The notes beneath the pieces were generated by a model, which did not search any database, was not told where the DNA came from, and worked only from the letters and a program-made list of their open reading frames with translations. A stretch of DNA of 64,000 nucleotides from an uncultured Roseburia sp. (GTDB lineage Bacteria > Bacillota > Clostridia > Lachnospirales > Lachnospiraceae). Each line of letters opens with the position of its first letter. The stretch's first letter is position 1. A program made the translations under genes and the position numbers. Location of the stretch: the NCBI GenBank assembly GCA_947644305.1, contig CANRYS010000007.1:1-64000 (forward strand). Reading direction: 5' to 3'. Of this stretch, positions 1-64,000 are shown piece after piece.

Positions 1-2
1 CT

Positions 3-116
3 GGTATCAGTTATTATACACCTTTTGCAGAATTATTGCACCTCATTTTCAATGCTATTGTAAAAGATATGGAAAATTCAGAGAAAAAACTTTACAGATT
101 TGTGGATATGTGGTAA
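3..116 (+). CDS. possible 3' end of an upstream gene (truncated by window edge)
   Basis: An open frame runs from the window edge to a TAA at 114-116 and would encode 37 residues ending ...YRFVDMW. It is too short to assign to a family. It could be the tail of the gene before rpsO or a chance open frame. The stop codon lies inside the proposed -10 box of the rpsO promoter, which would fit an independent transcription start for rpsO. Confidence 0.3.
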   Translation, partial: GISYYTPFAELLHLIFNAIVKDMENSEKKLYRFVDMW

Positions 117-119
117 GAT
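91..119 (+). promoter_or_regulatory. sigma-A type promoter for rpsO
   Basis: TTTACA (91-96), a 17-base spacer, then TAAGAT (114-119). The transcript would carry a leader of about 85 bases before the rpsO start. That leader contains short complementary segments (CCAAT near 137, ATTGG near 178) and could host S15 autoregulation, but no known leader class was recognised with confidence. Confidence 0.5.
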
Positions 120-209
120 AATCGAGTTGAATCAACCAATACTCAGAATCAGGACAACTCCGACCGGTTCTTGGTAATTGGCATTTAAAAAATATGGAGG
201 TATGTTAAA

Positions 210-476
210 ATGATGACAACAGAGAAAAAAGCAGAGATCATTAAAGAGTTTGGAAGAACACCAAACGACACAGGTTCACCAGAGGTTCAGGTGGCTCTCC
301 TGACAGAGCGGATCAATACGCTGACAGAACATTTGAAGGAGAACAAAAAAGACCATCACTCAAGAAGAGGTCTTTTGAAAATGGTAGGAAAAAGACGTGG
401 TCTTCTGGATTATCTGAAGAAAACAGATCTGGAGGGATACCGTGCCCTGATCGCAAGACTTGGTCTGAGAAAGTAA
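210..476 (+). CDS. rpsO: 30S ribosomal protein S15
   Basis: Primary rRNA-binding protein of the small subunit platform; binds 16S rRNA early in 30S assembly. The 88-residue product has the usual S15 length and signatures: [14 protein letters not shown] at about residues 22-35, the [11 protein letters not shown] block at 46-56, and the C-terminal [28 protein letters not shown] at 196-200 lies 9 bases before the first ATG; a second ATG follows immediately, so the product may begin one residue later. An intrinsic terminator follows, and pnp lies downstream after one inserted NUDIX gene, a variation on the widespread rpsO-pnp neighbourhood. Confidence 0.98.
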
Positions 477-502
477 GAATTGTTTGCTCGGCAGAGCAGT
501 AG

Positions 503-553
503 AAAATGATAGGTGTGGTCAATGGATATTCTATAGCCGCAACTATCATTTTT
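503..553 (+). terminator. rho-independent terminator after rpsO
   Basis: AAAATGATAG (503-512) pairs with CTATCATTTT (543-552). Inside it, TGTGGT pairs with GCCGCA allowing G-U pairs, and the arm runs into a short T-run. It separates rpsO from the NUDIX gene. Confidence 0.75.
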
Positions 554-592
554 GTCTATACTGTAAAACTTCTAAAGTGACGGAGGTGGCCT

Positions 593-1057
593 ATGAAAAG
601 AGATAGAAGTCAGTCCATGGTGATCCGGGGTGATCGGATTCTTCTCGTAGAGCATGAATTGTTTGGACGGGATTTTTATAATCTTCCCGGTGGAGGAATT
701 GAAGAAGGGGAGACGCCGGAGCAGGCGGCGCTGCGGGAACTTGCAGAAGAGTGTAATGTACAGGGAAGGATCCTGAGACCGCTGACCATCGAGTATAAGC
801 CGGATCTCGAAAGTCGGGTCTATACGTTTCTGGTAGAGATTCCAGAGGATGCAGTAGCAGTGAAGGGACTGGACCCAGAACTTTCCCAGGAGGAACAATC
901 CATCGTAGCGGTCAAATGGATGCGTCTGGATGAGATTGCAGAGAGGGACCGAGCATACCTGTTCGGTGCAGGATTGATGCGGGTACCATACTTTCATGAT
1001 GAAGTTCTGCTGTGGGACGGAGAGGATATCAGTTATCCGGCGAAAAAGATGGTGTGA
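593..1057 (+). CDS. NUDIX hydrolase
   Basis: Predicted Mg-dependent pyrophosphohydrolase that cleaves nucleoside diphosphates linked to another group. The 154-residue protein carries a good Nudix box at about residues 35-57: G-x5-E-x7-REL-x-EE, spelled GGIEEGETPEQAALRELAEE, although the usual final Gly is replaced (ECNV). The N-terminus MKRDRSQSMVIRGDRILLVEH is the usual first beta strand. The substrate cannot be told from sequence; mutT-like, ADP-ribose and Ap4A hydrolases share this fold. CGGAGGTGG precedes the ATG. It sits alone between the rpsO terminator and the pnp leader. Confidence 0.9.
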   Translation: MKRDRSQSMVIRGDRILLVEHELFGRDFYNLPGGGIEEGETPEQAALRELAEECNVQGRILRPLTIEYKPDLESRVYTFLVEIPEDAVAVKGLDPELSQEEQSIVAVKWMRLDEIAERDRAYLFGAGLMRVPYFHDEVLLWDGEDISYPAKKMV

Positions 1058-1100
1058 TGGCTCAGCCACTGTGCCACATGGCCGCAATATTAAAAAAATG

Positions 1101-1129
1101 TTTCCTTTACGGAGATATTATGTTATACT
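1101..1129 (+). promoter_or_regulatory. candidate promoter for pnp
   Basis: TATACT at 1124-1129 is a good -10 box. The -35 at the right distance (TTTCCT, 1101-1106, 17-base spacer) is weak. It lies just upstream of the long pnp leader hairpin, so the transcript would start around 1136 and include the whole hairpin. Confidence 0.4.
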
Positions 1130-1157
1130 TAAAATGTATGTGTAAAAAACAAATATA

Positions 1158-1234
1158 GAGATTTGTCCGAGACTTCTGAAAAGTGCATTATCTGAGAGGG
1201 CGGATAATGTGCTTTTCAGTTGTTTCGGAATCTC
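1158..1234 (+). promoter_or_regulatory. long hairpin in the pnp 5' leader, candidate RNase III site
   Basis: Three stacked helices close on a 10-base loop (1193-1202). GAGATT (1158-1163) pairs with AATCTC (1229-1234). CCGAGAC (1167-1173) pairs with GTTTCGG (1222-1228), with one G-U. A 17-base arm (1176-1192) pairs with 1203-1219, with two G-U pairs. Only a 3-base bulge and a TT/TT internal loop interrupt it, and no T-run follows, so it is not a simple terminator. In enterobacteria a comparable pnp leader helix is cut by RNase III, after which PNPase represses its own mRNA; the same logic is inferred here. rnc lies at 41,246 in this window. Confidence 0.7.
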
Positions 1235-1266
1235 TAGTATAAATAAGAATGTAAGGAGAAAAAAAT

Positions 1267-3363
1267 ATGTACAAGACATTTTCAATGGAGCTTGGGGGAA
1301 GAACACTTTCTGTGGATATTGGAAGAGTAGCCGCCCAGGCAAATGGTGCAGCATTTATGCATTATGGAAATACTGTTGTTTTATCAACGGCGACAGCATC
1401 GGAAAAACCGAGAGAAGGCATCGATTTTTTCCCGCTCAGTGTGGAGTATAATGAAAAAATGTATTCCGTGGGAAAGATTCCCGGCGGATTTACGAGACGG
1501 GAGGGAAAACCTTCCGACAATGCGATTTTGACCTGCCGTGTGATCGACCGTCCGATGCGGCCGCTGTTTCCGAAGGATTATCGGAACGATGTGACCCTGG
1601 AAAACCTGGTGATGTGTGTGGATCAGGACTGTAGCCCAGAGCTTACGGCGATGCTTGGTTCTGCTCTTGCCACATGTATTTCAGATATTCCTTTTGACGG
1701 ACCGACAGCAGCGACACAGATCGGTCTGGTGGACGGTGAGCTGGTGATAAATCCTACCGCTGATCAGAGACAGGTTTCCGATCTCGCTCTTACGGTGGCT
1801 TCCACCAGGGAAAAGGTGATCATGATCGAGGCGGGCGCTAACGAAGTGCCGGAGGACCTTATGATCGAAGCGATCTACAAGGCTCACGAGGTAAATGGTC
1901 AGATTATCGAATTTTTTGATAAGATCGTTGCTGAGTGTGGAAAAGAAAAGCACGATTATGAGCACTTTGATATACCAGAGGATCTGTATGAGGACATGGT
2001 TTCTTTTGTCACTCCAGAGGCCATGGAAGAGGCTGTGTTTACAGATGTTAAACAGGTTCGTGAGGAAAACATCCGCAAGATCAAGGATCAATTGGAGGAG
2101 CGTTACGAAGAGGCGCATCCAGAGTGGATGGAGCTGATCGATGAGGCTGTTTATAAATTCCAGAAAAAGACTGTCCGTAAGATGATTCTTAAGGACCACA
2201 AACGTCCGGATGGCCGTGAGGTGACGCAGATCCGTCCCCTGGCAGCAGAAATCGACGTGCTTCCTACGGTTCACGGTTCGGGACTGTTCTCTAGAGGACA
2301 GACACAGGTGCTCAATGTGACGACGCTGGCACCGCTGGTTGAAAAACAAAAACTGGATGGATTGGATGAGCATATTACATCCAAGAGATACATCCATCAT
2401 TATAATTTCCCATCCTATTCGGTAGGAGAGACGAGACCGAGCAGAGGTCCGGGTCGTCGGGAGATTGGACATGGAGCGCTGGCAGAGAGGGCGCTTGTAC
2501 CAGTGATTCCTTCCGAGGAAGAATTCCCTTATACGATTCGTACCGTATCGGAGATCATGGAGTCCAATGGTTCTACTTCCCAGGGAAGTATTTGTGCTTC
2601 CACGCTGTCATTGATGGCGGCAGGTGTGCCGATCAAAGCACCGGTAGCAGGTATTTCCGTAGGCCTGGTGACCGGAGATTCCGATGATGACTATCTGATC
2701 CTTACGGATATCCAGGGACTGGAAGATTTCTTTGGCGATATGGACTTTAAGGTGGCCGGTACCCATAAGGGAATCACAGCTATCCAGATGGACATTAAGA
2801 TTCATGGTCTCACCCGTGAGATCGTCGAAGGTGCCATCCGTCGTACCAAAGAGGCGAGAACTTATATTTTGGATGAAGTTATGATAAAAGCCATCGCAGA
2901 GCCGCGCAAGGAAGTGAATGAATTTGCTCCAAAGATCAAACAGATTATGATCGATCCGGCGAAGATCGGCGATGTAGTTGGCCAGAGAGGAAAGACCATC
3001 AACACACTCATCGAGCGCACTGGCGTGAAGATCGATATTACCGATGATGGTGCGGTGTCGGTATGTGGTACCGACAAGGCGATGATGGATGAGGCTCTCC
3101 GTCTGATCCAGATCATTGTGACAGATTTTGAGAAGGGACAAGTTTTGGAAGGAACCGTCGTAAGTATCAAAGACTTTGGTGCTTTCATCGAATTTGCTCC
3201 TGGCAAGGAAGGCATGGTTCATATTTCTAATATCTGCAAGAGAAGGATCAATCATGTGGAAGATGAACTGACATTGGGGGACAAAGTAAAGGTTGTCTGC
3301 CTTGGAAAAGACAAGATGGGCAGAATTTCATTCAGTATGAAAGATCTCCATGAAAATGCCTAA
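1267..3363 (+). CDS. pnp: polyribonucleotide nucleotidyltransferase (PNPase)
   Basis: Phosphorolytic 3'-5' exoribonuclease of mRNA turnover. The 698 residues match the family length and order: first RNase PH-like domain, helical linker, second RNase PH domain (GRPDGREVTQIRPL from about 310; the FSRGQTQVLN block near 345; the FPYTIRTVSEIMESNGS active-site region near 420), then a KH domain (IGDVVGQRGKTINTLIERTG, about 565-585), then an S1 domain (GQVLEGTVVSIKDFGAFIEF, about 620-640). GGAG lies just before the ATG. A 70-base hairpin precedes the gene and probably controls it. The amidase gene follows without a clear terminator. Confidence 0.98.
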   Translation: MYKTFSMELGGRTLSVDIGRVAAQANGAAFMHYGNTVVLSTATASEKPREGIDFFPLSVEYNEKMYSVGKIPGGFTRREGKPSDNAILTCRVIDRPMRPLFPKDYRNDVTLENLVMCVDQDCSPELTAMLGSALATCISDIPFDGPTAATQIGLVDGELVINPTADQRQVSDLALTVASTREKVIMIEAGANEVPEDLMIEAIYKAHEVNGQIIEFFDKIVAECGKEKHDYEHFDIPEDLYEDMVSFVTPEAMEEAVFTDVKQVREENIRKIKDQLEERYEEAHPEWMELIDEAVYKFQKKTVRKMILKDHKRPDGREVTQIRPLAAEIDVLPTVHGSGLFSRGQTQVLNVTTLAPLVEKQKLDGLDEHITSKRYIHHYNFPSYSVGETRPSRGPGRREIGHGALAERALVPVIPSEEEFPYTIRTVSEIMESNGSTSQGSICASTLSLMAAGVPIKAPVAGISVGLVTGDSDDDYLILTDIQGLEDFFGDMDFKVAGTHKGITAIQMDIKIHGLTREIVEGAIRRTKEARTYILDEVMIKAIAEPRKEVNEFAPKIKQIMIDPAKIGDVVGQRGKTINTLIERTGVKIDITDDGAVSVCGTDKAMMDEALRLIQIIVTDFEKGQVLEGTVVSIKDFGAFIEFAPGKEGMVHISNICKRRINHVEDELTLGDKVKVVCLGKDKMGRISFSMKDLHENA

Positions 3364-3370
3364 TTCATTT

Positions 3371-4168
3371 ATGAAGATAGCACTTACCAGCATGGACATA
3401 GTGTGGGAAGATAAGTCTGTGAACCAGGAAAAGTGTGCAGAACTGATAAAGCGGGCCTCGGAATCTGGGGCTCGCCTTATCCTTTTTCCAGAGATGACCC
3501 TGACGGGATTTACTATGGATGTTCGGGGCTGTGGAGAGACCGAAGGCCGGTGTCAGCACTGCTCTACAGTGGCTTTTTTTCTGGAGCAGTCAGAGAGGTA
3601 TGGGATGGCGGTGGGATTTGGCTATATCCACCGGGAAGAGGAGAAGGGAACGAACCATTTTGTGGTGGCTGACAAAGGAAAGATCATTGCGGACTATACC
3701 AAGATACATCCTTTTTCCTATGGAGGTGAGGATCGTGTTTATAATTCTGGCAGCCAGTTGGTCTCGGCAGAATTGGACGGCATTCGTATGGGGCTTTTTA
3801 TATGCTACGATTTACGGTTTCCAGAGATTTTCCAGGTGTCCAGTGAGGACTGCGAAGTGCTGGCGGTGATCGCTAACTGGCCCAGAGAGAGGATTCATCA
3901 CTGGCACTGTCTGCTCCCGGCGAGGGCTATAGAAAATCAGTCCGTAGTTTTGGGAGTGAACCGCAGGGGCTGGGGTGGTGGGATCGAGTATGTGGATTCC
4001 AGTGAGGCATATGACTGTGAGGGAAATCGGATTCCATGTCAGCGTATTACCACCAAGGCAGGTGACGACTGTCTTTTGTGCGAGATAGATGTCCATAGAC
4101 CGTGGCAACTGCGCAGAGAATTTCCGGTAAAACAAGATCGCAGAAAAAAATGGTATAAAAGTCTGTAG
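3371..4168 (+). CDS. nitrilase-superfamily carbon-nitrogen hydrolase
   Basis: Predicted amidase that hydrolyses a C-N amide bond through a Glu-Lys-Cys triad. All three residues are visible: Glu in LILFPEMTLTGF, Lys in DYTKIHPFSY and Cys in GLFICYDLRFPEIF. About 265 residues from the start chosen here; MKIALTSMDI is where the family normally begins. An in-frame ATG at 3350, inside the end of pnp, is an alternative; neither start has a strong ribosome site. The sequence resembles the omega-amidase (2-oxoglutaramate) branch, which is suggestive only. It is probably co-transcribed with pnp. Confidence 0.88.
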   Translation: MKIALTSMDIVWEDKSVNQEKCAELIKRASESGARLILFPEMTLTGFTMDVRGCGETEGRCQHCSTVAFFLEQSERYGMAVGFGYIHREEEKGTNHFVVADKGKIIADYTKIHPFSYGGEDRVYNSGSQLVSAELDGIRMGLFICYDLRFPEIFQVSSEDCEVLAVIANWPRERIHHWHCLLPARAIENQSVVLGVNRRGWGGGIEYVDSSEAYDCEGNRIPCQRITTKAGDDCLLCEIDVHRPWQLRREFPVKQDRRKKWYKSL

Positions 4169-4384
4169 CCGATGAAGCAAATTTAGAACCAGTTTCATCT
4201 AGCTCGATGGTGCCAATTTGAACCCCGTTTCGTTCTGCGCTAGCAGCAAAATAGTGTTGTTTTTCTTTGCGGGTTTGGTGTACTGTCAGTCATAGGGATT
4301 GTGGAAAAGGCGTATAAAGATCAAAATAAATGTCACACTATGAGTAGGCGAAGGCCTGTAATAATCAGAAAAGGTGTGTGTGAC

Positions 4385-5014
4385 ATGGGAACAGAGAATA
4401 TCAAAGAATACGGACAATGCCAGTTGGGCGGCATCCAATTGCTATCTATCATCGGAGAAATCGAGGGACATGAATGTGTCTCAGAGAATACAAAATCCAC
4501 AAAATATGAACATCTGCTTCCTTTATTGGCGACTGCAGAGCACGACGAGGAAGTCAAGGGAATTTTATTTTTGGTTAATACCGTGGGCGGGGATGTGTCC
4601 TGTGGCCTTGCACTGGCAGAGATGATCGCCGGCCTGAGCAAGCCGACGGTGTCGCTGATCATTGGTGACAGCCATTCCATCGGTGTACCTCTGGCGACGG
4701 CTACCGATCATTCTTTTATTGTGCCCAGCGCAACGATGATCATACATCCAGTACGCATGAGCGGCATGGTGATCGGGGCTCCCCAGACCTATGGACAGTT
4801 TCAGCAGATCCAGGACCGGATCATTGATTTTATTGTGCGAAACTGTGAGGCGAAAAAAGAACGGATTGAAGAGCTTATGATGAATACCTGCATGCTTTCC
4901 AAAGATCTTGGAACGGTTCTTGTGGGGAAAGAGGCGGTGGAGGAGAAGCTGGTGAATGAAGTTGGCAATCTCTCTTCTGCGCTGGCCTATCTGAAAAAAG
5001 TGATTCACGCCTGA
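4385..5014 (+). CDS. tepA: ClpP-like serine protease TepA (translocation-enhancing type)
   Basis: Member of the ClpP/crotonase fold. About 209 residues. The core TKYEHLLPLL...NTVGGDVSCGLALAEMIAGLSKPT...GDSHSIGVPLA...IHPVRMSG closely resembles Bacillus TepA, which is linked to protein secretion and degradation of small acid-soluble spore proteins. The nucleophile-region serine is in SHSIGVP and the His in TMIIHPVR. The neighbour is also conserved: tepA lies directly before spoIIIE in Bacillus. The chosen ATG follows AAGGTG; a GTG at 4301 and an ATG at 4340 are in-frame alternatives. The 215 bases before the start hold no clear gene or terminator. Confidence 0.88.
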   Translation: MGTENIKEYGQCQLGGIQLLSIIGEIEGHECVSENTKSTKYEHLLPLLATAEHDEEVKGILFLVNTVGGDVSCGLALAEMIAGLSKPTVSLIIGDSHSIGVPLATATDHSFIVPSATMIIHPVRMSGMVIGAPQTYGQFQQIQDRIIDFIVRNCEAKKERIEELMMNTCMLSKDLGTVLVGKEAVEEKLVNEVGNLSSALAYLKKVIHA

Positions 5015-5052
5015 GAAGTGGCGTTGAAGGAGAGGGAAAGGTTTGAAGAAAA

Positions 5053-7527
5053 ATGGCAAATAAGAAGAGAAAACCTGTAAAAAAAGTTCAGGATGTGTCT
5101 CCTCTGGCAAGAGAGATCATACTTTTGGTGATCATCGTATTTTCCATCTTGTCACTGCTGAGTCTGTTTGACCTGTGTGGCGCTGGGGGAAGGCTCCTAA
5201 GTGGGCTGTTGTTTGGACTTTTTGGTGCTGTCTCTTATATTTTTCCAATCTGCCTTCTGGTGGCAAGTGGATTTTTTATATCCAACCCGGACAATTCCGA
5301 GCTGAAACGTAAGATCATATACAGTGCGGGATTGTACATATGTCTTTGTGGTATTTTCCAATGGGTGATCGACAGCAAGGTAGAGGGATTGATCGAAGTA
5401 TACAAGCTCTGTAGCAGTGAGCGGACCGGTGGCGGTCTTTTGGGAGGGATACTTTCGTACCTATTGACACTTCTGGCAGGAAGAGCTGGTTCACTGGTGA
5501 TCATACTCGGACTGACCTTGCTATTTGTGATGCTTATTACGAGGAAGCTGATCTTTGCGGCGATTCGTGATCTCTACGAAGAAAAGTCGTCGAAAAAAGA
5601 CTACATAGAATATGAGAATTACGAAGAGCAGGAGGAAGAGCCGGAACAGCGACAGATGAAGGTACACACCTTTGAGAAGAAGAAAGGAAAAGAGACAAAA
5701 AGAAAACGGAAAAAGGCGCAGATACAACCGGTGGAGCCGAAGGCGCAAGAGGAAGAAAAGACAGAGCAGGAACAACGATCCGATGCGGTTACTGAGGAAC
5801 CAGAGCTCCCGAACATATCCATTATTCGAGGAGGTTCACAGGATTCTGCTGAAAATCCAGTGTATCAGGAGGAACTTGATACAAAATTCGGAAATCACAA
5901 ACAGGCTCATGAGCTGGAGATAAAAGAGCAAACTACGAAAGAGCAAAAGATCAGAGAGTCCAGAAAGAAAGAGAAAAAAACGGAGGATCCCCAGGCGGAG
6001 ATTCAGCAGATTGAGGAAGAGATCAAGAAACCAGAACCCCAGCAGGAAAGTACGTATGTATTTCCTTCCCTGGATCTTCTCTCTCAGCCCAAGGCGGGAA
6101 ACAAAGGTCTCAGTGATAAGGATTTGATCGACACAGCGGCCAAACTTCAGGGAACATTGGAAAGTTTTGGTGTCAAGGTAAGGATGGGAGATGTGAGCTG
6201 TGGACCGAGTGTGACCCGGTATGAGCTGGTGCCGGAGCAGGGAGTTAAGGTAAGCAGTATCACCAGACTTGCGGATGATATCAAGCTGAGCCTGGCGGCT
6301 TCGGATATAAGGATCGAGGCGCCGATCCCTGGAAAAGCGGCAGTGGGGATCGAGGTGCCGAATGCCAAACGGAATATGGTGACTCTTCGTGAACTGCTGG
6401 AGAGCAGGGAGTTTCAGAGCGCCAAGTCCAACGTATCCTTTGCGGTGGGAAAGGATATCAGCGGCAAAACCATTGTGACGGATATCGCCAAAATGCCTCA
6501 TATGCTTGTGGCAGGGGCGACCGGTTCCGGTAAATCGGTGTGTATCAATACGCTGATCATGAGTATTATTTATAAGGCGGATCCCAATGACGTCAAATTT
6601 ATCATGGTGGATCCGAAGATGGTGGAACTGACAGCGTATGCGGATATCCCCCATCTGATGATCCCAGTGGTGACGGATCCGAAGAAAGCTTCTGCGGCGC
6701 TGAACTGGGCGGTGCAGGAGATGACGGTGCGCTACAATAAATTTGCAGAGCTTGGCGTCCGGGACATCAAGAGTTATAATAAAAAGATCGCCGGTCTCAA
6801 ATACAACGAAGAGAATACCTATGAAAAGATGTGCCAGATCGTTATTATCGTGGACGAGTTTGCCGATCTAATGATGGTAGCGCCGGGAGAGGTCGAAGAT
6901 GCAGTCTGTCGTCTGGCGCAGTTGGCGAGAGCGGCAGGAATCCATCTGGTACTGGCGACCCAGAGGCCTTCCGTCAATGTCATTACCGGTCTGATCAAGG
7001 CAAATATTCCATCCCGCATCGCCCTGTCGGTGTCATCCGCCATTGATTCCCGGACCATCATCGACAGCGCCGGGGCAGAGAAACTTCTGGGAAACGGAGA
7101 TATGCTTTTTGCGCCCCAGGATTATCCAAAGCCTGTGCGTATTCAGGGGGCCTTCGTATCCGATGAAGAGCGGGATGACGTGGTGGCATTTCTAAAACAG
7201 CAGCAGGCGGGGCCATCCTATAACGAAGAGATCACGAAACATATCGAGGCAAATCCGGTGGGAGCCAAAGCAGGAGCTGCTGGGGGTGCACCGGGGGGAA
7301 ATGAAAGAGATGAACTTTTTGTGGAAGTGGGACGCTTTATCATTGAAAAGGATAAGGCCTCCATCGGCATGCTCCAAAGGGTATTCCGCATCGGCTTTAA
7401 CCGCGCCGCCCGCATCATGGATCAGCTCTGTGACGCCGGTGTGGTAGGGCCGGAGGAAGGAACGAAGCCGAGGACGATCCTTATGTCCATGGAACAGTTT
7501 GAGAATTATTTGGAAACCGAGGGATGA
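5053..7527 (+). CDS. ftsK: DNA translocase FtsK/SpoIIIE
   Basis: Membrane-anchored, ATP-driven hexameric DNA pump that clears chromosomes from the septum at division or sporulation. The 824 residues show: four N-terminal membrane segments (about 20-175), a long Lys/Glu-rich linker (about 180-330), then the motor with Walker A GATGSGKSVC (about 490-500) and Walker B IVIIVDEFADLMMV (about 595-608), and ATQRPSVNVITGLIK. The C-terminal winged-helix gamma domain (DELFVEVGRFIIEKDKASIGML onward) reads polar DNA motifs. GGAGAGGG precedes the ATG. The downstream ATP-grasp gene overlaps or abuts the stop codon, so the two are translationally linked. Confidence 0.97.
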   Translation: MANKKRKPVKKVQDVSPLAREIILLVIIVFSILSLLSLFDLCGAGGRLLSGLLFGLFGAVSYIFPICLLVASGFFISNPDNSELKRKIIYSAGLYICLCGIFQWVIDSKVEGLIEVYKLCSSERTGGGLLGGILSYLLTLLAGRAGSLVIILGLTLLFVMLITRKLIFAAIRDLYEEKSSKKDYIEYENYEEQEEEPEQRQMKVHTFEKKKGKETKRKRKKAQIQPVEPKAQEEEKTEQEQRSDAVTEEPELPNISIIRGGSQDSAENPVYQEELDTKFGNHKQAHELEIKEQTTKEQKIRESRKKEKKTEDPQAEIQQIEEEIKKPEPQQESTYVFPSLDLLSQPKAGNKGLSDKDLIDTAAKLQGTLESFGVKVRMGDVSCGPSVTRYELVPEQGVKVSSITRLADDIKLSLAASDIRIEAPIPGKAAVGIEVPNAKRNMVTLRELLESREFQSAKSNVSFAVGKDISGKTIVTDIAKMPHMLVAGATGSGKSVCINTLIMSIIYKADPNDVKFIMVDPKMVELTAYADIPHLMIPVVTDPKKASAALNWAVQEMTVRYNKFAELGVRDIKSYNKKIAGLKYNEENTYEKMCQIVIIVDEFADLMMVAPGEVEDAVCRLAQLARAAGIHLVLATQRPSVNVITGLIKANIPSRIALSVSSAIDSRTIIDSAGAEKLLGNGDMLFAPQDYPKPVRIQGAFVSDEERDDVVAFLKQQQAGPSYNEEITKHIEANPVGAKAGAAGGAPGGNERDELFVEVGRFIIEKDKASIGMLQRVFRIGFNRAARIMDQLCDAGVVGPEEGTKPRTILMSMEQFENYLETEG

Positions 7528-7541
7528 GAGGGAGGATACCT

Positions 7542-8417
7542 TTGAGAGGATGGCTTGTGGTAAACGGGTTTTTATACACCGGTAAATTTACAGAACTGAC
7601 TGAAATGTTTGTGGCGGCGGCAGAAAGAAAAGGGATCTACCTGGAGGTGAGATCCAATCGTGAGATTTATACTGGAATCTTTGAGTTGGATCATGCTGTT
7701 CCAAGACCAGATTTCGTGTTGTTCTGGGATAAGGATGTGATCCTGGCCAGATATCTGGAGTTATCGGGAATTCCAGTGTACAACAGCAGCCGTTCCATTG
7801 AAGTGTGCGATGACAAAAGAAAAACGTATCTCTCCTTGTTAGAAGCAGGGATTCCGATCCCCAGAACGATCTCTGGCCCCATGACCTATGAAAATGTGGG
7901 ATTTCCGTCCTTGGATTTTGTGGACAGCCTGGAAGGCGGGCTGGGATATCCCCTAATCGTCAAGGAAGCTTTTGGCTCCTTTGGGGAACAGGTCTATATG
8001 GCGGAGAACCGTGAGGAGCTGGAGCGTATCCTGAAAGCCATCGAAAGGAAGCCTTTTCTTCTCCAGCAGTATATTTCTTCCAGTCGCGGTCAGGATGTGC
8101 GGCTACAGGTAGTGGGAGATCAGGTGGTAGCGGCGATGCGGCGTTATTCAGACAATGATTTTCGCGCTAACATCACCAGTGGAGGCCATATGGAAGGGTA
8201 TGAACCAGAGGAGGCAGCCTGCCTTTTGGCAACCCGGGCAGCTCGGGCGGTGGGCTGTGACTTTGCGGGAGTGGATCTTTTGTTTACAGAAGGTGGTTTC
8301 CTGGTGTGTGAGGTAAACTCCAATGCCCATTTTAAAAATCTCTATGAATGCACCGGAATAAATACGGCGGACTATATTATGGAGTATATCTCTTCCGGGC
8401 CGCTGAAAATGGCCTGA
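7542..8417 (+). CDS. ATP-grasp ligase, RimK-like (first of a tandem pair)
   Basis: Predicted ATP-dependent ligase that activates a carboxylate as an acyl phosphate and joins it to an amine. About 291 residues. Seen: preATP-grasp N-domain, CDDKRKTYLSLLEAGIPIPRT, nucleotide-binding YPLIVKEAFGSFGEQVYM, hinge LLQQYI, RGQDVRLQVVGDQVVAAMRR, and metal-binding VDLLFTEGGFLVCEVNSNAHF (E and N). TTG 7542 is preferred because GGGAGG sits 6 bases upstream; ATG 7524, overlapping the ftsK stop as ATGA, is the alternative. Relatives add glutamate to ribosomal protein S6, coenzyme F420 or lysine-carrier proteins; no precursor peptide is visible, so the substrate is unknown. Confidence 0.85.
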   Translation: MRGWLVVNGFLYTGKFTELTEMFVAAAERKGIYLEVRSNREIYTGIFELDHAVPRPDFVLFWDKDVILARYLELSGIPVYNSSRSIEVCDDKRKTYLSLLEAGIPIPRTISGPMTYENVGFPSLDFVDSLEGGLGYPLIVKEAFGSFGEQVYMAENREELERILKAIERKPFLLQQYISSSRGQDVRLQVVGDQVVAAMRRYSDNDFRANITSGGHMEGYEPEEAACLLATRAARAVGCDFAGVDLLFTEGGFLVCEVNSNAHFKNLYECTGINTADYIMEYISSGPLKMA

Positions 8418-8435
8418 AAGTTAGGAATAGGTGTT

Positions 8436-9365
8436 ATGAAACTGTGGATGATTTATGACAGAGAAGGAATGGAGCGAAATGCTTCTTATATTCAAATGTA
8501 CCAGGAGCGATGCCGCATTTATAAAATCGAGGTGGAGCCAGTGTTGGCAGAAACCCTGCCACGTCGCCTCTGGGATGGTCAAATGCCGCTTTGTGCCCTT
8601 GTACGGACCATTTGCCCGGAGATCAACCAGATGCTGGAGCGAGCAGGAATCCCGGTCTTCAATTCATATCGGGTCAGCTATGTCTGCAATCACAAGGGGA
8701 GGACGTTGGAGTATTTTAAGGACCGGGTGTTGTCGGTGCCATCTCTGACCTTTTCCGGAAAAGAGCTTCCTCTCATTCTCTCAAAAAAGCATCGAGAGCT
8801 TATCCACCTGTTTGAAGACCAATTTTTATACAGCAGTTCTTTTGAACAGGAGGAGAGAGAACTGATCTGTTCCGTTTCTGATTTTGTCGTAAAAGCGGTG
8901 GATGGCCACGGGGGAACACAGGTGTTTTCCATCGGAGATGACAAAAGGAAAGTTTTGGCTGGGATCGGGGAGCATGATTTTGTGTTGCAGCCGATGGTCG
9001 GAAGTAGGTCTTTGACAGAGGGCAGGCGGAGTCGGGATGTGAGAGTTTATGTGGTGGGAAAGAAGATCTTTGCAGCGGTGATGCGGAGTTCTTCTGGGGA
9101 TTTCCGTGCTAACTTTTCTCTGGGAGGAGAGGTGCGCCGGTATGAACTTTCCGGCCAAGAGCTCTCTATCGTGAAAGCCGTCCTAGATGGGATGGAATTT
9201 GGCATGGCGGGTATCGATTTTATCGTGGATGACAGGAGAAGGCTGATCCTAAATGAGATCGAAGACGTGGCGGGAGCTAGGATGTTGTACCAATGTGCCC
9301 CGGAGCTGGATATCGTCCAGGAATATCTCCAGTATATTCTGAAAGAAAAGATATTCAGAACTTAA
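8436..9365 (+). CDS. ATP-grasp ligase, RimK-like (second of a tandem pair)
   Basis: Paralogue of the preceding gene, 18 bases downstream and surely in the same operon. 309 residues. Core motifs: CNHKGRTLEYFKDRVLSVPS, DFVVKAVDGHGGTQVFSI (ATP-binding loop), FVLQPMV hinge, RSRDVRVYVVGKKIFAAVMR, GDFRANFSLGG, and MAGIDFIVDDRRRLILNEIEDVAG (metal-binding E and N-E-I-E). The N-domain is more divergent than in its neighbour, and the last motif has NEIED where the first paralogue has EVNSN. This suggests a different substrate, or a heteromeric enzyme in which the two copies play different roles. Function not known. Confidence 0.85.
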   Translation: MKLWMIYDREGMERNASYIQMYQERCRIYKIEVEPVLAETLPRRLWDGQMPLCALVRTICPEINQMLERAGIPVFNSYRVSYVCNHKGRTLEYFKDRVLSVPSLTFSGKELPLILSKKHRELIHLFEDQFLYSSSFEQEERELICSVSDFVVKAVDGHGGTQVFSIGDDKRKVLAGIGEHDFVLQPMVGSRSLTEGRRSRDVRVYVVGKKIFAAVMRSSSGDFRANFSLGGEVRRYELSGQELSIVKAVLDGMEFGMAGIDFIVDDRRRLILNEIEDVAGARMLYQCAPELDIVQEYLQYILKEKIFRT

Positions 9366-9398
9366 TTTTTATTTACTAATCTACTGACATTTTGACGG

Positions 9399-9426
9399 TT
9401 GAGTTATTATGGTAATGTGGTATACT
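9399..9426 (+). promoter_or_regulatory. promoter for formate-THF ligase gene
   Basis: TTGAGT (9399-9404), 16-base spacer, TATACT (9421-9426) preceded by TGG, an extended -10. A better -35 match TTGACG (9392-9397) is at an unfavourable distance. Confidence 0.55.
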
Positions 9427-9501
9427 TATGTTGTAACTTTGTTGGTATAAACTGGAGCTATCGGATGGCTCCGCTCAACGATCACCAGAAGGAGAGGTAA
9501 G

Positions 9502-11172
9502 ATGAAATCAGATATTGAGATTGCTTTGGAAGCAGAACTTCAACCGATTCAGGAAGTTGCGAAAAAACTAGATATCCAAGAAGAGGATCTGGACCTTTAT
9601 GGAAAATATAAGGCGAAGCTGACAGACGATCTTTGGGATAAGATCAAGGATAGACAGGACGGTAAGTTGATCCTGGTGACTGCTATCAATCCTACCCCTG
9701 CAGGAGAGGGGAAGACGACCACCACCGTTGGTCTTGGCCAGGCGATGGATCAGCTGGGGAAGAAAACAGTTATCGCATTGAGAGAGCCGTCTCTTGGTCC
9801 GTGTTTTGGTATTAAGGGGGGAGCAGCCGGGGGCGGTTATGCCCAGGTGGTTCCGATGGATGAACTGAATCTTCATTTTACCGGAGATTTTCATGCCATC
9901 ACCTCCGCCAATAATCTGCTGGCGGCTATGCTGGATAACCACATTCATCAAGGGAACGCCCTTGGGATCGATACAAAACAGATTGTCTGGAAGCGTTGTG
10001 AGGATATGAATGACCGGGTGCTCCGAAATATTACCGTTGGCCTCGGAAGAAAAGTGGATGGTGTCACCAGAGAGGATCATTTCATTATCACGGTAGCTTC
10101 GGAGATTATGGCAATTCTCTGTCTGGCGGAAAATATGAGGGATCTAAAAGAACGTCTTGGACGAATTATTGTTGCTTATAATTATGAGGGGGAACCGGTG
10201 ACGGCAAAGGAGCTGAATGCAGTAGGCGCTATGGCAGCGCTTCTCAAAGAGGCGCTGAAGCCGAATCTGATCCAGACGCTGGAGCACACACCGGCCATCG
10301 TCCACGGCGGACCTTTTGCAAATATCGCTCATGGCTGTAACAGTATGCGGGGAACGAAGACGGCATTGAAACTGGCAGATTATACGATTACTGAGGCTGG
10401 TTTTGGCGCAGATCTCGGCGCTGAAAAGTTTTTTGATATCAAGTGCCGGATGGGTGGTTTCCGTCCGGATGCAGTGGTTCTGGTTGCCACGGTACGTGCC
10501 CTTAAGTATAATGGTGGTGTTGCTAAGACAGATCTTGGGCAGGAAAATCTGGAGGCTCTGAAAAAGGGAATTGTCAATCTGGAAAAGCACATAGAAAATG
10601 TGGCAAAATATAAGGTACCCTGTGTGGTCACTCTGAATCAATTTGTGACCGACACCGAGGCAGAGCTGGAATATGTGAAAAAATTCTGCGAGGAGAGAGG
10701 CTGCCGTTTTGCTTTGTCCCAGGTATGGGAGAAGGGCGGTGAAGGCGGTATCGAGCTGGCGAAGAAGGTAGTGGAGACCGTCGAGACGGAGGAAAGCCAT
10801 TTCCAGTGCCTTTATGAAGATTCTCTTTCCCTGCGGGAGAAGATGGAGACGGTGGCGAAAGAGATCTATGGGGCGAAAGAGGTCGTGTACGACAAGGCAG
10901 TACAGACCCAGATCGATCGTCTGGAGGCTCTGGGCTTTGGAACGATGCCGGTTTGCATGGCGAAAAACCAGTACTCCCTGTCGGATGATCCCACACTGCT
11001 TGGCCGTCCCACAGATTTTTCCATCCATATCCGTGATGTGTATGTATCGGCGGGAGCCGGTTTTGTAGTGGCGATCACCGGAACGGTTATGACGATGCCA
11101 GGTCTTCCGAAAGTACCAGCGGCAGAGCGCATCGATGTGGACGAAGAGGGAAAGATCACAGGATTGTTTTAA
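9502..11172 (+). CDS. fhs: formate--tetrahydrofolate ligase
   Basis: Makes 10-formyl-tetrahydrofolate from formate, THF and ATP; entry point of the methyl branch of the Wood-Ljungdahl pathway and a one-carbon source for purines. 556 residues, the normal bacterial length. P-loop [18 protein letters not shown] at about residues 68-85, then [22 protein letters not shown] near 97-115, [18 protein letters not shown] near 130-147, and the C-terminal [35 protein letters not shown] precedes the ATG. It has its own promoter and ends in a strong terminator that doubles as a control site for bioY. folD at 31,477 supplies the next folate step. Confidence 0.98.
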
Positions 11173-11190
11173 AAGAACAAATTAAAAAAT

Positions 11191-11232
11191 AAAAATGTCA
11201 ACTTATCCGTTGGGATAGGTTGACATTTTTTT
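11191..11232 (+). terminator. terminator of fhs, overlapping BirA-type operator 1
   Basis: An 18-base-pair stem with loop GTTG (11209-11212) followed by seven Ts. The two outer arms are also a biotin-repressor-like inverted repeat, AATGTCAACTT (11194-11204), 12 bases, AGGTTGACATT (11217-11227). The right arm carries TTGACA at 11220-11225, the -35 box of the bioY promoter. Confidence 0.9.
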
Positions 11233-11248
11233 GATGCTGTGATATGAT
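11220..11248 (+). promoter_or_regulatory. bioYB promoter
   Basis: Consensus TTGACA (11220-11225), 17-base spacer, TATGAT (11243-11248). The -35 lies in the 3' arm of the fhs terminator, and the start region falls in BirA-type operator 2. Confidence 0.85.
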
Positions 11249-11282
11249 AATGTCAACTTAAAAAAGAAGAGAGGTTTACATT
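11249..11282 (+). promoter_or_regulatory. BirA-type operator 2 in front of bioY
   Basis: AATGTCAACTT (11249-11259), 12 bases, AGGTTTACATT (11272-11282). This has the spacing and near-identical half-sites of operator 1, 55 bases upstream. It covers the expected transcription start and the ribosome site (GAGAGG) and ends directly at the bioY ATG. Half-sites resemble the known biotin repressor box (TTGTTAACC-type arms about 15 bases apart). Repression by biotinyl-AMP-bound BirA is inferred; birA is not in the window. Confidence 0.8.
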
Positions 11283-11855
11283 ATGAATATTTCTAAAAGA
11301 ACGCTAATGATCACAAAAATCACCTTGATGACAGCATTTCTTATCGTGGCATCTTACATTGTCATTCCCATGCCTTTTGCTGTGGCCTCCATCAGCCTTC
11401 AGACATTGGCGGTAAATCTTATCGCTCTGCTGCTTTCTCCGCTGGAAGCGGGCATATCTATTGTAGTGTACATACTGCTCTGTGCGGCGGGAGTACCGGT
11501 GGCAAATGGGGGAAAGGGCGGTCTTACCTATCTTTTGGGACCAACCGGCGGATTTTTTATAGGTTTTCTGGTGGCAGTGGTTCTGATTTCCCTGCTAAAA
11601 GGTAAAATGTACAGCATACCAAGATACCTGTTGACCACGATCGGCATCGGCATACCGGTGATGTATCTTTTTGCCATGATCTGGATGGTGGCAGTGACAG
11701 GTCTGCCTTTGAAGGCCGCATTTTTGACTGGCTGTGCGCCATTTCTTCCGTTGGATGCGGTGAAATGTGTGGTGGCGAGTCTGATGGCGAGACCATTAGT
11801 AAAGGTGATGAATCAATATGAGCAGAATAAAGGAATTACAAAAGAAACTATATAA
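11283..11855 (+). CDS. bioY: biotin ECF transporter S component BioY
   Basis: Membrane substrate-binding subunit for biotin uptake, working alone or with the shared EcfAA'T module (not in this window). 190 residues, about six hydrophobic segments. The BioY signature is clear: SLQTLAVNLIALLLSPLEAG near 37-58, then the GVPVANGGKGGLTYLLGPTGGFFIGF region near 70-100. GAGAGG lies inside operator 2. The end overlaps bioB by 38 bases. Uptake plus bioB with no bioA, bioD or bioF here suggests salvage of biotin or dethiobiotin rather than full synthesis. Confidence 0.95.
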   Translation: MNISKRTLMITKITLMTAFLIVASYIVIPMPFAVASISLQTLAVNLIALLLSPLEAGISIVVYILLCAAGVPVANGGKGGLTYLLGPTGGFFIGFLVAVVLISLLKGKMYSIPRYLLTTIGIGIPVMYLFAMIWMVAVTGLPLKAAFLTGCAPFLPLDAVKCVVASLMARPLVKVMNQYEQNKGITKETI

Positions 11856-12780
11856 GGGCGGCGCATGCTCTAAAATGGAGATCATGAGTCTGGCAGAAGA
11901 ACCTTTGGAGGAGCTCTGCCAGGCAGCCGATGAAGTTCGGAGGCATTTTTGTGGAAATACCTTCGATCTTTGTGCTGTGATCAGTGCCAAGGGAGGTCCC
12001 TGTTCGGAAGATTGTAAATTCTGTGCCCAGTCGGGAGCCAATCCCTCCTGTCGGGAAGTCCCACGTTTTTCTCTTCTGGGAACAGAAAAACTGCTGGAAG
12101 ATGCCGTAGAAAAGGATAGCCGGGGTATGATGGCATATGGGATCGTTTCATCAGGAAGGGTTCTGCCCGGTGAAGATGTGGAAGAGCTCTGTCATTCCCT
12201 GCGCCTTCTTCGGCAGAAAACCAGCCTGCGTCTCTGTGGCTCCCTGGGGCTGCTGGGAAAGGAGGACCTGGACAAACTGAAGGCTGCAGGAATGCAGATG
12301 ATACATAATAATTTGGAAAGTTCAGAATCCTATTTTCAAAAAATGTGTACCACCCACACGTATGAGGAGAAGAAAGCTACGATCCGGGCTGCGAAGGCGG
12401 CGGGGCTTGGTGTATGCAGCGGCGGAATTTTTGGTATCGGCGAGTGTCTGGAAGACCGTATTGATCTGGCATTAAATGAACGGGAGCTGGGGGTGGACTC
12501 AGTACCAGTAAATTTGCTGGATCCGGCACCAGGCACCCCCTTTGAAGGAGCGGTGCCCCTCCGAGAAGAGGAGGTCCGCCGAACGATTGCCCTGCTGCGG
12601 TTTGCTCTTCCAAAGGTATTCATCCGTCTGGCCGCTGGGAGAGAATACCTGTCGGATAAGGGGAGAGCCTGCTTTATGTCCGGGGCAAATGCAGCTATCA
12701 GCGGGGATTTTTTGACCACAATGGGAATATCCATAGATAAGGATTTGAAAATGTTGCGGGCACTGGGGTATGAGATTTGA
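11818..12780 (+). CDS. bioB: biotin synthase
   Basis: Radical SAM enzyme that inserts sulfur into dethiobiotin. 320 residues. The [4Fe-4S]/SAM motif C-x3-C-x2-C is in GPCSEDCKFCAQS at about residues 61-73; other BioB marks are GIVSSGRVLPGEDVEEL, HNNLESSESYF, CSGGIFGIGE, DSVPVNLLDPAPGTPFEG, and the C-terminal SGANAAISGDFLTT. The ATG lies inside the end of bioY behind AAAGGTG, so translation is coupled; an ATG at 11875 is a weaker alternative. Co-regulated with bioY by the BirA-type operators. Confidence 0.95.
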   Translation: MSRIKELQKKLYKGGACSKMEIMSLAEEPLEELCQAADEVRRHFCGNTFDLCAVISAKGGPCSEDCKFCAQSGANPSCREVPRFSLLGTEKLLEDAVEKDSRGMMAYGIVSSGRVLPGEDVEELCHSLRLLRQKTSLRLCGSLGLLGKEDLDKLKAAGMQMIHNNLESSESYFQKMCTTHTYEEKKATIRAAKAAGLGVCSGGIFGIGECLEDRIDLALNERELGVDSVPVNLLDPAPGTPFEGAVPLREEEVRRTIALLRFALPKVFIRLAAGREYLSDKGRACFMSGANAAISGDFLTTMGISIDKDLKMLRALGYEI

Positions 12781-12789
12781 GGAACGACA

Positions 12790-12818
12790 TTGAATTATCC
12801 TAGAATATATGTTATAAT
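12790..12818 (+). promoter_or_regulatory. promoter for carbonic anhydrase gene
   Basis: TTGAAT (12790-12795), 17-base spacer, consensus TATAAT (12813-12818). The leader is about 75 bases, with no obvious riboswitch. Confidence 0.75.
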
Positions 12819-12902
12819 CTGCACAAAACAAAGAAGTCCGGTGAACTGGTCAGGTATGGTATAGATGCCGGATTCGCGGGACGGAAATGGAGGATAGTAT
12901 TT

Positions 12903-13472
12903 ATGCAGGAACAAAAGGTGACAGCAGCGGAAGCAATGGAAAAACTGATAGAGGGAAATAAGCGTTATCTGACAGCGATGACAAATCCAGGAGATGTATC
13001 TCCTCAGATCAGACAGGTTACATGTGATGAGGGACAGAGCCCTTACGCTATTGTGATAACATGTTCGGATTCCAGGGTTATTCCCGAAAGCATTTTCAGT
13101 GCGGGCATCGGTGAATTGTTCGTTATCCGTGTGGCTGGAAATGTTATGGATAACCACCAGCTCGGCAGTGTGGAGTATGCGGCAGGCCACCTTGGAACCA
13201 AACTGGTAGTAGTGCTGGGACACACCCATTGTGGCGCCGTTGGTGCAGCGCTTCATCAGGAGCCGGACGGCTATACCAAGTTTATCACGGATGAGATCCG
13301 CAAGGCGATCGGCGGAGAAAAGGATGAATACCGTGCATGCTGCTTAAATGTAGAGAGAAGCGTGTCCATCATCAAAGAAAGTCTTGGTATTCAGGAAGAG
13401 GATAAAGATGGATTAAAAGTATGTGGTGCGGTATACCATATTGACAATGGTTCCGTAGAATTTTTAGATTAA
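12903..13472 (+). CDS. beta-carbonic anhydrase
   Basis: Zinc enzyme interconverting CO2 and bicarbonate, needed for carboxylases such as the biotin-dependent ones. 189 residues. Zinc ligands and the catalytic dyad are visible: C-x-D-x-R in CSDSRVIPE (about residues 57-65) and H-x2-C in GHTHCGAVGAAL (about 107-118). ATGGAGG precedes the ATG. It follows the biotin genes but has its own promoter, and it converges on pyrI from the other strand. Confidence 0.95.
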   Translation: MQEQKVTAAEAMEKLIEGNKRYLTAMTNPGDVSPQIRQVTCDEGQSPYAIVITCSDSRVIPESIFSAGIGELFVIRVAGNVMDNHQLGSVEYAAGHLGTKLVVVLGHTHCGAVGAALHQEPDGYTKFITDEIRKAIGGEKDEYRACCLNVERSVSIIKESLGIQEEDKDGLKVCGAVYHIDNGSVEFLD

Positions 13473-13516
13473 AGAAGAAATGTGTACATAGTGCTATGTC
13501 GTAGTGATTACAAAAC

Positions 13517-13557
13517 TAGATCCTCGCTCTCTCTGTTATAGGGAGGGTGGGGATCTA
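13517..13557 (-). terminator. terminator of pyrBI, possibly shared with carbonic anhydrase gene
   Basis: An 18-bp stem (with G-U pairs) between 13517-13534 and 13540-13557, loop GTTAT. On the minus strand it is followed by GTTTTG, favouring termination of pyrI. The plus-strand side has no real T-run. A small ACATAG/CTATGT hairpin lies nearby at 13486-13499. Confidence 0.65.
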
Positions 13558-13594
13558 TTGTAGCGCGACGGCGCGAAAGTATGCGGAGCAAGGT

Positions 13595-14026
13595 TTATTT
13601 AAACTGCCCTTTGAATTTCTGCTCACAGTAGAGACAGCGGTAGATCCGGTTCTTTTTGTCTGTGAGTTTAAAACGGTGGGGCAGCTCCTGTTCAATGGAT
13701 GTGATGCACCGGGGATTTTTGCATTTTATAATATTCGTGACGATATCCGGCAGCGTCAGTGTCCGTTTTTCGACGATGTTATCATTCTCTATGATATTGA
13801 TCGTTATATGTTCATCCAGAACACCGAGAATATCCAGGTCTACTCGGAGAGGCCCTTCTATTTTAATAATGTCCTTTTTTCCCATTTTATTGCTTTTCGC
13901 ATTTTTAATGATTGCCACGCTGCAGTCCAGTTTTTCCAGATTCAGGTACTGATAGATTTCCATGGCATGTCCCGCCTTGATATGGTCGATCACGACGCCC
14001 TGGTTCAGTCCGCCGATATTTAACAT
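13595..14026 (-). CDS. pyrI: aspartate carbamoyltransferase regulatory chain
   Basis: Allosteric subunit of aspartate transcarbamoylase; binds CTP/ATP and holds catalytic trimers together. 143 residues. N-terminal allosteric fold (GVVIDHIKAGHAMEIYQYL, then KDIIKIEG) and a C-terminal zinc site with four cysteines, C-x4-C in CKNPRC and C-x2-C in CLYC. A GGAGG ribosome site precedes the ATG; pyrB ends 41 bases upstream. Presence of PyrI indicates a CTP-inhibited, class B type ATCase. Confidence 0.96.
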   Translation of the reverse strand: MLNIGGLNQGVVIDHIKAGHAMEIYQYLNLEKLDCSVAIIKNAKSNKMGKKDIIKIEGPLRVDLDILGVLDEHITINIIENDNIVEKRTLTLPDIVTNIIKCKNPRCITSIEQELPHRFKLTDKKNRIYRCLYCEQKFKGQFK

Positions 14027-14067
14027 ATAGTTTTACCTCCAGTCGATATATGTGAAAAATTTCTCAG

Positions 14068-14985
14068 TCAGATCTTGGTTTCAAGCAGAGTCAGGATTAG
14101 TGCCATTCGTATATATACACCGTATTGAGCCTGTTTAAAATATACTGCCCGGGGATCGTTGTCTACTTCTGTAGAGATTTCATTTACCCTGGGAAGCGGA
14201 TGGAGTACCAGCATGTCCTCCCGCGCCAGCTTCATTTTGGAGGTGTCCAGAATAAAGCTGTCTTTCAGACGGATATAGTCTTCTTCATTAAAGAATCGTT
14301 CTCTTTGTACCCTGGTCATATACAGGATATCCAGATCTCCGATAACGGCGTCTAGATCGCTGACTTCCTGATAAGGAATATGGTTTTCATCCAGGGTTTC
14401 TTTCCGCAGATAATCCGGGATCTTTAATTCAGGAGGGGAGATCAGCACAAATTCCACTCCCGGATAACGTACCATAGCGTCGATTAGGGAGTGCACGGTG
14501 CGCCCAAATTTTAGGTCGCCGCAAAAACCAATTTTCAGGTGGTCGAAATGTCCCTTGAGATTTTTGATGGTAAGCAAGTCGGTAAGTGTCTGGGTCGGAT
14601 GATTGTGCCCGCCGTCCCCGGCATTGATGACAGGAATGGAAGAGTACATGGATGCCACGAGGGGAGCTCCTTCTTTGGGGTGTCTCATAGCGCAGATATC
14701 TGCATAGGAAGAGATGACGCGGATGGTGTCCGCCACGCTTTCTCCCTTAGAAGCAGAACTCGAATCGGCAGAAGAAAAACCAAGGACACTACCGCCAAGA
14801 TTCAGCATAGCGGCTTCAAAACTAAGTCTTGTTCGTGTGCTTGGTTCGTAAAAGCAGGTTGCAAGCTTTTTTCCTTTACAACATTCGGTATATTTTTCCG
14901 GTGTTTCCATAATCTGTTCAGCAAGGTGGATCAGTTTGTCCAGTTCCTCTACCGAAAGGTCCAGAGCATTCATAATATGTCGCAT
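14068..14985 (-). CDS. pyrB: aspartate carbamoyltransferase catalytic chain
   Basis: First committed step of pyrimidine synthesis: carbamoyl phosphate plus aspartate to carbamoyl aspartate. About 305 residues from the start chosen, [11 protein letters not shown], which follows GAGTGAGGT; an upstream in-frame ATG at 15069 would lie in the leader and is not favoured. Carbamoyl-phosphate loop [17 protein letters not shown] at about residues 52-68, [17 protein letters not shown] near 130-146, and HPLPRVNEI near 265. Operon pyrB-pyrI. The leader has paired hairpins that could attenuate transcription. Confidence 0.96.
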
Positions 14986-15133
14986 AAAATACCTCACTCC
15001 GTTAGCTAAAACGGTTCTGTTACATTGATTATTACTATGAATTGCTTCGCTTAAATGGTGCTTTCGCAATTCTAAAACATGTAGAATCTGTCCTGTCAGG
15101 GCTTCTCTCTCATGTTTTTTCAGTATCTTAAAT
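14986..15133 (-). promoter_or_regulatory. pyrBI 5' leader with two hairpins
   Basis: Reading along the minus strand from the promoter there are two helices. The first is AAAACATG pairing with CATGTTTT (plus coordinates 15111-15118 and 15074-15081), with a small CCTG/CAGG helix inside. The second is GAATTGC pairing with GCAATTC (15066-15072 and 15039-15045). ATTCTA beside the first could pair with TAGAAT beside the second, so alternative folds are possible. No PyrR-binding consensus was recognised. Confidence 0.45.
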
Positions 15134-15162
15134 ATTGTACAACATATTATTATAAATTACAA
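15134..15162 (-). promoter_or_regulatory. pyrBI promoter
   Basis: On the minus strand: TTGTAA (15162-15157), 17-base spacer, TACAAT (15139-15134). Back to back with the hydratase promoter 38 bases away. Confidence 0.65.
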
Positions 15163-15199
15163 TATTGTTTTTCTGAGTTGTCGTCTTTTTAAATTTTAT

Positions 15200-15228
15200 T
15201 TGCAAAATAAAAGGATAAGAAGTATAAT
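15200..15228 (+). promoter_or_regulatory. promoter for aconitase-family hydratase gene
   Basis: TTGCAA (15200-15205), 17-base spacer, consensus TATAAT (15223-15228). Confidence 0.75.
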
Positions 15229-15279
15229 ATTGAATCGAGATGGGTGAAGTAAGGAACGCATTTTGAAAGGAGAGATAAG

Positions 15280-17565
15280 ATGATCAAGTTATATGACGGT
15301 GGAGCGTATCTTGTCAATGGAAATGAATTGATTCCTGATGGCAGTGAAGCAGCCGCAGCAGTGGAAAGCAGAACAGGTGTAAAAACAGACAAGAAGGAGG
15401 CTGCAAAAGGGACGATGGCATATCGCATTTTAAATGCACACAATACATCGGACAACATGCAGCAACTTAAAATAAAATTTGATAAATTAACTTCTCATGA
15501 TATTACTTTTGTGGGAATTTTGCAGACAGCAAGAGCTTCGGGACTGGAGAAATTTCCAGTGCCCTATGTATTGACGAACTGCCACAACAGTCTCTGTGCA
15601 GTGGGGGGAACGATCAACGAGGATGACCACGTGTTCGGTCTTTCCTGTGCAAAGAAATATGGTGGAATCTATGTGCCGCCTCATCAGGCAGTGATTCATC
15701 AGTTTGCCAGGGAAATGCTGGCCGGAGGCGGGAAAATGATCCTTGGTTCCGATAGTCATACAAGATATGGTGCATTGGGAACCATGGCTATGGGTGAGGG
15801 CGGTCCGGAGATCGTAAAACAGCTTCTGGAGCAGACTTATGACATTCCGATGCCGGGAGTGGTAGCCATCCACCTGACAGGAAAGCCACAAAAAGGTGTA
15901 GGCCCTCAGGATATCGCCCTTGCCATCATCGGCGCGGTATTTGAAAATGGTTATGTAAATAATAAAGTGATGGAATTTATCGGTGATGGCATTGACAATC
16001 TGAGTGTGGATTACCGTATCGGTGTGGATGTTATGACCACAGAGACCACCTGTCTGTCTTCTATCTGGAGAACGGACAGCCAGGTAAAAGAATTCTATGA
16101 TATTCATGGAAGAAGTGAGGATTTTGCAGAGCTTGCGCCGGAGAAAGTGGCGTATTATGACGGTGTGGTGGAGGTAGATTTGTCCGCTATCAAGCCGATG
16201 ATCGCCATGCCGTTCCACCCAAGCAATGTATATTCCATCGAGGAATTAAACGGCAATCTAGAAGATATCCTCCGAGATGTGGAAAAGAAGGCGCTGGTGA
16301 GCCTGGACAACAACAAAGATATTGACTTTACTCTGACGGACAAGATTCACGACGGTAGATTGTATGTGGAGCAGGGAGTCATCGCCGGATGTGCCGGAGG
16401 TGGATTTGAAAATATCTGTGATGCGGCGGACATTCTCCGTGGAAAATACATCGGAGCCGATGAATTTTCACTGAGTGTATACCCGGCGAGCCAGCCGGTA
16501 TTTATGGAGCTTGTGAAAAATGGTTCCATCGCAGACCTAATGGCGACAGGCGCCACCGTAAGGACGGCTTTCTGTGGACCATGTTTTGGCGCCGGAGATG
16601 TGCCAAGCAACCGTGGATTGAGTATCCGTCACTCCACACGTAACTTCCCGAACCGCGAAGGTTCTAAGGTGACAAGCGGCCAGATCGCTTCTGTTGCTCT
16701 TATGGATGCCCGTTCTATCGCAGCGACCGCTGCAAACCAGGGATACTTGACAGCGGCTACGGATATTGATGTGAATTTCAATAAGCCAAAATATTTCTTT
16801 GACAAGTCCATTTATGAGAACCGTGTCTACAATGGCGTCGGAAAAGCAGATCCTTCTGTGGAGATCAAGTTTGGTCCGAATATCGTGGACTGGCCAGAGA
16901 TGTTCCCATTGACCGACAATGTGCTTTTGAAGGCAGTTTCCATGATCCATGATCCGGTTACGACAACCGACGAGCTGATCCCGTCGGGTGAGACCTCATC
17001 TTACCGTTCCAATCCGCTGGGACTGGCAGAGTTTACTCTTTCCAGAAAAGATCCGGCCTATGTAGGAAAGGCAAAAGAGGTACAGAAGGCAGAAAAAGCC
17101 CGTCTTGCCGGCGAAGATATTTATGCAGTGGACCCGGAATTGAAACAAGTATATGCGGCCGTGGCAGAAAAGTTCGATGTAAAACCAGAGGAGACGGAGA
17201 TCGGAAGCGTGATCTTCGCAGTTAAACCGGGAGATGGATCCGCCAGAGAGCAGGCGGCGAGCTGCCAGCGAGTGCTGGGAGGCATGGCAAATATTGCCAG
17301 GGAATACGCCACGAAGAGATACCGCTCTAACCTGATCAACTGGGGAATGCTGCCTTTCGTGTTTGACGGTGAACTTCCCTTTGACAAAGACGATTATATC
17401 TTTGTAAAAGATATCAAAAAAGCAATTCTTGAGAAAAACGATACCGTAAAGGCGTATGTAGCAAATAAAGGAATGAAGGAGATGGAATTCCATCTCGGCG
17501 CCCTGACGGATGACGAACGAGAGATCATCCTCAAAGGCTGCCTGATCAACTACAACAAGCGTTAA
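15280..17565 (+). CDS. aconitase-superfamily hydratase
   Basis: Fe-S dehydratase/isomerase of the aconitase superfamily, 761 residues with catalytic and swivel domains in one chain. Cluster cysteines are visible in GCAGGGFEN (near residue 371) and [14 protein letters not shown] (near 431-445); the substrate-binding [16 protein letters not shown] block follows. The swivel domain is [25 protein letters not shown]...INWGMLPF. The overall layout fits the YbhJ-like hydratase branch better than TCA-cycle AcnA, so the true substrate is uncertain; citrate/isocitrate is possible. GAAAGGAGAG precedes the ATG. Own promoter and a very strong terminator: a single-gene unit. Confidence 0.88.
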
Positions 17566-17730
17566 GCTACAAGCCGTGCAAAAACGGAAGAACGTCCACC
17601 CCATGAGCTGGCTCATGAGGGTGGACGTTCTTCTGTTTTTATAGGGCGCCAGCCCGTTGAGACTGCTGAAAGCAGTCGAAGCACGGCTTGTAGGGAGCTA
17701 AGGCGCCAGCCACGTCGAGGCACTCTTTAA
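17566..17730. repeat. nested inverted and direct repeats around the hydratase terminator
   Basis: CTACAAGCCGTGC (just after the hydratase stop, about 17568-17580) is exactly inverted as GCACGGCTTGTAG (about 17682-17694), enclosing the terminator. In addition GGCGCCAGCC occurs twice (about 17645 and 17702), followed by similar CGTTGAG / CGTCGAG tails, and CTGCTGAAAGCAG forms its own hairpin. It looks like a small repeated element or duplicated palindromic unit. The rest, to 17852, is AT-rich with no gene seen. Confidence 0.6.
17580..17641 (+). terminator. very strong terminator after the hydratase gene
   Basis: An uninterrupted stem of more than 20 bp between 17580-17607 and 17612-17641 (AAAAACGGAAGAACGTCC on the left arm, GGACGTTCTTCTGTTTTT on the right). 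It is A-rich before and T-rich after, so it may work on both strands. Confidence 0.9.
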
Positions 17731-17852
17731 TGTCTTTGATAAAAAACGGAATATTCGATAAAACTTGGAAATATCATACGGATTCAAATGAGTTCTTAGT
17801 CAAGGATTCGATAATAGGTTTTGAAAACTTAACTATGTAGGGAGGTATTACT

Positions 17853-18419
17853 ATGACTAAAGTATATTTCGTTCGTCATGCAGAGCCAAATTATAACAAT
17901 CATAATGACGATCTTCGAGAATTATCTTCGAAAGGAATGGAAGATAGAAAATTGGTTACAAAATTTCTGGTAGATAAGCATATTGATGTTGTTTTATCAA
18001 GTCCATATAAAAGAGCAGTAGATACAGTTAAGGATTTTGCAGATAGTTATGGTATAGAAATTAATATTATATATGATTTTAGGGAAAGAAAAGTAGGTAG
18101 TAACTGGATTGAAGATTTTACATCATTTGCAAAAATGCAATGGAATGATTTAACATACAAATTGTCTGATGGAGAATGCCTTCAAGAAGTTCAAGCGAGA
18201 AATGTATCGGCATTGCAGCAGGTATTAAATAAGTATGCAGGAAAGAATATTGTAGTAGGAAGTCATGGAACTGCGTTAAGTACGATTGTTAATTATTATG
18301 ACCATTCTTTCGGGTATAACGATTTTGAAAGAATCAAAAATGTTATGCCATGGATTGTGGAGTTTGTTTTTGATGAGAACACAAAATGTATAATGATTAA
18401 GGAGCATGATTTATACTGA
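17853..18419 (+). CDS. histidine phosphatase family protein
   Basis: Predicted phosphoglycerate-mutase-like phosphatase using a phospho-histidine. 188 residues. Catalytic VRHAEPNY at about 6-13 (R-H), LSSPYKRAVDT near 49-59, a DFRERKVG acid region near 82, and second His in VGSHGTALST near 147. Short members of this family act on varied phosphoesters; the substrate is not predictable. GGGAGG precedes the ATG. Base composition is markedly more AT-rich than neighbours on both sides, a sign of recent transfer. Single gene with no obvious partner. Confidence 0.88.
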   Translation: MTKVYFVRHAEPNYNNHNDDLRELSSKGMEDRKLVTKFLVDKHIDVVLSSPYKRAVDTVKDFADSYGIEINIIYDFRERKVGSNWIEDFTSFAKMQWNDLTYKLSDGECLQEVQARNVSALQQVLNKYAGKNIVVGSHGTALSTIVNYYDHSFGYNDFERIKNVMPWIVEFVFDENTKCIMIKEHDLY

Positions 18420-18913
18420 CGAAGTTACATTTTTTCGGGATATTTGTTACGCTTTAACACTTTTGAAAGACTTATTTTATAAGGTAGTTCGAATGGAAAA
18501 TAGACTTTGACGATATTTTATAGCTTTGTCTTTAGAAATGGCTTTTATTGTGTAACATTTCCGTGATGAAATGGTCACTTGTGGCGAAGCGTACGAAAAT
18601 TTGCGTGTGGAGACCGTTTCCGCTTTTCGCTATATTAAACATGCCGTTGTAAGCAGTGTTCCACAAGGCGACGCTCTTTTTTCTCTTCTATGAAATATTT
18701 TTCGGAACAAAAATCTAATAAAATATGAATATTTCTGCCATTTCTAATTTGAACCCTCCCCTACAAGGTAAAATCGAATTGTATATATTAAAGATAAAAA
18801 ACAGTATGAAAAAAAGCATTTATGATTTATAATAGAAGATAGAAGTGTTGGGGCATAGGTAACGGAGAAATTTGCCGTTTCCTATGATTTATGTGGATTG
18901 GAGGTCGATCGTT
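18420..18913 (+). other. intergenic region of about 490 bases with a possible structured RNA
   Basis: No convincing coding frame. One segment (18588-18682) is GC-richer and could fold: AGCGT (18588) with ACGCT (18671), TGTGGA (18606) with TCCACA (18660), then CTTTTTT. This is either a small RNA ending in a terminator or the decayed remains of a gene. TATAAT at about 18827 may be the -10 of the downstream phosphotransferase, with a poor -35. Confidence 0.3.
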
Positions 18914-20380
18914 ATGTTGGGGCAGATTGATGTAAACAAGTCAATGCAAAAGAAAGAGTACGATGAGAAGATGAATCAGTTAGAGGTGCGTTTTGGGGAG
19001 TTACAGCGGGCGTGCAAGGAGAAACAGATTCCGGTCATGGTCGTATTTGAGGGATTGGATGCGGCGGGAAAGGGAACGATGATAAACCGTATGATCCAGT
19101 CTTTGGATCCCCGCGGTTTTAAGGTGTTTACTGTGGGCAGGGATAAGGAGGATGAAGTGATGCGCCCCTATTTCTGGCGGTATTTCACAAAGACGCCGGA
19201 GAAGGGAAGGATGCACATCTTTGACCAGAGCTGGTATAAGGGAGTGTATGAGCAGATCATTTCGGAAAAGGAAGTGCTGGATTTTGAGGAAATGCTGACA
19301 GAGGATGGCTGTTTGATCATTAAGTTTTTTCTGATGATCTCCAAGCAGGAGCAAAAAAAGAGACTGGAGAAACTGGAAAATAATAATGAGACCAGTTGGA
19401 GAGTTACAGAAAAAGATAAAGTAAACAACAAAAACTATGAAAAATGCCTGAAAGAGTATGACCGGGTTCTGGTTCATACCGATACAGCGAAAGCACCCTG
19501 GACCGTGGTAGAGGCGACAGATAAACAGTATGCCACCTGTAAAATTATTACTACAATGGTAGAGAGAATGGAGCGGGCGGTGAGAGAAGTAGAAGAGTCT
19601 CTTTCTATAGAAGCTGGTAAAAAGGACGCCGGGGATAATGGGGCAATGCCTGATGTAGAGAGATTCCGCAACGGTGTATTGCAGGGAATCGATCTGAGTA
19701 AGACCATGGAACGTGAAGAATATAAGAAGAAGAAAAAAGAACTGCAGAAGCGGCTTCTTGCCCTTCACAACAAAATGTATCTGAAAAGGGTTCCGGTTAT
19801 TCTTGCATTTGAGGGCTGGGATGCCGGTGGGAAGGGTGGAGCCATCAAGCGGCTCACCCAGGCGATGGACCCGAGAGGATATGAAGTGGTTCCTGTGGCG
19901 GCGCCCAACGACATAGAAAAGGCACATCATTATCTGTGGAGATTCTGGGAAAGGATTCCCAAAGCTGGACATATGGCGATTTTTGACCGTACCTGGTATG
20001 GCAGGGTTCTGGTGGAACGCATTGAGGGATTTGCCAGGGAGCAGGAATGGAGCCGCGCTTACAGCGAGATCAACAATATGGAAGAGCAGTTTACAAATGC
20101 CGGCTACATCGTATTGAAGTTCTGGCTTCACATCGATAAGGAAGAGCAGGAGCGCAGATTCCGGGAGAGAGAAAACACACCAGAGAAACAGTGGAAGATC
20201 ACCGATGAGGACTGGCGTAACCGGGCAAAATGGGATCTGTACGAAAAAGCTGTGGATGAGATGATCGTCCGTACCTCCACGGAAGATGCCCCTTGGATCG
20301 TGGTGGAGGCCAACTCCAAATATTATGCCAGAATCAAAGTGCTGGAGACAGTGGTGAATGCGTTGGAAAAACGGCTATAA
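18914..20380 (+). CDS. pap: polyphosphate:AMP phosphotransferase (two PPK2 domains)
   Basis: Transfers phosphate from polyphosphate to AMP or another nucleotide, linking polyphosphate to nucleotide recharge. About 488 residues: two PPK2 kinase domains, each with a Walker A (FEGLDAAGKGTMI near residue 45; FEGWDAGGKGGAI near 300) and a lid/Walker B block (FDQSWYKGVYEQI; FDRTWYGRVLVERI). The second domain keeps every expected feature; the first is more divergent (TKTPEKGRMH), as in known fused class II enzymes where only the C-terminal half is active. GGAGG at 18899 supports ATG 18914; an ATG at 18872 lies upstream in frame. Confidence 0.92.
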   Translation: MLGQIDVNKSMQKKEYDEKMNQLEVRFGELQRACKEKQIPVMVVFEGLDAAGKGTMINRMIQSLDPRGFKVFTVGRDKEDEVMRPYFWRYFTKTPEKGRMHIFDQSWYKGVYEQIISEKEVLDFEEMLTEDGCLIIKFFLMISKQEQKKRLEKLENNNETSWRVTEKDKVNNKNYEKCLKEYDRVLVHTDTAKAPWTVVEATDKQYATCKIITTMVERMERAVREVEESLSIEAGKKDAGDNGAMPDVERFRNGVLQGIDLSKTMEREEYKKKKKELQKRLLALHNKMYLKRVPVILAFEGWDAGGKGGAIKRLTQAMDPRGYEVVPVAAPNDIEKAHHYLWRFWERIPKAGHMAIFDRTWYGRVLVERIEGFAREQEWSRAYSEINNMEEQFTNAGYIVLKFWLHIDKEEQERRFRERENTPEKQWKITDEDWRNRAKWDLYEKAVDEMIVRTSTEDAPWIVVEANSKYYARIKVLETVVNALEKRL

Positions 20381-20485
20381 ACGCTTTTATAAAAGACCAA
20401 TATTTGCAATCAATTTTCAAAGAAATGCAATCGTGATTTCATTGTGAATATTGTACAATAAACAAAAAGAGAAGGAGATGATTTT

Positions 20486-23400
20486 GTGAAATTTCACAGT
20501 TATAGACTGCGGCGTGTATTGGCAGTGGTTATGGCGTTTGTCGTCATGGCGACAGCGGTAGTTGTACCAGAAGCAGTACATGCAGCGAAAAAGACAGTAA
20601 AAAGTATTACGCTGTCTAAACCAGTGGTGAAGACGCTAGGGATGAAAAAGGGAGAGACATTTTCGCTCAAAGTGAAAGTGAAACCAGCGGGAATGAATAA
20701 AAAAATAACCTACCGCTCCAGCAAAAAAGCGGTGGTTTCCGTAGACAAAAAAGGAAAACTCAAAGCGAAGAAGGCGGGAAAAGCAGTGATCACGATTTCC
20801 AGCCAGACCAAGCCAAAGAAGAGTGTCAAATTAACAGTTTCTGTATTCAAAGTATTTAAAAAGGCAAAGAAGGTCGTGCTGAATCAGAAAAATGCGACTC
20901 TTCCAGAAGGCCAGAAGTTGCAGTTGAAAGCTTCAGTATCACCGAAAAACGCCACTGTGAAGAACGTGACATTTCAGAGTTCGGATACATCGGTGGCCAA
21001 AGTGACCAGTAAGGGCGTTGTGACAGCGAAAAAGACAGGAACCGCCAAAATCACAGCCTATGCTGCGGATGGAAGGGGAGCTAAGGCAGTTTGCACAGTT
21101 ACTGTGATAAAACCGTCGGATGACAGCAAAGTTACTGCGGCACCGCCACAGATTACAAATTCTGCTCCACCTGTAACGGATCCAACTCCGCTGCCCCAGA
21201 AACCGTTTACTTTGGCAGAGGGATTTGGTTATGTTTCGATTTACATAGATGATACAGGGGATGATTACGAAGGGTTAAGTCTAGTAGCGGATTCTTTTGC
21301 CGGCGATATTGAGCAGGTTTTAACCAGTGAATGCAGACCGGACGTTGTCACAGATCCTGGCGATATTATGGGGACTGCTATTTACGCGGGATCCATTGGA
21401 AACAATCAGGTCATCGATTCGCTGATTGCAGATGGTAAACTGGACGTATCTGCCATTCAGGGCAAGAGAGAGACTTACAAGATTCAGATCGTAGATCAGC
21501 CTTCACCGGGGATCGAAAGAGGGCTTGTCGTGGTGGGAAGCGATAAGCGGGGAACGATTTACGGACTCTATCATATTTCTGAATTGATCGGTGTTTCGCC
21601 TTGGATTTTCTGGGCGGATGCTGTGCCGGATAAAAAAGACAGTATTGTTCTGGAAGCCTCCGAATTGAATGTGACGTCAAAGGAGCCATCGGTAAAATAC
21701 CGCGGAATATTCCTGAATGATGAGGCGCCTTCCCTGACAGGATGGGTGAATGCAAAATTCAAAGGCTATAACGAAGAATTTTATAAGCATGTATATGAAT
21801 TAATACTGCGCTGCAAGGGAAATTATCTGTGGCCTGCGATGTGGTCCAATAATTTCAGCGAAGATGGTAAATCCAGCAAAATTGCCAATGCAGAGCTTGC
21901 CGACAAGTATGGCATTGTAATGGGTACTTCCCATCATGAGCCGCTGTGTCGTGCCGGTGTAGAGTGGCAGAGAATATACAAAAAATATGGTAACAGCAAT
22001 AAATGGAATTTTAACACCAACGAAGAGGCCATCACAAAGTTCTGGCAGGACGGCGTAAAAAGGAATATGGCTTTTGAAAATGTATATACCTTGGGTATGC
22101 GTGGAGAGGCGGATTCCGCACTTTCCGGTACCGACGAGGAGAATATCGAGCTTCTGAAAAAGGTAATTACCGTTCAGAAAAATATACTGGAGGAAAATGA
22201 TCTGTCAGAGGCACCACAGGTACTAACCGTATACAAAGAGGTAGAAAAGTTCTGGCATGGAACAGAGAAGGCCGAAGGACTAAAAAAATGGGAGATGCTG
22301 AATGATGTAACGATTATGCTCTGTGATGATAATTTTGGTAATATGCGGACACTTCCTGACCAGGAGACGATTAACCGTCCCGGCGGTTGGGGGATGTATT
22401 ATCACTTTGACTATCACGGAGGACCGACTTCATATGAGTGGATCAATACCGTGGAGCTCAATAAAGTATGGGAACAGATGACCATGGCATATGAACACGG
22501 TATCGATGATATCTGGATCGTCAACGTAGGAGATCTGAAGCCGATGGAAATGAACATCTCTTATTTTCTGGATTTGGCATATGATTACGATACCTGGGGA
22601 AAAAATGGACTGAACCGGACCGAAGAATACATGAACCGCTGGGTAAGACAGCAGTTTGGTTCCTCTCTTGAAGAACAGCAGGTTCAGGACCTTCGTTCTC
22701 TGATCCAGGAGTATACATGGCTCCATAGCTCCTGTAAGCCAGAAGTAATAAGTGCGAATACGTACAATGCTTCCAATTATAATGAAGCGATAAGAGTGCT
22801 GGACCGTGTCCAGAAGATGGAGCGGCTGGCAGAGGAGTATAAGGAAGTGATTCCAGAAAGCCATCAGGCAGCCTATTTTGAACTGGTTTATTACCCTGTG
22901 GTGGGAGCGGCGGCTGTAGCTAAAATGCAGATTGCCAAAGGATTGAACCAATATTTTTATGACCGTGGCAGCATGAATGCAAATCTTTACGCGGCACTTG
23001 TGGAAGATTCCATTCAGCAGGATAAAGATCTGCAGGACACATACAATAATGATATGCCAGGCGTGGGGGATAAATGGAAAAATATGATGAGTTCTCCACA
23101 TGTAGGTTATGTTACTTGGAATTCTGATGGATGGAAATATCCAACCGCAAAGTGGCTGAGAGAATCTGACCAGACGGGACTTTCTGTCACCCTTGAAAAT
23201 CAGGCGGAAGCTTGCCGGGAGGGAGAATGTCAGTTGGATGAGTTCACCAGTACTGGAAAAGAAAGCTATACGGTAACTTTAGCGAATATGGGAGAAAACT
23301 CACTGGATTATTCGGTGAAGACCTCTGCCGACTGGATTCAGGTATCGAAGACTTCCGGGCAGGTGGAGATGCAGGATAGTTTCCAAGTATCTGTTGACTG

Positions 23401-24061
23401 GAGCAAAAATCCAGAAACAGCGGGAACAGTCCAGATTCAGAGTGGTACTCAGATTGTAACGATTCAGGTAAAGACTAGAAAGATTGACACAGATGGATTG
23501 GCAGTGAATACCTTTATTTATGCCAATGGATATGCGTCGATACTGCCAGGGCATTTCAGCCAGAGCGGCAAGGGAACCAATGGAACAGAGATCTCCGTGA
23601 TCCATAAATATGGGAAAACCGGAGAATCCTTAAAAGCTTTACCGACGGATGTAAAAACGGCTTCTGTTCCAGAAGATGCAGCGTGGGCAGAATATCTTGT
23701 TTCTGTGGAGAAGGCAGGCACCTACCAACTGACCTCCTATACGGCGCCATCCAATAATCTGTTACGTGAAGACGTGGGCATCTATTATGGAGTATCCGTA
23801 AATGGAGGAAAAGCAGAGAAGCTTAATACTGTGGATCCGGCAACCTTCAAGGCAGGTGAGTACAGTGGCTCATGGACAAAGGATGTTGAGGCAAATGGCA
23901 GAAAGACCCAAAGTAAGGTGGTACTAAATGCCGGCGTCAATACGATCCGTATCTATGCTATGGATCCGGCATTTGTCCTACAGAAACTGGTGGTATCTGA
24001 AGCTCCTGTAGCGGCATCTCATCTGGGACCAGAAGAAAGCTATTATATAGGGAAGAATTAG
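20486..24061 (+). CDS. secreted glycoside hydrolase family 115 protein with two Ig-like (BIG2) modules
   Basis: Predicted xylan alpha-1,2-glucuronidase, removing (methyl)glucuronic acid side chains from xylan outside the cell. 1191 residues from a GTG start behind GAAGGAG. Signal peptide at 1-34 (RRVLAVVMAFVVMATAVVVPEAVHA). Two lysine-rich BIG2-type modules (about 38-115 and 122-208; repeated VxSKGxxTAKKxGTAxIT pattern), a Pro/Thr linker, then the GH115 core from about 240: YRGIFLNDEAPSL, CKGNYLWPAMWSN, MGTSHHEP, YTLGMRGEADSAL, VNVGDLKPMEMNISYFLDLAYD. The C-terminal part (about 900-1190) holds beta-sandwich domains. No sortase motif. A TACAAT -10 lies at about 20454. It stands alone, without other xylanases. 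Confidence 0.92.
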   Translation: MKFHSYRLRRVLAVVMAFVVMATAVVVPEAVHAAKKTVKSITLSKPVVKTLGMKKGETFSLKVKVKPAGMNKKITYRSSKKAVVSVDKKGKLKAKKAGKAVITISSQTKPKKSVKLTVSVFKVFKKAKKVVLNQKNATLPEGQKLQLKASVSPKNATVKNVTFQSSDTSVAKVTSKGVVTAKKTGTAKITAYAADGRGAKAVCTVTVIKPSDDSKVTAAPPQITNSAPPVTDPTPLPQKPFTLAEGFGYVSIYIDDTGDDYEGLSLVADSFAGDIEQVLTSECRPDVVTDPGDIMGTAIYAGSIGNNQVIDSLIADGKLDVSAIQGKRETYKIQIVDQPSPGIERGLVVVGSDKRGTIYGLYHISELIGVSPWIFWADAVPDKKDSIVLEASELNVTSKEPSVKYRGIFLNDEAPSLTGWVNAKFKGYNEEFYKHVYELILRCKGNYLWPAMWSNNFSEDGKSSKIANAELADKYGIVMGTSHHEPLCRAGVEWQRIYKKYGNSNKWNFNTNEEAITKFWQDGVKRNMAFENVYTLGMRGEADSALSGTDEENIELLKKVITVQKNILEENDLSEAPQVLTVYKEVEKFWHGTEKAEGLKKWEMLNDVTIMLCDDNFGNMRTLPDQETINRPGGWGMYYHFDYHGGPTSYEWINTVELNKVWEQMTMAYEHGIDDIWIVNVGDLKPMEMNISYFLDLAYDYDTWGKNGLNRTEEYMNRWVRQQFGSSLEEQQVQDLRSLIQEYTWLHSSCKPEVISANTYNASNYNEAIRVLDRVQKMERLAEEYKEVIPESHQAAYFELVYYPVVGAAAVAKMQIAKGLNQYFYDRGSMNANLYAALVEDSIQQDKDLQDTYNNDMPGVGDKWKNMMSSPHVGYVTWNSDGWKYPTAKWLRESDQTGLSVTLENQAEACREGECQLDEFTSTGKESYTVTLANMGENSLDYSVKTSADWIQVSKTSGQVEMQDSFQVSVDWSKNPETAGTVQIQSGTQIVTIQVKTRKIDTDGLAVNTFIYANGYASILPGHFSQSGKGTNGTEISVIHKYGKTGESLKALPTDVKTASVPEDAAWAEYLVSVEKAGTYQLTSYTAPSNNLLREDVGIYYGVSVNGGKAEKLNTVDPATFKAGEYSGSWTKDVEANGRKTQSKVVLNAGVNTIRIYAMDPAFVLQKLVVSEAPVAASHLGPEESYYIGKN

Positions 24062-24107
24062 GAGAATGAAGTTTATAAAATGATGTAACAAGAGGTTAGC
24101 AGACAGG

Positions 24108-24158
24108 AACCGACCCCCAAAAGTTAGACAAAAATCTAGCGGCTGGAGGTCGGTTTTT
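24108..24158 (+). terminator. terminator after the GH115 gene
   Basis: AACCGACC (24108-24115) and following bases pair with GGTCGGTT (24148-24155), then TTTTT. The loop contains CCCCCAAAAGTTAGAC, which resembles the end of IS3-type elements (see rejected list). Confidence 0.75.
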
Positions 24159-24203
24159 ACTTTTTTAAAGGCAGGAAACACTGCTGTTGACAGATTACTT
24201 TTT

Positions 24204-24267
24204 TTGTGAAGAAGCATAAGTGATTCTATAAATATATTAACATGTGTTAATAATTAACGCATGTTAT
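24204..24267 (+). promoter_or_regulatory. blaI-type promoter and twin operators
   Basis: TTGTGA (24204-24209), 17-base spacer, TATAAA (24227-24232). Just downstream are two palindromes: TTAACATGTGTTAA (24237-24250) and the near copy TTAACGCATGTTAT (24254-24267), with 17-base periodicity. Both resemble BlaI/MecI dyads (TACAnnTGTA type). Autorepression by the downstream BlaI homologue is inferred. Confidence 0.7.
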
Positions 24268-24320
24268 CCGATATAAATTATGACACCATTGATATTAAAT
24301 ATGACAGAGGGAGGATGCGG

Positions 24321-24722
24321 ATGTCAAAAGAGGATAAGATACCAAGCGACAGCGAATGGCGGGTGATGGAAGTGCTTTGGGAGAGCGACGTGCCACTTCC
24401 CTCATCAGAGATTATCAGACGCCTAGGAGAACACGGGAGTATGACTTCGAGAATGATCCGGGTTCTTCTCAACCGACTGTGTCAGAAGGAACTGGTTGAT
24501 TACGTAGTTGATGAAAAGGATGCAAGGGTGTATCACTATTTTTCCAGGAAGAGCAGGTCAGAGTGCAGAAGGGAAAAGAGCAGGCGGTTTGTAGAATGCT
24601 ATTTTGCCGGAAGCCAGACTGGGGCGATCGCTTCGCTTTTGCAGAGTGCTGCGCTCACTGAAGAGCAGATTGAGGAACTGGAAGCGCTTCTGGAAGAGAA
24701 CAAGAGAAAGGGTGAGGAATAA
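24321..24722 (+). CDS. blaI: BlaI/MecI/CopY-family transcriptional repressor
   Basis: Winged-helix dimeric repressor normally inactivated by proteolysis after its M56 partner senses a signal. About 133 residues from ATG 24321, 8 bases after GGGAGG (upstream in-frame ATGs at 24315 and 24261 are less likely). Typical N-terminus KIPSDSEWRVMEVLWES (about 5-21), recognition helix region SMTSRMIRVLLNRLCQKELVDY, wing DEKDARVYHYF, and a helical C-terminal dimerisation segment. Paired with the M56 gene 2 bases downstream; twin operator-like dyads precede it. Confidence 0.92.
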   Translation: MSKEDKIPSDSEWRVMEVLWESDVPLPSSEIIRRLGEHGSMTSRMIRVLLNRLCQKELVDYVVDEKDARVYHYFSRKSRSECRREKSRRFVECYFAGSQTGAIASLLQSAALTEEQIEELEALLEENKRKGEE

Positions 24723-24724
24723 CT

Positions 24725-25966
24725 GTGCTGGAAACCGGAAGAAGAATCCTGCAAGATCTGGATTGTTTTGTTGTTTATTATTCGATACAGCTTGGAAGAT
24801 GTGTACTGTTTTCTTTCGCAGCCCTGGCGGTGGTACTTCTCCTGAGGTACACATGTTTTAAAAACCGATTATTTCTGAAAGGAATGTGCTGGGCTGTATT
24901 TTTGGTCATTCCCTTTGTTGGACGATTGAAACTGTTTTATCAGTCGCCCTGGATGGTTCGCTTGTTCTGGTGGTGGAATCACGCGTGTATGAAATATGCC
25001 TGGGTGCGTTACAGTTATCTGGCTGGAATGCTTGTAACGGCTGTTGTCATATTGATTCGGCGCAGGCGCGTGAAGAATTTTGTTTCAAATATGAAAAAAA
25101 GGAATCTGAATGGGCATGAGGTGTGGGTAGGAGATTTTTCATTTACCCCATTTACCACAGGGCTGATCCATAACCGGGTTGTTCTGCCTAGAGTTATGGC
25201 TGACAATTTTTTGCCGGAGGAATTGCAGCTTGTTTATTTACATGAACGGACACATGTCCGCCTGGGGCATTTGTGGTTGTATTTTCTGTGGGACATTGGG
25301 CGCAGCCTTTTGTGGATAAATCCATTTTTAACCTTATGCACGAAGTTAGTGCAGCAGGACCTGGAAGATATCTGTGATCAGGTCACCATCCAGAAAAGTG
25401 GCAGAAGCGCGTATGCATATGGGAGATTATTGTTGAAAAGCATGTCCCTGCTTCGAGCAGAATCCTTAAATCCTGGGGTGGCATTTGCTGAAATAAGAGA
25501 ATACCGGACTACGAAAAAACGGTTTACTCGCATTGCTGCATTTCGTCCGTACAAAAAGAAAAGGGCATTTGCCATTTGTGCCGGTGGGATTGTGGCAGTA
25601 CTTGGATTGTTTTGCCTGATCTTTCAGAATTCTTATCCGAATTATACGGAACATAAGGAAATTATGATTTTAAGCGAGGCCAATGAATTCGTGGAGGTTG
25701 GTGATAAAGCAGCACTAACGCGTGCCATTGATATCGGAAAAAAAGAGGTGAAGGTGGATCAGAAGGCAATGAATCAGATTTTTGAGGAAGAGGAAATACA
25801 TTTGGATTCTTATTTCATTTTATTCGGAGGTTTTATAAAAATGCCGGGAATTGGCGGTGGAGGGAATGCCGTGTATATCGACAGAAAGCAAGGGGACGGG
25901 CTGTTGCGGATTTCCTACCAGAACAATGATACCAGATTCATGACACTTTTTTTTAAATGGATCTAA
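24725..25966 (+). CDS. M56-family membrane metalloprotease, BlaR1-like, with an unusual short sensor
   Basis: Integral membrane sensor-protease partner of BlaI. 413 residues from a GTG start behind GGGTGAGG. Hydrophobic segments at about 20-40, 55-75 and 95-115; cytoplasmic zinc protease region with HERTH (HExxH) near residue 175 and the DLEDICDQVTIQKSGRSAYAYGRLLL block near 215-240; last membrane segment about 280-300 (AICAGGIVAVLGLFCLIF). After it, instead of a penicillin-binding sensor of 250 or more residues, there are only about 110 residues (NSYPNYTEHKEIMILSEAN... to the end) with no SxxK motif. So the signal is probably not a beta-lactam. Confidence 0.88.
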   Translation: MLETGRRILQDLDCFVVYYSIQLGRCVLFSFAALAVVLLLRYTCFKNRLFLKGMCWAVFLVIPFVGRLKLFYQSPWMVRLFWWWNHACMKYAWVRYSYLAGMLVTAVVILIRRRRVKNFVSNMKKRNLNGHEVWVGDFSFTPFTTGLIHNRVVLPRVMADNFLPEELQLVYLHERTHVRLGHLWLYFLWDIGRSLLWINPFLTLCTKLVQQDLEDICDQVTIQKSGRSAYAYGRLLLKSMSLLRAESLNPGVAFAEIREYRTTKKRFTRIAAFRPYKKKRAFAICAGGIVAVLGLFCLIFQNSYPNYTEHKEIMILSEANEFVEVGDKAALTRAIDIGKKEVKVDQKAMNQIFEEEEIHLDSYFILFGGFIKMPGIGGGGNAVYIDRKQGDGLLRISYQNNDTRFMTLFFKWI

Positions 25967-26028
25967 TCATTATTTATGGTATTACGTGCAAAAGCAGCGT
26001 GTTCGTTACAACAAGAAGGAGGATTTTT

Positions 26029-26748
26029 ATGGCTGTTTCAAGTATAGGAACTTATAATAATGCATATGAGGGTATTTCTGCGATGCAGAAAAAAGAAGCA
26101 GAGTCTGATAAACAGAAGAAAACAGGCGATGTTTACAGAACATCCGGGGTTATAATGGAGAAGACAGTGACGACGAAGGGAACAAATAACGAGAAATATC
26201 TCAATAGCTTACAGAATCAGGTGCCATATACGAAGTTGGAGATTGGCTCTGGCCTAAATATGCAGAGAGACAAAAGGGCGGGGGTTATTACGGTAAATCC
26301 CAAACTTTTGGAGAAGATGCAGAAGGACCCGGAGGCGGCAGCGCAGTACACACAGAAATTAAAGGATATTGAGCGGGCAGAACGAACGGCAAATGCGTAT
26401 TACAATTCCCTTGGCGGCTGTGTGGAGCGCACCAGCCACTGGTATGTGGATGAAGAGGGCAATCATTATCATTTTGCCTATACGCGCCGTGATGATAGGC
26501 TGAATAAAAAGATCCGAGAGGAGACGAAAAAAAATACCGAGAAACACATCGAGAAAACTCGCGAAAAAGCCCGTGAAAAGGCAGAAAAACTTGAGGAACA
26601 GTTAGGGGAAAAGGCAGAAGAGGCAAAAGAGAAAGAAGAAAACCAAGAGACAAAAACGAAAGAAACAGAAACACCTGAAACTCGGGAAGAGGTACAGCAG
26701 CTTATTGATACAATTATGATAGAAGAAGGTTTGGATATAAAGATCTGA
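26029..26748 (+). CDS. hypothetical protein, DUF6033-like
   Basis: 239 residues from the ATG behind AAGGAGG (a longer in-frame start at 25957 overlaps the M56 gene and is unlikely). No signal peptide or membrane segment. The N-terminal half has a motif seen in a Lachnospiraceae hypothetical family: YLNSLQNQVPYTKLEIG, ITVNPKLLEKMQKDPEAAAQYTQKL, then WYVDEEGNHYHFAYTRRDD. The C-terminal third (about 160-220) is an almost pure Lys/Glu helix, probably a coiled coil. Assignment to DUF6033 is from memory of the pattern and tentative. It lies 62 bases after the M56 gene and may belong to the same regulated unit. Confidence 0.65.
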   Translation: MAVSSIGTYNNAYEGISAMQKKEAESDKQKKTGDVYRTSGVIMEKTVTTKGTNNEKYLNSLQNQVPYTKLEIGSGLNMQRDKRAGVITVNPKLLEKMQKDPEAAAQYTQKLKDIERAERTANAYYNSLGGCVERTSHWYVDEEGNHYHFAYTRRDDRLNKKIREETKKNTEKHIEKTREKAREKAEKLEEQLGEKAEEAKEKEENQETKTKETETPETREEVQQLIDTIMIEEGLDIKI

Positions 26749-26795
26749 TCGTAAGGGGATTTATGGAAAAATCTTAGGATCAAATATGGACGACT

Positions 26796-26831
26796 TTCTC
26801 TGCTGGCTCTCACTCATATGCCAGCAGAGAA
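26796..26831. terminator. perfect 12-bp hairpin between convergent genes
   Basis: TTCTCTGCTGGC (26796-26807) pairs exactly with GCCAGCAGAGAA (26820-26831). No strong T-run on either side, but its place between convergent genes suggests bidirectional termination or mRNA end protection. Confidence 0.55.
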
Positions 26832-26860
26832 TGAATTGGAATATAATTTAAAAGGGTAAT

Positions 26861-28021
26861 TTACTGCGGATTCGCCACACGGATCCCGTTTACTTCCACC
26901 TGGTCATTGCATTCGATGACGATACAGGGGATGCCGTCGATGATCCTTGTGTCGATGAGATCCGTCCGCCCTGGATTGACCTGAATGGTGACGTCTGGGG
27001 TTTTTAATTCAAATTTTCTTACATTGGCAATATTATCGGCCACCAGTTTGTGGGCTTCTCCTACATTTTCTGTGAATTTTTCTTCAAAGGTCCCCATATT
27101 TTCCTCTGGAACGCCGCTGGCTGTCAGCAGTTTTTTTACATCCTCCCGGTCTAATTCCAGAGGTTCTGGATTTTCTTTGTTCTCTGTGATCATTTCATGT
27201 AGATTTTCGTGTATGTTTCTCACCACTTCATAGTCGCAGGTGGTGCCAAGAGATTCCTCAACGATGGTGGTAAATGTCTCCCGCTGTTCCTTTGCCGGGA
27301 TTGGAAAGGTGCAGCCCAATAGGTCATAAGAAAAATCGATGTCCATATCATCTGCATTCCTGGCAAAATAGAGAAGATTATGTATGTCGGTATTGCGGTC
27401 GTTAAAGGCAGGAAATAAAAATCCATTTTCCGGCGGCTGCACCAGCCAGTCCCGCATACAGTCCTCAATGCTGTTTTTTTCTGGGTTGTAACAGAGGCCC
27501 GCCTTGGACAATTTGACAGGGCAGATACTGCACAGTATAAAGTTGTACACATAATCAGAGGCGTCGATGGCCGGAAGCCCATTGTCACTGTCGCCCAGGA
27601 TCGTATTGCCGTCGGCAGTCACAGAAGGGATGTCGTAAGCATCATGGATCAGTATGATAAAATAGTTGCCGTCATAGTCGTAGGTCTGGATGACCATGTC
27701 ATAAAATTTGTCTAGAAGCTCATGGTTTTGAAGTCCGCTTTGAAGAAGTTCCATCAAAAACTTCTGTTTCCCCTCTTCACCGGTTTCTTCCTCCGAAGGA
27801 AATTCCATATTCATCAGGTTTTTTCCCAGAGTGCCGGAGAGGGTTTTACGGAATATTTCCACATATTTAAACATCTCTTCTTCCCGCAGGGAATAAAAGG
27901 CCTCTCTCAGCTCCAGGCGCTTATTTTTTTCGGCGTCCACATAACAGCCGCAAATTCTTGTGATACCATTGTCATCTTTCTTAAATAGTTTTTTGATCTC
28001 CGCGATTTCTTTTTTATTCAT
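26861..28021 (-). CDS. DUF4317 domain-containing protein
   Basis: 386-residue cytosolic protein of a family common in Clostridia and without known function. The family start MNKKEIAEIKKLFKKDDNGITRICGCYVD is present; later segments include YDGNYFIILIHDAYDIP, YNFILCSICPVKLSKAGL and FLFPAFNDRNTDIHNLLYFARN. It ends IRVANPQ. No catalytic motif is evident. The start overlaps the stop of the upstream ogt gene by 4 bases (ATGA), so translation is coupled and they form one operon. Confidence 0.85.
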   Translation of the reverse strand: MNKKEIAEIKKLFKKDDNGITRICGCYVDAEKNKRLELREAFYSLREEEMFKYVEIFRKTLSGTLGKNLMNMEFPSEEETGEEGKQKFLMELLQSGLQNHELLDKFYDMVIQTYDYDGNYFIILIHDAYDIPSVTADGNTILGDSDNGLPAIDASDYVYNFILCSICPVKLSKAGLCYNPEKNSIEDCMRDWLVQPPENGFLFPAFNDRNTDIHNLLYFARNADDMDIDFSYDLLGCTFPIPAKEQRETFTTIVEESLGTTCDYEVVRNIHENLHEMITENKENPEPLELDREDVKKLLTASGVPEENMGTFEEKFTENVGEAHKLVADNIANVRKFELKTPDVTIQVNPGRTDLIDTRIIDGIPCIVIECNDQVEVNGIRVANPQ

Positions 28022-28512
28022 TTTGTTTCTTCTCCATTCTCTCTCCGTGTTCTTTGTTCCAGTGCCAGCAGCTTTTCTTTGATATCCAGACCACCGCCGT
28101 AGCCGGTGAGGCTACCATTCTTACCGATCACCCGGTGGCAGGGAATCAGGATCGGCAAAGGATTGCGGTTATTTGCCATCCCCACAGCACGGCATGCTTT
28201 GGAATTCCCCACTGCCTCCGCCAGTTGTCCATAATACCAGGTCTCCCCATAGGGGATCGTTTGGAGGGCTTCCCAAACCCGGATCTGAAAGGCGGTTCCC
28301 TGAAAGGAGAGGGGAAGGGAAAATATTTTTCGCTTCCCGGCAAAATACTCATCCAACTGTTTTTTTGCCTCTATCAATAGAGGAGAAGCAGAAGATGCGG
28401 GATATTCTACAATTGTATGACAAAAAGCGAGACAGCAGATCCCGTGCTGATTCGCTTCTAACCTCAATGTTCCGATGGGAGAGGGCAGATAAAGTATATT
28501 GTTAGATTCCAT
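28018..28512 (-). CDS. ogt: methylated-DNA--protein-cysteine methyltransferase
   Basis: Suicide repair protein that takes the alkyl group from O6-alkylguanine onto its own cysteine. 164 residues. Active site ILIPCHRVIGKNGSLTGYGGGLDIKEKLLALE near 124-155 (Cys in PCHRV), preceded by the helix-turn-helix region FQIRVWEALQTIPYGETWYYGQLAEAVGNSKACRAVGMANNRNP. AAGGAG precedes the ATG. First gene of a two-gene minus-strand operon with DUF4317; its promoter faces the hydF promoter. Confidence 0.94.
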   Translation of the reverse strand: MESNNILYLPSPIGTLRLEANQHGICCLAFCHTIVEYPASSASPLLIEAKKQLDEYFAGKRKIFSLPLSFQGTAFQIRVWEALQTIPYGETWYYGQLAEAVGNSKACRAVGMANNRNPLPILIPCHRVIGKNGSLTGYGGGLDIKEKLLALEQRTRRENGEETK

Positions 28513-28554
28513 GTTAAACTCCTTATTCAGCCAATGTCCAAAACTAACATAGTA

Positions 28555-28583
28555 AGTATAGTATGAAATGCAAAAAGATGCAA
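28555..28583 (-). promoter_or_regulatory. promoter for the ogt operon
   Basis: On the minus strand: TTGCAT (28583-28578), 17-base spacer, TATACT (28560-28555). Its -35 lies only 4 bases from the -35 of the divergent hydF promoter. Confidence 0.65.
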
Positions 28584-28587
28584 GAAG

Positions 28588-28616
28588 TTGCAGAATGAAA
28601 GAAAAAGAGATATAAT
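28588..28616 (+). promoter_or_regulatory. hydF promoter
   Basis: TTGCAG (28588-28593), 17-base spacer, consensus TATAAT (28611-28616). Confidence 0.75.
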
Positions 28617-28653
28617 ATCAAAAACTTAGTTTTTTGACGGAAAGGAGAATCGT

Positions 28654-29853
28654 ATGGGACTAAATGATACACCATCTGCTGAGCGGATACATATTGGATT
28701 TTTTGGCTGTCGGAACGCAGGTAAATCCAGTGTGGTAAATGCCATAACAGGGCAGGAGCTGGCAGTGGTTTCGGATACTTTGGGAACTACGACAGATCCG
28801 GTGATGAAAGCGATGGAAATCTTGCCCTTAGGGCCTGTGATGATCATTGACACGCCGGGATTTGATGATGTGGGAGAGCTGGGAGAGCTTCGCATAAGGA
28901 AGACCAGGAGCATACTGAACCGGACGGATATTGCTCTTCTGGTGGTGGACGCCACAATAGGTATGAAAGAGACGGACCATCAGTTGATTGCTCTGTTTAG
29001 GGAGAAACATATTCCATATCTTATTCTGAATAATAAATCAGATCTTTTGCAGAAGATTCCGCAAACAGAAGAGCATGAGATGTACATCAGTGCGTCCACA
29101 AAAAGCGGAATTCATGAATGTAGGGAAAGAATTGGAAAAATAGCACCCAGAGAGGAGCTGCAGGGACGGATCGTGGGGGATCTGGTTCAGCCATCGGACT
29201 TTGTGGTGTTGGTGGTGCCCATTGATTCGGCGGCGCCGAAAGGCAGACTGATTCTGCCGCAGCAGCAGACCATCCGAGATCTGCTAGAAGCAGATGCCAC
29301 CGTGCTGGCAGTGAAAGAAACTGGGCTAAGGCAGACGCTGGAACAGATGGGAAAGAAGCCGGCTCTTGTGATCACCGACAGCCAGGTTTTTGCCGGTGTT
29401 TCGGCGGATGTACCAGAGGAGATTCCGCTGACCTCCTTTTCGATCTTGATGGCGCGTTATAAAGGATATCTGGAAACGGCGGTAAAAGGAGTGTCGGCGG
29501 TGGAAACCCTGCGGGATGGAGATAAAGTGCTTATATCGGAAGGCTGCACCCATCACAGGCAGTGTGACGATATTGGGAGTGTGAAGATTCCCAGGTGGCT
29601 CAAAAATTATACAGGAAAAGACTTGCAGATCGAACTCAGTGCGGGCAGAGAATTTCCAGAAGATCTGTCTCCTTATTCGCTGGTCATCCACTGCGGAGGC
29701 TGCATGCTCAACGAAAGAGAGGTCAGATACCGGATGAAGTGTGCGGTGGACCAGAAGATACCGTTTACCAACTATGGTATCACCATTGCGTATATGCAGG
29801 GGATACTGAAACGGAGCGTCGGGATATTTCCGAACCTGGCGGCGATGATCTGA
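28654..29853 (+). CDS. hydF: [FeFe]-hydrogenase maturation GTPase HydF
   Basis: Scaffold GTPase on which the 2Fe subcluster of [FeFe]-hydrogenase is built before transfer to the hydrogenase. 399 residues. GTPase domain: GCRNAGKSSVVN (P-loop, about 17-28), DTPGFDD near 70, NKSD near 130. C-terminal cluster ligands in the CxH...HCxxC pattern: GCTHHRQC near 300 and IHCGGCML near 350. AAAGGAG precedes the ATG. hydE, hydG and the hydrogenase are not in this window. A small ferredoxin gene converges from the opposite strand. Confidence 0.95.
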   Translation: MGLNDTPSAERIHIGFFGCRNAGKSSVVNAITGQELAVVSDTLGTTTDPVMKAMEILPLGPVMIIDTPGFDDVGELGELRIRKTRSILNRTDIALLVVDATIGMKETDHQLIALFREKHIPYLILNNKSDLLQKIPQTEEHEMYISASTKSGIHECRERIGKIAPREELQGRIVGDLVQPSDFVVLVVPIDSAAPKGRLILPQQQTIRDLLEADATVLAVKETGLRQTLEQMGKKPALVITDSQVFAGVSADVPEEIPLTSFSILMARYKGYLETAVKGVSAVETLRDGDKVLISEGCTHHRQCDDIGSVKIPRWLKNYTGKDLQIELSAGREFPEDLSPYSLVIHCGGCMLNEREVRYRMKCAVDQKIPFTNYGITIAYMQGILKRSVGIFPNLAAMI

Positions 29854-29886
29854 TACGTCGGGAAGGAAAAGGTAAAGAAAGAGAAA

Positions 29887-29937
29887 AAAAGAGATACAGC
29901 ACCTTTGAGTACGACTCAAATCTGCTGTATCTCTTTT
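29887..29937. terminator. bidirectional terminator between hydF and the ferredoxin gene
   Basis: AAAAGAGATACAGCA (29887-29901) pairs with TGCTGTATCTCTTTT (29923-29937); an inner TTTGAGT/ACTCAAA helix stacks on it. A-rich left and T-rich right arms suit both strands. Confidence 0.85.
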
Positions 29938-29942
29938 GGGGT

Positions 29943-30131
29943 TTAATGAATTGAGATTGCATCCACCGGACAGCCATCTCTTGCCGTTTGGGCGTCTGCC
30001 TCGCATTCTGGCGGAATCTCGTCCACCTGAGAAGCTGCTTTTCCATTGTCATTGAAAGCAAATACCGTTTCGCATGTACCGACGCATAAACCGCAGGCAA
30101 TACATGTATCTTCATCTACAACAGCCTTCAT
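29943..30131 (-). CDS. small [4Fe-4S] ferredoxin
   Basis: Low-potential electron carrier, 62 residues from MKAVVDEDTC, behind AAGGAG; upstream in-frame codons lack family similarity. Cluster ligands: C-x2-C-x2-C-x3-C in CIACGLCVGTC near residues 10-20, and GCPVDAI near the end for the fourth Cys. Only one full cluster motif is evident, as in the single-cluster ferredoxins of Clostridia. It faces hydF across a shared terminator; a role in hydrogen metabolism is plausible but not shown. Confidence 0.92.
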   Translation of the reverse strand: MKAVVDEDTCIACGLCVGTCETVFAFNDNGKAASQVDEIPPECEADAQTARDGCPVDAISIH

Positions 30132-30248
30132 TATATGGTCTCCTTCCTGCTGAAATCTTAGAGATTCCGGGAAAAAGGCCCGTGTTCTGTGCCGGATTCC
30201 GGAAACTCTTTTACAGAAGTATAGCCAGATGACTGGAAAAATATTCAT

Positions 30249-30518
30249 TTAATCTTCTTCAATTACCTGAATTTCCAAAAAATCAAAGTCTATGGTTTCG
30301 ATAAAATTGTCACTGGTAAACCGGGTCTTATCGATACGCTTAAATTCAGCAATATTATGTTCTAGCCAGATGGGTTTACAAAGATCAAATTCATAGCAGA
30401 TTTCATCCATGGCGGCAAATATTTTTTTTGTACGATTTAGGTCTGGTGCTGCATTTTCCACCACTATATCCCGGAGCATGCGGTTGGAACGAAATTCTTT
30501 TGCCCACAGTCTGAACAT
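30249..30518 (-). CDS. conserved-looking hypothetical protein
   Basis: 89 residues from MFRLWAKEFRSNRMLRD, behind AAGAAGGGAT. Acidic C-terminus (FDFLEIQVIEED), no membrane segment or known catalytic motif. The pattern of small plus charged residues (IFAAMDEICYEFDLCKPIWLEHNIAEFKRIDKTRFTSDNF split by short loops) looks like a genuine small folded protein. Probably upstream partner of the ferredoxin gene, about 115 bases away. Function unknown. Confidence 0.6.
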   Translation of the reverse strand: MFRLWAKEFRSNRMLRDIVVENAAPDLNRTKKIFAAMDEICYEFDLCKPIWLEHNIAEFKRIDKTRFTSDNFIETIDFDFLEIQVIEED

Positions 30519-30713
30519 GGGATCCCTTCTTTCCTGATATTTTCGTCTGTGTGGTGCGCTTGTCCTGGCACGGTTACAGTATACGTTGCCAGAGTTAAAA
30601 AGTAAAGAATTATTTGACTTTGTATTCATTTTCTTATAAAATTAAAATGGTGTGTTTATATAATTACAGAAAAAGGCGAAAGCTGTTTTTCGTTGGAGAA
30701 GGAGTAAGGTACG

Positions 30714-31394
30714 ATGCTGGAACAGGAATTGGATACATCGATGTTGAGGCAGATTCATATTCCTATGGATGAATCCCATGTTTTTATTGACCAGGAAATG
30801 AAATTCCGGGAAATGATGATGATGTACAGTTGTGCGATAAAGGAAGTAAAGACAAAGCTTCAGGTGCTAAATGATGAGCTGTCGATCACAAGAAAAAGAA
30901 ATCCGATTGAGTTCATTAAATCCAGGATCAAACAGCCCACGAGCATAGCATCCAAATTAAAACGGAAAGGATGTCCTGTGACGGTGGAATCCGCCATGGA
31001 TGTTCTATCGGATGTAGCGGGGGTAAGGGTGATCTGCGCATTTATTGATGATATATACAAAGTGGCAGATATGCTGACGGCACAGGATGATATCGAGTTG
31101 ATCAAACGAAAGGATTACATTAAAAATCCGAAGATGAACGGGTATCGAAGCCTCCATCTGATCGTGGAGGTTCCGGTTTTCTTTTCTGACCATAAAGAAT
31201 TGATGCGGGTGGAAGTACAGATCCGAACTATTGCCATGGATTTTTGGGCGAGTCTGGAACACCAGCTCAAATATAAAAAAGATATTGATGATGCGGAAAA
31301 TATTATGTACGAACTGCGTGCCTGTGCGGATGTGATCAACCGCACCGATTATCATATGCAGTCGTTGAGAGACCGGATCGTCGAAAATTCATAA
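30714..31394 (+). CDS. small alarmone synthetase (RelA/SpoT synthetase domain)
   Basis: Predicted GTP pyrophosphokinase making (p)ppGpp from ATP and GTP/GDP. 226 residues: only the synthetase domain, without the HD hydrolase or TGS/ACT parts, like RelQ/YjbM. Motifs: SIASKLKRKG near 82-91, DVAGVRVICAFIDDIYKVADML near 104-125, KNPKMNGYRSLHLIVEVPVF near 137-156, VEVQIRTIAMDFWASLEHQLKYK near 170-192. AAGGAGTAAGG precedes the ATG. A -10 TATAAT lies at 30659. Single gene before the folD operon. Confidence 0.93.
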   Translation: MLEQELDTSMLRQIHIPMDESHVFIDQEMKFREMMMMYSCAIKEVKTKLQVLNDELSITRKRNPIEFIKSRIKQPTSIASKLKRKGCPVTVESAMDVLSDVAGVRVICAFIDDIYKVADMLTAQDDIELIKRKDYIKNPKMNGYRSLHLIVEVPVFFSDHKELMRVEVQIRTIAMDFWASLEHQLKYKKDIDDAENIMYELRACADVINRTDYHMQSLRDRIVENS

Positions 31395-31476
31395 CAATGA
31401 CAGGTATAGTGTAAGGCGGTTCTGCGAATACATAAAGATAGAACCGAAAGGATAGAAATGGAGGAAAAGGAAAATT

Positions 31477-32310
31477 ATGGCTACACGAATTGATGGAAAA
31501 GCAATCTCGCAGATGGTAAAGGATGAACTTAAGGAACGGGTGAAAAAAGAAAAGATCGAGGCGACACTGGCAGTGATCCAGGTCGGCAGTGATCCGGCTT
31601 CCACTGTTTATGTGGGAAACAAAAAGAAGGCGTGTGAGTATATCGGAATTCGTTCTCTTGCCTTTGAGCTTCCTGAGGAAACAAAAGAGGAAGAGCTTCT
31701 GGATCTGGTCAGGGAGCTGAATGACAGAGAAGATGTGGACGGGATTCTTGTTCAACTGCCTCTTCCGGCACATATGAACGAGGATAAGGTGATCCAGACG
31801 ATCTCTCCGAAAAAGGATGTGGATGGTTTTCATCCCCAGAGTGTGGGAGCCCTCAGCATCGGTCAGCCGGGATTTGTCTCCTGTACACCAGCGGGTGTCA
31901 TACAGCTATTGAAGCGTTCCGGTGTGGAGATCGAGGGAAAAGAATGTGTTATCGTGGGAAGGAGCAATATCGTAGGAAAACCGATGGCGCTTCTTATGCT
32001 TCGAGAAAATGCCACAGTCACGGTCTGCCATTCCCGGACTAAGGATTTAAAAGAGGTGACGAGGCGTGCGGATATACTTATCGTGGCTATTGGGAAGCCA
32101 AGATTTATCACAAAAGAATATGTAAAAGAGGGAGCGGTTGTCATCGATGTGGGGATTCACAGAGGTGTAGACAATAAGCTCTGCGGAGATGTGGATTTTG
32201 AAGAAGTTGAACCAGTTGCTTCCGCTATTACCCCGGTTCCCGGAGGTGTAGGTCCGATGACGATCGCCATGCTTATGAATAACTGCGTTGAGGCGAAAGG
32301 ATTACAGTAA
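31477..32310 (+). CDS. folD: methylenetetrahydrofolate dehydrogenase/cyclohydrolase
   Basis: Bifunctional: oxidises 5,10-methylene-THF and hydrolyses 5,10-methenyl-THF, connecting the fhs product with reduced one-carbon units. 277 residues. Catalytic YVGNKKKACEYIGI (Tyr/Lys, about 45-58), DGILVQLPLP near 88-97, PKKDVDGFHP, CTPAGVIQLL, NADP-loop VGRSNIVGKPMALLML near 158-173, and GGVGPMTIAMLMNN. GGAGG-type site before the ATG. Starts a tight operon folD-rimO-pgsA-cinA-GerMN. Confidence 0.97.
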   Translation: MATRIDGKAISQMVKDELKERVKKEKIEATLAVIQVGSDPASTVYVGNKKKACEYIGIRSLAFELPEETKEEELLDLVRELNDREDVDGILVQLPLPAHMNEDKVIQTISPKKDVDGFHPQSVGALSIGQPGFVSCTPAGVIQLLKRSGVEIEGKECVIVGRSNIVGKPMALLMLRENATVTVCHSRTKDLKEVTRRADILIVAIGKPRFITKEYVKEGAVVIDVGIHRGVDNKLCGDVDFEEVEPVASAITPVPGGVGPMTIAMLMNNCVEAKGLQ

Positions 32311-33648
32311 ATGATGGATATATATTTCGTATCACTTGGTTGTGACAAGAATCTAGTGGACAGCGAAAAGATGCTGGCGATACTGGATCATGCGGGATAC
32401 CGTCTGGCGCAGGAGCCAGAGCAGGCCGATGTGATCGTGGTCAATACCTGTGCGTTTATCCACGACGCCAAGCAGGAGAGCATCGAAACTCTTTTAGAAA
32501 TGGCGGAGTATAAAAAGAAGGGAACCTGCAAGGTACTTATCGCGGCTGGTTGTCTGGCGGAACGCTACAAAGAAGAGATCCAGAAGGAAATGCCGGAGAT
32601 CGATGGTATCATCGGAACCACAGCCTATGATACGGTGGCGCAGGTGGTAGAGCAGACTCTTACAGGTCAGACGATGGTCAGTATGAAAGAACTCTCTTAT
32701 ATTCCTTCGGGACTGACGGACCGGATCCGATCCGGCGCCAGACATGTGGGGTATCTGAAAATAGGCGAGGGCTGTAGCAAAAACTGTTCTTACTGTGCTA
32801 TCCCGTCCATGAGGGGGCGGTATCGCAGCGTGCCCATGGAAGAACTGGTCGAAGAAGCGGTGAAGCTTACCGCCGGTGGTGCAAAAGAACTGATCCTGGT
32901 GGCGCAGGAGACCACGCTGTACGGGGTGGATCTGTATGGTGAGAAGAGACTTCCGAAACTTCTGAACCGGCTGGCACAGATCGAGGCGGTCAGGTGGATT
33001 CGTATCCTGTATTGCTATCCTGAGGAGATCACAGAAGAGCTAGCCGAAGAGATCAGAAAGAATAAAAAGGTCTGTCATTATCTCGATCTTCCAATACAAC
33101 ATTGCAACGATGATATATTGAAAAAGATGGGAAGGCGGACTGACAAAAAACAGTTGATAGAAAAGATCGGGATGCTGCGGAAAATGATCCCGGACATTGC
33201 ACTGAGAACTACATTGATCAGCGGATTTCCTGGGGAGACAGAGGAACAGCATGAAGAATGTGTAGAATTTGTAAAGGCGATGCGATTTGACCGTCTTGGC
33301 GTGTTTCCCTATTCCCCGGAGGAGGGAACGAGAGCTGCCGGGTTTGAGGGACAACTGGAGGAAGAAGTGAAGAGGCGGTGGGCAGATGAGATTATGGAGA
33401 CTCAGCAGCAGGTGGTCTTTGAAGCCAACGAGAATATGGTGGGAAGAAGGATCCTGGGGCTGGTGGATGGGTATCTGCCAGAAGAAGACGTCTATGTGGC
33501 GAGAACCTACCGGGATGCGCCGGAGATCGACGGATGTGTGTTTTTTCACTCATCCGCTGAGATCCTTTCAGGGACCATGGTAGAGCTGGAGGTAACGGAC
33601 GCCAGCGGCTATGATCTAATAGGAATGTTATGCAGTGAGGAGGACTAG
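32311..33648 (+). CDS. rimO: ribosomal protein S12 methylthiotransferase
   Basis: Radical SAM enzyme with two [4Fe-4S] clusters that adds a methylthio group to a conserved Asp of ribosomal protein S12. 445 residues. N-terminal UPF0004 cysteines (SLGCDKN, VNTCAFIHDAKQES, AAGCLAERY), radical SAM motif C-x3-C-x2-C in CSKNCSYCAIPSMRGRYRS near 148-166, and a C-terminal TRAM domain. S12-specific motifs favour RimO over MiaB. It begins directly after the folD stop with two ATGs in a row. Confidence 0.96.
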   Translation: MMDIYFVSLGCDKNLVDSEKMLAILDHAGYRLAQEPEQADVIVVNTCAFIHDAKQESIETLLEMAEYKKKGTCKVLIAAGCLAERYKEEIQKEMPEIDGIIGTTAYDTVAQVVEQTLTGQTMVSMKELSYIPSGLTDRIRSGARHVGYLKIGEGCSKNCSYCAIPSMRGRYRSVPMEELVEEAVKLTAGGAKELILVAQETTLYGVDLYGEKRLPKLLNRLAQIEAVRWIRILYCYPEEITEELAEEIRKNKKVCHYLDLPIQHCNDDILKKMGRRTDKKQLIEKIGMLRKMIPDIALRTTLISGFPGETEEQHEECVEFVKAMRFDRLGVFPYSPEEGTRAAGFEGQLEEEVKRRWADEIMETQQQVVFEANENMVGRRILGLVDGYLPEEDVYVARTYRDAPEIDGCVFFHSSAEILSGTMVELEVTDASGYDLIGMLCSEED

Positions 33649-33651
33649 ACG

Positions 33652-34197
33652 ATGAATGTGCCAAACAGATTGACGATACTTCGGGTTATTATGATTCCAG
33701 TATTTATCCTGTTTATGCTATGGCAGACATTTCCGTATTCGGATTATATTGCGGCGGGGGTATTTATACTAGCCTGTGTCACAGATTTTTTTGATGGGTA
33801 CATTGCGAGAAAATATAATCAGGTCACTACCTTTGGCAAGTTTATGGATCCTCTGGCAGATAAGATCCTGGTCTGCTCGGCGCTGATCTGCTTTTTGGCA
33901 GAAGCAGATAGTCCAATGCCTGTGTGGGTTGTCATTGTAATTATTGGTCGGGAATTTATCATCAGCGGATTTCGCCTGGTGGCGGCGGAAAAAGGGGTTG
34001 TCATTGCGGCGAGTTACTGGGCCAAGGTAAAGACAACCGTACAGATGATTATGGCGATTGTATTGATCTTTGATTTCAAACATCCGTTATTTGCTCTGTT
34101 GGAACAGATACTGATCTACGCGGCACTGGTGCTGACTGTGATCTCACTGGTGGATTATATTTATAAGAATCGGGCCGTTTTATCGGATGTTTCATAA
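33652..34197 (+). CDS. pgsA: CDP-diacylglycerol--glycerol-3-phosphate 3-phosphatidyltransferase
   Basis: Integral membrane enzyme making phosphatidylglycerol phosphate, the first step to phosphatidylglycerol and cardiolipin. 181 residues, four to five membrane helices. The CDP-alcohol phosphotransferase signature D-G-x2-A-R-x8-G-x3-D-x3-D is in DGYIARKYNQVTTFGKFMD followed by PLADK (about 45-68). The N-terminus NVPNRLTILRV is typical. Starts 3 bases after rimO. Confidence 0.96.
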   Translation: MNVPNRLTILRVIMIPVFILFMLWQTFPYSDYIAAGVFILACVTDFFDGYIARKYNQVTTFGKFMDPLADKILVCSALICFLAEADSPMPVWVVIVIIGREFIISGFRLVAAEKGVVIAASYWAKVKTTVQMIMAIVLIFDFKHPLFALLEQILIYAALVLTVISLVDYIYKNRAVLSDVS

Positions 34198-34231
34198 ATT
34201 TTTGTTTTTTTCTTACTAGGAGGTGTGTAAT

Positions 34232-34705
34232 ATGGCGACTCTGGAAGAGTGGCTTGTCAAGGAATTGACAAAAAGACATGCTAGCATTACAACAGCAGAG
34301 TCATGTACTGGGGGGCTGGTCTCAGGCAGAATTGTAAATGTTGGAGGTGCCTCTTGCGTGTTTAACCAGAGTTTTGTCACCTACTCCAATGAGGCGAAAA
34401 GGGATCTTCTCGGAGTAGAACAGGAGACACTGGACAGCGTCGGGGCCGTGAGCCCGGAGACTGCAGAGCAGATGGCGCAAGGGGCGGCAAAGGCAGCAAA
34501 TGCCGAAGTGGCGCTTAGTGTCACAGGAATTGCGGGACCGGATGGTGGTACGCCGGAAAAACCGGTGGGACTTGTTTATATCGGATGTTACTGTTATGGT
34601 GAGACAGTTGTAGAAAGGCATGTGTTTAAAGGAAACCGGATGGAAATCAGAAATGCTTCGGTAGAGACAGCACTGACTCTTGCAAAAAAATGTTTGAAGG
34701 AGTGA
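34232..34705 (+). CDS. CinA C-terminal domain protein (nicotinamide-nucleotide amidase type)
   Basis: Predicted PncC-type amidase converting nicotinamide mononucleotide to nicotinic acid mononucleotide, for pyridine nucleotide recycling. 157 residues: only the CinA C-terminal domain, without the N-terminal MoCF part found in full-length CinA. Motifs: TTAESCTGGLVSGRIVNVGGAS near 18-39, SYSNEAKRDLLGV-like YSNEAKRDLLGVE, and VTGIAGPDGGTPEKPVGLVYIG. AGGAGG lies 9 bases before ATG 34232. Confidence 0.93.
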   Translation: MATLEEWLVKELTKRHASITTAESCTGGLVSGRIVNVGGASCVFNQSFVTYSNEAKRDLLGVEQETLDSVGAVSPETAEQMAQGAAKAANAEVALSVTGIAGPDGGTPEKPVGLVYIGCYCYGETVVERHVFKGNRMEIRNASVETALTLAKKCLKE

Positions 34706-34710
34706 ATTGA

Positions 34711-35244
34711 TTGAAAAAAATCATACTTTTTTTGTGTGTTGTGCTGATCACACTCGGAGGTATCGGATGCAGTATGTTTAAACCGGAGGAAGATGAGATG
34801 GATCTGACAGAAGAGGATATCCTCTCTGCCAACGATCATCGGATTATGGGAGTATCTTCTGGCAGTGTGAGTACGGTTAATACGTTGTTTATATATACCA
34901 TCGACAGCATCCAGGAGGAACTGGTACCGTTACAGATTCCTGTAGGTGGAAGCCGTATTACACCGGCATTTATTATGGATGAGGTGATCCGGAACCTGGA
35001 TGAAAAGGTTGAAGTGACGGAGATAGACATTGAAAAATCGCGTATTTATATTACCTTTAATGAGGACTATGCGCCGGTCAAAAAATGTTCCAAAAATTTT
35101 GAAACCATGATTCTCGACTGTATTTCCAACAGCATTCTGGACAACATTCCATATATTGAAGAAGTAGTTTTTCGCGGTGAAAAGGGAGCCTATCAGTCCG
35201 ATAATTTTAGCTTTGAAGAGGATGAGGTGTACAGTTCCAGATAG
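34711..35244 (+). CDS. GerMN-domain lipoprotein
   Basis: Secreted lipoprotein with one sporulation/germination GerMN domain (about 55-165), related to GerM. 177 residues from a TTG start behind GAAGGAG. Signal peptide KKIILFLCVVLITLGG and lipobox-like GIGC with Cys at about residue 20. The domain reads STVNTLFIYTIDSIQEELVPLQIP, ITPAFIMDEVIRNL, YITFNEDYAPV. In spore formers GerM links mother-cell and forespore complexes; here it may do that or serve the cell envelope. End of the folD operon. Confidence 0.85.
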   Translation: MKKIILFLCVVLITLGGIGCSMFKPEEDEMDLTEEDILSANDHRIMGVSSGSVSTVNTLFIYTIDSIQEELVPLQIPVGGSRITPAFIMDEVIRNLDEKVEVTEIDIEKSRIYITFNEDYAPVKKCSKNFETMILDCISNSILDNIPYIEEVVFRGEKGAYQSDNFSFEEDEVYSSR

Positions 35245-35268
35245 TTTGAGATAAAGAGGATAGAACAA

Positions 35269-36558
35269 ATGAAAGATTATGATATAGTAGTCATTGGTGC
35301 TGGTGCGGCCGGGATGATGGCGGCGGTCGCCGCAGGCAGACGGGGGTGCCGGGTCTGTATCGTTGAAAGGAATGAGAAACCAGGAAAAAAAATATATATA
35401 ACAGGAAAGGGCAGGTGCAATATCACCAATGCCTGTGATATGGATGAGCTGTTTCAGAATGTGATGACCAATCATAAGTTTATGTACAGTAGTTTTTACC
35501 GCTTTACGAATGAGGATGTCATCGCTTTTTTTGAAAAAGAGGGTCTCCCGATAAAGGTGGAGCGTGGAAACCGTGTCTTTCCGGTATCGGACAAATCCTC
35601 GGATGTGATCCGGGTGCTTTCTAGGGCGTGCCAAAAATGTGGTGTGGAATTTCTCTTCCACAGCCGGGTGAAATCAATCTTATGTGAAACCGATGGCCTT
35701 CAAGCTGTTAAGAGTGTGCGTCTCACGGATGGCAGAGAGATCACAGCCAGTCAGGTGATTGTGGCGGCGGGGGGCAGATCCTACCCCTCTACTGGTTCGG
35801 AAGGAGATGGTTATCTATGGGCGACACAGATCGGTCACACCGTAACCAAGTGCCTGCCGTCGCTGGTGCCAATGAATATCAGAGGAGAAGAGCCAGCGCA
35901 GATGCAGGGGCTGTCCATGAAAAATGTTGAGATGTCTTTTTATATCAGAAAAGTTGGTGGGAAGAAGAAGGAGCTGTACCGGGAATTTGGAGAAATGATG
36001 TTCACTCATTTTGGGATCACGGGACCGATCGTGCTCTCAGCCTCCAGTCGCATCGGCAGCGCTTTAGAGTCCGAACAGGTCTATGTTGAACTGGACTGCA
36101 AGCCAGCGCTTTCCAAAGAAAAGCTTCACAAGCGGATTCTGAGAGATTTTGAGGCAAATCCCAATGTGAGCCTTAAAAATTCACTGGGAGGACTTCTTCC
36201 CCGGAGCATGGTACCAGTAGTTTTGAAAATAAGTGACCTGACAGGCGAAAAGGCAGTCAATCAGGTGACTAGGGAAGAACGGGAAAAACTGGTGGATGTC
36301 ATAAAAGGGATGGTGTTTTCGGTTGACTCCCTTCGGGGCTGGAATGAGGCGATCATCACCAAAGGCGGCGTCAATGTCCGTGAGATCAATCCCGCCACGA
36401 TGGAGAGCAAACAGATCCATGGTCTGTATTTTGCGGGGGAGGTGCTGGATGTGGATGCATTGACGGGTGGTTTTAATCTTCAGATCGCATGGTCTACCGG
36501 TTATACGGCAGGGGAAAGTGCCGCGGAACGGGTATTGGACACCGAGAGGGATAAATAG
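35269..36558 (+). CDS. NAD(P)/FAD-dependent oxidoreductase, HI0933/BaiN-like family
   Basis: Flavoprotein of the HI0933 family, 429 residues. N-terminal dinucleotide fold YDIVVIGAGAAGMMAAVAAGRRG (about 3-25), the family marker GKKIYITGKGRCNITNAC near 40-57, VIVAAGGRSYPSTGSEGDGY near 163-182, and C-terminal GGVNVREINPATMESK and LYFAGEVLDVDALTGGFNLQIAWSTGYTAG. Members include bile-acid and other enone reductases and enzymes of unknown role; this position before cmk is common in Clostridia, so a housekeeping function is likelier than bile-acid metabolism. Confidence 0.9.
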   Translation: MKDYDIVVIGAGAAGMMAAVAAGRRGCRVCIVERNEKPGKKIYITGKGRCNITNACDMDELFQNVMTNHKFMYSSFYRFTNEDVIAFFEKEGLPIKVERGNRVFPVSDKSSDVIRVLSRACQKCGVEFLFHSRVKSILCETDGLQAVKSVRLTDGREITASQVIVAAGGRSYPSTGSEGDGYLWATQIGHTVTKCLPSLVPMNIRGEEPAQMQGLSMKNVEMSFYIRKVGGKKKELYREFGEMMFTHFGITGPIVLSASSRIGSALESEQVYVELDCKPALSKEKLHKRILRDFEANPNVSLKNSLGGLLPRSMVPVVLKISDLTGEKAVNQVTREEREKLVDVIKGMVFSVDSLRGWNEAIITKGGVNVREINPATMESKQIHGLYFAGEVLDVDALTGGFNLQIAWSTGYTAGESAAERVLDTERDK

Positions 36559-36595
36559 AGAAAGAACAAAGAAAAAAACAGAATGGAGAGAGACA

Positions 36596-37258
36596 ATGAA
36601 TATAGCAATTGACGGACCTGCCGGGGCAGGAAAAAGTTCCATCGCGAAGCTGGTAGCAAAAAAATTATCTTTTGTGTATATCGATACGGGAGCGATGTAT
36701 CGGACGATGGCTTATTATTTTTTGAAACACGGAATCGACATAAAAGAAGAAAAGGCGGTAGCGGAACACTGTGGGGAGATCGAAATCCGTATTGCCTATG
36801 AAAATGGCGATCAGCAGATCTTTCTCAACGAGGAAAATGTATCCAGGGAGATCCGCAGCGAGGAGGTAGGAAATCAGGCCTCGGTGGTCGCTGCCTACGG
36901 AGCTGTCAGGGAAAAATTAGTAGCCCTTCAGCGCCAGATGGCAGCTAGCACGGATGTGATCATGGATGGCAGGGATATCGGTACGGTGGTTTTGCCGGGT
37001 GCGGAATTAAAGATCTACTTGACAGCAAGTTCCGCGGTACGGGCGAACAGAAGATACAAAGAACTTCAGGAAAAGGGAGTAGATTGTGACCGGAAGAAGA
37101 TCGAAGAGGATATCATTCTTCGGGACAAACAGGATATGAACCGTGAAATATCTCCTCTCAAACAGGCAGAGGACGCGGTATATCTGGATTCGTCGGATAT
37201 GACCATCGATGAGGTGGTACAGGAGATCATTACTCTTGCGAAAGGGAGGAGCGTATGA
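36596..37258 (+). CDS. cmk: (d)CMP kinase
   Basis: Phosphorylates CMP and dCMP. 220 residues from the family start MNIAIDGPAGAGKSSIAKLVAKKL (P-loop 7-15); the frame is open further upstream but without similarity. Further motifs: DTGAMYRTMAYYFL, VIMDGRDIGTVVLP, KIYLTASSAVRANRR, and DLILRDKxDxxR-like DIILRDKQDMNRE. GGAGAGAG precedes the ATG. The stop overlaps the ispH ATG (ATGA). Confidence 0.96.
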   Translation: MNIAIDGPAGAGKSSIAKLVAKKLSFVYIDTGAMYRTMAYYFLKHGIDIKEEKAVAEHCGEIEIRIAYENGDQQIFLNEENVSREIRSEEVGNQASVVAAYGAVREKLVALQRQMAASTDVIMDGRDIGTVVLPGAELKIYLTASSAVRANRRYKELQEKGVDCDRKKIEEDIILRDKQDMNREISPLKQAEDAVYLDSSDMTIDEVVQEIITLAKGRSV

Positions 37259-38139
37259 AGGTAACACTGGCAAAAACGGCAGGATTTTGCTTTGGGGTAG
37301 AGAGAGCGGTGGAGATGGTTTATACGGAGGTACAGAAGGGAAAGCAAGTTTATACCTTTGGACCGATCATCCACAACGAAGAGGTTGTGTCTGATCTGGA
37401 AAAAAAAGGCGTGAAAGTGATTGGTGAACAGGATCTAAAAAAAATGGAAGGAGATGGAAGTGAGTTGTCTGGCTCCACGGTGGTCATTCGATCTCATGGC
37501 GTCTCTGAAGCTGTTTATCGGGCACTGGAGGAAAAAAAATGTGAGATTGTAGACTCTACTTGTCCTTTTGTAAAAAAGATTCATGATACGGTCCGAAAAC
37601 ACGCCGAACAGGGGTATGATATTGTTATCATCGGAAGCAAAGAACATCCAGAAGTACAGGGGATCCTGGGATGGTGTCTGGGACGGGGAACGGTGCTGGA
37701 AAAGGAGCAGGAAATATCTTCCTATGAGCCTCAGAATAATGGAAAAAAGGTATGTGTAGTGGCACAGACGACATTTAATTACAAAAAATTTAAAGATTTA
37801 GTTGAAATTATTTCAAAAAAAGGTTATGATATAATTGCTGTGAATACTATATGCAATGCGACGGCAGAGAGACAGAAAGAGGCACAGGAGCTTGCGGCCT
37901 GTTCCGATGCCATGATTGTGATTGGTGGAAAGAACAGTTCAAATTCCAGAAAACTATATGAAATCAGTAAAAATCAGTGTGAGAGCACTTATTTTATACA
38001 GACATTGGAAGATCTGGACATGGAATGCGTCCGGTCGTCTGAAAGCCTAGGTATTACTGCGGGGGCATCCACCCCAAAAAACATTATTCAGGAGGTTCTA
38101 GAGGCATGTCAGAAGAAAGAAGTTTTGGAGAATTATTAG
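37255..38139 (+). CDS. ispH: 4-hydroxy-3-methylbut-2-enyl diphosphate reductase
   Basis: Last step of the MEP isoprenoid pathway, Fe-S enzyme giving IPP and DMAPP. 294 residues. Cluster cysteines: AGFCFGVERAVEM (about 12), DSTCPFVKKIHDTV (about 101) and NTICNATAERQKE (about 196). Also GPIIHNEEVV, RSHGVSE and the C-terminal GITAGASTPKNIIQEVL. The last 34 bases overlap rpsA in another frame. In several Clostridia ispH and rpsA are fused into one protein; here they are separate but so arranged that a -1 shift at A-AAA-AAC (38076-38082) would join them. Confidence 0.97.
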   Translation: MKVTLAKTAGFCFGVERAVEMVYTEVQKGKQVYTFGPIIHNEEVVSDLEKKGVKVIGEQDLKKMEGDGSELSGSTVVIRSHGVSEAVYRALEEKKCEIVDSTCPFVKKIHDTVRKHAEQGYDIVIIGSKEHPEVQGILGWCLGRGTVLEKEQEISSYEPQNNGKKVCVVAQTTFNYKKFKDLVEIISKKGYDIIAVNTICNATAERQKEAQELAACSDAMIVIGGKNSSNSRKLYEISKNQCESTYFIQTLEDLDMECVRSSESLGITAGASTPKNIIQEVLEACQKKEVLENY

Positions 38140-39239
38140 AGGAATCATTAGTAACAATCCATAATAATGAGGTTGTAGAAGGGACAGTTATCGGCGTAAA
38201 GGATAGTGAAATTATCTTAAATATTGGATATAAAGCAGATGGTATATTGACAAAGAATGAATATAGCAACAATCCGGATGTTGATTTGACCAAAGAAGTC
38301 AAATTGGATGATAAGCTCACTGTAAAAGTGCTGAAAGTTAATGACGGAGAAGGCCAGGTTCTTCTTACCTATAAGAGATTACAGCAGGATAAGATGAACA
38401 AGATCTTTGAAGAAGCGATGGAAAAGGGTGAAGTTCTCACCGGTACCGTAGCAACTGCCTTAAAAGGTGGACTCAGCGTTGCTTATGGCGAGGGCAGAAT
38501 ATTTATTCCGGCGAGCCTGGTATCTGACGTATACGAAAGAGATCTGTCCAAATACGCAGGACAGGAGATTGATTTTGTACTCACAGAAGTAAATCCGCGG
38601 AAGAGAAGAATTATCGGTGACCGCAGACAGTTGGTTGTGGCAAAGAAAAAAGAGATGCAGGAAGAGCTGCTGGCAAAAATTGAAGTGGGCATGATGATTG
38701 AAGGTACTGTAAAGAACCTCACTGATTTTGGCGCTTTTATTGATCTGGGAGGAGCAGATGGACTCTTACATATCTCCGAGATGAGTTGGGGACGTGTAGA
38801 GGATCCAAAGAAACTGTTCAAGGTTGGTGATCAGGTGAATGTGATGATCAAAGATATTGTCGGCACCAAGATTGCCCTTACGATGAAACTGGATTCCAAC
38901 AATCCATGGAGAACTGCACCTGAGAAGTATGCTAAGGGAAATGTTGTGACAGGTAAGGTTGCCCGGATGACAGATTTTGGTGCATTTGTAGAGCTGGAAG
39001 AGGGCATCGATGCGCTGCTGCATGTGTCCCAGATCTCGATTGAGCATGTGGAGAAGCCATCTGACGTTTTGAAAGCAGGGCAGGACATCACTGCAAAAGT
39101 CGTTGATTTCAACGAGGAAGCAAAGAAGATTAGCCTTAGTATCAAAGCACTGGAGATTGAAAATCAGAAAGAAGCAGAAGAAGCTCCGGCTGAGGAGACA
39201 ATAGAAGCTGATAACGCGGAGGCAGATGAGGAAGTATAA
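38106..39239 (+). CDS. rpsA: S1 domain protein, ribosomal protein S1 homologue
   Basis: RNA-binding protein assisting mRNA capture by the ribosome. 377 residues with four S1 domains: about 17-85 (EVVEGTVIGVKDSEIILNIG), 100-165 (VLTGTVATALKGGLSVAYGEGR), 192-260 (MIEGTVKNLTDFGAFIDLGG), and 277-350 (VVTGKVARMTDFGAFVELEEG); acidic tail. This is shorter than six-domain enterobacterial S1 and typical of Firmicutes. CAGGAGG lies 9 bases before the ATG, inside ispH. Confidence 0.93.
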   Translation: MSEERSFGELLEESLVTIHNNEVVEGTVIGVKDSEIILNIGYKADGILTKNEYSNNPDVDLTKEVKLDDKLTVKVLKVNDGEGQVLLTYKRLQQDKMNKIFEEAMEKGEVLTGTVATALKGGLSVAYGEGRIFIPASLVSDVYERDLSKYAGQEIDFVLTEVNPRKRRIIGDRRQLVVAKKKEMQEELLAKIEVGMMIEGTVKNLTDFGAFIDLGGADGLLHISEMSWGRVEDPKKLFKVGDQVNVMIKDIVGTKIALTMKLDSNNPWRTAPEKYAKGNVVTGKVARMTDFGAFVELEEGIDALLHVSQISIEHVEKPSDVLKAGQDITAKVVDFNEEAKKISLSIKALEIENQKEAEEAPAEETIEADNAEADEEV

Positions 39240-39278
39240 TTCTGTACTCCAATGATTTAAAATTGCTGGTGTATATCT

Positions 39279-40058
39279 ATGTTAAATAATTATGAAGATT
39301 TCAAGAAAGAGTTTTTTAAGCTTTCTAAGATCGATCTGAATTCCTATAAGGAAAACCAGATGAAGCGAAGGATTGATAACTTTATCGAAAAGAACCAATG
39401 TGCAGGATATGTTAATTTTCTTAAATTGATTCAGAAAGACAGTGATATTTATGACATGTTTATTACGTATTTGACGATCAATGTCTCGGAATTTTACAGA
39501 AATCCGGCACAGTGGACGACTCTGGAAAAAGTTATCATTCCTCACCTTCTAAAGTGTTTTGGGAAAAAACTCCGAATCTGGAGCGCAGCTTGCTCGACTG
39601 GTGATGAGCCTTATTCTCTTGCCATGGTACTGAGTGATTATGTTTCCCTAAATCAGATCGAGATCATTGCTACTGATATGGATAAAGAGGTCTTATCCAA
39701 GGCAAAGCGTGGATGCTATAATGAAAAGAGTGTCAAGGGACTTCCGGATAAATATATCAATAAATATTTTAAAAAGGATGAACATGGACTGTATCATGTA
39801 GTGGATTCTATTAAGAAATGCATTACCTTCCGGCAACATAATCTTTTAAAGGATTCTTACATAGCAGACGTTGACCTGCTGGTATGCAGAAATGTTCTGA
39901 TCTACTTTACCGATGATGCGAAGGATGGAATTTATAAAGGGTTTGTGAAGAGTCTCAAAAGGAATGGAATTCTTTTTGTGGGAAGCACGGAGCAGATCAT
40001 TGGTCCGGACCGGTATGGTCTTGAGACATTTCAATCCTTTTTCTACAAAAAACTTTAA
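39279..40058 (+). CDS. cheR: CheR-type protein-glutamate O-methyltransferase
   Basis: Uses SAM to methylate glutamates of chemoreceptors. 259 residues. N-terminal helical CheR domain (about 1-70), then the methyltransferase domain with WSAACSTGDEPYSLAMVLSDY (SAM loop, about 108-128), IIATDMDKEVLSKAKRG, VDLLVCRNVLIYF and LFVGSTEQI. Ribosome site weak. It stands alone between rpsA and plsX, away from any other chemotaxis or flagellar gene, so it may serve receptors elsewhere in the genome or a non-motility system. Confidence 0.92.
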   Translation: MLNNYEDFKKEFFKLSKIDLNSYKENQMKRRIDNFIEKNQCAGYVNFLKLIQKDSDIYDMFITYLTINVSEFYRNPAQWTTLEKVIIPHLLKCFGKKLRIWSAACSTGDEPYSLAMVLSDYVSLNQIEIIATDMDKEVLSKAKRGCYNEKSVKGLPDKYINKYFKKDEHGLYHVVDSIKKCITFRQHNLLKDSYIADVDLLVCRNVLIYFTDDAKDGIYKGFVKSLKRNGILFVGSTEQIIGPDRYGLETFQSFFYKKL

Positions 40059-40076
40059 GAAAAGAAATGTGTTAAT

Positions 40077-40108
40077 AAGCCACTCGAACCAAATCGGGTG
40101 GCTTTAAA
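40077..40108 (+). terminator. hairpin after cheR
   Basis: AAGCCACTCGA pairs with TCGGGTGGCTT (about 40078-40104), with one G-U pair; only three Ts follow. A weak intrinsic terminator, placed just before the structured plsX leader. Confidence 0.6.
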
Positions 40109-40119
40109 AAAGAAAAGAA

Positions 40120-40238
40120 AGTGAAGGCAATTGCCGGTTCGGAAAAACCTCACCAGGCAATTGCTCGCCAGGTGTCAGAAATTCGTGACACCTGGCTCTC
40201 TTCACTCCATCGTTTGTGTCTGCGTTGCAGTCACAAAC
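40120..40238 (+). ncRNA. structured leader of plsX: three-way junction plus hairpin, unclassified
   Basis: P1 AGTGAAG (40120-40126) pairs with CTTCACT (40200-40206). P2 GCAATTGCC (40127-40135) pairs with GGCAATTGC (40156-40164), with inner GGTT/AACC. P3 GCCAGGTGTCA (40167-40177) pairs with TGACACCTGGC (40186-40196). Junction linkers are 0, 2 and 3 bases, a compact three-way junction. P4 GTTTGTG (40212-40218) pairs with CACAAAC (40232-40238), with inner CTGC/GCAG. The plsX ribosome site follows 30 bases later. All helices are exact. No known riboswitch class was recognised; it could be a new cis-regulatory RNA or a palindromic repeat element. Confidence 0.6.
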
Positions 40239-40275
40239 TTGAGATGCGAAAAAAAAGCGCAGAAAAGAGGTAATT

Positions 40276-41277
40276 ATGGAGAAGATTATTGTTGCCCTGG
40301 ATGCCATGGGCGGAGATTATGCACCGGAGCAGACGGTGCAGGGCGCAGTCAATGCGGTGAATTCCTCCGGGGAGATCAAAGTGATCCTGGTGGGAAAGCA
40401 GGATCTGATTCAGGCAGAGCTGGCGAAGTATGAATATAACGGTGATTCCATTGAAGTGGTTCATGCCGAAGAGATCATTGATATGGGAGATGTGCCCACG
40501 GCTGCGATCAAAAATAAAAAGGATTCGTCACTGGTGGTGGCCATGAGGCTGGTCCGGGACGGAAAAGCGGATGCGGTTGTTTCTGCGGGAAGCACCGGTG
40601 CGATTTTGGTAGGTGGACAGTTGGTAGTAGGGCGTCTGAAGGGGATCAAGAGACCGCCTCTCGCGCCTTTTGTGCCGACGACGAAGGGTTTTTCCCTGCT
40701 CATTGACTGTGGCGCCAATGTGGACGCCAGACCGGAGCATCTGGTTCAGTTTGCCCAGATGGGATCCATTTACTATGAAAATGTGATGGGGAAGAAGAAT
40801 CCTACAGTGGGGCTCCTCAATATCGGAACGGAAGAAGAGAAGGGGAACCAGTTGGTGAAAGATACCAAACCATTGCTAAAGGAATGCAAGGGAATTAACT
40901 ACATCGGCAGCATTGAGTCCCGTGAAATCGTGCGGGGGGCGGCAGATGTCATCGTCTGTGAGGCATTTGTAGGAAATATTGTGCTGAAGTTTTTCGAGGG
41001 ACTTGCCCTGACGATGTTTGACAGTCTCAAGCAGGGACTGTTATCCAGTCTGCGGACAAAGATCGGTACGCTGCTTGTCAAACCTGCCCTAAAAGGATTA
41101 AAAAAGCAGTTTGATACGAGCAGCCAGGGCGGCGCACCGCTTCTTGGATTAAAAGGGCTGGTGGTAAAGGCACATGGGAATTCTACCTGCAAGGAGATCG
41201 AGATCGCCATAAAACAGTGTGTCTCCTTTAAAAAGCAGGGAATAAATGAAAAAATCAAAGAAAGTATTTGTGATTGA
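40276..41277 (+). CDS. plsX: phosphate acyltransferase PlsX
   Basis: Makes acyl-phosphate from acyl-ACP for phospholipid synthesis (PlsX/PlsY route). 333 residues. Typical start IIVALDAMGGDYAPEQTVQGAV, then VVSAGSTGAILVGGQL near 95-110, RPPLAPFVPT, LLIDCGANVDARPEHLVQFAQMG, VGLLNIGTEEEKGN and SQGGAPLLGLKGLVVKAHGNS. AAAGAGG precedes the ATG. It follows a structured leader. No rpmF or DUF177 gene lies upstream and no acpP gene follows, unlike many relatives. Confidence 0.97.
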   Translation: MEKIIVALDAMGGDYAPEQTVQGAVNAVNSSGEIKVILVGKQDLIQAELAKYEYNGDSIEVVHAEEIIDMGDVPTAAIKNKKDSSLVVAMRLVRDGKADAVVSAGSTGAILVGGQLVVGRLKGIKRPPLAPFVPTTKGFSLLIDCGANVDARPEHLVQFAQMGSIYYENVMGKKNPTVGLLNIGTEEEKGNQLVKDTKPLLKECKGINYIGSIESREIVRGAADVIVCEAFVGNIVLKFFEGLALTMFDSLKQGLLSSLRTKIGTLLVKPALKGLKKQFDTSSQGGAPLLGLKGLVVKAHGNSTCKEIEIAIKQCVSFKKQGINEKIKESICD

Positions 41278-41965
41278 TATGAAGGACATCGAGGAATTTG
41301 AGGATCGGATCGGCTATGCATTTCACAATAAAAGACTTTTGCAGAATGCACTGACCCACAGTTCTTTTGCCAACGAGAGGCACTGGACGTACAATAGAAA
41401 TAATGAGAGACTGGAGTTTTTGGGGGATGCCGTGCTAGAACTGGTGAGCAGTGATTTTATTTTTCACGAGCACAGTGGTGACATGGAGGGCGAGATGACC
41501 AAGCTCCGCGCCAGCCTGGTCTGTGAGAGAAGCCTAGCGGATTCTGCCAGGCAGATCGGGCTGGGGCGGTTTATAAGACTTGGAAAAGGCGAGGCTGCCA
41601 CCGGAGGCAGAGAGCGGGATTCCATCCTGTCGGACGCTTTTGAGGCGGTGATCGGCGCCATGTATCTGGATGGTGGTCTGGAGATGGCGAAATCTTTTGT
41701 GAAGCGTTTTGTGCTCTCGGATATCGAGAACAAAAAGTTATTTTATGACAGCAAAACGGTATTACAGGAGATGATCCAGGCGCGGGGAACCGGAAGTATT
41801 TGTTATAAACTCGTATCAGAGACCGGACCAGATCATGCGAAAGTATTTGAGGTGAATTGTCTGCTGGATGGAACATGTCTCGGGACAGGAATGGGACATT
41901 CCAAAAAGACGGCGGAACAGAATGCTGCCTATGAGGCTTTATGTAAGCTGAAGAATAATAAATGA
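41246..41965 (+). CDS. rnc: ribonuclease III
   Basis: Cuts double-stranded RNA in rRNA maturation and regulation. 239 residues. The catalytic signature NERLEFLGDAVLELV is at about 52-66, with downstream acid residues in SDAFEAVIGAMYLDGG; the C-terminal dsRNA-binding domain runs about 165-236 (KTVLQEMIQARGTGSICYKL, HSKKTAEQNAAYEAL). The start overlaps the end of plsX behind GCAGGGA; ATG 41279 is the alternative. Could process the pnp leader helix at 1158. The acpP gene that often separates plsX and rnc is absent. Confidence 0.96.
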   Translation: MKKSKKVFVIDMKDIEEFEDRIGYAFHNKRLLQNALTHSSFANERHWTYNRNNERLEFLGDAVLELVSSDFIFHEHSGDMEGEMTKLRASLVCERSLADSARQIGLGRFIRLGKGEAATGGRERDSILSDAFEAVIGAMYLDGGLEMAKSFVKRFVLSDIENKKLFYDSKTVLQEMIQARGTGSICYKLVSETGPDHAKVFEVNCLLDGTCLGTGMGHSKKTAEQNAAYEALCKLKNNK

Positions 41966-41978
41966 TTGGAGTTTGTTT

Positions 41979-44900
41979 ATGTATCTGAAAAGTATCGAAG
42001 TTCACGGTTTTAAATCCTTCGCCAACAAGCTGGTGTTTGAGTTTCACAACGGCATAACTGGTATCGTGGGACCCAATGGCAGCGGAAAAAGCAATGTGGC
42101 CGATGCCGTCCGCTGGGTTCTGGGAGAGCAGAGTGCCAAACAGCTTCGTGGCGCCAGCATGCAGGATGTAATTTTTGCCGGAACAGAGCTTCGCAAGCCT
42201 CAGAGTTATGCTTATGTGGCGCTAACGATCTCCAATGAGGACCATAAGTTAAATGTACCTTATGAGGAAGTACAGGTGGCGAGACGGGTATACCGTTCCG
42301 GGGAGAGTGAATACCTTCTCAATGGTGCTGCATGCCGGCTGAAAGATGTACAGGAGCTTTTTTTTGACACCGGAATTGGAAAAGAGGGATATTCGATTAT
42401 CGGCCAGGGCCAGATCGATAAGATCCTCAGCGGTAAACCGGAGGAGCGCCGGGAGCTTTTTGATGAGGCGGCGGGAATTGTAAAGTTCAAAAAGAGAAAG
42501 GCGACAGCAGAAAAAAATCTGGAAGCTGAGAGCCAAAATCTGCTTCGCGTCAGCGATATCCTGACGGAGCTGGAAAAACAGGTAGGACCTTTGGAAAAAC
42601 AGTCAGAAAAAGCGAGAGAATACTTGCGGCTGAAGGAAGAACTGAAAAAATATGAGATCAGCCTGTTTATACAGGATTATGACAGCGGCCAGGAAGATCT
42701 GCAGGAGACAAAGACCAATATCTCTAACGCGGAAAAAGAACTGGAGGAGGTTAAGAAAGAACAGGAGAGTACCAAATCTCAGTTTGAAGAGGTGGAACAT
42801 CAGATCAAGAAATACGACGAGCTCCTAGAGCAGAAAAAGGAGAAATGCAATAGAGACCGTCTCACCCTTGCCGGTATCGAGGGAGAGATCCGCATCGCGA
42901 AGGAAAAGATCTCTTCTCTTTCTCATGGAAAAGAATACTATGCGGACCGCATGAACAGCATTCAGGCATCTGTGGATGAGGTGACGAAAGAGAAAGAAGG
43001 GTATCTCGAGAGCCAGAAAGAATTTACCGGTACGCTAGCGCAGATGCAGTCAGAAGAAGCAGAGCTTCTCGAAGAGACAGAGCGGCTCGGTGAAAGGATC
43101 GGGGAGATGGAGAAAACCATCGCTGAGCAGAATGACATCATACTGTCTTCCATGAATCAGACCTCGGAGATCCATATCGAGCATCAGAAAATTGAGTCCA
43201 TGATGGAGCAAAACTCCATCCGCAAGGCGGAGCTGAATCAGAGAATCCTGTCGAACAAAAGCCAGGTATCTACTGCCGTAGAACAAATGCAAAGGGAAGA
43301 GGAAGCCTTAGAGGAGATCCGCCGCTCGCTAGATGCAGAGTATGTGAAGAGAAAAGAATTTTTAAAGAAGGCGGAAGAATGCAGAGCGGAGTTTAATGAC
43401 CTGCGGCATGAACTCCATGAAAGGCAGAGGGATTATCATATGAAATCCTCCCGTCTTGCCACGTTGAAAAATATTACGGAGCGCTACGATGGCTACGGAC
43501 AGAGTATTCGTCGGGTGATGGAGCAAAAGCAGGAAAATCCTGGTATCGTTGGCGTTGTGGCAGACATCATACAGGTGGATAAAAAGTATGAAACGGCGGT
43601 GGAAACCGCTTTAGGGGGAAGTATCCAGAACATTGTCACAGAAGATGAGCAGACCGCTAAAGATATGATCACCTTCCTGAAAAAGCATCGTTATGGACGG
43701 GCTACGTTTCTTCCGCTGACCACAGTATCTGCCGCGGCGGGACGAATCAAGCCGGAGGTGCTCTCGGAAACGGGTGTGATCGGCTGCGTGTCGGAACTGG
43801 TAAAGAAAGATCATCGGTTTGACGGTCTGGTACAGTATCTGCTGGGCCGGTTTGTCCTGGTGGATAGCATTGACCACGCTATGGCGCTGGGAAGGAAATT
43901 CAAGCATACCCTGCGCATCGTAACGTTGGAGGGAGAGCTTTTGAATCCGGGTGGTTCCATGTCTGGGGGCGCCTATAAGAACAGCAATAATCTTCTGGGA
44001 AGGCGCCGGGAGATGGAAAAACTGGAAGAGGAGATCCAGAAGATTGAAAAATCCATGGACAAGCTTCGGGATAAGAGGAAGCGTCTGGAGGAAGAGGCAA
44101 GCAAGGCAGAGCAGAGGGCGAAAGAAAAGGATTCTGTGCTCAAGGAACTGGGGCTTCGTGAGAATACGGCGAACATCAAATATGAGCAGGCGGTGGCGGT
44201 GAAGGAGCAGAAAGAGGCAGAATTCAATGCCATTGTAAACGACGGCAAGGAGCTGGAAAGCCAGAAAAACATTCTGACGGAAACCCTGTCCCGTATCGAT
44301 TCCCGGCTGGAGGAGAGCCAAAGGAAAAACGATCAGGCGAAAGAGATCCAGGAGCAGACCACAGAGGAACTGGAAAAGGCGGCGGAAACTCTCTCAAAAT
44401 CCCAGGAAAGGCTGGCAGAGCTCAAGCTGGAGATCTCTTCTTTTACCCAGAAAAACAGTTTTCTTCTGGAAAATCTGGAGAAGACCGAGAACCGACTGAC
44501 AGAATTGGAAAAAGAATACCAGGCGCTTGTGGAGGAACAGAACAGTTCAGATACCCAGGTGGATCAGATGAACCAGTCTATCGAAGAGTTTGAGGGGCGG
44601 ATCACGACCTGCAAGGACGAGATCACCAAACTGGAACAGGAGATTGAAGACTATTCAAAGAAAAAAGAAGAGCTGATGGTTTCCCAGAAAGATTTCTTTG
44701 ACAAGAGAAATGAGATGATGGAGCATATCGGTGAACTCGATAAAGAATGCTTCCGGCTGGGGGCGCGAAAGGAAAAACTGGAGGAACAGCTAGAAAACCG
44801 CATCAACTATATGTGGAACGAGTACGAGGTTACCTATCACAATGCCAAAGAGATGGCGGGAGAACCGGAATTTACTTATGCCAGGATCAAAAACCTGGTG

Positions 44901-45560
44901 GGGGAGACGAAAAACAGCATCCGTGGACTGGGAGACGTCAATGTCAATGCCATTGAGGATTATAAAAGCGTCAGTGAGCGCTATGAACTGCTGAAAACCC
45001 AGCACGATGATCTGATCGAGTCCGAGGAGGCACTGAAAGAGATCATTGCCGATCTGGATGAGGAGATGCGGGGGCAGTTCAACGAAAAGTTCAGTCAGAT
45101 CAAATCCCAGTTTGACCGGGTATTCCGGGAGTTGTTTGGCGGTGGAAAGGGAACCCTGGAACTGGTGGAGGACGAGGATGTGTTAGAAGCTGGCATTCGA
45201 ATCATCGCCCAGCCGCCAGGAAAGAAACTGCAGAATATGATGCAGCTCTCTGGTGGAGAGAAGGCGTTGACGGCGATCGCCCTTTTATTTGCCATCCAGA
45301 ACCTGAAACCATCCCCTTTCTGCCTGCTGGATGAGATCGAGGCGGCATTGGATGACTCCAATGTAAAGAGGTATGCGAAGTATTTACATAAACTAACGAA
45401 GAACACACAGTTTATCGTGATCACCCACCGGCAGGGAACAATGTCGGCGGCGGATGCCCTCTATGGTATCACGATGCAGGAAAAGGGTGTGTCAACCCTT
45501 GTTTCTGTCAAACTGATCGAGGAACAGTTGAAAAATGAGCAGAAGGCGGCTGCACAATAG
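41979..45560 (+). CDS. smc: chromosome segregation protein SMC
   Basis: Condensin ATPase that organises chromosomes, with ScpA and ScpB. 1193 residues. Walker [11 protein letters not shown] near 32-41, [14 protein letters not shown], first coiled coil about 170-505, hinge about 520-680 ([23 protein letters not shown] to [15 protein letters not shown]), second coiled coil about 690-1020, then signature [17 protein letters not shown] and Walker [19 protein letters not shown] 41979 is preferred, 8 bases after TGGAG; a TTG two codons upstream is possible. Standard rnc-smc-ftsY order. Confidence 0.98.
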
Positions 45561-45644
45561 CTGCGGGATCCAACAGATTCAAGTATTGTTTGTGCCGCCT
45601 GCGGCGGCATGTCTGGAAGTGTGAATAAGGAGAGAAAGAAGACA

Positions 45645-46565
45645 ATGGGTATTTTCAGTAAATTAAAGAGCGGACTGAGCAAGACGCGGGATAGTTTTGT
45701 GTCGGGCATCGATTCAATATTTTCCGGTTTTTCCGAAATTGATGATGATTTTTACGAGGAGCTGGAGGAGCAGCTGATCATGGCTGACATTGGCATGGAT
45801 ACTTCTATGAAGATCATCGAGGAGCTCCAGGAAAAAGTTAAGGAAGAGAAGATCAAAGAAGCATCGGCCTGTCGTACTCTTTTGATGGATACCATCAAAG
45901 AGCAGATGAAGGTACACGAGGATGCTTATGAGTTTGAAGAAAAGAAATCTGTGGTGCTGTTTATCGGCGTCAATGGTGTGGGAAAGACTACAAGTGTAGG
46001 GAAACTGGCAGGGCAGATGAAAAAAGATGGAAAAAAAGTGCTTCTGGCGGCGGCAGACACATTCCGCGCCGGCGCCATCGACCAGTTAAAGGAGTGGTCC
46101 GGCCGCGCCGGCGTGGATATCATTGCCGGCCAGGAGGGAGCAGATCCAGCGGCCATCGTGTATGACGCGGTGGCGGCGGCAAAGGCGAGAAATACGGATG
46201 TACTTTTGTGCGATACCGCAGGGCGTCTCCACAATAAGAAGAATCTGATGGCGGAGCTGCATAAGATTTACAAGATCATTGAAAATGAGTACAGCGACGC
46301 CCATCTGGAGACCTTTATCGTCGTGGACGGAACCACCGGACAGAACGCCCTTGTCCAGGCGAAGCAGTTCAGTGAGGTGGCAGATATCACAGGGGTTGTC
46401 CTCACTAAGCTGGACGGGACGGCGAAGGGCGGCATCGCCATCGCCATACAGTCCGAACTGAACATCCCGGTAAAATATATCGGCATCGGGGAAAAGCTCG
46501 ATGATCTGCAGAGATTTGACGCCGATGAGTTTGTGGACGCGCTATTTGATGTTGCAGAACAATAG
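45645..46565 (+). CDS. ftsY: signal recognition particle receptor FtsY
   Basis: SRP receptor GTPase that docks ribosome-SRP complexes at the membrane. About 306 residues from the usual MGIFSKLKSGLSKTRDSFVSG; an ATG at 45609 is upstream in frame. NG domain motifs: GVNGVGKTTSVGKLAG (about 109-124), AADTFRAGAIDQL, DTAGRLHNKKNLMAEL, VVDGTTGQNALVQAKQF, TKLDGTAKGGIAI and KYIGIGEKLDDLQRFDADEFVDALF. The acidic A-domain before it is short. Confidence 0.97.
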   Translation: MGIFSKLKSGLSKTRDSFVSGIDSIFSGFSEIDDDFYEELEEQLIMADIGMDTSMKIIEELQEKVKEEKIKEASACRTLLMDTIKEQMKVHEDAYEFEEKKSVVLFIGVNGVGKTTSVGKLAGQMKKDGKKVLLAAADTFRAGAIDQLKEWSGRAGVDIIAGQEGADPAAIVYDAVAAAKARNTDVLLCDTAGRLHNKKNLMAELHKIYKIIENEYSDAHLETFIVVDGTTGQNALVQAKQFSEVADITGVVLTKLDGTAKGGIAIAIQSELNIPVKYIGIGEKLDDLQRFDADEFVDALFDVAEQ

Positions 46566-46580
46566 AAATCGTGGTAAAAT
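46552..46580 (+). promoter_or_regulatory. candidate promoter for ilvA-his genes
   Basis: TTGCAG (46552-46557, inside the end of ftsY), 17-base spacer, TAAAAT (46575-46580). The short leader shows no T-box features. Confidence 0.55.
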
Positions 46581-46623
46581 GAGTGCCGATATAAAAAATG
46601 AGAAGAAAGGCAGATGACAATAC

Positions 46624-47844
46624 ATGATGACACTGGATAAATTTGAAGAGGCGAGCGAGAGGGTCAAGGAGGTCATTCTTCCGACGAACCTGATCTACAG
46701 CGAATACTATAGCGCCCAGACCGGAGCGAAAGTTTATTTCAAGCCGGAAAATATGCAGTACACGGGGGCTTATAAAGTAAGAGGTGCCTACTATAAGATC
46801 AGCACCCTGTCCGATGAGGAGAGGAAGAAAGGACTGATCACCGCATCTGCCGGAAATCATGCTCAGGGTGTGGCCTATGCGGCGAAACTTTTTGGAGTAA
46901 AGGCTGTGATCGTCATGCCCACAACTACACCACTTATTAAAGTAAACCGTACCAAAAGTTATGGTGCTGAAGTGGTGTTACACGGTAATGTATACGACGA
47001 TGCCTGCAGCCATGCGCTGAAGCTGGCAGAAGAACAGGGATATACCTTTGTCCATCCCTTTGATGATGAGGTGGTTGCCACGGGACAGGGGTCCATCGCT
47101 ATGGAGATCTTTAAGGAGCTTCCCACAGTGGATATCATTTTGGTTCCCGTCGGAGGCGGCGGGCTTGCCTGCGGCGTATCGACCCTGGCTAAACTGCTCA
47201 ACCCGAACATCAAAGTGATCGGCGTGGAGCCGGCGGGGGCAAACTGCATGCAGGAATCATTAAGACAGGGGAAGGTCGTGTCTCTGCCGGGAGTGAATAC
47301 CATCGCCGACGGCACTGCGGTGAAGACGCCGGGATCGAATATTTTCCCCTACATACAGAAAAATCTGGATGATATCATTACGGTGGATGACCATGACCTG
47401 ATTGTGAATTTCCTTGATATGATGGAAAACCATAAGATGGTGGTGGAAAATTCCGGGCTTTTGACTGTGGCGGCGCTGAAGAAAATGAACATCCAGGGAA
47501 AGAAAGTCGTGTCCATTCTCAGTGGCGGAAACATGGACGTCATCACCATTTCTTCTGTGGTGCAGCACGGTTTAATCCAGAGAGGAAGGGTATTTACCGT
47601 GTCTGTAGAGCTTCCAGACCGTCCCGGTGAGCTGCTCCATGTGGCGGATGTGATCGCTAAGGCACAGGGAAATGTCATTCGACTGGAACATAACCAGTTT
47701 ATCAGCATCAACCGCAATGCCGCAGTGGAGCTGACGATTACCATGGAGGCCTTTGGCCACGAACACAAGGAGCAGATCATAAAGGCGCTGGAAGATGCCG
47801 GATATGCACCGAAGAGCCAGCAGCCAACGGCGATCTATCACTAG
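46624..47844 (+). CDS. ilvA: threonine ammonia-lyase
   Basis: PLP enzyme giving 2-oxobutanoate from threonine, feeding isoleucine synthesis or catabolism. 406 residues. PLP lysine in YTGAYKVRGAYYKI (about 41-54), SAGNHAQGVAYAAKLFG near 76-92, Gly-rich phosphate loop VGGGGLACGV near 178-187, SGGNMDVI near 300; C-terminal ACT domain from about 325 (FTVSVELPDRPGELLHVADVIAK). Length and single ACT domain fit the shorter catabolic-type enzyme. It precedes the hisZGD genes by 21 bases. Confidence 0.94.
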   Translation: MMTLDKFEEASERVKEVILPTNLIYSEYYSAQTGAKVYFKPENMQYTGAYKVRGAYYKISTLSDEERKKGLITASAGNHAQGVAYAAKLFGVKAVIVMPTTTPLIKVNRTKSYGAEVVLHGNVYDDACSHALKLAEEQGYTFVHPFDDEVVATGQGSIAMEIFKELPTVDIILVPVGGGGLACGVSTLAKLLNPNIKVIGVEPAGANCMQESLRQGKVVSLPGVNTIADGTAVKTPGSNIFPYIQKNLDDIITVDDHDLIVNFLDMMENHKMVVENSGLLTVAALKKMNIQGKKVVSILSGGNMDVITISSVVQHGLIQRGRVFTVSVELPDRPGELLHVADVIAKAQGNVIRLEHNQFISINRNAAVELTITMEAFGHEHKEQIIKALEDAGYAPKSQQPTAIYH

Positions 47845-47865
47845 AACAGGAAGGGAAATGGCAAA

Positions 47866-49083
47866 ATGGAATACGAACAGAATTTGTTGTTTACTCCGGA
47901 GGGAGTCCGGGATATATATGGTGTAGAATGTGAGAAAAGAGAGTGGGTGGAAGCCGAGATTCATAAGATCATGAAGCTCTATGGATTTCAAGATATCCTC
48001 ACCCCGACTTTCGAGTTTTTTGATATCTTCAACCGGGAGCGGGGGACCGTGGAATCAAAGGAAATGTTCAAATTCTTTGACCAGTATAACAATACTCTGG
48101 CGCTGCGGCCGGATATCACGCCATCCATCGCAAGGTGTGTGGCAAAATATTATTCGGCAGAAGAGATGCCCATCCGTCTTTCCTATTCGGGAAATACTTT
48201 CATCCATCGACGGGGGTATCAGGGAAAGCTCTCGGAGATCGCCCAGATCGGCGCCGAGCTTATGAATGATTCTAGTTCCGATGCGGATGCTGAGATGATC
48301 GCCATGACGGTGGAATGTCTTGCCAGATCCGGCTTGAAGGAGTTTAAGATCGATGTGGGACATGCGGGATTTATCCGTGGTCTGATGGAAGAGTCAGGTT
48401 TTTCCGCTGAAGAGATTCAGGAATATAAACGTCTTATCGCCAATAAGAACAGTTTTGGCGTGGAGGAGATGATCGAGGAAAAAGATCTTTCTTCCCGGTT
48501 AAAGGAACTACTGATCCGGCTTCCAGATCTCTTTGGCGCAGAAGAGACACTGGCCTATGCCAGGGAGCGGGTCAGCCATCCGCTGGCGCTGGAGGCGTTG
48601 CAGCGTCTGGAGACCGTCCAGGAGATTCTTGGAATCTACGGGCTGGAAGAGAGTGTGACCTTTGACCTGGGAATGCTCAGTCATTACGATTATTATACAG
48701 GTATTATTTTTAAAGCATATACATATGGAACGGGAGAGGCGATCGTCACCGGGGGACGTTATGACAGGCTAATCGAGCAGTTTGGCAAAAAGTCGCCGGC
48801 GGTAGGACTTGCTATTGTCTTAGACCAGCTTATGAACGCCCTCGCCAGTCAGAACGCAGAGATCCCCACAGAGACGGACGGCATCCTGATCCTGTACCGT
48901 TCCGCCAGCCGCAAAGAGGCGGTTCATCTGGGAAACCGTTACCGGAATGAGGGACGCCGAGTGATGCTGATGCGCAGGGATGTGGAGACAGAGCTGGATG
49001 TATACCGCGGCTATGCGTCAGAGAATCAGATTTCTAGCATTGTCTATGTGGAAGACGACCAGACAACAACGATCGATCTATGA
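47866..49083 (+). CDS. hisZ: ATP phosphoribosyltransferase regulatory subunit
   Basis: Histidyl-tRNA-synthetase paralogue that activates short-form HisG and gives histidine feedback. 405 residues. Class II fold signs: LLFTPEGVRDIYGVECEKRE near 5-24, TPTFEF, LALRPDITPSIARCVA near 76-91, RLSYSGNTFIHRRGYQGKLSEIAQIGAEL, LGMLSHYDYYTGIIFKAYTYG near 265 and GGRYDRL. The tRNA-charging parts are lost. AGGAAGGG precedes the ATG. Confidence 0.95.
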   Translation: MEYEQNLLFTPEGVRDIYGVECEKREWVEAEIHKIMKLYGFQDILTPTFEFFDIFNRERGTVESKEMFKFFDQYNNTLALRPDITPSIARCVAKYYSAEEMPIRLSYSGNTFIHRRGYQGKLSEIAQIGAELMNDSSSDADAEMIAMTVECLARSGLKEFKIDVGHAGFIRGLMEESGFSAEEIQEYKRLIANKNSFGVEEMIEEKDLSSRLKELLIRLPDLFGAEETLAYARERVSHPLALEALQRLETVQEILGIYGLEESVTFDLGMLSHYDYYTGIIFKAYTYGTGEAIVTGGRYDRLIEQFGKKSPAVGLAIVLDQLMNALASQNAEIPTETDGILILYRSASRKEAVHLGNRYRNEGRRVMLMRRDVETELDVYRGYASENQISSIVYVEDDQTTTIDL

Positions 49084-49105
49084 CAGATTCAGGATGGAGG
49101 AAGGA

Positions 49106-49747
49106 ATGAAATATTTAACGATTGCACTGGCAAAGGGAAGACTTGCTAAGCAGACACTGGCATTACTGGAGCAGACGGGCATCACCTGTGAGGAGATGAA
49201 GGACAAGGATACGAGAAAGCTGATCTTTGTCAATGAGGAGTTGGGACTGAAATTTTTCCTCTCCAAGACTTCGGATGTGCCTACATATGTAGAATACGGC
49301 GCTGCGGATATCGGAGTGGTGGGAAGCGATACCATTCTGGAAGAGGGACGTAAGATTCTGGAGGTTCTGGATCTGGGACTTGGAAAATGCCGTATGTGTG
49401 TGGCAGGTCCGGCATCCGCCAGAGAACTTTTGAAAAAAAATGAGATCATCCGGGTGGCTTCCAAATATCCGAAGATCGCCAAGGATTATTTTTATAATAA
49501 AAAACATCAGACCGTGGAGATCGTGAAGCTGAATGGTTCTGTGGAACTGGCGCCCATTGTTGGACTCTCCGAGGTGATCGTAGATATCGTGGAGACCGGG
49601 TCTACCCTGAAGGAAAACGGTCTGGAGGTATTGGAGGAGATCTGTCCGCTGTCGGCGAGAGTGGTTGTCAATGAGGCGAGCATGAAGATGCAGCGGGAAC
49701 GGATCACAAAGATCGTAAAAGATTTAAAGCAGGCATTGAACGAATAG
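49106..49747 (+). CDS. hisG: ATP phosphoribosyltransferase, short form
   Basis: First step of histidine synthesis. 213 residues from MKYLTIALAKGRLAKQTL, behind GGAGGAAGG; the short form lacks the regulatory C-terminal domain and needs HisZ, which is encoded just upstream. Motifs: VPTYVEYGAADIGVVGSDTILEE near 57-79, DLGLGKCRMCVAGP, VASKYPKIAKDYF, LNGSVELAPIVGLSEVIVDIVETGSTLKENGLEVLE. The upstream extension of the frame into hisZ has no support. Confidence 0.97.
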   Translation: MKYLTIALAKGRLAKQTLALLEQTGITCEEMKDKDTRKLIFVNEELGLKFFLSKTSDVPTYVEYGAADIGVVGSDTILEEGRKILEVLDLGLGKCRMCVAGPASARELLKKNEIIRVASKYPKIAKDYFYNKKHQTVEIVKLNGSVELAPIVGLSEVIVDIVETGSTLKENGLEVLEEICPLSARVVVNEASMKMQRERITKIVKDLKQALNE

Positions 49748-49760
49748 AAAGGAGAGGGCG

Positions 49761-51056
49761 ATGATGAGACGGATCAGACTGGACGAGGCATCGATGGAAA
49801 ATATTCTGGAAAGTCTGCTGAAACGCAGTCCGAACCAGTATGACACCTATCAGGATACGGTAAATGAGATTTTGAACGAGGTAAAGGAAAAGGGAGATGA
49901 AGCCCTGTTCCGTTATACAAAGAAATTTGATAAAGCTGAGATCACGCCAGACAATATTCAGGTGACCGAAGCAGAGATCCAGGAGGCATATACGCAGGTG
50001 GAGGCTTCTCTGGTGGAGGTCATGAAAAAATCGCTGGCAAACATCCAGGATTTTCATAAAAAACAGCTTCGCAACAGTTGGATTGAGACGCGAGAGGACG
50101 GTGTGGTCCTGGGACAGCGCATGACGCCTTTAGAGAGCGTTGGTGTATATGTGCCCGGGGGAAAAGCGGCATATCCTTCCAGCGTGCTTATGAACATCAT
50201 TCCTGCCCAGGTGGCGGGAGTGGAGCGTATCGTTATGGTGACGCCTCCGGGAGCGGATGGAAAGGTAAATCCTGCCACATTGGTCGCGGCAGACTTAGCA
50301 GGAGCCACAGAGGTATACAAAGTGGGAGGGGCGCAGGCAGTGGCTGCCCTTGCCTATGGGACCGCCTCCATCAAAAAGGTGGCAAAGATCTGCGGACCGG
50401 GAAATATATTTGTGGCGTTGGCGAAAAAGACGGTGTATGGACATGTGAGCATTGATTCCATCGCAGGTCCCAGTGAGATCCTCGTGCTGGCAGATGAGAC
50501 AGCGAATCCCCGTTATGTGGCGGCGGATCTTTTGTCCCAGGCAGAACACGACGAGCTGGCTTCTGCCATCCTGGTGACCACCAGTGAGGAGCTGGCAGTG
50601 AAGGTGGAAGAAGAGATTGAGGAATTTTTGAAGACCTTGAGCCGAGCGGATATCATCCGCAAGTCTCTGGAGAATTATGGATATCTTTTGGTGGCGGATT
50701 CCATGTCCGACGCCATCCGGGCGGCCAACGAGATCGCTTCAGAGCACCTTGAGATCCTGACGAAGAATCCTTTTGATACGATGACAAGGATAAAAAATGC
50801 TGGGGCGATCTTCCTCGGCGAATACAGCAGTGAACCCCTGGGAGACTATTTTGCGGGGCCGAATCATGTGCTTCCCACCAATGGCACCGCCAAGTTTTTC
50901 TCACCGCTGAATGTAGATGATTTTATAAAAAAATCCAGTCTGATCTCTTATTCCAAAGAGGCGCTGGAGCCGATCCACAAAGACATCATTCAATTTGCCA
51001 ATGCGGAGCAGCTTACGGCACATGCCAATTCCATTGCCGTGCGCTTTGAGGATTGA
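49761..51056 (+). CDS. hisD: histidinol dehydrogenase
   Basis: Zinc enzyme oxidising histidinol to histidine in two steps. 431 residues. Motifs: PLESVGVYVPGGKAAYPSSVLMNIIPAQVAGV near 120-150, KVGGAQAVAALAYGT, KICGPGNIFVALAKK, GPSEILVLAD near 238, zinc-region LLSQAEHDELASAILVT near 262, catalytic SEHLEILT near 325, and YFAGPNHVLPT near 362. Two ATGs in tandem follow GGAGAGGG. The remaining his genes do not follow: the operon ends here at a repeat-built terminator. Confidence 0.97.
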   Translation: MMRRIRLDEASMENILESLLKRSPNQYDTYQDTVNEILNEVKEKGDEALFRYTKKFDKAEITPDNIQVTEAEIQEAYTQVEASLVEVMKKSLANIQDFHKKQLRNSWIETREDGVVLGQRMTPLESVGVYVPGGKAAYPSSVLMNIIPAQVAGVERIVMVTPPGADGKVNPATLVAADLAGATEVYKVGGAQAVAALAYGTASIKKVAKICGPGNIFVALAKKTVYGHVSIDSIAGPSEILVLADETANPRYVAADLLSQAEHDELASAILVTTSEELAVKVEEEIEEFLKTLSRADIIRKSLENYGYLLVADSMSDAIRAANEIASEHLEILTKNPFDTMTRIKNAGAIFLGEYSSEPLGDYFAGPNHVLPTNGTAKFFSPLNVDDFIKKSSLISYSKEALEPIHKDIIQFANAEQLTAHANSIAVRFED

Positions 51057-51062
51057 GAGAGA

Positions 51063-51259
51063 TTGCCTGTCCGCTTAGCCGCTTGATGGGGCTTATCTAC
51101 AAAAAAGCCGATTGCTTCGTGCTGACGCACTCCCGCAATCGCCGCCGGTATTCGCATTCCGGCTGGCTCAGCCTCCATGCTCATACCGTTTTGCCCATCA
51201 AATGTCTAAGCGTTCATGCAAGTTTCCTTGCCTGTCCGCTTAGCCGCTTGATGGGGCTT
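51063..51259 (+). repeat. 32-bp direct repeats flanking a hairpin-rich 133-bp segment
   Basis: A 32-bp sequence beginning TTGCCTGTCCGCTTAG and ending GATGGGGCTT occurs exactly at 51063-51094 and 51228-51259. Between the copies are GATTGC..GCAATC (with inner GTGC/GCAC), GCCGG..CCGGC, and a degraded inverted copy of the repeat at about 51193-51222. The second copy with that inverted copy forms the hisD terminator. No coding sense is apparent. Confidence 0.85.
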
Positions 51260-51263
51260 TTTT
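51194..51263 (+). terminator. terminator of hisD built from the repeat
   Basis: CCCATCAA (51194-51201) pairs with TTGATGGG (51248-51255), CTAAGCG (51206-51212) with CGCTTAG (51237-51243), and GCAAG (51218-51222) with CTTGC (51227-51231). Symmetric 4x4 and 5x5 internal loops separate the helices, with loop TTTC, then TTTTTT. It lies between convergent hisD and tetR. Confidence 0.75.
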
Positions 51264-51269
51264 CGTATC

Positions 51270-51884
51270 TTAAGACATAAGAAAATTAAGGGCACCGATA
51301 GGATTTTCGGTGCCCTTTTCCAATAGGCAGATCAATCCCCGGATCGTCTCCGCCGTCTCTTCCTCGGTAGAAGGGACGATGGTGTTATCCAATTTTACCG
51401 TTAAGATAATCAATACGATTTCAGCCAGGGCGGCGGGATGATCAAAGGTGATATCTCCAGTTTCTATGCCCTGCTGAATAATAGATGTCAGCACTGGTTT
51501 TAATTCTGTCACCATATAATTCAGGTATTTTTGGTGAAGGAATGCCCACTCCGTGCCAGTTTCCAGCGCGGAGACCGAGGCATCCTGTCGGATAAATTCT
51601 GCGGAAGAGCTGCGGCATGCCTGAAAAAGCATTGCCATCCGCGTGAATGGGGGAATTTCCTTCTGGGTGGCGAGATTTTTTGCCAGCTCCAGAGGCTTTT
51701 TATAATTACGTTCGATCAGTGCATCTAAAATCTCTTCCTTCGAAGAAAAATAATAATATATACTTCCCTTTCCAATTCCGGCGGCTTGGGCGATCTCACG
51801 GACCGTGATCGCCTGCATGTCCCTGCTGGTCAGTAATTCTTCCAGTGCATCCAATATTTTCTCATATTTCATAGGTTCTGGCAT
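51270..51884 (-). CDS. TetR-family transcriptional regulator
   Basis: Ligand-responsive repressor. About 204 residues from MPEPMKYEKILDALEELL; CGGAGG lies 9 bases before this ATG, and another in-frame ATG two codons upstream is too close. N-terminal helix-turn-helix ITVREIAQAAGIGKGSIYYYFSSKEEILDALIE (about 26-58), then a ligand-binding helical domain without close similarity recognised. Divergent from the SCP2/condensation cluster; two identical 20-bp operator-like sites lie between, so it very likely controls that cluster and perhaps itself. Confidence 0.92.
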   Translation of the reverse strand: MPEPMKYEKILDALEELLTSRDMQAITVREIAQAAGIGKGSIYYYFSSKEEILDALIERNYKKPLELAKNLATQKEIPPFTRMAMLFQACRSSSAEFIRQDASVSALETGTEWAFLHQKYLNYMVTELKPVLTSIIQQGIETGDITFDHPAALAEIVLIILTVKLDNTIVPSTEEETAETIRGLICLLEKGTENPIGALNFLMS

Positions 51885-52016
51885 GGTCATTTTCCTCCGA
51901 TTATTATCTGATACACCAAAGTATATCATATTTCTGAACGAAATGTTAGTTTTATGGCGCTAATTTATATATGTTTTTGTAGAGTGGAAAATTTTGTAAA
52001 TCTTGGAAAGTGAGAG

Positions 52017-52045
52017 TTGACCACTGGTCGAAAAAGTGTTATTGT
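52017..52045 (+). promoter_or_regulatory. promoter and operator 1 of the SCP2/condensation cluster
   Basis: TTGACC (52017-52022), 17-base spacer, TATTGT (52040-52045). The -35 begins the first copy of the 20-bp site TTGACCACTGGTCGAAAAAG (52017-52036), whose core GACCA-C-TGGTC is a palindrome. Binding by the TetR protein would block polymerase. Confidence 0.75.
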
Positions 52046-52060
52046 AAGCTTGTAATAAAA

Positions 52061-52080
52061 TTGACCACTGGTCGAAAAAG
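52061..52080 (+). promoter_or_regulatory. operator 2, exact copy of the 20-bp site
   Basis: Identical to 52017-52036, 44 bases downstream, between the expected transcription start and the ribosome site (AAAGG). Same-orientation exact copies at about four helical turns suggest cooperative binding of two TetR dimers. Confidence 0.8.
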
Positions 52081-52098
52081 AAAGGAAAATGGTGAAAA

Positions 52099-52428
52099 AT
52101 GACCTATGCAGATTTTTTTGCTCTGGTAAAGGAGCAGTTTATGGGAGCCGATGTCAGTGATGTCCAAGAACATTTAGCCTATCAGTTCAATATCACGGGA
52201 GAGGCGGAAGGAATTTTTTATGTTGAGGTAAAAGAAGGACAGTTGTATGTAGAGCCCTATGAGTATTTTGATCGGGATGCTATGTTTACAGCGAGCGCAG
52301 AAACACTTATGAAGATCGCAGAAGGAAAGCTGGATCCGGTGTTGGCATTTACCCTGCAAAAATTAAAGGTGGAGGGAAATATTGATAAGGCGCTCAAATT
52401 AAAGGATTTGATCAACAGCAAGCGCTGA
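52099..52428 (+). CDS. SCP2 sterol-binding domain protein
   Basis: Small soluble carrier of hydrophobic ligands, 109 residues, one SCP2 domain over the full length. Typical features: alternating strands NITGEAEGIFYVEVKEGQLYVEP, then the helix-rich end DAMFTASAETLMKIAEGKLDPVLAFTLQKLKVEGNIDKALKLKDLI, which is a strong match to bacterial SCP2 proteins. In this operon it may hold a fatty or isoprenoid substrate for the ligase or hydrolase. First gene of the TetR-controlled unit. Confidence 0.9.
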   Translation: MTYADFFALVKEQFMGADVSDVQEHLAYQFNITGEAEGIFYVEVKEGQLYVEPYEYFDRDAMFTASAETLMKIAEGKLDPVLAFTLQKLKVEGNIDKALKLKDLINSKR

Positions 52429-52443
52429 TTCCGGAGGTGAAGG

Positions 52444-53400
52444 ATGATGGGGATTGGAAGAGGAATCCTGGCAGCGATTGGGGGACTCACGATCGCAGAG
52501 CTGGCGGGATCTGTCTATATGTACCGCCGGACGATGATACGTTGTCCGGGAAAGGCAAATAATAAGAGGACCATCAAAATGTCGGGAACCGACTGGGATC
52601 GCTATATGCCGGTGATCGAAGAGCGAAAGGAGCGGTTTCTGGCCCATAACAGGGAAGACGTATATCTGGATTCGGAAGACAGTTTGAGGCTTCATGCCAC
52701 TTATTTTCCTGAGGGGGACCAGAAGAAAGTGGTGATCTGTTTTCACGGCTACACCAGTCAGGGGATGAAAGACTATATTGCTCTTTCGGATTTTTATCTG
52801 AAAAGAGGGTTCAGTATGCTTTTGGTGGATGCCAGAGCCCATGGTGACAGCGAGGGCAAATACATAGGGTTTGGATGTCTGGACCGGCGGGACGCCTTAT
52901 TGTGGATCCAGTGGGTGTTAGGCCGCTGCGGCAGGAATACGGATATACTGCTTCACGGAATTTCCATGGGAGGGGCTACGGTGCTGATGTGTACTGGTTT
53001 GGAACTGCCGGAGCAGGTGAGGGGCGTGGTCTCGGATTGTGCATTTACCTCACCGAAGGAAGTTTTTTCCCATGTGCTGCGTTCCATGTATCATATGCCG
53101 GCATTTCCGATGATGGGGATTTCCGATTGGCTCAACCGCCGGCTGGCGGGATATGGTCTGGATGAGTGCAATGCGGCCAGAGAGGTGAAAAAGGCTAAGA
53201 TCCCGGCTCTGCTCATCCACGGCTCCGGGGATGGGTTTGTTCCTAGATGGATGTGCGACAAGATCTTTGAACATTATGGGGCGGCGAAGAGAAAGCTGGT
53301 TATTGAAGGAGCGGCTCATGCTGAAAGTTATTTTAAGGACATGAAGCAATATGAGAGCACATTGGATGAGTGGCTGGAACAGGAATGGAGGAGAGTATGA
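52444..53400 (+). CDS. alpha/beta hydrolase
   Basis: Predicted serine esterase/acyl hydrolase of the alpha/beta fold. 318 residues with an N-terminal hydrophobic anchor (about 3-22). Oxyanion region CFHGYTSQGMKDY near 98-110; nucleophile elbow GISMGGATVL (G-x-S-x-G) near 174-183; acid in GSGDGFVP near 262-270; His in GAAHAESYF near 290. In a condensation/carrier cluster it could release or edit the acyl product. The stop overlaps the next ATG (ATGA), so translation is coupled. Confidence 0.9.
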   Translation: MMGIGRGILAAIGGLTIAELAGSVYMYRRTMIRCPGKANNKRTIKMSGTDWDRYMPVIEERKERFLAHNREDVYLDSEDSLRLHATYFPEGDQKKVVICFHGYTSQGMKDYIALSDFYLKRGFSMLLVDARAHGDSEGKYIGFGCLDRRDALLWIQWVLGRCGRNTDILLHGISMGGATVLMCTGLELPEQVRGVVSDCAFTSPKEVFSHVLRSMYHMPAFPMMGISDWLNRRLAGYGLDECNAAREVKKAKIPALLIHGSGDGFVPRWMCDKIFEHYGAAKRKLVIEGAAHAESYFKDMKQYESTLDEWLEQEWRRV

Positions 53401-54800
53401 GAAAGACGAGAAAAGGATATCCGGTATATCCGCTGACGGTGGCGCAGAAATTCCATTTTTATTATATGGATTTTTGTCCCAAAAAGGAAGTTCTGAATAT
53501 TGGAACCAGTCTGACCATCGGGGCAGATCTGGATTTTGACGTGCTGAGAAAGGCGATCGGGGAGGCATATGAACGCTGTGAATGTCTGAAGGTTCATTTT
53601 TTTAAGGAAAAGGATGGCACATGGTATCAGTATGTGTGCCAGGAGGCTGTGATGGAGATCGGTTCAGAAGATTTTTCCGAAAAGACCATGGAAGAGGCAG
53701 AGGCGGTGCTGCAGAGCTGGACACAGGTTCCCTTTACCAAAGAAGATGCGCCCATGAGCCGTATCATTATGATCCGGATGCCCGACGGATTTCAGGGGGT
53801 ATATTTTCTGGTGGATCACCGCATCATGGATGCCCAGTCCATGATCTGTTTTTTGAAAGATATCATTGAGATCTATTGTCATAATGTGTATGAGGGGGTT
53901 GCCTATCCCAAGGAGATGGCTTCTTATATCGAACAGGTTAAGAAAGATCTCGCCTATGAGGCGGATTCAAAGGCCAAACAGAAGGACGAGGCATTTTTCC
54001 ATCAATTAATCGAAGCATCGGAGCCGATCTATAACGGCATCGATGGTCCGGGACGATTGGAGGCAGAGAGAAAAAACTCTGGAAATCCAGATGCCAGGGC
54101 GGCAGTGAACGTATCGGACTCTGTGGATTCGGCGCTGGATGTATTTCATCTGGAGGAAGAACCCACCAGACGTCTTATGGATTTTTGTGAGACCTATCAT
54201 GTATCCCTGGTCTGCCTTCTTATGATGGGACTGCGGACTTATTTTCAGAAAATGAACCATAATGACGATGTGTCTATTACGACAACCATCGCCAGAAGGG
54301 GAACCCTTAAAGAGAAGAAGAGTGGTGGTACGAGGATTCATTCATTTCCGTTTCGCACCATTATTTCAGAGGACAGAACTTTTCTGGAGGGAATTTATGA
54401 GATCCGTGATCGCCAAAATGAATATTTCCGCCATGCGAACTACGATCCGGTGGCATATTTTGCCCATCAGAGCAAGGCGTGGAACAAGGCGCCAGGGCGG
54501 GTGTATGAACCGATGTCCCTGACCTACCAGCCGATGTCCATGCGGGATAAAGAGTTAGAAAAGCTGGGGGATATCAAGTATAAGACCAAATGGTATCCCA
54601 ATGGCGCTACGACCCAGGCGATGTATCTCACGGTTATGCACCGTCCAGAGGACAATGGACTAGATTTTAGTTTTGAACATCAGGTGAAGGCAGTTAGTCG
54701 TAAGCAGTTGGAATATCTGTATTATTATCTGTGCAGGATCATGTTTAAGGGCGCAGAAAACCCAAACCTTACGATTGGTGAGATCATAAAACTGGTGTAG
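53397..54800 (+). CDS. stand-alone condensation-domain-like acyltransferase
   Basis: 467 residues resembling a single condensation (C) domain of the NRPS / acyltransferase superfamily. N-terminal YPLTVAQKFHFYYMD-like start, catalytic-type H-x3-D in FLVDHRIMDAQSM near 145-157 (HHxxxDG of typical C domains, here DHRIMDA: second His and Asp kept, first His is Asp and Gly is Ala). C-terminal block MYLTVMHRPEDNGLDFSFEHQVKAVSRKQLEYLYYYLCRIM. Could form an amide or ester between a carrier-bound acyl group and a small acceptor. The carrier-protein gene follows 30 bases later. Recognised at superfamily level only. Confidence 0.78.
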   Translation: MRKTRKGYPVYPLTVAQKFHFYYMDFCPKKEVLNIGTSLTIGADLDFDVLRKAIGEAYERCECLKVHFFKEKDGTWYQYVCQEAVMEIGSEDFSEKTMEEAEAVLQSWTQVPFTKEDAPMSRIIMIRMPDGFQGVYFLVDHRIMDAQSMICFLKDIIEIYCHNVYEGVAYPKEMASYIEQVKKDLAYEADSKAKQKDEAFFHQLIEASEPIYNGIDGPGRLEAERKNSGNPDARAAVNVSDSVDSALDVFHLEEEPTRRLMDFCETYHVSLVCLLMMGLRTYFQKMNHNDDVSITTTIARRGTLKEKKSGGTRIHSFPFRTIISEDRTFLEGIYEIRDRQNEYFRHANYDPVAYFAHQSKAWNKAPGRVYEPMSLTYQPMSMRDKELEKLGDIKYKTKWYPNGATTQAMYLTVMHRPEDNGLDFSFEHQVKAVSRKQLEYLYYYLCRIMFKGAENPNLTIGEIIKLV

Positions 54801-54830
54801 TATTTCTTTGAAATTATAAGGAGGAAGATC

Positions 54831-55058
54831 ATGTTTGAAGAGCTGAAAGAGATAATCTGTAATTATGTAGAGGTAGAGCCGTCGGATATTCATCGGGACT
54901 CCCGGTTTATGGAGGATCTTGGATTTACTTCTTTTGACTTTGTGAGTATGATGGGGGAATTGGAAGAGCAGTATGATATCGAGATCGACCCGGCACAGGC
55001 GGGTTCCATCCGAACGGTACAGGAAGCGGTTGATTATTTGACGGCATTAGTAAAATAA
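54831..55058 (+). CDS. acyl/peptidyl carrier protein
   Basis: 75 residues, one carrier domain. The phosphopantetheine serine is Ser34 in DLGFTSFDFVSMM (the usual LGxDSLxxVEL motif with Phe after the Ser). Acidic, helical; AAGGAGGAAG precedes the ATG. Dedicated carrier for the neighbouring condensation-like protein and AMP ligase. No phosphopantetheinyl transferase is in the window. This is the only carrier protein gene seen here, and it is not beside plsX. Confidence 0.93.
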   Translation: MFEELKEIICNYVEVEPSDIHRDSRFMEDLGFTSFDFVSMMGELEEQYDIEIDPAQAGSIRTVQEAVDYLTALVK

Positions 55059-55082
55059 TTGTTTCAGATACAGGGAGGTATA

Positions 55083-55233
55083 GTTTGAAAAATCACGCTT
55101 ATGCCAAAGAACTAAAGTTCTTGGATTTTTCAAACGGCTATTTGTTTCTGAGCGAAAGCAAATAGCTTTGTTCCGACACGAGAAACTCTTCGAGCTTTCT
55201 CGTGCGGTTCTTCGCGATAAATCGCTCAGAAAT
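55083..55233. repeat. palindrome-rich 151-bp segment between carrier and ligase genes
   Basis: Exact inverted repeats crowd this segment: TTGAAAAATC/GATTTTTCAA with inner AAGAAC/GTTCTT, GCTATTTG/CAAATAGC, CACGAGAAA/TTTCTCGTG, GCGA/TCGC, and the spanning pair TTTCTGAGCGA (about 55145) with TCGCTCAGAAA (about 55221). It is flanked by the direct repeat GAGGTATA (55075-55082 and 55234-55241). The left copy is part of a good ribosome site (GGGAGG) now 160 bases from the ligase gene. An inserted small mobile repeat is a fair reading. Confidence 0.7.
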
Positions 55234-55243
55234 GAGGTATACA

Positions 55244-56749
55244 ATGAGCAATTCGACAATTTGGGAAATACTTGATACAGCAGACAAAAAATACGGTTCA
55301 GAAGAGGCAGTCCGTTATCGGGTATCAAAAGATGGGATCGAGGCAAAGACCTATGCCCAGTTAAAACAGGACAGCGATCATTTTTCTTGTGTCCTGAGAG
55401 AACTGGGGGAGCTGGGAAACCATATTGCCATAACGGGTATGACTTCTTATACGTGGATCACCGCGTTTCTCGGTGTGACAGGAAGCGGATGTGTGGCGGT
55501 TCCCCTGGATGTCTCTCTGCCGGCGGAGGAAATGTGTGAACTGATCCACCGATCCGATGCCACGGTGCTGGTACTGGATGAAGTCCGCAGTGATGTAGGC
55601 ACCATGGTGCGGGAGTGCTGTCCGAAGATCCGTTATATTCTCTCTATGCAGAAAGAAAAGGCAGAGGGAGGGATGGAGTCTTTCTGGGAACTGGTGAATG
55701 CCCAGAAAGGGGGAGTCGACCATCGCCCGAAACCGGAGGATTTATGTACCATTATGTTTACATCAGGAACCACAGGAAAGAGTAAAGGCGTTATGCTCAC
55801 CCAGCGTAACATAGCTGAGAATGCTACCTGTCTGGATATGAAATTTCCAGAGCGCACAGTTATTTTATCGGTACTTCCTATTCATCACGCCTATTGTCTC
55901 AGTATGGATATCATAAAAGGAATATCCCTGGGAAGTGTGATCTGTATCAACGACTCTCTGATGCACATGGCAAAGAATATGAAGATCTTCCAGCCGGACA
56001 TGATCCTAATGGTGCCGCTGATGATCGAGACACTGGCAAAAAAGCTGGAGGCGGCAGAGGGACTGCCCCCAGAGGCAGTAAGACAGCAGGTGTTCGGAGA
56101 AAACCTACATACGATCTGCAGTGGCGGCGCCTATCTGAATCCAGACTATATTGATCTGTTTGAAGGGTATGGTATCCGCATCCAGCAGGGTTATGGGATG
56201 ACGGAGTGCGCCCCAGTCATAAGCACCAATCTCAGTTGGAATATCCGCAAGGATTCTGTGGGACAGCTTATGCCGAACTGTGAGGCAAAGGTGGTGGAAC
56301 ATGAATTGTGGATTCGGGGAAGTAGTGTGATGGCAGGGTATTACAAAATGCCGAAGGAAACTGCTGAGACCTTGGAAAATGGCTGGTTAAAGACCGGGGA
56401 TCTGGGATATGTGGATGAGGACGGCTTTGTCTATCTCACTGGAAGGAAAAAGAATCTTATCATCACAAAAAATGGGGAAAATGTATCCCCGGAAGAGCTG
56501 GAGAATAAAATTGGTTCCTCCCGTCTGGTTCAGGAGATCCTTGTCCGAGAATCTGAGGGCGTTATCGAGGCTGAGATTTTTCCAGATCAGGAATATATAA
56601 CAAGAAAACAGGTGGATGACGTGGAGAAAGAGCTGCAGAAGGTAATCGATGAATACAATGCGGGGGCGCCAACCCATAAAAGAATATATCGTCTGAAAAT
56701 CCGGGATCAGGAATTTGAAAAAACTCCGTCAAAGAAGATAAAGAGGTAG
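55244..56749 (+). CDS. AMP-dependent acyl ligase
   Basis: Adenylate-forming enzyme that activates a carboxylic acid and loads it on CoA or a carrier protein. 501 residues from ATG behind GAGG. Core motifs: IMFTSGTTGKSKGVMLTQRN (about 180-199), YGMTECAP near 326, KTGDLGYVDEDGFVYLTGRKKNLIITKNGENVSPEELE near 395-433; C-terminal catalytic Lys in KTPSKKIKR. Looks like the fatty-acyl/acyl-ACP ligase branch rather than an amino-acid A domain, but substrate cannot be read by eye. Last gene of the TetR-controlled cluster; the palindromic segment lies just upstream. Confidence 0.9.
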   Translation: MSNSTIWEILDTADKKYGSEEAVRYRVSKDGIEAKTYAQLKQDSDHFSCVLRELGELGNHIAITGMTSYTWITAFLGVTGSGCVAVPLDVSLPAEEMCELIHRSDATVLVLDEVRSDVGTMVRECCPKIRYILSMQKEKAEGGMESFWELVNAQKGGVDHRPKPEDLCTIMFTSGTTGKSKGVMLTQRNIAENATCLDMKFPERTVILSVLPIHHAYCLSMDIIKGISLGSVICINDSLMHMAKNMKIFQPDMILMVPLMIETLAKKLEAAEGLPPEAVRQQVFGENLHTICSGGAYLNPDYIDLFEGYGIRIQQGYGMTECAPVISTNLSWNIRKDSVGQLMPNCEAKVVEHELWIRGSSVMAGYYKMPKETAETLENGWLKTGDLGYVDEDGFVYLTGRKKNLIITKNGENVSPEELENKIGSSRLVQEILVRESEGVIEAEIFPDQEYITRKQVDDVEKELQKVIDEYNAGAPTHKRIYRLKIRDQEFEKTPSKKIKR

Positions 56750-56892
56750 TGACATTTCTCCTAAAATTTGTTAAACTATGATTAGACGCAGGGCACCAGA
56801 ATGGTGCCGCCAGTGAGCTAAGTCAGCGTTCCGGCTTAAGACGGGGTGTTGATACTGAAAAAAATATAAATAAACCAAGGAGGAGTAGTGAT
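56750..56892 (+). other. short intergenic region with a small hairpin
   Basis: GGCACC/GGTGCC forms a 6-bp hairpin at about 56791-56808, without a T-run. AAGGAGGAG precedes the next gene. No clear promoter was found. Confidence 0.4.
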
Positions 56893-57645
56893 ATGTATCA
56901 AGTAAAGATGCCAGACACGGATAATCGTAAAATAATTGAGCAGAAGGGGAATATTACGATCTATGAATATGAGCAGGATCTCAGCACCAATCCGGGAGCT
57001 GCGATGCAGGCATATTATTCATCCAAAATGAATATTCGCAGACGTCAGGTGATGTTTAATCTGGACGGAGAGCATGACGTGATCGTTCAGGCTGGGGCGA
57101 TGCAGTGGATGGCAGGAAGTGTGAGCAGTGGCACAAACGTAAAAGGAGTTGGTGATCTTGCGAAAAAGTTTGTGAGCTCAAGAGTGACAAATGAATCAAC
57201 AATCAAGCCAAAATACACCGGTAAGGGAATTCTCATGTTAGAGCCAACCTATAAATATCTGATCATTGAAGATGTGGCAGCCTGGAACGGAATGGTTATT
57301 GATGACGGACTGTTTCTCGCCTGTGACGCCAATACAGAAATCAAAACGGTATCCCGTAAATCCTTTTCTTCTGCCATCGCTGGAGGAGAGGGGCTTTTCA
57401 ATTCCTGCCTGATCGGAAGTGGTTTTGCGGTTCTCGAATGCAACTGCCCAAGAGAAGAGCTTGTGGAAGTACAACTTCAGGATGATGAGCTGAAGGTGGA
57501 TGGCAATTTTGCCATCGCCTGGAGCCAGAGCCTTAAGTTTACGGTTGAGCGTTCCACCAAAACGCTGATCGGTTCTGCGGCAAGCGGAGAGGGTCTTGTG
57601 AATGTGTACCGGGGAACTGGAAAGGTCCTGATGGCGCCACTGTAA
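56893..57645 (+). CDS. AIM24 family protein
   Basis: 250-residue beta-rich protein of the AIM24/TIGR00266 family, found in bacteria, archaea and mitochondria; molecular role unclear. Family features: GAMQWMAGSVSSGTNVKG near 70-90, GGEGLFNSCLIGSGFAVLECNCP near 160-182, and the C-terminal EGLVNVYRGTGKVLMAPL. No signal peptide. It may be independent of the cluster before it, from which it is separated by 143 bases. Confidence 0.9.
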   Translation: MYQVKMPDTDNRKIIEQKGNITIYEYEQDLSTNPGAAMQAYYSSKMNIRRRQVMFNLDGEHDVIVQAGAMQWMAGSVSSGTNVKGVGDLAKKFVSSRVTNESTIKPKYTGKGILMLEPTYKYLIIEDVAAWNGMVIDDGLFLACDANTEIKTVSRKSFSSAIAGGEGLFNSCLIGSGFAVLECNCPREELVEVQLQDDELKVDGNFAIAWSQSLKFTVERSTKTLIGSAASGEGLVNVYRGTGKVLMAPL

Positions 57646-57664
57646 ATTCATGTTTATGTGAAAT

Positions 57665-57710
57665 TAGCCTAACGGGGTCAAATCGGGCTCGACTTGGCAG
57701 CGTTAGGCTA
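57665..57710 (+). terminator. hairpin after the AIM24 gene
   Basis: TAGCCTAACG (57665-57674) pairs exactly with CGTTAGGCTA (57701-57710), with GTCAA/TTGGC inside. No T-run follows, so it may act as an mRNA 3' stabiliser or a boundary element of the AT-rich island that begins just after. Confidence 0.55.
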
Positions 57711-57792
57711 GTAATTGAATCACATTAGAACTTTAAGGGATTTCTTTTTCTTGTATAACTGGCTTAGCTTGAATGGTGAAACAGGGGCATAT

Positions 57793-57821
57793 TTGCGCTA
57801 TGAAGCTTTATTGAATATAAA
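57793..57821 (+). promoter_or_regulatory. candidate promoter for the secreted subtilase gene
   Basis: TTGCGC (57793-57798), 17-base spacer, TATAAA (57816-57821), about 65 bases before the ATG. The surrounding DNA is AT-rich, so chance matches are likelier. Confidence 0.45.
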
Positions 57822-57885
57822 ACATAGAAAGAAGTTCCTTTTGGTTTAAAAAATAAATATTCTAAAACTAAAGGAGATAAATAAA

Positions 57886-60477
57886 ATGAAAAAGAGATTA
57901 AGAGTTCTATTATCAGTAATTCTTGTTATTTGTTGTACGATTTCGCAAATTGAAATGAAAAATGTAAGAGCAGATGCTTCTGCTCAAAATCAAAAAGAAA
58001 CTATTTATACGGGAGATGGTTTTTCTATAAAATATGTTATTGAAGCACAATGGAATAATGAGTACATTGCTAATATAATTATAACAAATACAGGTGACCA
58101 GACTATTGAAAATTGGGAATTATCATATAAATCTCATGATGTGTACAGTAATATCTGGAATGCTGAAATATCTTATCATGCGGCAACAATATATAATATT
58201 AAAAATGCTGGTCATAATCAAAATATAAAGCCGGGAGAATCGGTTTCCTTTGGATTTCAAGCATCTTTTAGTGGTAAAGAGATGGATATTCCAAAAACAT
58301 ATAAGATTTTAGGTGATGAATTAGTTGTAAATAATAAAGAATGTCAGGTGAATTTTGATATAACAAATCAGTGGGAAACTGGTTGTATTATGGAAGTTTC
58401 ACTTTATAATAATTCAGATGAGACCATTGAAGATTGGTTCATGGATTTTAAATTTGATAATTCTATAGATAATATATGGAGAGCAAAAATAGAGAATAAG
58501 GAAGGAAATATTTATCGCCTTAAGAATTGTGAATATAATTCAATGATCAAGCCAAAACAAACTGAAAAATTTGGTATGCAGATTAGTTTTCCTAAAGGTA
58601 CAAGCTTACAAAAACCTACAGAAGTAAATTTGTATCAGTATAGAAAAGACAGCTGGTATCTTGATTTTGATAAAATATGGAATCGAACGATGATTAAAGC
58701 TAATGATGAGATTGTATTAAATGCACTTCAAAAAAATAAGAATACTATAAAAGTTGGATTGATTGATTCAGGTGTGGATTATTCTTCAAATATAAATATC
58801 GTAGATTCAGAAAATTTTGTAGAAGATTATGATGATAAAAACCCTATCTTTCAAGATGTATCAGGTCATGGAACAGCAGTGGCAGGTGTTTTGGCCTCTA
58901 ATTCGACTCAAAATGCAGATACATATCAGTTTGAAAATAAATATTTGAAGCAATTATCAAGTGAAAAAATAGATGGTGTGAATCCATATGTGGAGATTTA
59001 TTCTGCAGAAGTATTAGATGATAATAATAAAACTACTGTAGACCGTTTAGTGAATGGAATTAATTGGGCATTAGAGAAAGATGTTCGAATTCTAAATATC
59101 TGTTGTGGTTTATCACATAATTCAGAAAAGTTATATAGAGTAATAAAAAAAGCTTATGATAAAGGGGTTTTGATTATTGCAGCTGCGGGTAATGGCGACG
59201 ATGTACAGTATCCTGCAAAATACAAAGAAGTAATGGCTGTAGGGGCTGTAAAGTGTAATGGTAAAATTGCAGAGAATTCAGCAACAGGAGATGAAATTGA
59301 AGTAGTGGCTCCAGGAGAAGATGTAACTACATATGGCCCTTTTGGTATTTTATCAAATTATTCTGGAACAAGTATTGCAGTGCCACAGGTGACGGCACTG
59401 GCTTCAATATTATGGCAACAAGATCTATCTAAATCGGCTAAGTTTGTTCGGCAATTGATTAATTCTACAGCTCGTTCATTAGGAGATAGTAAGAAATTTG
59501 GAAATGGATTAATTGATTGTTCTTTCGCTTTGAAACAATATAATTTGTTTAATAACTCTTACAAAGATTCTGTGAAAGATAATGAAAGTATTTTACTGGA
59601 AAATAATAACGAAACTCTGCTCTTGACAGATGTTAATGTGGTTCGTGGATTTTGGAGCGGTGAGAATCATCAAAAAGCAGTAAGTAACCTTGCGTTTCTT
59701 AAGAATGGAGCAATATGGCCTGACAAAGATCAATCTAAAGTTAAGGGAATGATAGATCATCCTGAATTTCATGGATATTTTGACAAAGATTATATAAAAT
59801 CTTATATCATTATGACAGAAGTAGCTGAGAAAATGTATGAGGATGGGAAGTGGCTTCGTACTAAAAAATCAGACGGAAAATTTAAAAAAAATCTTGTCAG
59901 TGAAATTAAAGAGGCTGCCAAAATCGGATTTGAAGAAAAAAGATGTACTACAAAAGAGTCTAAAGGTTACTTTATTTATGGTATGGCTTTACATACAGTA
60001 GCTGATATTTTTTCTCATAGTACAGCAGGGATTAAAGGGAAACAAAAAGATAGAGGGAATTTAAAAAAGAAGTCTATTAAGAAATTACGTAATTCCTGGG
60101 GAAGATTAAAGCACGGTCCAAGGAAAGCAGATGGTCATTTTGATAAGGAGAAGAATTTTGCCGATATGGCGGAGTGTATTCCTCGGCGATTTAAAGAAAG
60201 CGCAATGAATGTATGTGGAGATATTATAAATCAATCAGTTAACGAACATAAAAAAGGAACAGAAAAAGTATTTGTGAAAATTTCTTATTATAAATCATTA
60301 AACAAGGCAAAAAAGTATAAAAATAAAAATAAGAATAAGAAAAAGAATTTTTTACTTAACTCATATGGTATTTTTAAGTTACACAAATACTTAAAAACTA
60401 AAAATAATGAAAAATTAAAAAGAGTCGTTAATAACGCGAGCAATGCCAAAATTAAGGAGGTGATAAATAAATGGTAG
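57886..60477 (+). CDS. secreted multi-domain S8 (subtilisin-like) protease with two CBM2-like modules and a phospholipase-C-like tail
   Basis: 863 residues, strongly AT-rich, behind AAAGGAG. Signal peptide 1-30 (KKRLRVLLSVILVICCTISQIE). Two repeats resembling family 2 carbohydrate-binding modules at about 42-140 and 155-250 (pattern IxNTGDQTIENWELSYKS...IWNAEI...IKPGESVSFGFQ). Subtilase domain about 270-560 with Asp in VGLIDSGVDYS, His in VSGHGTAVAGVLA and Ser in SGTSIAVPQVTALA. C-terminal part about 590-770 is helical with HTVADIFSHS (H-x3-D-x3-H), like zinc-dependent phospholipase C / HET-C proteins; a basic Lys/Asn run near 800-830. Stop overlaps the LRR gene. Probably a horizontally acquired surface or toxin-like enzyme. 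Confidence 0.82.
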   Translation: MKKRLRVLLSVILVICCTISQIEMKNVRADASAQNQKETIYTGDGFSIKYVIEAQWNNEYIANIIITNTGDQTIENWELSYKSHDVYSNIWNAEISYHAATIYNIKNAGHNQNIKPGESVSFGFQASFSGKEMDIPKTYKILGDELVVNNKECQVNFDITNQWETGCIMEVSLYNNSDETIEDWFMDFKFDNSIDNIWRAKIENKEGNIYRLKNCEYNSMIKPKQTEKFGMQISFPKGTSLQKPTEVNLYQYRKDSWYLDFDKIWNRTMIKANDEIVLNALQKNKNTIKVGLIDSGVDYSSNINIVDSENFVEDYDDKNPIFQDVSGHGTAVAGVLASNSTQNADTYQFENKYLKQLSSEKIDGVNPYVEIYSAEVLDDNNKTTVDRLVNGINWALEKDVRILNICCGLSHNSEKLYRVIKKAYDKGVLIIAAAGNGDDVQYPAKYKEVMAVGAVKCNGKIAENSATGDEIEVVAPGEDVTTYGPFGILSNYSGTSIAVPQVTALASILWQQDLSKSAKFVRQLINSTARSLGDSKKFGNGLIDCSFALKQYNLFNNSYKDSVKDNESILLENNNETLLLTDVNVVRGFWSGENHQKAVSNLAFLKNGAIWPDKDQSKVKGMIDHPEFHGYFDKDYIKSYIIMTEVAEKMYEDGKWLRTKKSDGKFKKNLVSEIKEAAKIGFEEKRCTTKESKGYFIYGMALHTVADIFSHSTAGIKGKQKDRGNLKKKSIKKLRNSWGRLKHGPRKADGHFDKEKNFADMAECIPRRFKESAMNVCGDIINQSVNEHKKGTEKVFVKISYYKSLNKAKKYKNKNKNKKKNFLLNSYGIFKLHKYLKTKNNEKLKRVVNNASNAKIKEVINKW

Positions 60478-61472
60478 TAAAGTTAAATAAGCGGGTTAAG
60501 ATAATACGTGCCATAATCATAATACTGTGTCTTATAATAATGGCGGACTGTTCTGAATTGAAAGCTGGATCAAAAACATCGGGAACAGATGAAAACGGAA
60601 ATGTGTGGAATTATGATATTATAACGAAGACACTTACATTTACCGGGACAAAAGATATTCAGGAAAATTATTCGATGGATGGGCATGGTCCAGAGCCTGC
60701 ATGGCATACATGGCGAGAGAAGACGGAACACCTAAATATCGAAGACGGAATTACAGGTATTGGAGGTGGAGCATTTCATGGCTTTTCGAAGTTGAAAACA
60801 CTTGTAATAGCAGATACGGTCACGCATATCGATACCATGGCTTTTGAAAGCTGCGTCAACCTTCGTTCCATTCATCTATCTCAAAATTTGTTGAATATTA
60901 AAACCGGAGCATTTTCCACCTGTGGAATGCAGCAGATCCAATTACCGGAAAAAATAAAAACCATTGGTGATTTTTCCGGGTGTGTCAATTTAAAAGAGAT
61001 TCGGCTTCCTGGTAATGTTACAAAGATGGAAAGTTTTATGTTTGCGGATTGCATTCGTTTGGAGAAGGTGGTTCTACCTGCTAAGTTAACGGAAATTAAA
61101 GAATCCGATTTTAGGAACTGCAAAAAGCTGACTTTTTTAGAAATACCGCCAAGCGTTAGAAGCGTGACCATGTCAGCATTTTCTGGCTCAGGCGTGAAAA
61201 ATATCGTGCTTCCTCCCAATGTTCAGAGGATAAAAAAGGGGAAGCCAATAGGCGGCAAAGTTTTTTCAGGTGGAGGCGATCTGGTCTCAGCAAATAAAAA
61301 ATTAAGATCCATTGTAATCCAGTCGAAGAAGATTAAAAAGATATCCAAAGGGGCTTTTTCCGGGCTTAGTAAATCCTGTGTTGTAAAGGTTCCTAAGAGT
61401 AGAAAAGCCCAGTATAAAAAAATGTTATGGAAAAGTGGTTTAAATAAGAAAATTAAGGTGACCACAATTTAG
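60471..61472 (+). CDS. secreted BspA-type leucine-rich-repeat protein
   Basis: 333 residues; the ATG overlaps the end of the subtilase gene and sits behind a near-perfect AAGGAGGTGAT, so both are made together. N-terminal hydrophobic signal (IIRAIIIILCLIIMADC), possibly a lipoprotein if Cys at about 27 is modified. Six or so LRR_5 repeats from about 95 (LKTLVIADTVTHIDTMAFESCVNL, LRSIHLSQNLLNIKTGAFSTC, LEKVVLPAKLTEIKESDFRNC). Such proteins often bind host or partner proteins; here it may anchor, inhibit or guide the protease. GC content rises along the gene towards chromosomal background. Confidence 0.85.
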   Translation: MVVKLNKRVKIIRAIIIILCLIIMADCSELKAGSKTSGTDENGNVWNYDIITKTLTFTGTKDIQENYSMDGHGPEPAWHTWREKTEHLNIEDGITGIGGGAFHGFSKLKTLVIADTVTHIDTMAFESCVNLRSIHLSQNLLNIKTGAFSTCGMQQIQLPEKIKTIGDFSGCVNLKEIRLPGNVTKMESFMFADCIRLEKVVLPAKLTEIKESDFRNCKKLTFLEIPPSVRSVTMSAFSGSGVKNIVLPPNVQRIKKGKPIGGKVFSGGGDLVSANKKLRSIVIQSKKIKKISKGAFSGLSKSCVVKVPKSRKAQYKKMLWKSGLNKKIKVTTI

Positions 61473-61511
61473 CATCGTTAGGATAAGCAGCGGATAAACA
61501 TCTAAAACCTC

Positions 61512-61540
61512 TTGACGTATCCATATTTTTATGCTATATT
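61512..61540 (+). promoter_or_regulatory. rplS promoter
   Basis: TTGACG (61512-61517), 17-base spacer, TATATT (61535-61540). The leader that follows (about 61547-61648) has a perfect TGCCATT/AATGGCA hairpin at about 61554-61573 and could be an L19-type autoregulatory leader; that is not established. Confidence 0.7.
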
Positions 61541-61648
61541 TTTAATGTTGTGATGCCATTTAGGTGAATGGCAGGAAAAAAATAGATGGTCCTCTGGTGC
61601 AGGCACATCGCATTAAGAACATCAAAAAATGTAGGAGGAACAACAAAA

Positions 61649-61996
61649 ATGAACGAAATTATCAGAAAAATCGAAGCCGAGCAGATGAAAGCGGAAATTC
61701 CTGAGTTTCATGTTGGTGATACCGTAAGAGTATCTGCAAAGGTTATCGAGGGCAGCCGCGAGAGAACACAGGTATTTGAAGGTGTTGTATTGAAGAGACA
61801 GGGCGGAAGCAGCCGTGAGACGTTTACAGTCCGCAAGAATTCCAATGGAATCGGTGTAGAAAAGACCTGGCCGCTTCATTCTCCGATCGTAGAGAAGATC
61901 GAGATCGTTCGGCTTGGTAAAGTAAGACGTGCAAAACTCAATTATCTGCGTGACCGTGTTGGTAAGGCGGCGAAGGTAAAAGAATTGGTTCGTTAA
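61649..61996 (+). CDS. rplS: 50S ribosomal protein L19
   Basis: Component of the large subunit at the 30S-50S interface. 115 residues from [26 protein letters not shown], 9 bases after AGGAGG; the frame is open further upstream without similarity. Family motifs: [28 protein letters not shown] near 25-52, [58 protein letters not shown] to the end. Standard neighbourhood with signal peptidase and rbgA. Confidence 0.98.
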
Positions 61997-62015
61997 TGCT
62001 TAAGAACGATTGACG

Positions 62016-62051
62016 TAGTGTATGTTATAGCAGATGCCATAGCATACACTA
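62016..62051 (+). promoter_or_regulatory. hairpin between rplS and the signal peptidase homologue
   Basis: TAGTGTATG (62016-62024) pairs exactly with CATACACTA (62043-62051), and TATAG/CATAG partly extends the stem. Only TTT and a second TTT lie downstream, so it may be a weak terminator that lowers readthrough into the next genes. Confidence 0.55.
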
Positions 62052-62074
62052 TGTTTGCTTTACGGGGAATATAT

Positions 62075-62698
62075 ATGAATCTGAATTTTGAAGAAGAGAT
62101 CAAGAAAAATAATAGAAAAAAGATAGTAAAAGAATGCCTGATCTGGCTAATCGAGATCATCGTTGTTATCTTAGTGGCATTTTTGATCGTGAATGTATGT
62201 TTTAGGAGGACGAGCACAATTGGTTCTGCCATGGAGCCGACGCTGTATAATGGCGAAGAGGTGATTTTGAATACAAAAGCATATCTTATCTTTTCGCCGG
62301 GACGGGAAGATGTGATTGCTTTTTATGATAAAGAGGATGTAGACAGTGATGGGGAGGAACCTTTGCTTACCTTCCGACGTGTCATCGGATTACCGGGAGA
62401 AAAGGTGCAGATCGCAGAGGGAAAGATCTGGATTGACGGAAAAGAATGGAAGGAAAAATATACGTATCTGCCAATCGCTGCTACTGGAATTGCAGAACAG
62501 GAAATTACATTGGGAGAAGATGAGTATTTTGTCCTGTGTGATTCGCGGGTGGATACAAATGACAGCAGAAATGCGGCGTTTGGAAATGTGAAGAGATCTC
62601 AGATTGTGGGAAAGGTTTCCTTTAAATACAAACCATTTTCCAGAGTGACAGGTCCGGACAGCAAAGCGTACGAAACAGAAAAACCAAAGGAGAAGTGA
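62075..62698 (+). CDS. signal peptidase I homologue lacking both catalytic residues
   Basis: About 207 residues from MNLNFEEEIKKNN (upstream in-frame ATG at 62018 lies in the hairpin). One membrane anchor (about 22-42), then the S26 protease fold: STIGSAMEPTLYNGEEV near 47-63, SPGREDVIAFYD, LLTFRRVIGLPGEKVQIAEGKIWIDG near 97-122, and the EDEYFVLCDSRVDTNDSRNAAFGNVKRSQIVGKV box. In active enzymes the residue before Met is Ser (SMEPT) and the dyad Lys stands in KRVIGLPG; here these are Ala (AMEPT) and Arg (RRVIGLPG). All else, including the SRN box, is intact and the frame is open. So it is probably a non-catalytic paralogue kept for another role. Confidence 0.88.
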   Translation: MNLNFEEEIKKNNRKKIVKECLIWLIEIIVVILVAFLIVNVCFRRTSTIGSAMEPTLYNGEEVILNTKAYLIFSPGREDVIAFYDKEDVDSDGEEPLLTFRRVIGLPGEKVQIAEGKIWIDGKEWKEKYTYLPIAATGIAEQEITLGEDEYFVLCDSRVDTNDSRNAAFGNVKRSQIVGKVSFKYKPFSRVTGPDSKAYETEKPKEK

Positions 62699-62702
62699 GA
62701 TT

Positions 62703-63554
62703 ATGCATTTTCAATGGTATCCAGGTCATATGACAAAGGCAAAGAGAGCAATGCAGGAGGATATCCGGCTGATCGATGTGGTGATCGAACTAGTGGATGC
62801 CAGGATTCCTCTCAGCAGTAAGAACCCTGATATCGATACTCTTGCAAATGGAAAATCAAGAATCCTGCTCTTAAACAAGGCGGATATGGCAGACGACAGA
62901 GTCACGCAGGACTGGAAAAATTATTACGAATCAAAAGGGTATTTTGTCATAGCGGTAAATTCGACTAAAAGAAATGAATTAAAGGCTGTGAACCAATTGA
63001 TTCAGAAGGCATGTAAGGAAAAAATAGAGAGGGACCGCAAAAGAGGAATTCTCAACCGTCCGATCCGGGCGATGATCGTCGGGATTCCCAATGTAGGAAA
63101 GTCGACGTTTATCAACAGCTTTGCGGGCAGAGCCTGTACGAAAACCGGCAATCGGCCGGGAGTGACGAAGGGAAAACAATGGATACGTCTGAATAAGCAG
63201 GTAGAACTGCTGGATACGCCGGGAATCCTGTGGCCCAAATTTGAGGATCAGACGGTGGGACTTCGTCTGGCATTTATCGGTTCCATAAAAGATGAACTGT
63301 TACAGAGGGTTGAGATTTCCCTAGATTTTATCGATTTTATGCTGGAACGATATCCGGGGAAACTGGCAGAGTTTTATGGAAGAAAAGAAGAGGGAACGGA
63401 TGTAGAGATCCTAAAGGGCATTGGAGAGATAAGAAAATGTCTGAAAAAGGGAGAAGAGGTGGATCTGGAAAAGACGGCGGCACTTCTTCTGGATGATTTT
63501 CGTAATGCCCGACTGGGAAGGATTTCCCTGGAATTTCCAGAATTGGAAGGATAG
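62703..63554 (+). CDS. rbgA: ribosome biogenesis GTPase RbgA (YlqF)
   Basis: Circularly permuted GTPase needed for late 50S assembly. 283 residues. N-terminal HFQWYPGHMTKAKRAMQEDI and DVVIELVDARIPLSSKNPDI; G4 LLNKADMAD near 58-66 comes before G1 GIPNVGKSTFIN near 124-135, then G2 region KTGNRPGVTKGKQW and G3 LDTPGILWP near 165-173. C-terminal ANTAR-like helical domain. Four bases after the signal peptidase homologue, in one operon with rplS. Confidence 0.97.
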   Translation: MHFQWYPGHMTKAKRAMQEDIRLIDVVIELVDARIPLSSKNPDIDTLANGKSRILLLNKADMADDRVTQDWKNYYESKGYFVIAVNSTKRNELKAVNQLIQKACKEKIERDRKRGILNRPIRAMIVGIPNVGKSTFINSFAGRACTKTGNRPGVTKGKQWIRLNKQVELLDTPGILWPKFEDQTVGLRLAFIGSIKDELLQRVEISLDFIDFMLERYPGKLAEFYGRKEEGTDVEILKGIGEIRKCLKKGEEVDLEKTAALLLDDFRNARLGRISLEFPELEG

Positions 63555-63578
63555 ATTGGAACTACGGGAGTTGAGAAA

Positions 63579-64000
63579 ATGGATGATAACAGAACAGTGA
63601 GTGAAGAAATTGAGGAAAGTTTACGGATATGTGAGGAGCTGTTAAGTCAAAATCTGAATTTTGTACCGGAGAAACCTCCATTTTTAGAGGAATTGCAAGA
63701 GACGGAAAAACTTCAATTAGCAGAAGATCTGGAAGAGTTAGAAAAGGTGGAACCAGAGAAAAAGCCAGAGCCAATTTCAGAACCAGAACAATATGAGACC
63801 GTGCAGCCACTTTGGAGAGGGGAGGAGTTCCAAAAGCAGCCCGCGGAGCAGGATGTGGGGGAAAAGCCGGAGAAGAAAGAGCACGGCATAAGGAGGACCA
63901 TAATCTGCATTCTGGTCTGTGCCGTGATCGCAGTGACCGCTGCTATCCTGATTTCCAGCTTTGTGGCAAACTATACGACGGTGGAAGGAAGTTCCATGGA
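63579..64000 (+). CDS. lepB: signal peptidase I, 5' part (runs off the window)
   Basis: The first 140 codons of a second signal peptidase I. ATG 63579 follows CGGGAG. An unusual acidic, Glu/Pro-rich cytosolic region of about 100 residues comes first, then RRT and a membrane helix (ICILVCAVIAVTAAILISSFVAN), then YTTVEGSSM at the very edge. The residue before Met is Ser, so unlike its paralogue at 62075 this copy keeps the nucleophile motif. The Lys motif lies beyond the window. Confidence 0.85.
   Translation, partial: MDDNRTVSEEIEESLRICEELLSQNLNFVPEKPPFLEELQETEKLQLAEDLEELEKVEPEKKPEPISEPEQYETVQPLWRGEEFQKQPAEQDVGEKPEKKEHGIRRTIICILVCAVIAVTAAILISSFVANYTTVEGSSM

Follow-up and report, generated by a model that had tools for sequence, protein, structure and literature searches.

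A probable TetR-regulated fatty acid amide operon with twin operators in an uncultured Roseburia sp. and related Lachnospiraceae

Organization and distribution of the locus

The DNA analyzed here, hereafter the window, is a 64,000-nucleotide stretch of contig CANRYS010000007.1 from an uncultured Roseburia sp. Nucleotides 52099 to 56749 of its + strand include five co-directional genes that code for an SCP2-domain protein, an alpha/beta hydrolase, a condensation (C) protein, a carrier protein and a ligase, with a TetR-family gene located divergently upstream (Table 1). The hydrolase and C genes overlap by the sequence ATGA at nucleotides 53397-53400. This organization, together with two exact 20-bp sites 44 bp apart, had been described in a first-pass annotation and was confirmed in the sequence. 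Profile comparison produced a significant Pfam match for each of the six proteins. The start of the TetR gene, at either 51884 or 51890, was chosen by the reading of the ribosome-binding site and by comparison with relatives.

Table 1. Coordinates and characteristics of the genes and sites identified at the locus.
Feature	Coordinates	Strand	Characteristics
TetR-family repressor gene	51270-51884	-	About 204 aa; Pfam TetR_N 1.6e-16
Operator 1	52017-52036	+	Exact 20-mer; begins with the -35 box, TTGACC
Likely -10 box, TATTGT	52040-52045	+	17 bp past the -35; read from the sequence
Operator 2	52061-52080	+	Exact repeat of operator 1; between the promoter and the SCP2 ribosome-binding site; position conserved
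SCP2-domain lipid-binding protein	52099-52428	+	109 aa; Pfam SCP2 3.3e-15
Alpha/beta hydrolase	52444-53400	+	318 aa; Pfam Hydrolase_4 3.3e-13; triad Ser174, Asp263, His292
Stand-alone condensation (C) protein	53397-54800	+	467 aa; Pfam Condensation 5.4e-38; match to 12kh (OaaC)
Active-site motif of the C protein, DHRIMDA (DHxxxDA)	53814-53834	+	Motif reading
Acyl carrier protein	54831-55058	+	75 aa; Pfam PP-binding 4.3e-12; attachment serine Ser34
AMP-forming fatty acyl ligase	55244-56749	+	501 aa; AMP-binding 5.7e-64, AMP-binding_C_3 1.4e-08; TSGTTGKSKG, which we take to be a recognized ligase motif

The AIM24 gene that follows (nucleotides 56893-57645) was considered as a sixth member of the operon and ruled out, because it was detected at just 3 of the 50 named loci passing the flank filter and at 4 loci in the survey of gene order. 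Acquisition of the operon by horizontal transfer is not supported either: its G+C content (0.46-0.48) is like that of the neighboring his genes and intergenic DNA (0.46-0.52).

A scan of named genomes identified 61 loci, most of them labelled as Lachnospiraceae, its genera or other Clostridia. The hosts include Claveliimonas bilis, Sellimonas caecigallum and a genome labelled Roseburia hominis, and a few metagenome bins carry deviating labels, such as Muribaculaceae (L054) and Bacteroides (L076). When only the named loci with enough flanking sequence were counted, the carrier was found in 59 of 59, the hydrolase in 56 of 57, the ligase in 53 of 54, SCP2 in 52 of 55 and TetR in 44 of 51, and the complete six-gene set in 37 of 46. 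The same gene order, which the first-pass annotation had proposed to look for in other genomes, is thus widespread. The C protein family, defined at E <=1e-60, is present in 33 of 392 genomes drawn evenly across the order. Individual loci depart from the common plan: L092 has no ligase match, L037 has neither TetR nor SCP2, L045 includes TetR but lacks the operators, SCP2 and the hydrolase, and in L090 a fragment of the C gene is located behind a recombinase-like frame.

Twin operators and the TetR protein

The 20-mer TTGACCACTGGTCGAAAAAG is present in exactly two copies in the window, 44 bp apart from start to start, both within the TetR-SCP2 intergenic region of about 214 bp (51885-52098). 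To follow its conservation we used 46 TetR-SCP2 intergenic regions, those of the window and of 45 of the 61 named loci, chosen for the detection of both TetR and SCP2. The pair of sites, with up to two mismatches per site, was found in 46 of 46 regions and always 43-45 bp apart. Since 200 mononucleotide shuffles gave such a pair in 0.005 of the 46 regions on average, it is not a product of chance. With the same tolerance for mismatches, the consensus T(T/C)GACCNNNGGTCGA occurs as two copies in every one of these regions. Site 1 opens with TTGACC in 42 regions and TTGACT in the other 4, which makes a good -35 box. In 41 of the 46 regions a likely -10 sequence follows that agrees with TATAAT at four or more positions when the best spacer of 16-19 is taken; in shuffled regions the mean is 18.4 of 46. 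Site 2 starts mostly with TCGACC (28 of 46) and is located immediately 5' of the SCP2 ribosome-binding site.

A less selected comparison was made over the distinct rows of the C protein tree (see below) with enough flanking sequence, 9 rows with a short upstream region being excluded. Of 60 loci with TetR, 59 had the operator pair, and of 28 loci lacking TetR (11 from the clade of the window and 17 from the other clade) none did, under a looser definition of the site, with a score above 90 bits required of TetR, and with three loci that have a diverged TetR and sites 22-24 bp apart taken as pairs. These three loci (L150, L154 and L155, all from the clade of the window) have a TetR that is 32-34% identical and do not include SCP2. 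Within the genus, an exact 16-mer of the site was found in 12 copies among 39 genomes, two in each of six genomes and only at this promoter. When one mismatch was allowed, the genome of the window had five more sites beyond the two operators, and the pattern read backward, used as a control, had 32; therefore no wider regulon is claimed.

The locus thus has a helix-turn-helix protein of the TetR family encoded beside a palindromic site that overlaps a promoter. The conservation of the operators and their loss together with TetR are the trace expected of a dedicated local repressor, and they support, at the level of sequence comparison, the control by TetR through the two sites that the first-pass annotation had put forward, binding itself being predicted. 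The fold matches of the TetR protein are tied, EthR2, FadR, QacR and butyrolactone receptors being among them, and point to no single ligand class. As a Bacillus-type FadR fatty acid regulator it scored below the curated NCBIfam cut-off (NF053878, 39.7 bits vs 200).

The C-T-A core and its two clades

The closest solved relative of the C protein is PDB 12KH (E 4.2e-108, residues 10-466), and the next PDB match has an E value of 1.2e-05. This crystal structure is that of OaaC from Coprococcus eutactus, a stand-alone condensation domain that forms the amide bond in the gut fatty acid amide ('CTA') pathway; according to the main text of that report, OaaC together with its own ligase and carrier couples free amines in vitro to fatty acids held on the carrier, giving fatty acid amides (Singh, Grant and Gulick 2026, PMC13142362). 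The two proteins are 38.9% identical over 458 residues, an alignment of nearly the full length with many residues common to both. The suggestion that the 467-amino acid protein has a condensation fold is therefore consistent with both its Pfam match and its match to OaaC. It is a free-standing, single-domain member of the FAA clade, separate from any modular NRPS, and a profile search of the genome of the window found no second Condensation match. Its motif fits the pattern (D/H)HxxxD with Ser, Ala or Gly as the usual next residue; for the FAA set of 127 sequences the final residue is given as Ser (42%), Ala (36%) or Gly (17%) (PMC13142362, main text). The carrier, whose Ser34 is invariant in 18 aligned sequences, and the adenylate-forming ligase are separate proteins encoded in one operon in the order C, T, A.

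Homology to characterized enzymes makes it well supported that this core would join a fatty acid to an amine by way of ligase, carrier and C protein. The proposal that the ligase loads an acid onto the carrier and the C protein transfers it, giving an acyl amide, gains support from the near-full-length homology to OaaC. The hint in the first-pass annotation that the cluster belongs to an unrecognized class was wrong: because the C protein matches OaaC and the core gene kinds are those of the published CTA operon, the C-T-A core is an already known class, characterized by others (PMC13142362, PMC13060934; main texts).

The comparison with these systems, as they are presented in the main texts, defines what is shared and what is added. 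The Oaa system of C. eutactus is presented as three proteins (OaaA, OaaACP and OaaC; PMC13142362), and like the window it has a stand-alone C protein, a separate carrier and ligase, and an FAA-type motif. The CTA operon of Blautia wexlerae and other Lachnospiraceae, reported as three genes in 36 species, all Lachnospiraceae (PMC13060934), has the same three core gene kinds with the carrier between C and ligase. Unlike OaaC, the C protein of the window, at 39% identity, has a DA instead of a DS motif, and unlike the Oaa cluster the clade of the window adds TetR with twin operators, SCP2 and almost always a hydrolase. The main text of PMC13142362 has no mention of SCP2, hydrolase or TetR, and the terms 'TetR', 'sterol carrier', 'upstream' and 'hydrolase' are absent from that of PMC13060934. 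A literature search, with Chang et al. 2021 outside its coverage, returned neither an account of the transcriptional control of the FAA pathway or of SCP2 or hydrolase partners nor a description of the six-gene surroundings; within that coverage, the operon is a regulated variant of a known pathway. The work of Chang et al., on FAA clusters of gut Clostridia, is said to be the one in which the class was first described.

A tree of 99 C proteins, built by a quick method with SH-aLRT support only, a midpoint root and no NRPS outgroup, has two sides separated with an SH-aLRT of 100. One includes OaaC and 21 others, all 22 with the motif DHxxxDS; the other includes the window and 76 more, and of these 77 the motif ends in DA in 74 and in DS in the remaining 3. 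The C protein of the window, being in the second clade and having DA rather than DS, falls outside the OaaC subgroup. At the 21 loci of the OaaC clade, some of them on short contigs, neither SCP2 nor a window-type TetR was detected at a threshold of 90 bits, and six carry a weak and distant match to the TetR family downstream. Eight of these 21 loci have a hydrolase of the kind found in the window, ten have full flanks and do not, and three are cut short; two of these hydrolases that were aligned are 25-27% identical to that of the window.

The window type of C protein (at least 57% identity) is present in 11 of 37 congeners and the distant type (34-36%) in 10, and none has both. The pattern is suggestive of one clade replacing the other in genomes, in a sample that includes several incomplete genomes and near relatives, which do not count as independent. 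Three loci from the same genus, at 57% identity, have no window-type TetR or sites; the hydrolase is present in all three and SCP2 in two.

Proposed function of the operon

We consider it quite probable that the locus is a TetR-regulated fatty acid amide (C-T-A) operon. The ligase would activate a free fatty acid with ATP and load it on the phosphopantetheine arm at Ser34 of the carrier, and the C protein would couple the acyl group with a small free amine, the formation of the amide bond freeing the product. TetR would repress the operon by binding both sites, site 1 over the -35 box and site 2 just before SCP2, until a fatty acid, an acyl thioester or the amide product, each a candidate inducer, takes it off the operators. 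SCP2 may act as a cytosolic carrier of the fatty acid or the product.

The hydrolase has a triad that is invariant across the aligned set, its N-terminal helix (residues 3-31) may be a membrane anchor, and its gene directly precedes C in the relatives. Its top fold matches are the carboxylesterase Pf2001 and monoglyceride lipases, with the thioesterase DcsB tied among the matches. A likely membrane-anchored esterase or lipase could liberate fatty acids from glycerides or phospholipids. The first-pass annotation had seen in it the enzyme that releases the product, which is unsupported: in the OaaC system, as described in the main text of PMC13142362, condensation with the free amine is itself the release step, so that a separate one is unneeded. 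Partly implied by that earlier step is a role in proofreading or recycling, in which the hydrolase cleaves the amide or a misloaded carrier. Its near-constant presence (56 of the 57 flanked named loci), its position directly before C and the DcsB match are consistent with such a role, but we regard it as unlikely given the release of product by the OaaC system with no thioesterase, the esterase and lipase folds at the top of the matches, and the division of the OaaC-clade loci described above.

The likely role of the operon is the conjugation and detoxification of fatty acids under a dedicated repressor: toxic long-chain fatty acids would become harmless amides, some of them possibly active on host receptors. 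The main text of PMC13060934 describes Blautia as inhibited in growth by long-chain fatty acids and rescued by amines such as dopamine, with the formation of acyl amines, and CTA+ isolates as making more acyl amines; the fatty acid tolerance role proposed there for the CTA operon suits the operon of the window. A signalling role, in which the amide is made chiefly for the host or for other bacteria and TetR senses it as an autoinducer, would agree with the activity of known FAA products on GPCRs (PMC13142362, PMC13060934; main texts), with a dedicated repressor and twin operators, which suit a switch, and with the butyrolactone receptors among the fold matches of TetR. This is in our judgment rather improbable, as those fold matches lack specificity, none of the six genes codes for an exporter, and the toxicity and amine rescue in Blautia speak for detoxification. 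That the operon instead makes acyl esters or a lipid-like conjugate, the DHxxxDA clade using an alcohol or larger acceptor and SCP2 presenting acceptor or product, is very unlikely: the long branch of the clade with a motif unlike that of OaaC, a weak match to AATase (alcohol acetyltransferase; E 0.0044, below its cut-off) and the detection of SCP2 in this clade only are offset by how common Ala is at the motif end in the FAA set and by the extent of the alignment to OaaC.

The genome of the window also includes an oleate hydratase, which has a match in 4 of 37 congeners (one as fragments only), and all four carry the window-type operon. Oleate hydratase is another known way to disarm unsaturated fatty acids; the co-occurrence is only suggestive because the four congeners are close relatives.

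More tentatively, and with somewhat less confidence than an even chance would carry, the operon may be a self-contained device in which TetR senses a free fatty acid or acyl thioester and a membrane esterase, SCP2 and the C-T-A core take the lipid to a receptor-active amide. Fatty acid amides made by gut bacteria can be active on GPR119 and other host receptors (PMC13142362, PMC13060934; main texts). A regulator and a clean, conserved operator are now named for this pathway, and therefore the signal that switches on microbial fatty acid amide synthesis is directly testable. The operon probably joins fatty acids to amines, and the products of such pathways can mimic human signalling lipids. If the sense-and-conjugate reading is true, the operon would represent a major form that the gut fatty acid amide pathway takes in Lachnospiraceae, and its twin-operator promoter would set the output of host-active amides in response to dietary fat.

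Repeat between the carrier and ligase genes

The space between the carrier and ligase genes of the window includes a repeat element that is flanked on both sides by an 8-bp direct duplication, GAGGTATA. This ~151-bp repeat was absent between the carrier and ligase genes of all 5 close relatives compared. Seven further matches to the repeat stretch, mostly partial, were found elsewhere in the genome, and the stretch folds strongly (z -4.7).

Features of the window and of its own genome
Feature	Location	Strand	Remarks
Repeat element, ~151 bp	window about 55075-55241		between carrier and ligase genes
hisZ, hisG, hisD (histidine biosynthesis)	window 47866-51056		named by reading translations
Clostridiales-1 sRNA (RF01699)	window 51100-51265	-	Rfam match, 98 bits vs cut-off 48, E 7.7e-21
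Oleate hydratase gene	G000:C1:108654-110150 (window's own genome)		PF06100, E 8.2e-218

Genes and sRNA match around the operon, and oleate hydratase in congeners

The three histidine biosynthesis genes lie just upstream in the window, with the RF01699 match located between hisD and the TetR gene. A hisD match was found in 5 of the 43 named loci, counting only loci with flanking sequence. Oleate hydratase matches were present in 4/37 congeners, one of them as fragments.

Operon types and their loci

The window-type amide operon was identified in 11 of the 37 congeneric genomes and the more distant OaaC-type, named for OaaC of Coprococcus eutactus, in 10; none of the 37 harbored both. At another locus, L090, a recombinase-like frame (judged by eye) precedes a C gene fragment, upstream of position 8001; this arrangement points to insertion of a mobile element into the C gene. 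Distant, weak TetR-family matches were found 3' of the OaaC-type operons of loci L100, L102, L104, L107, L141 and L153, and these operons may have a different kind of regulator.
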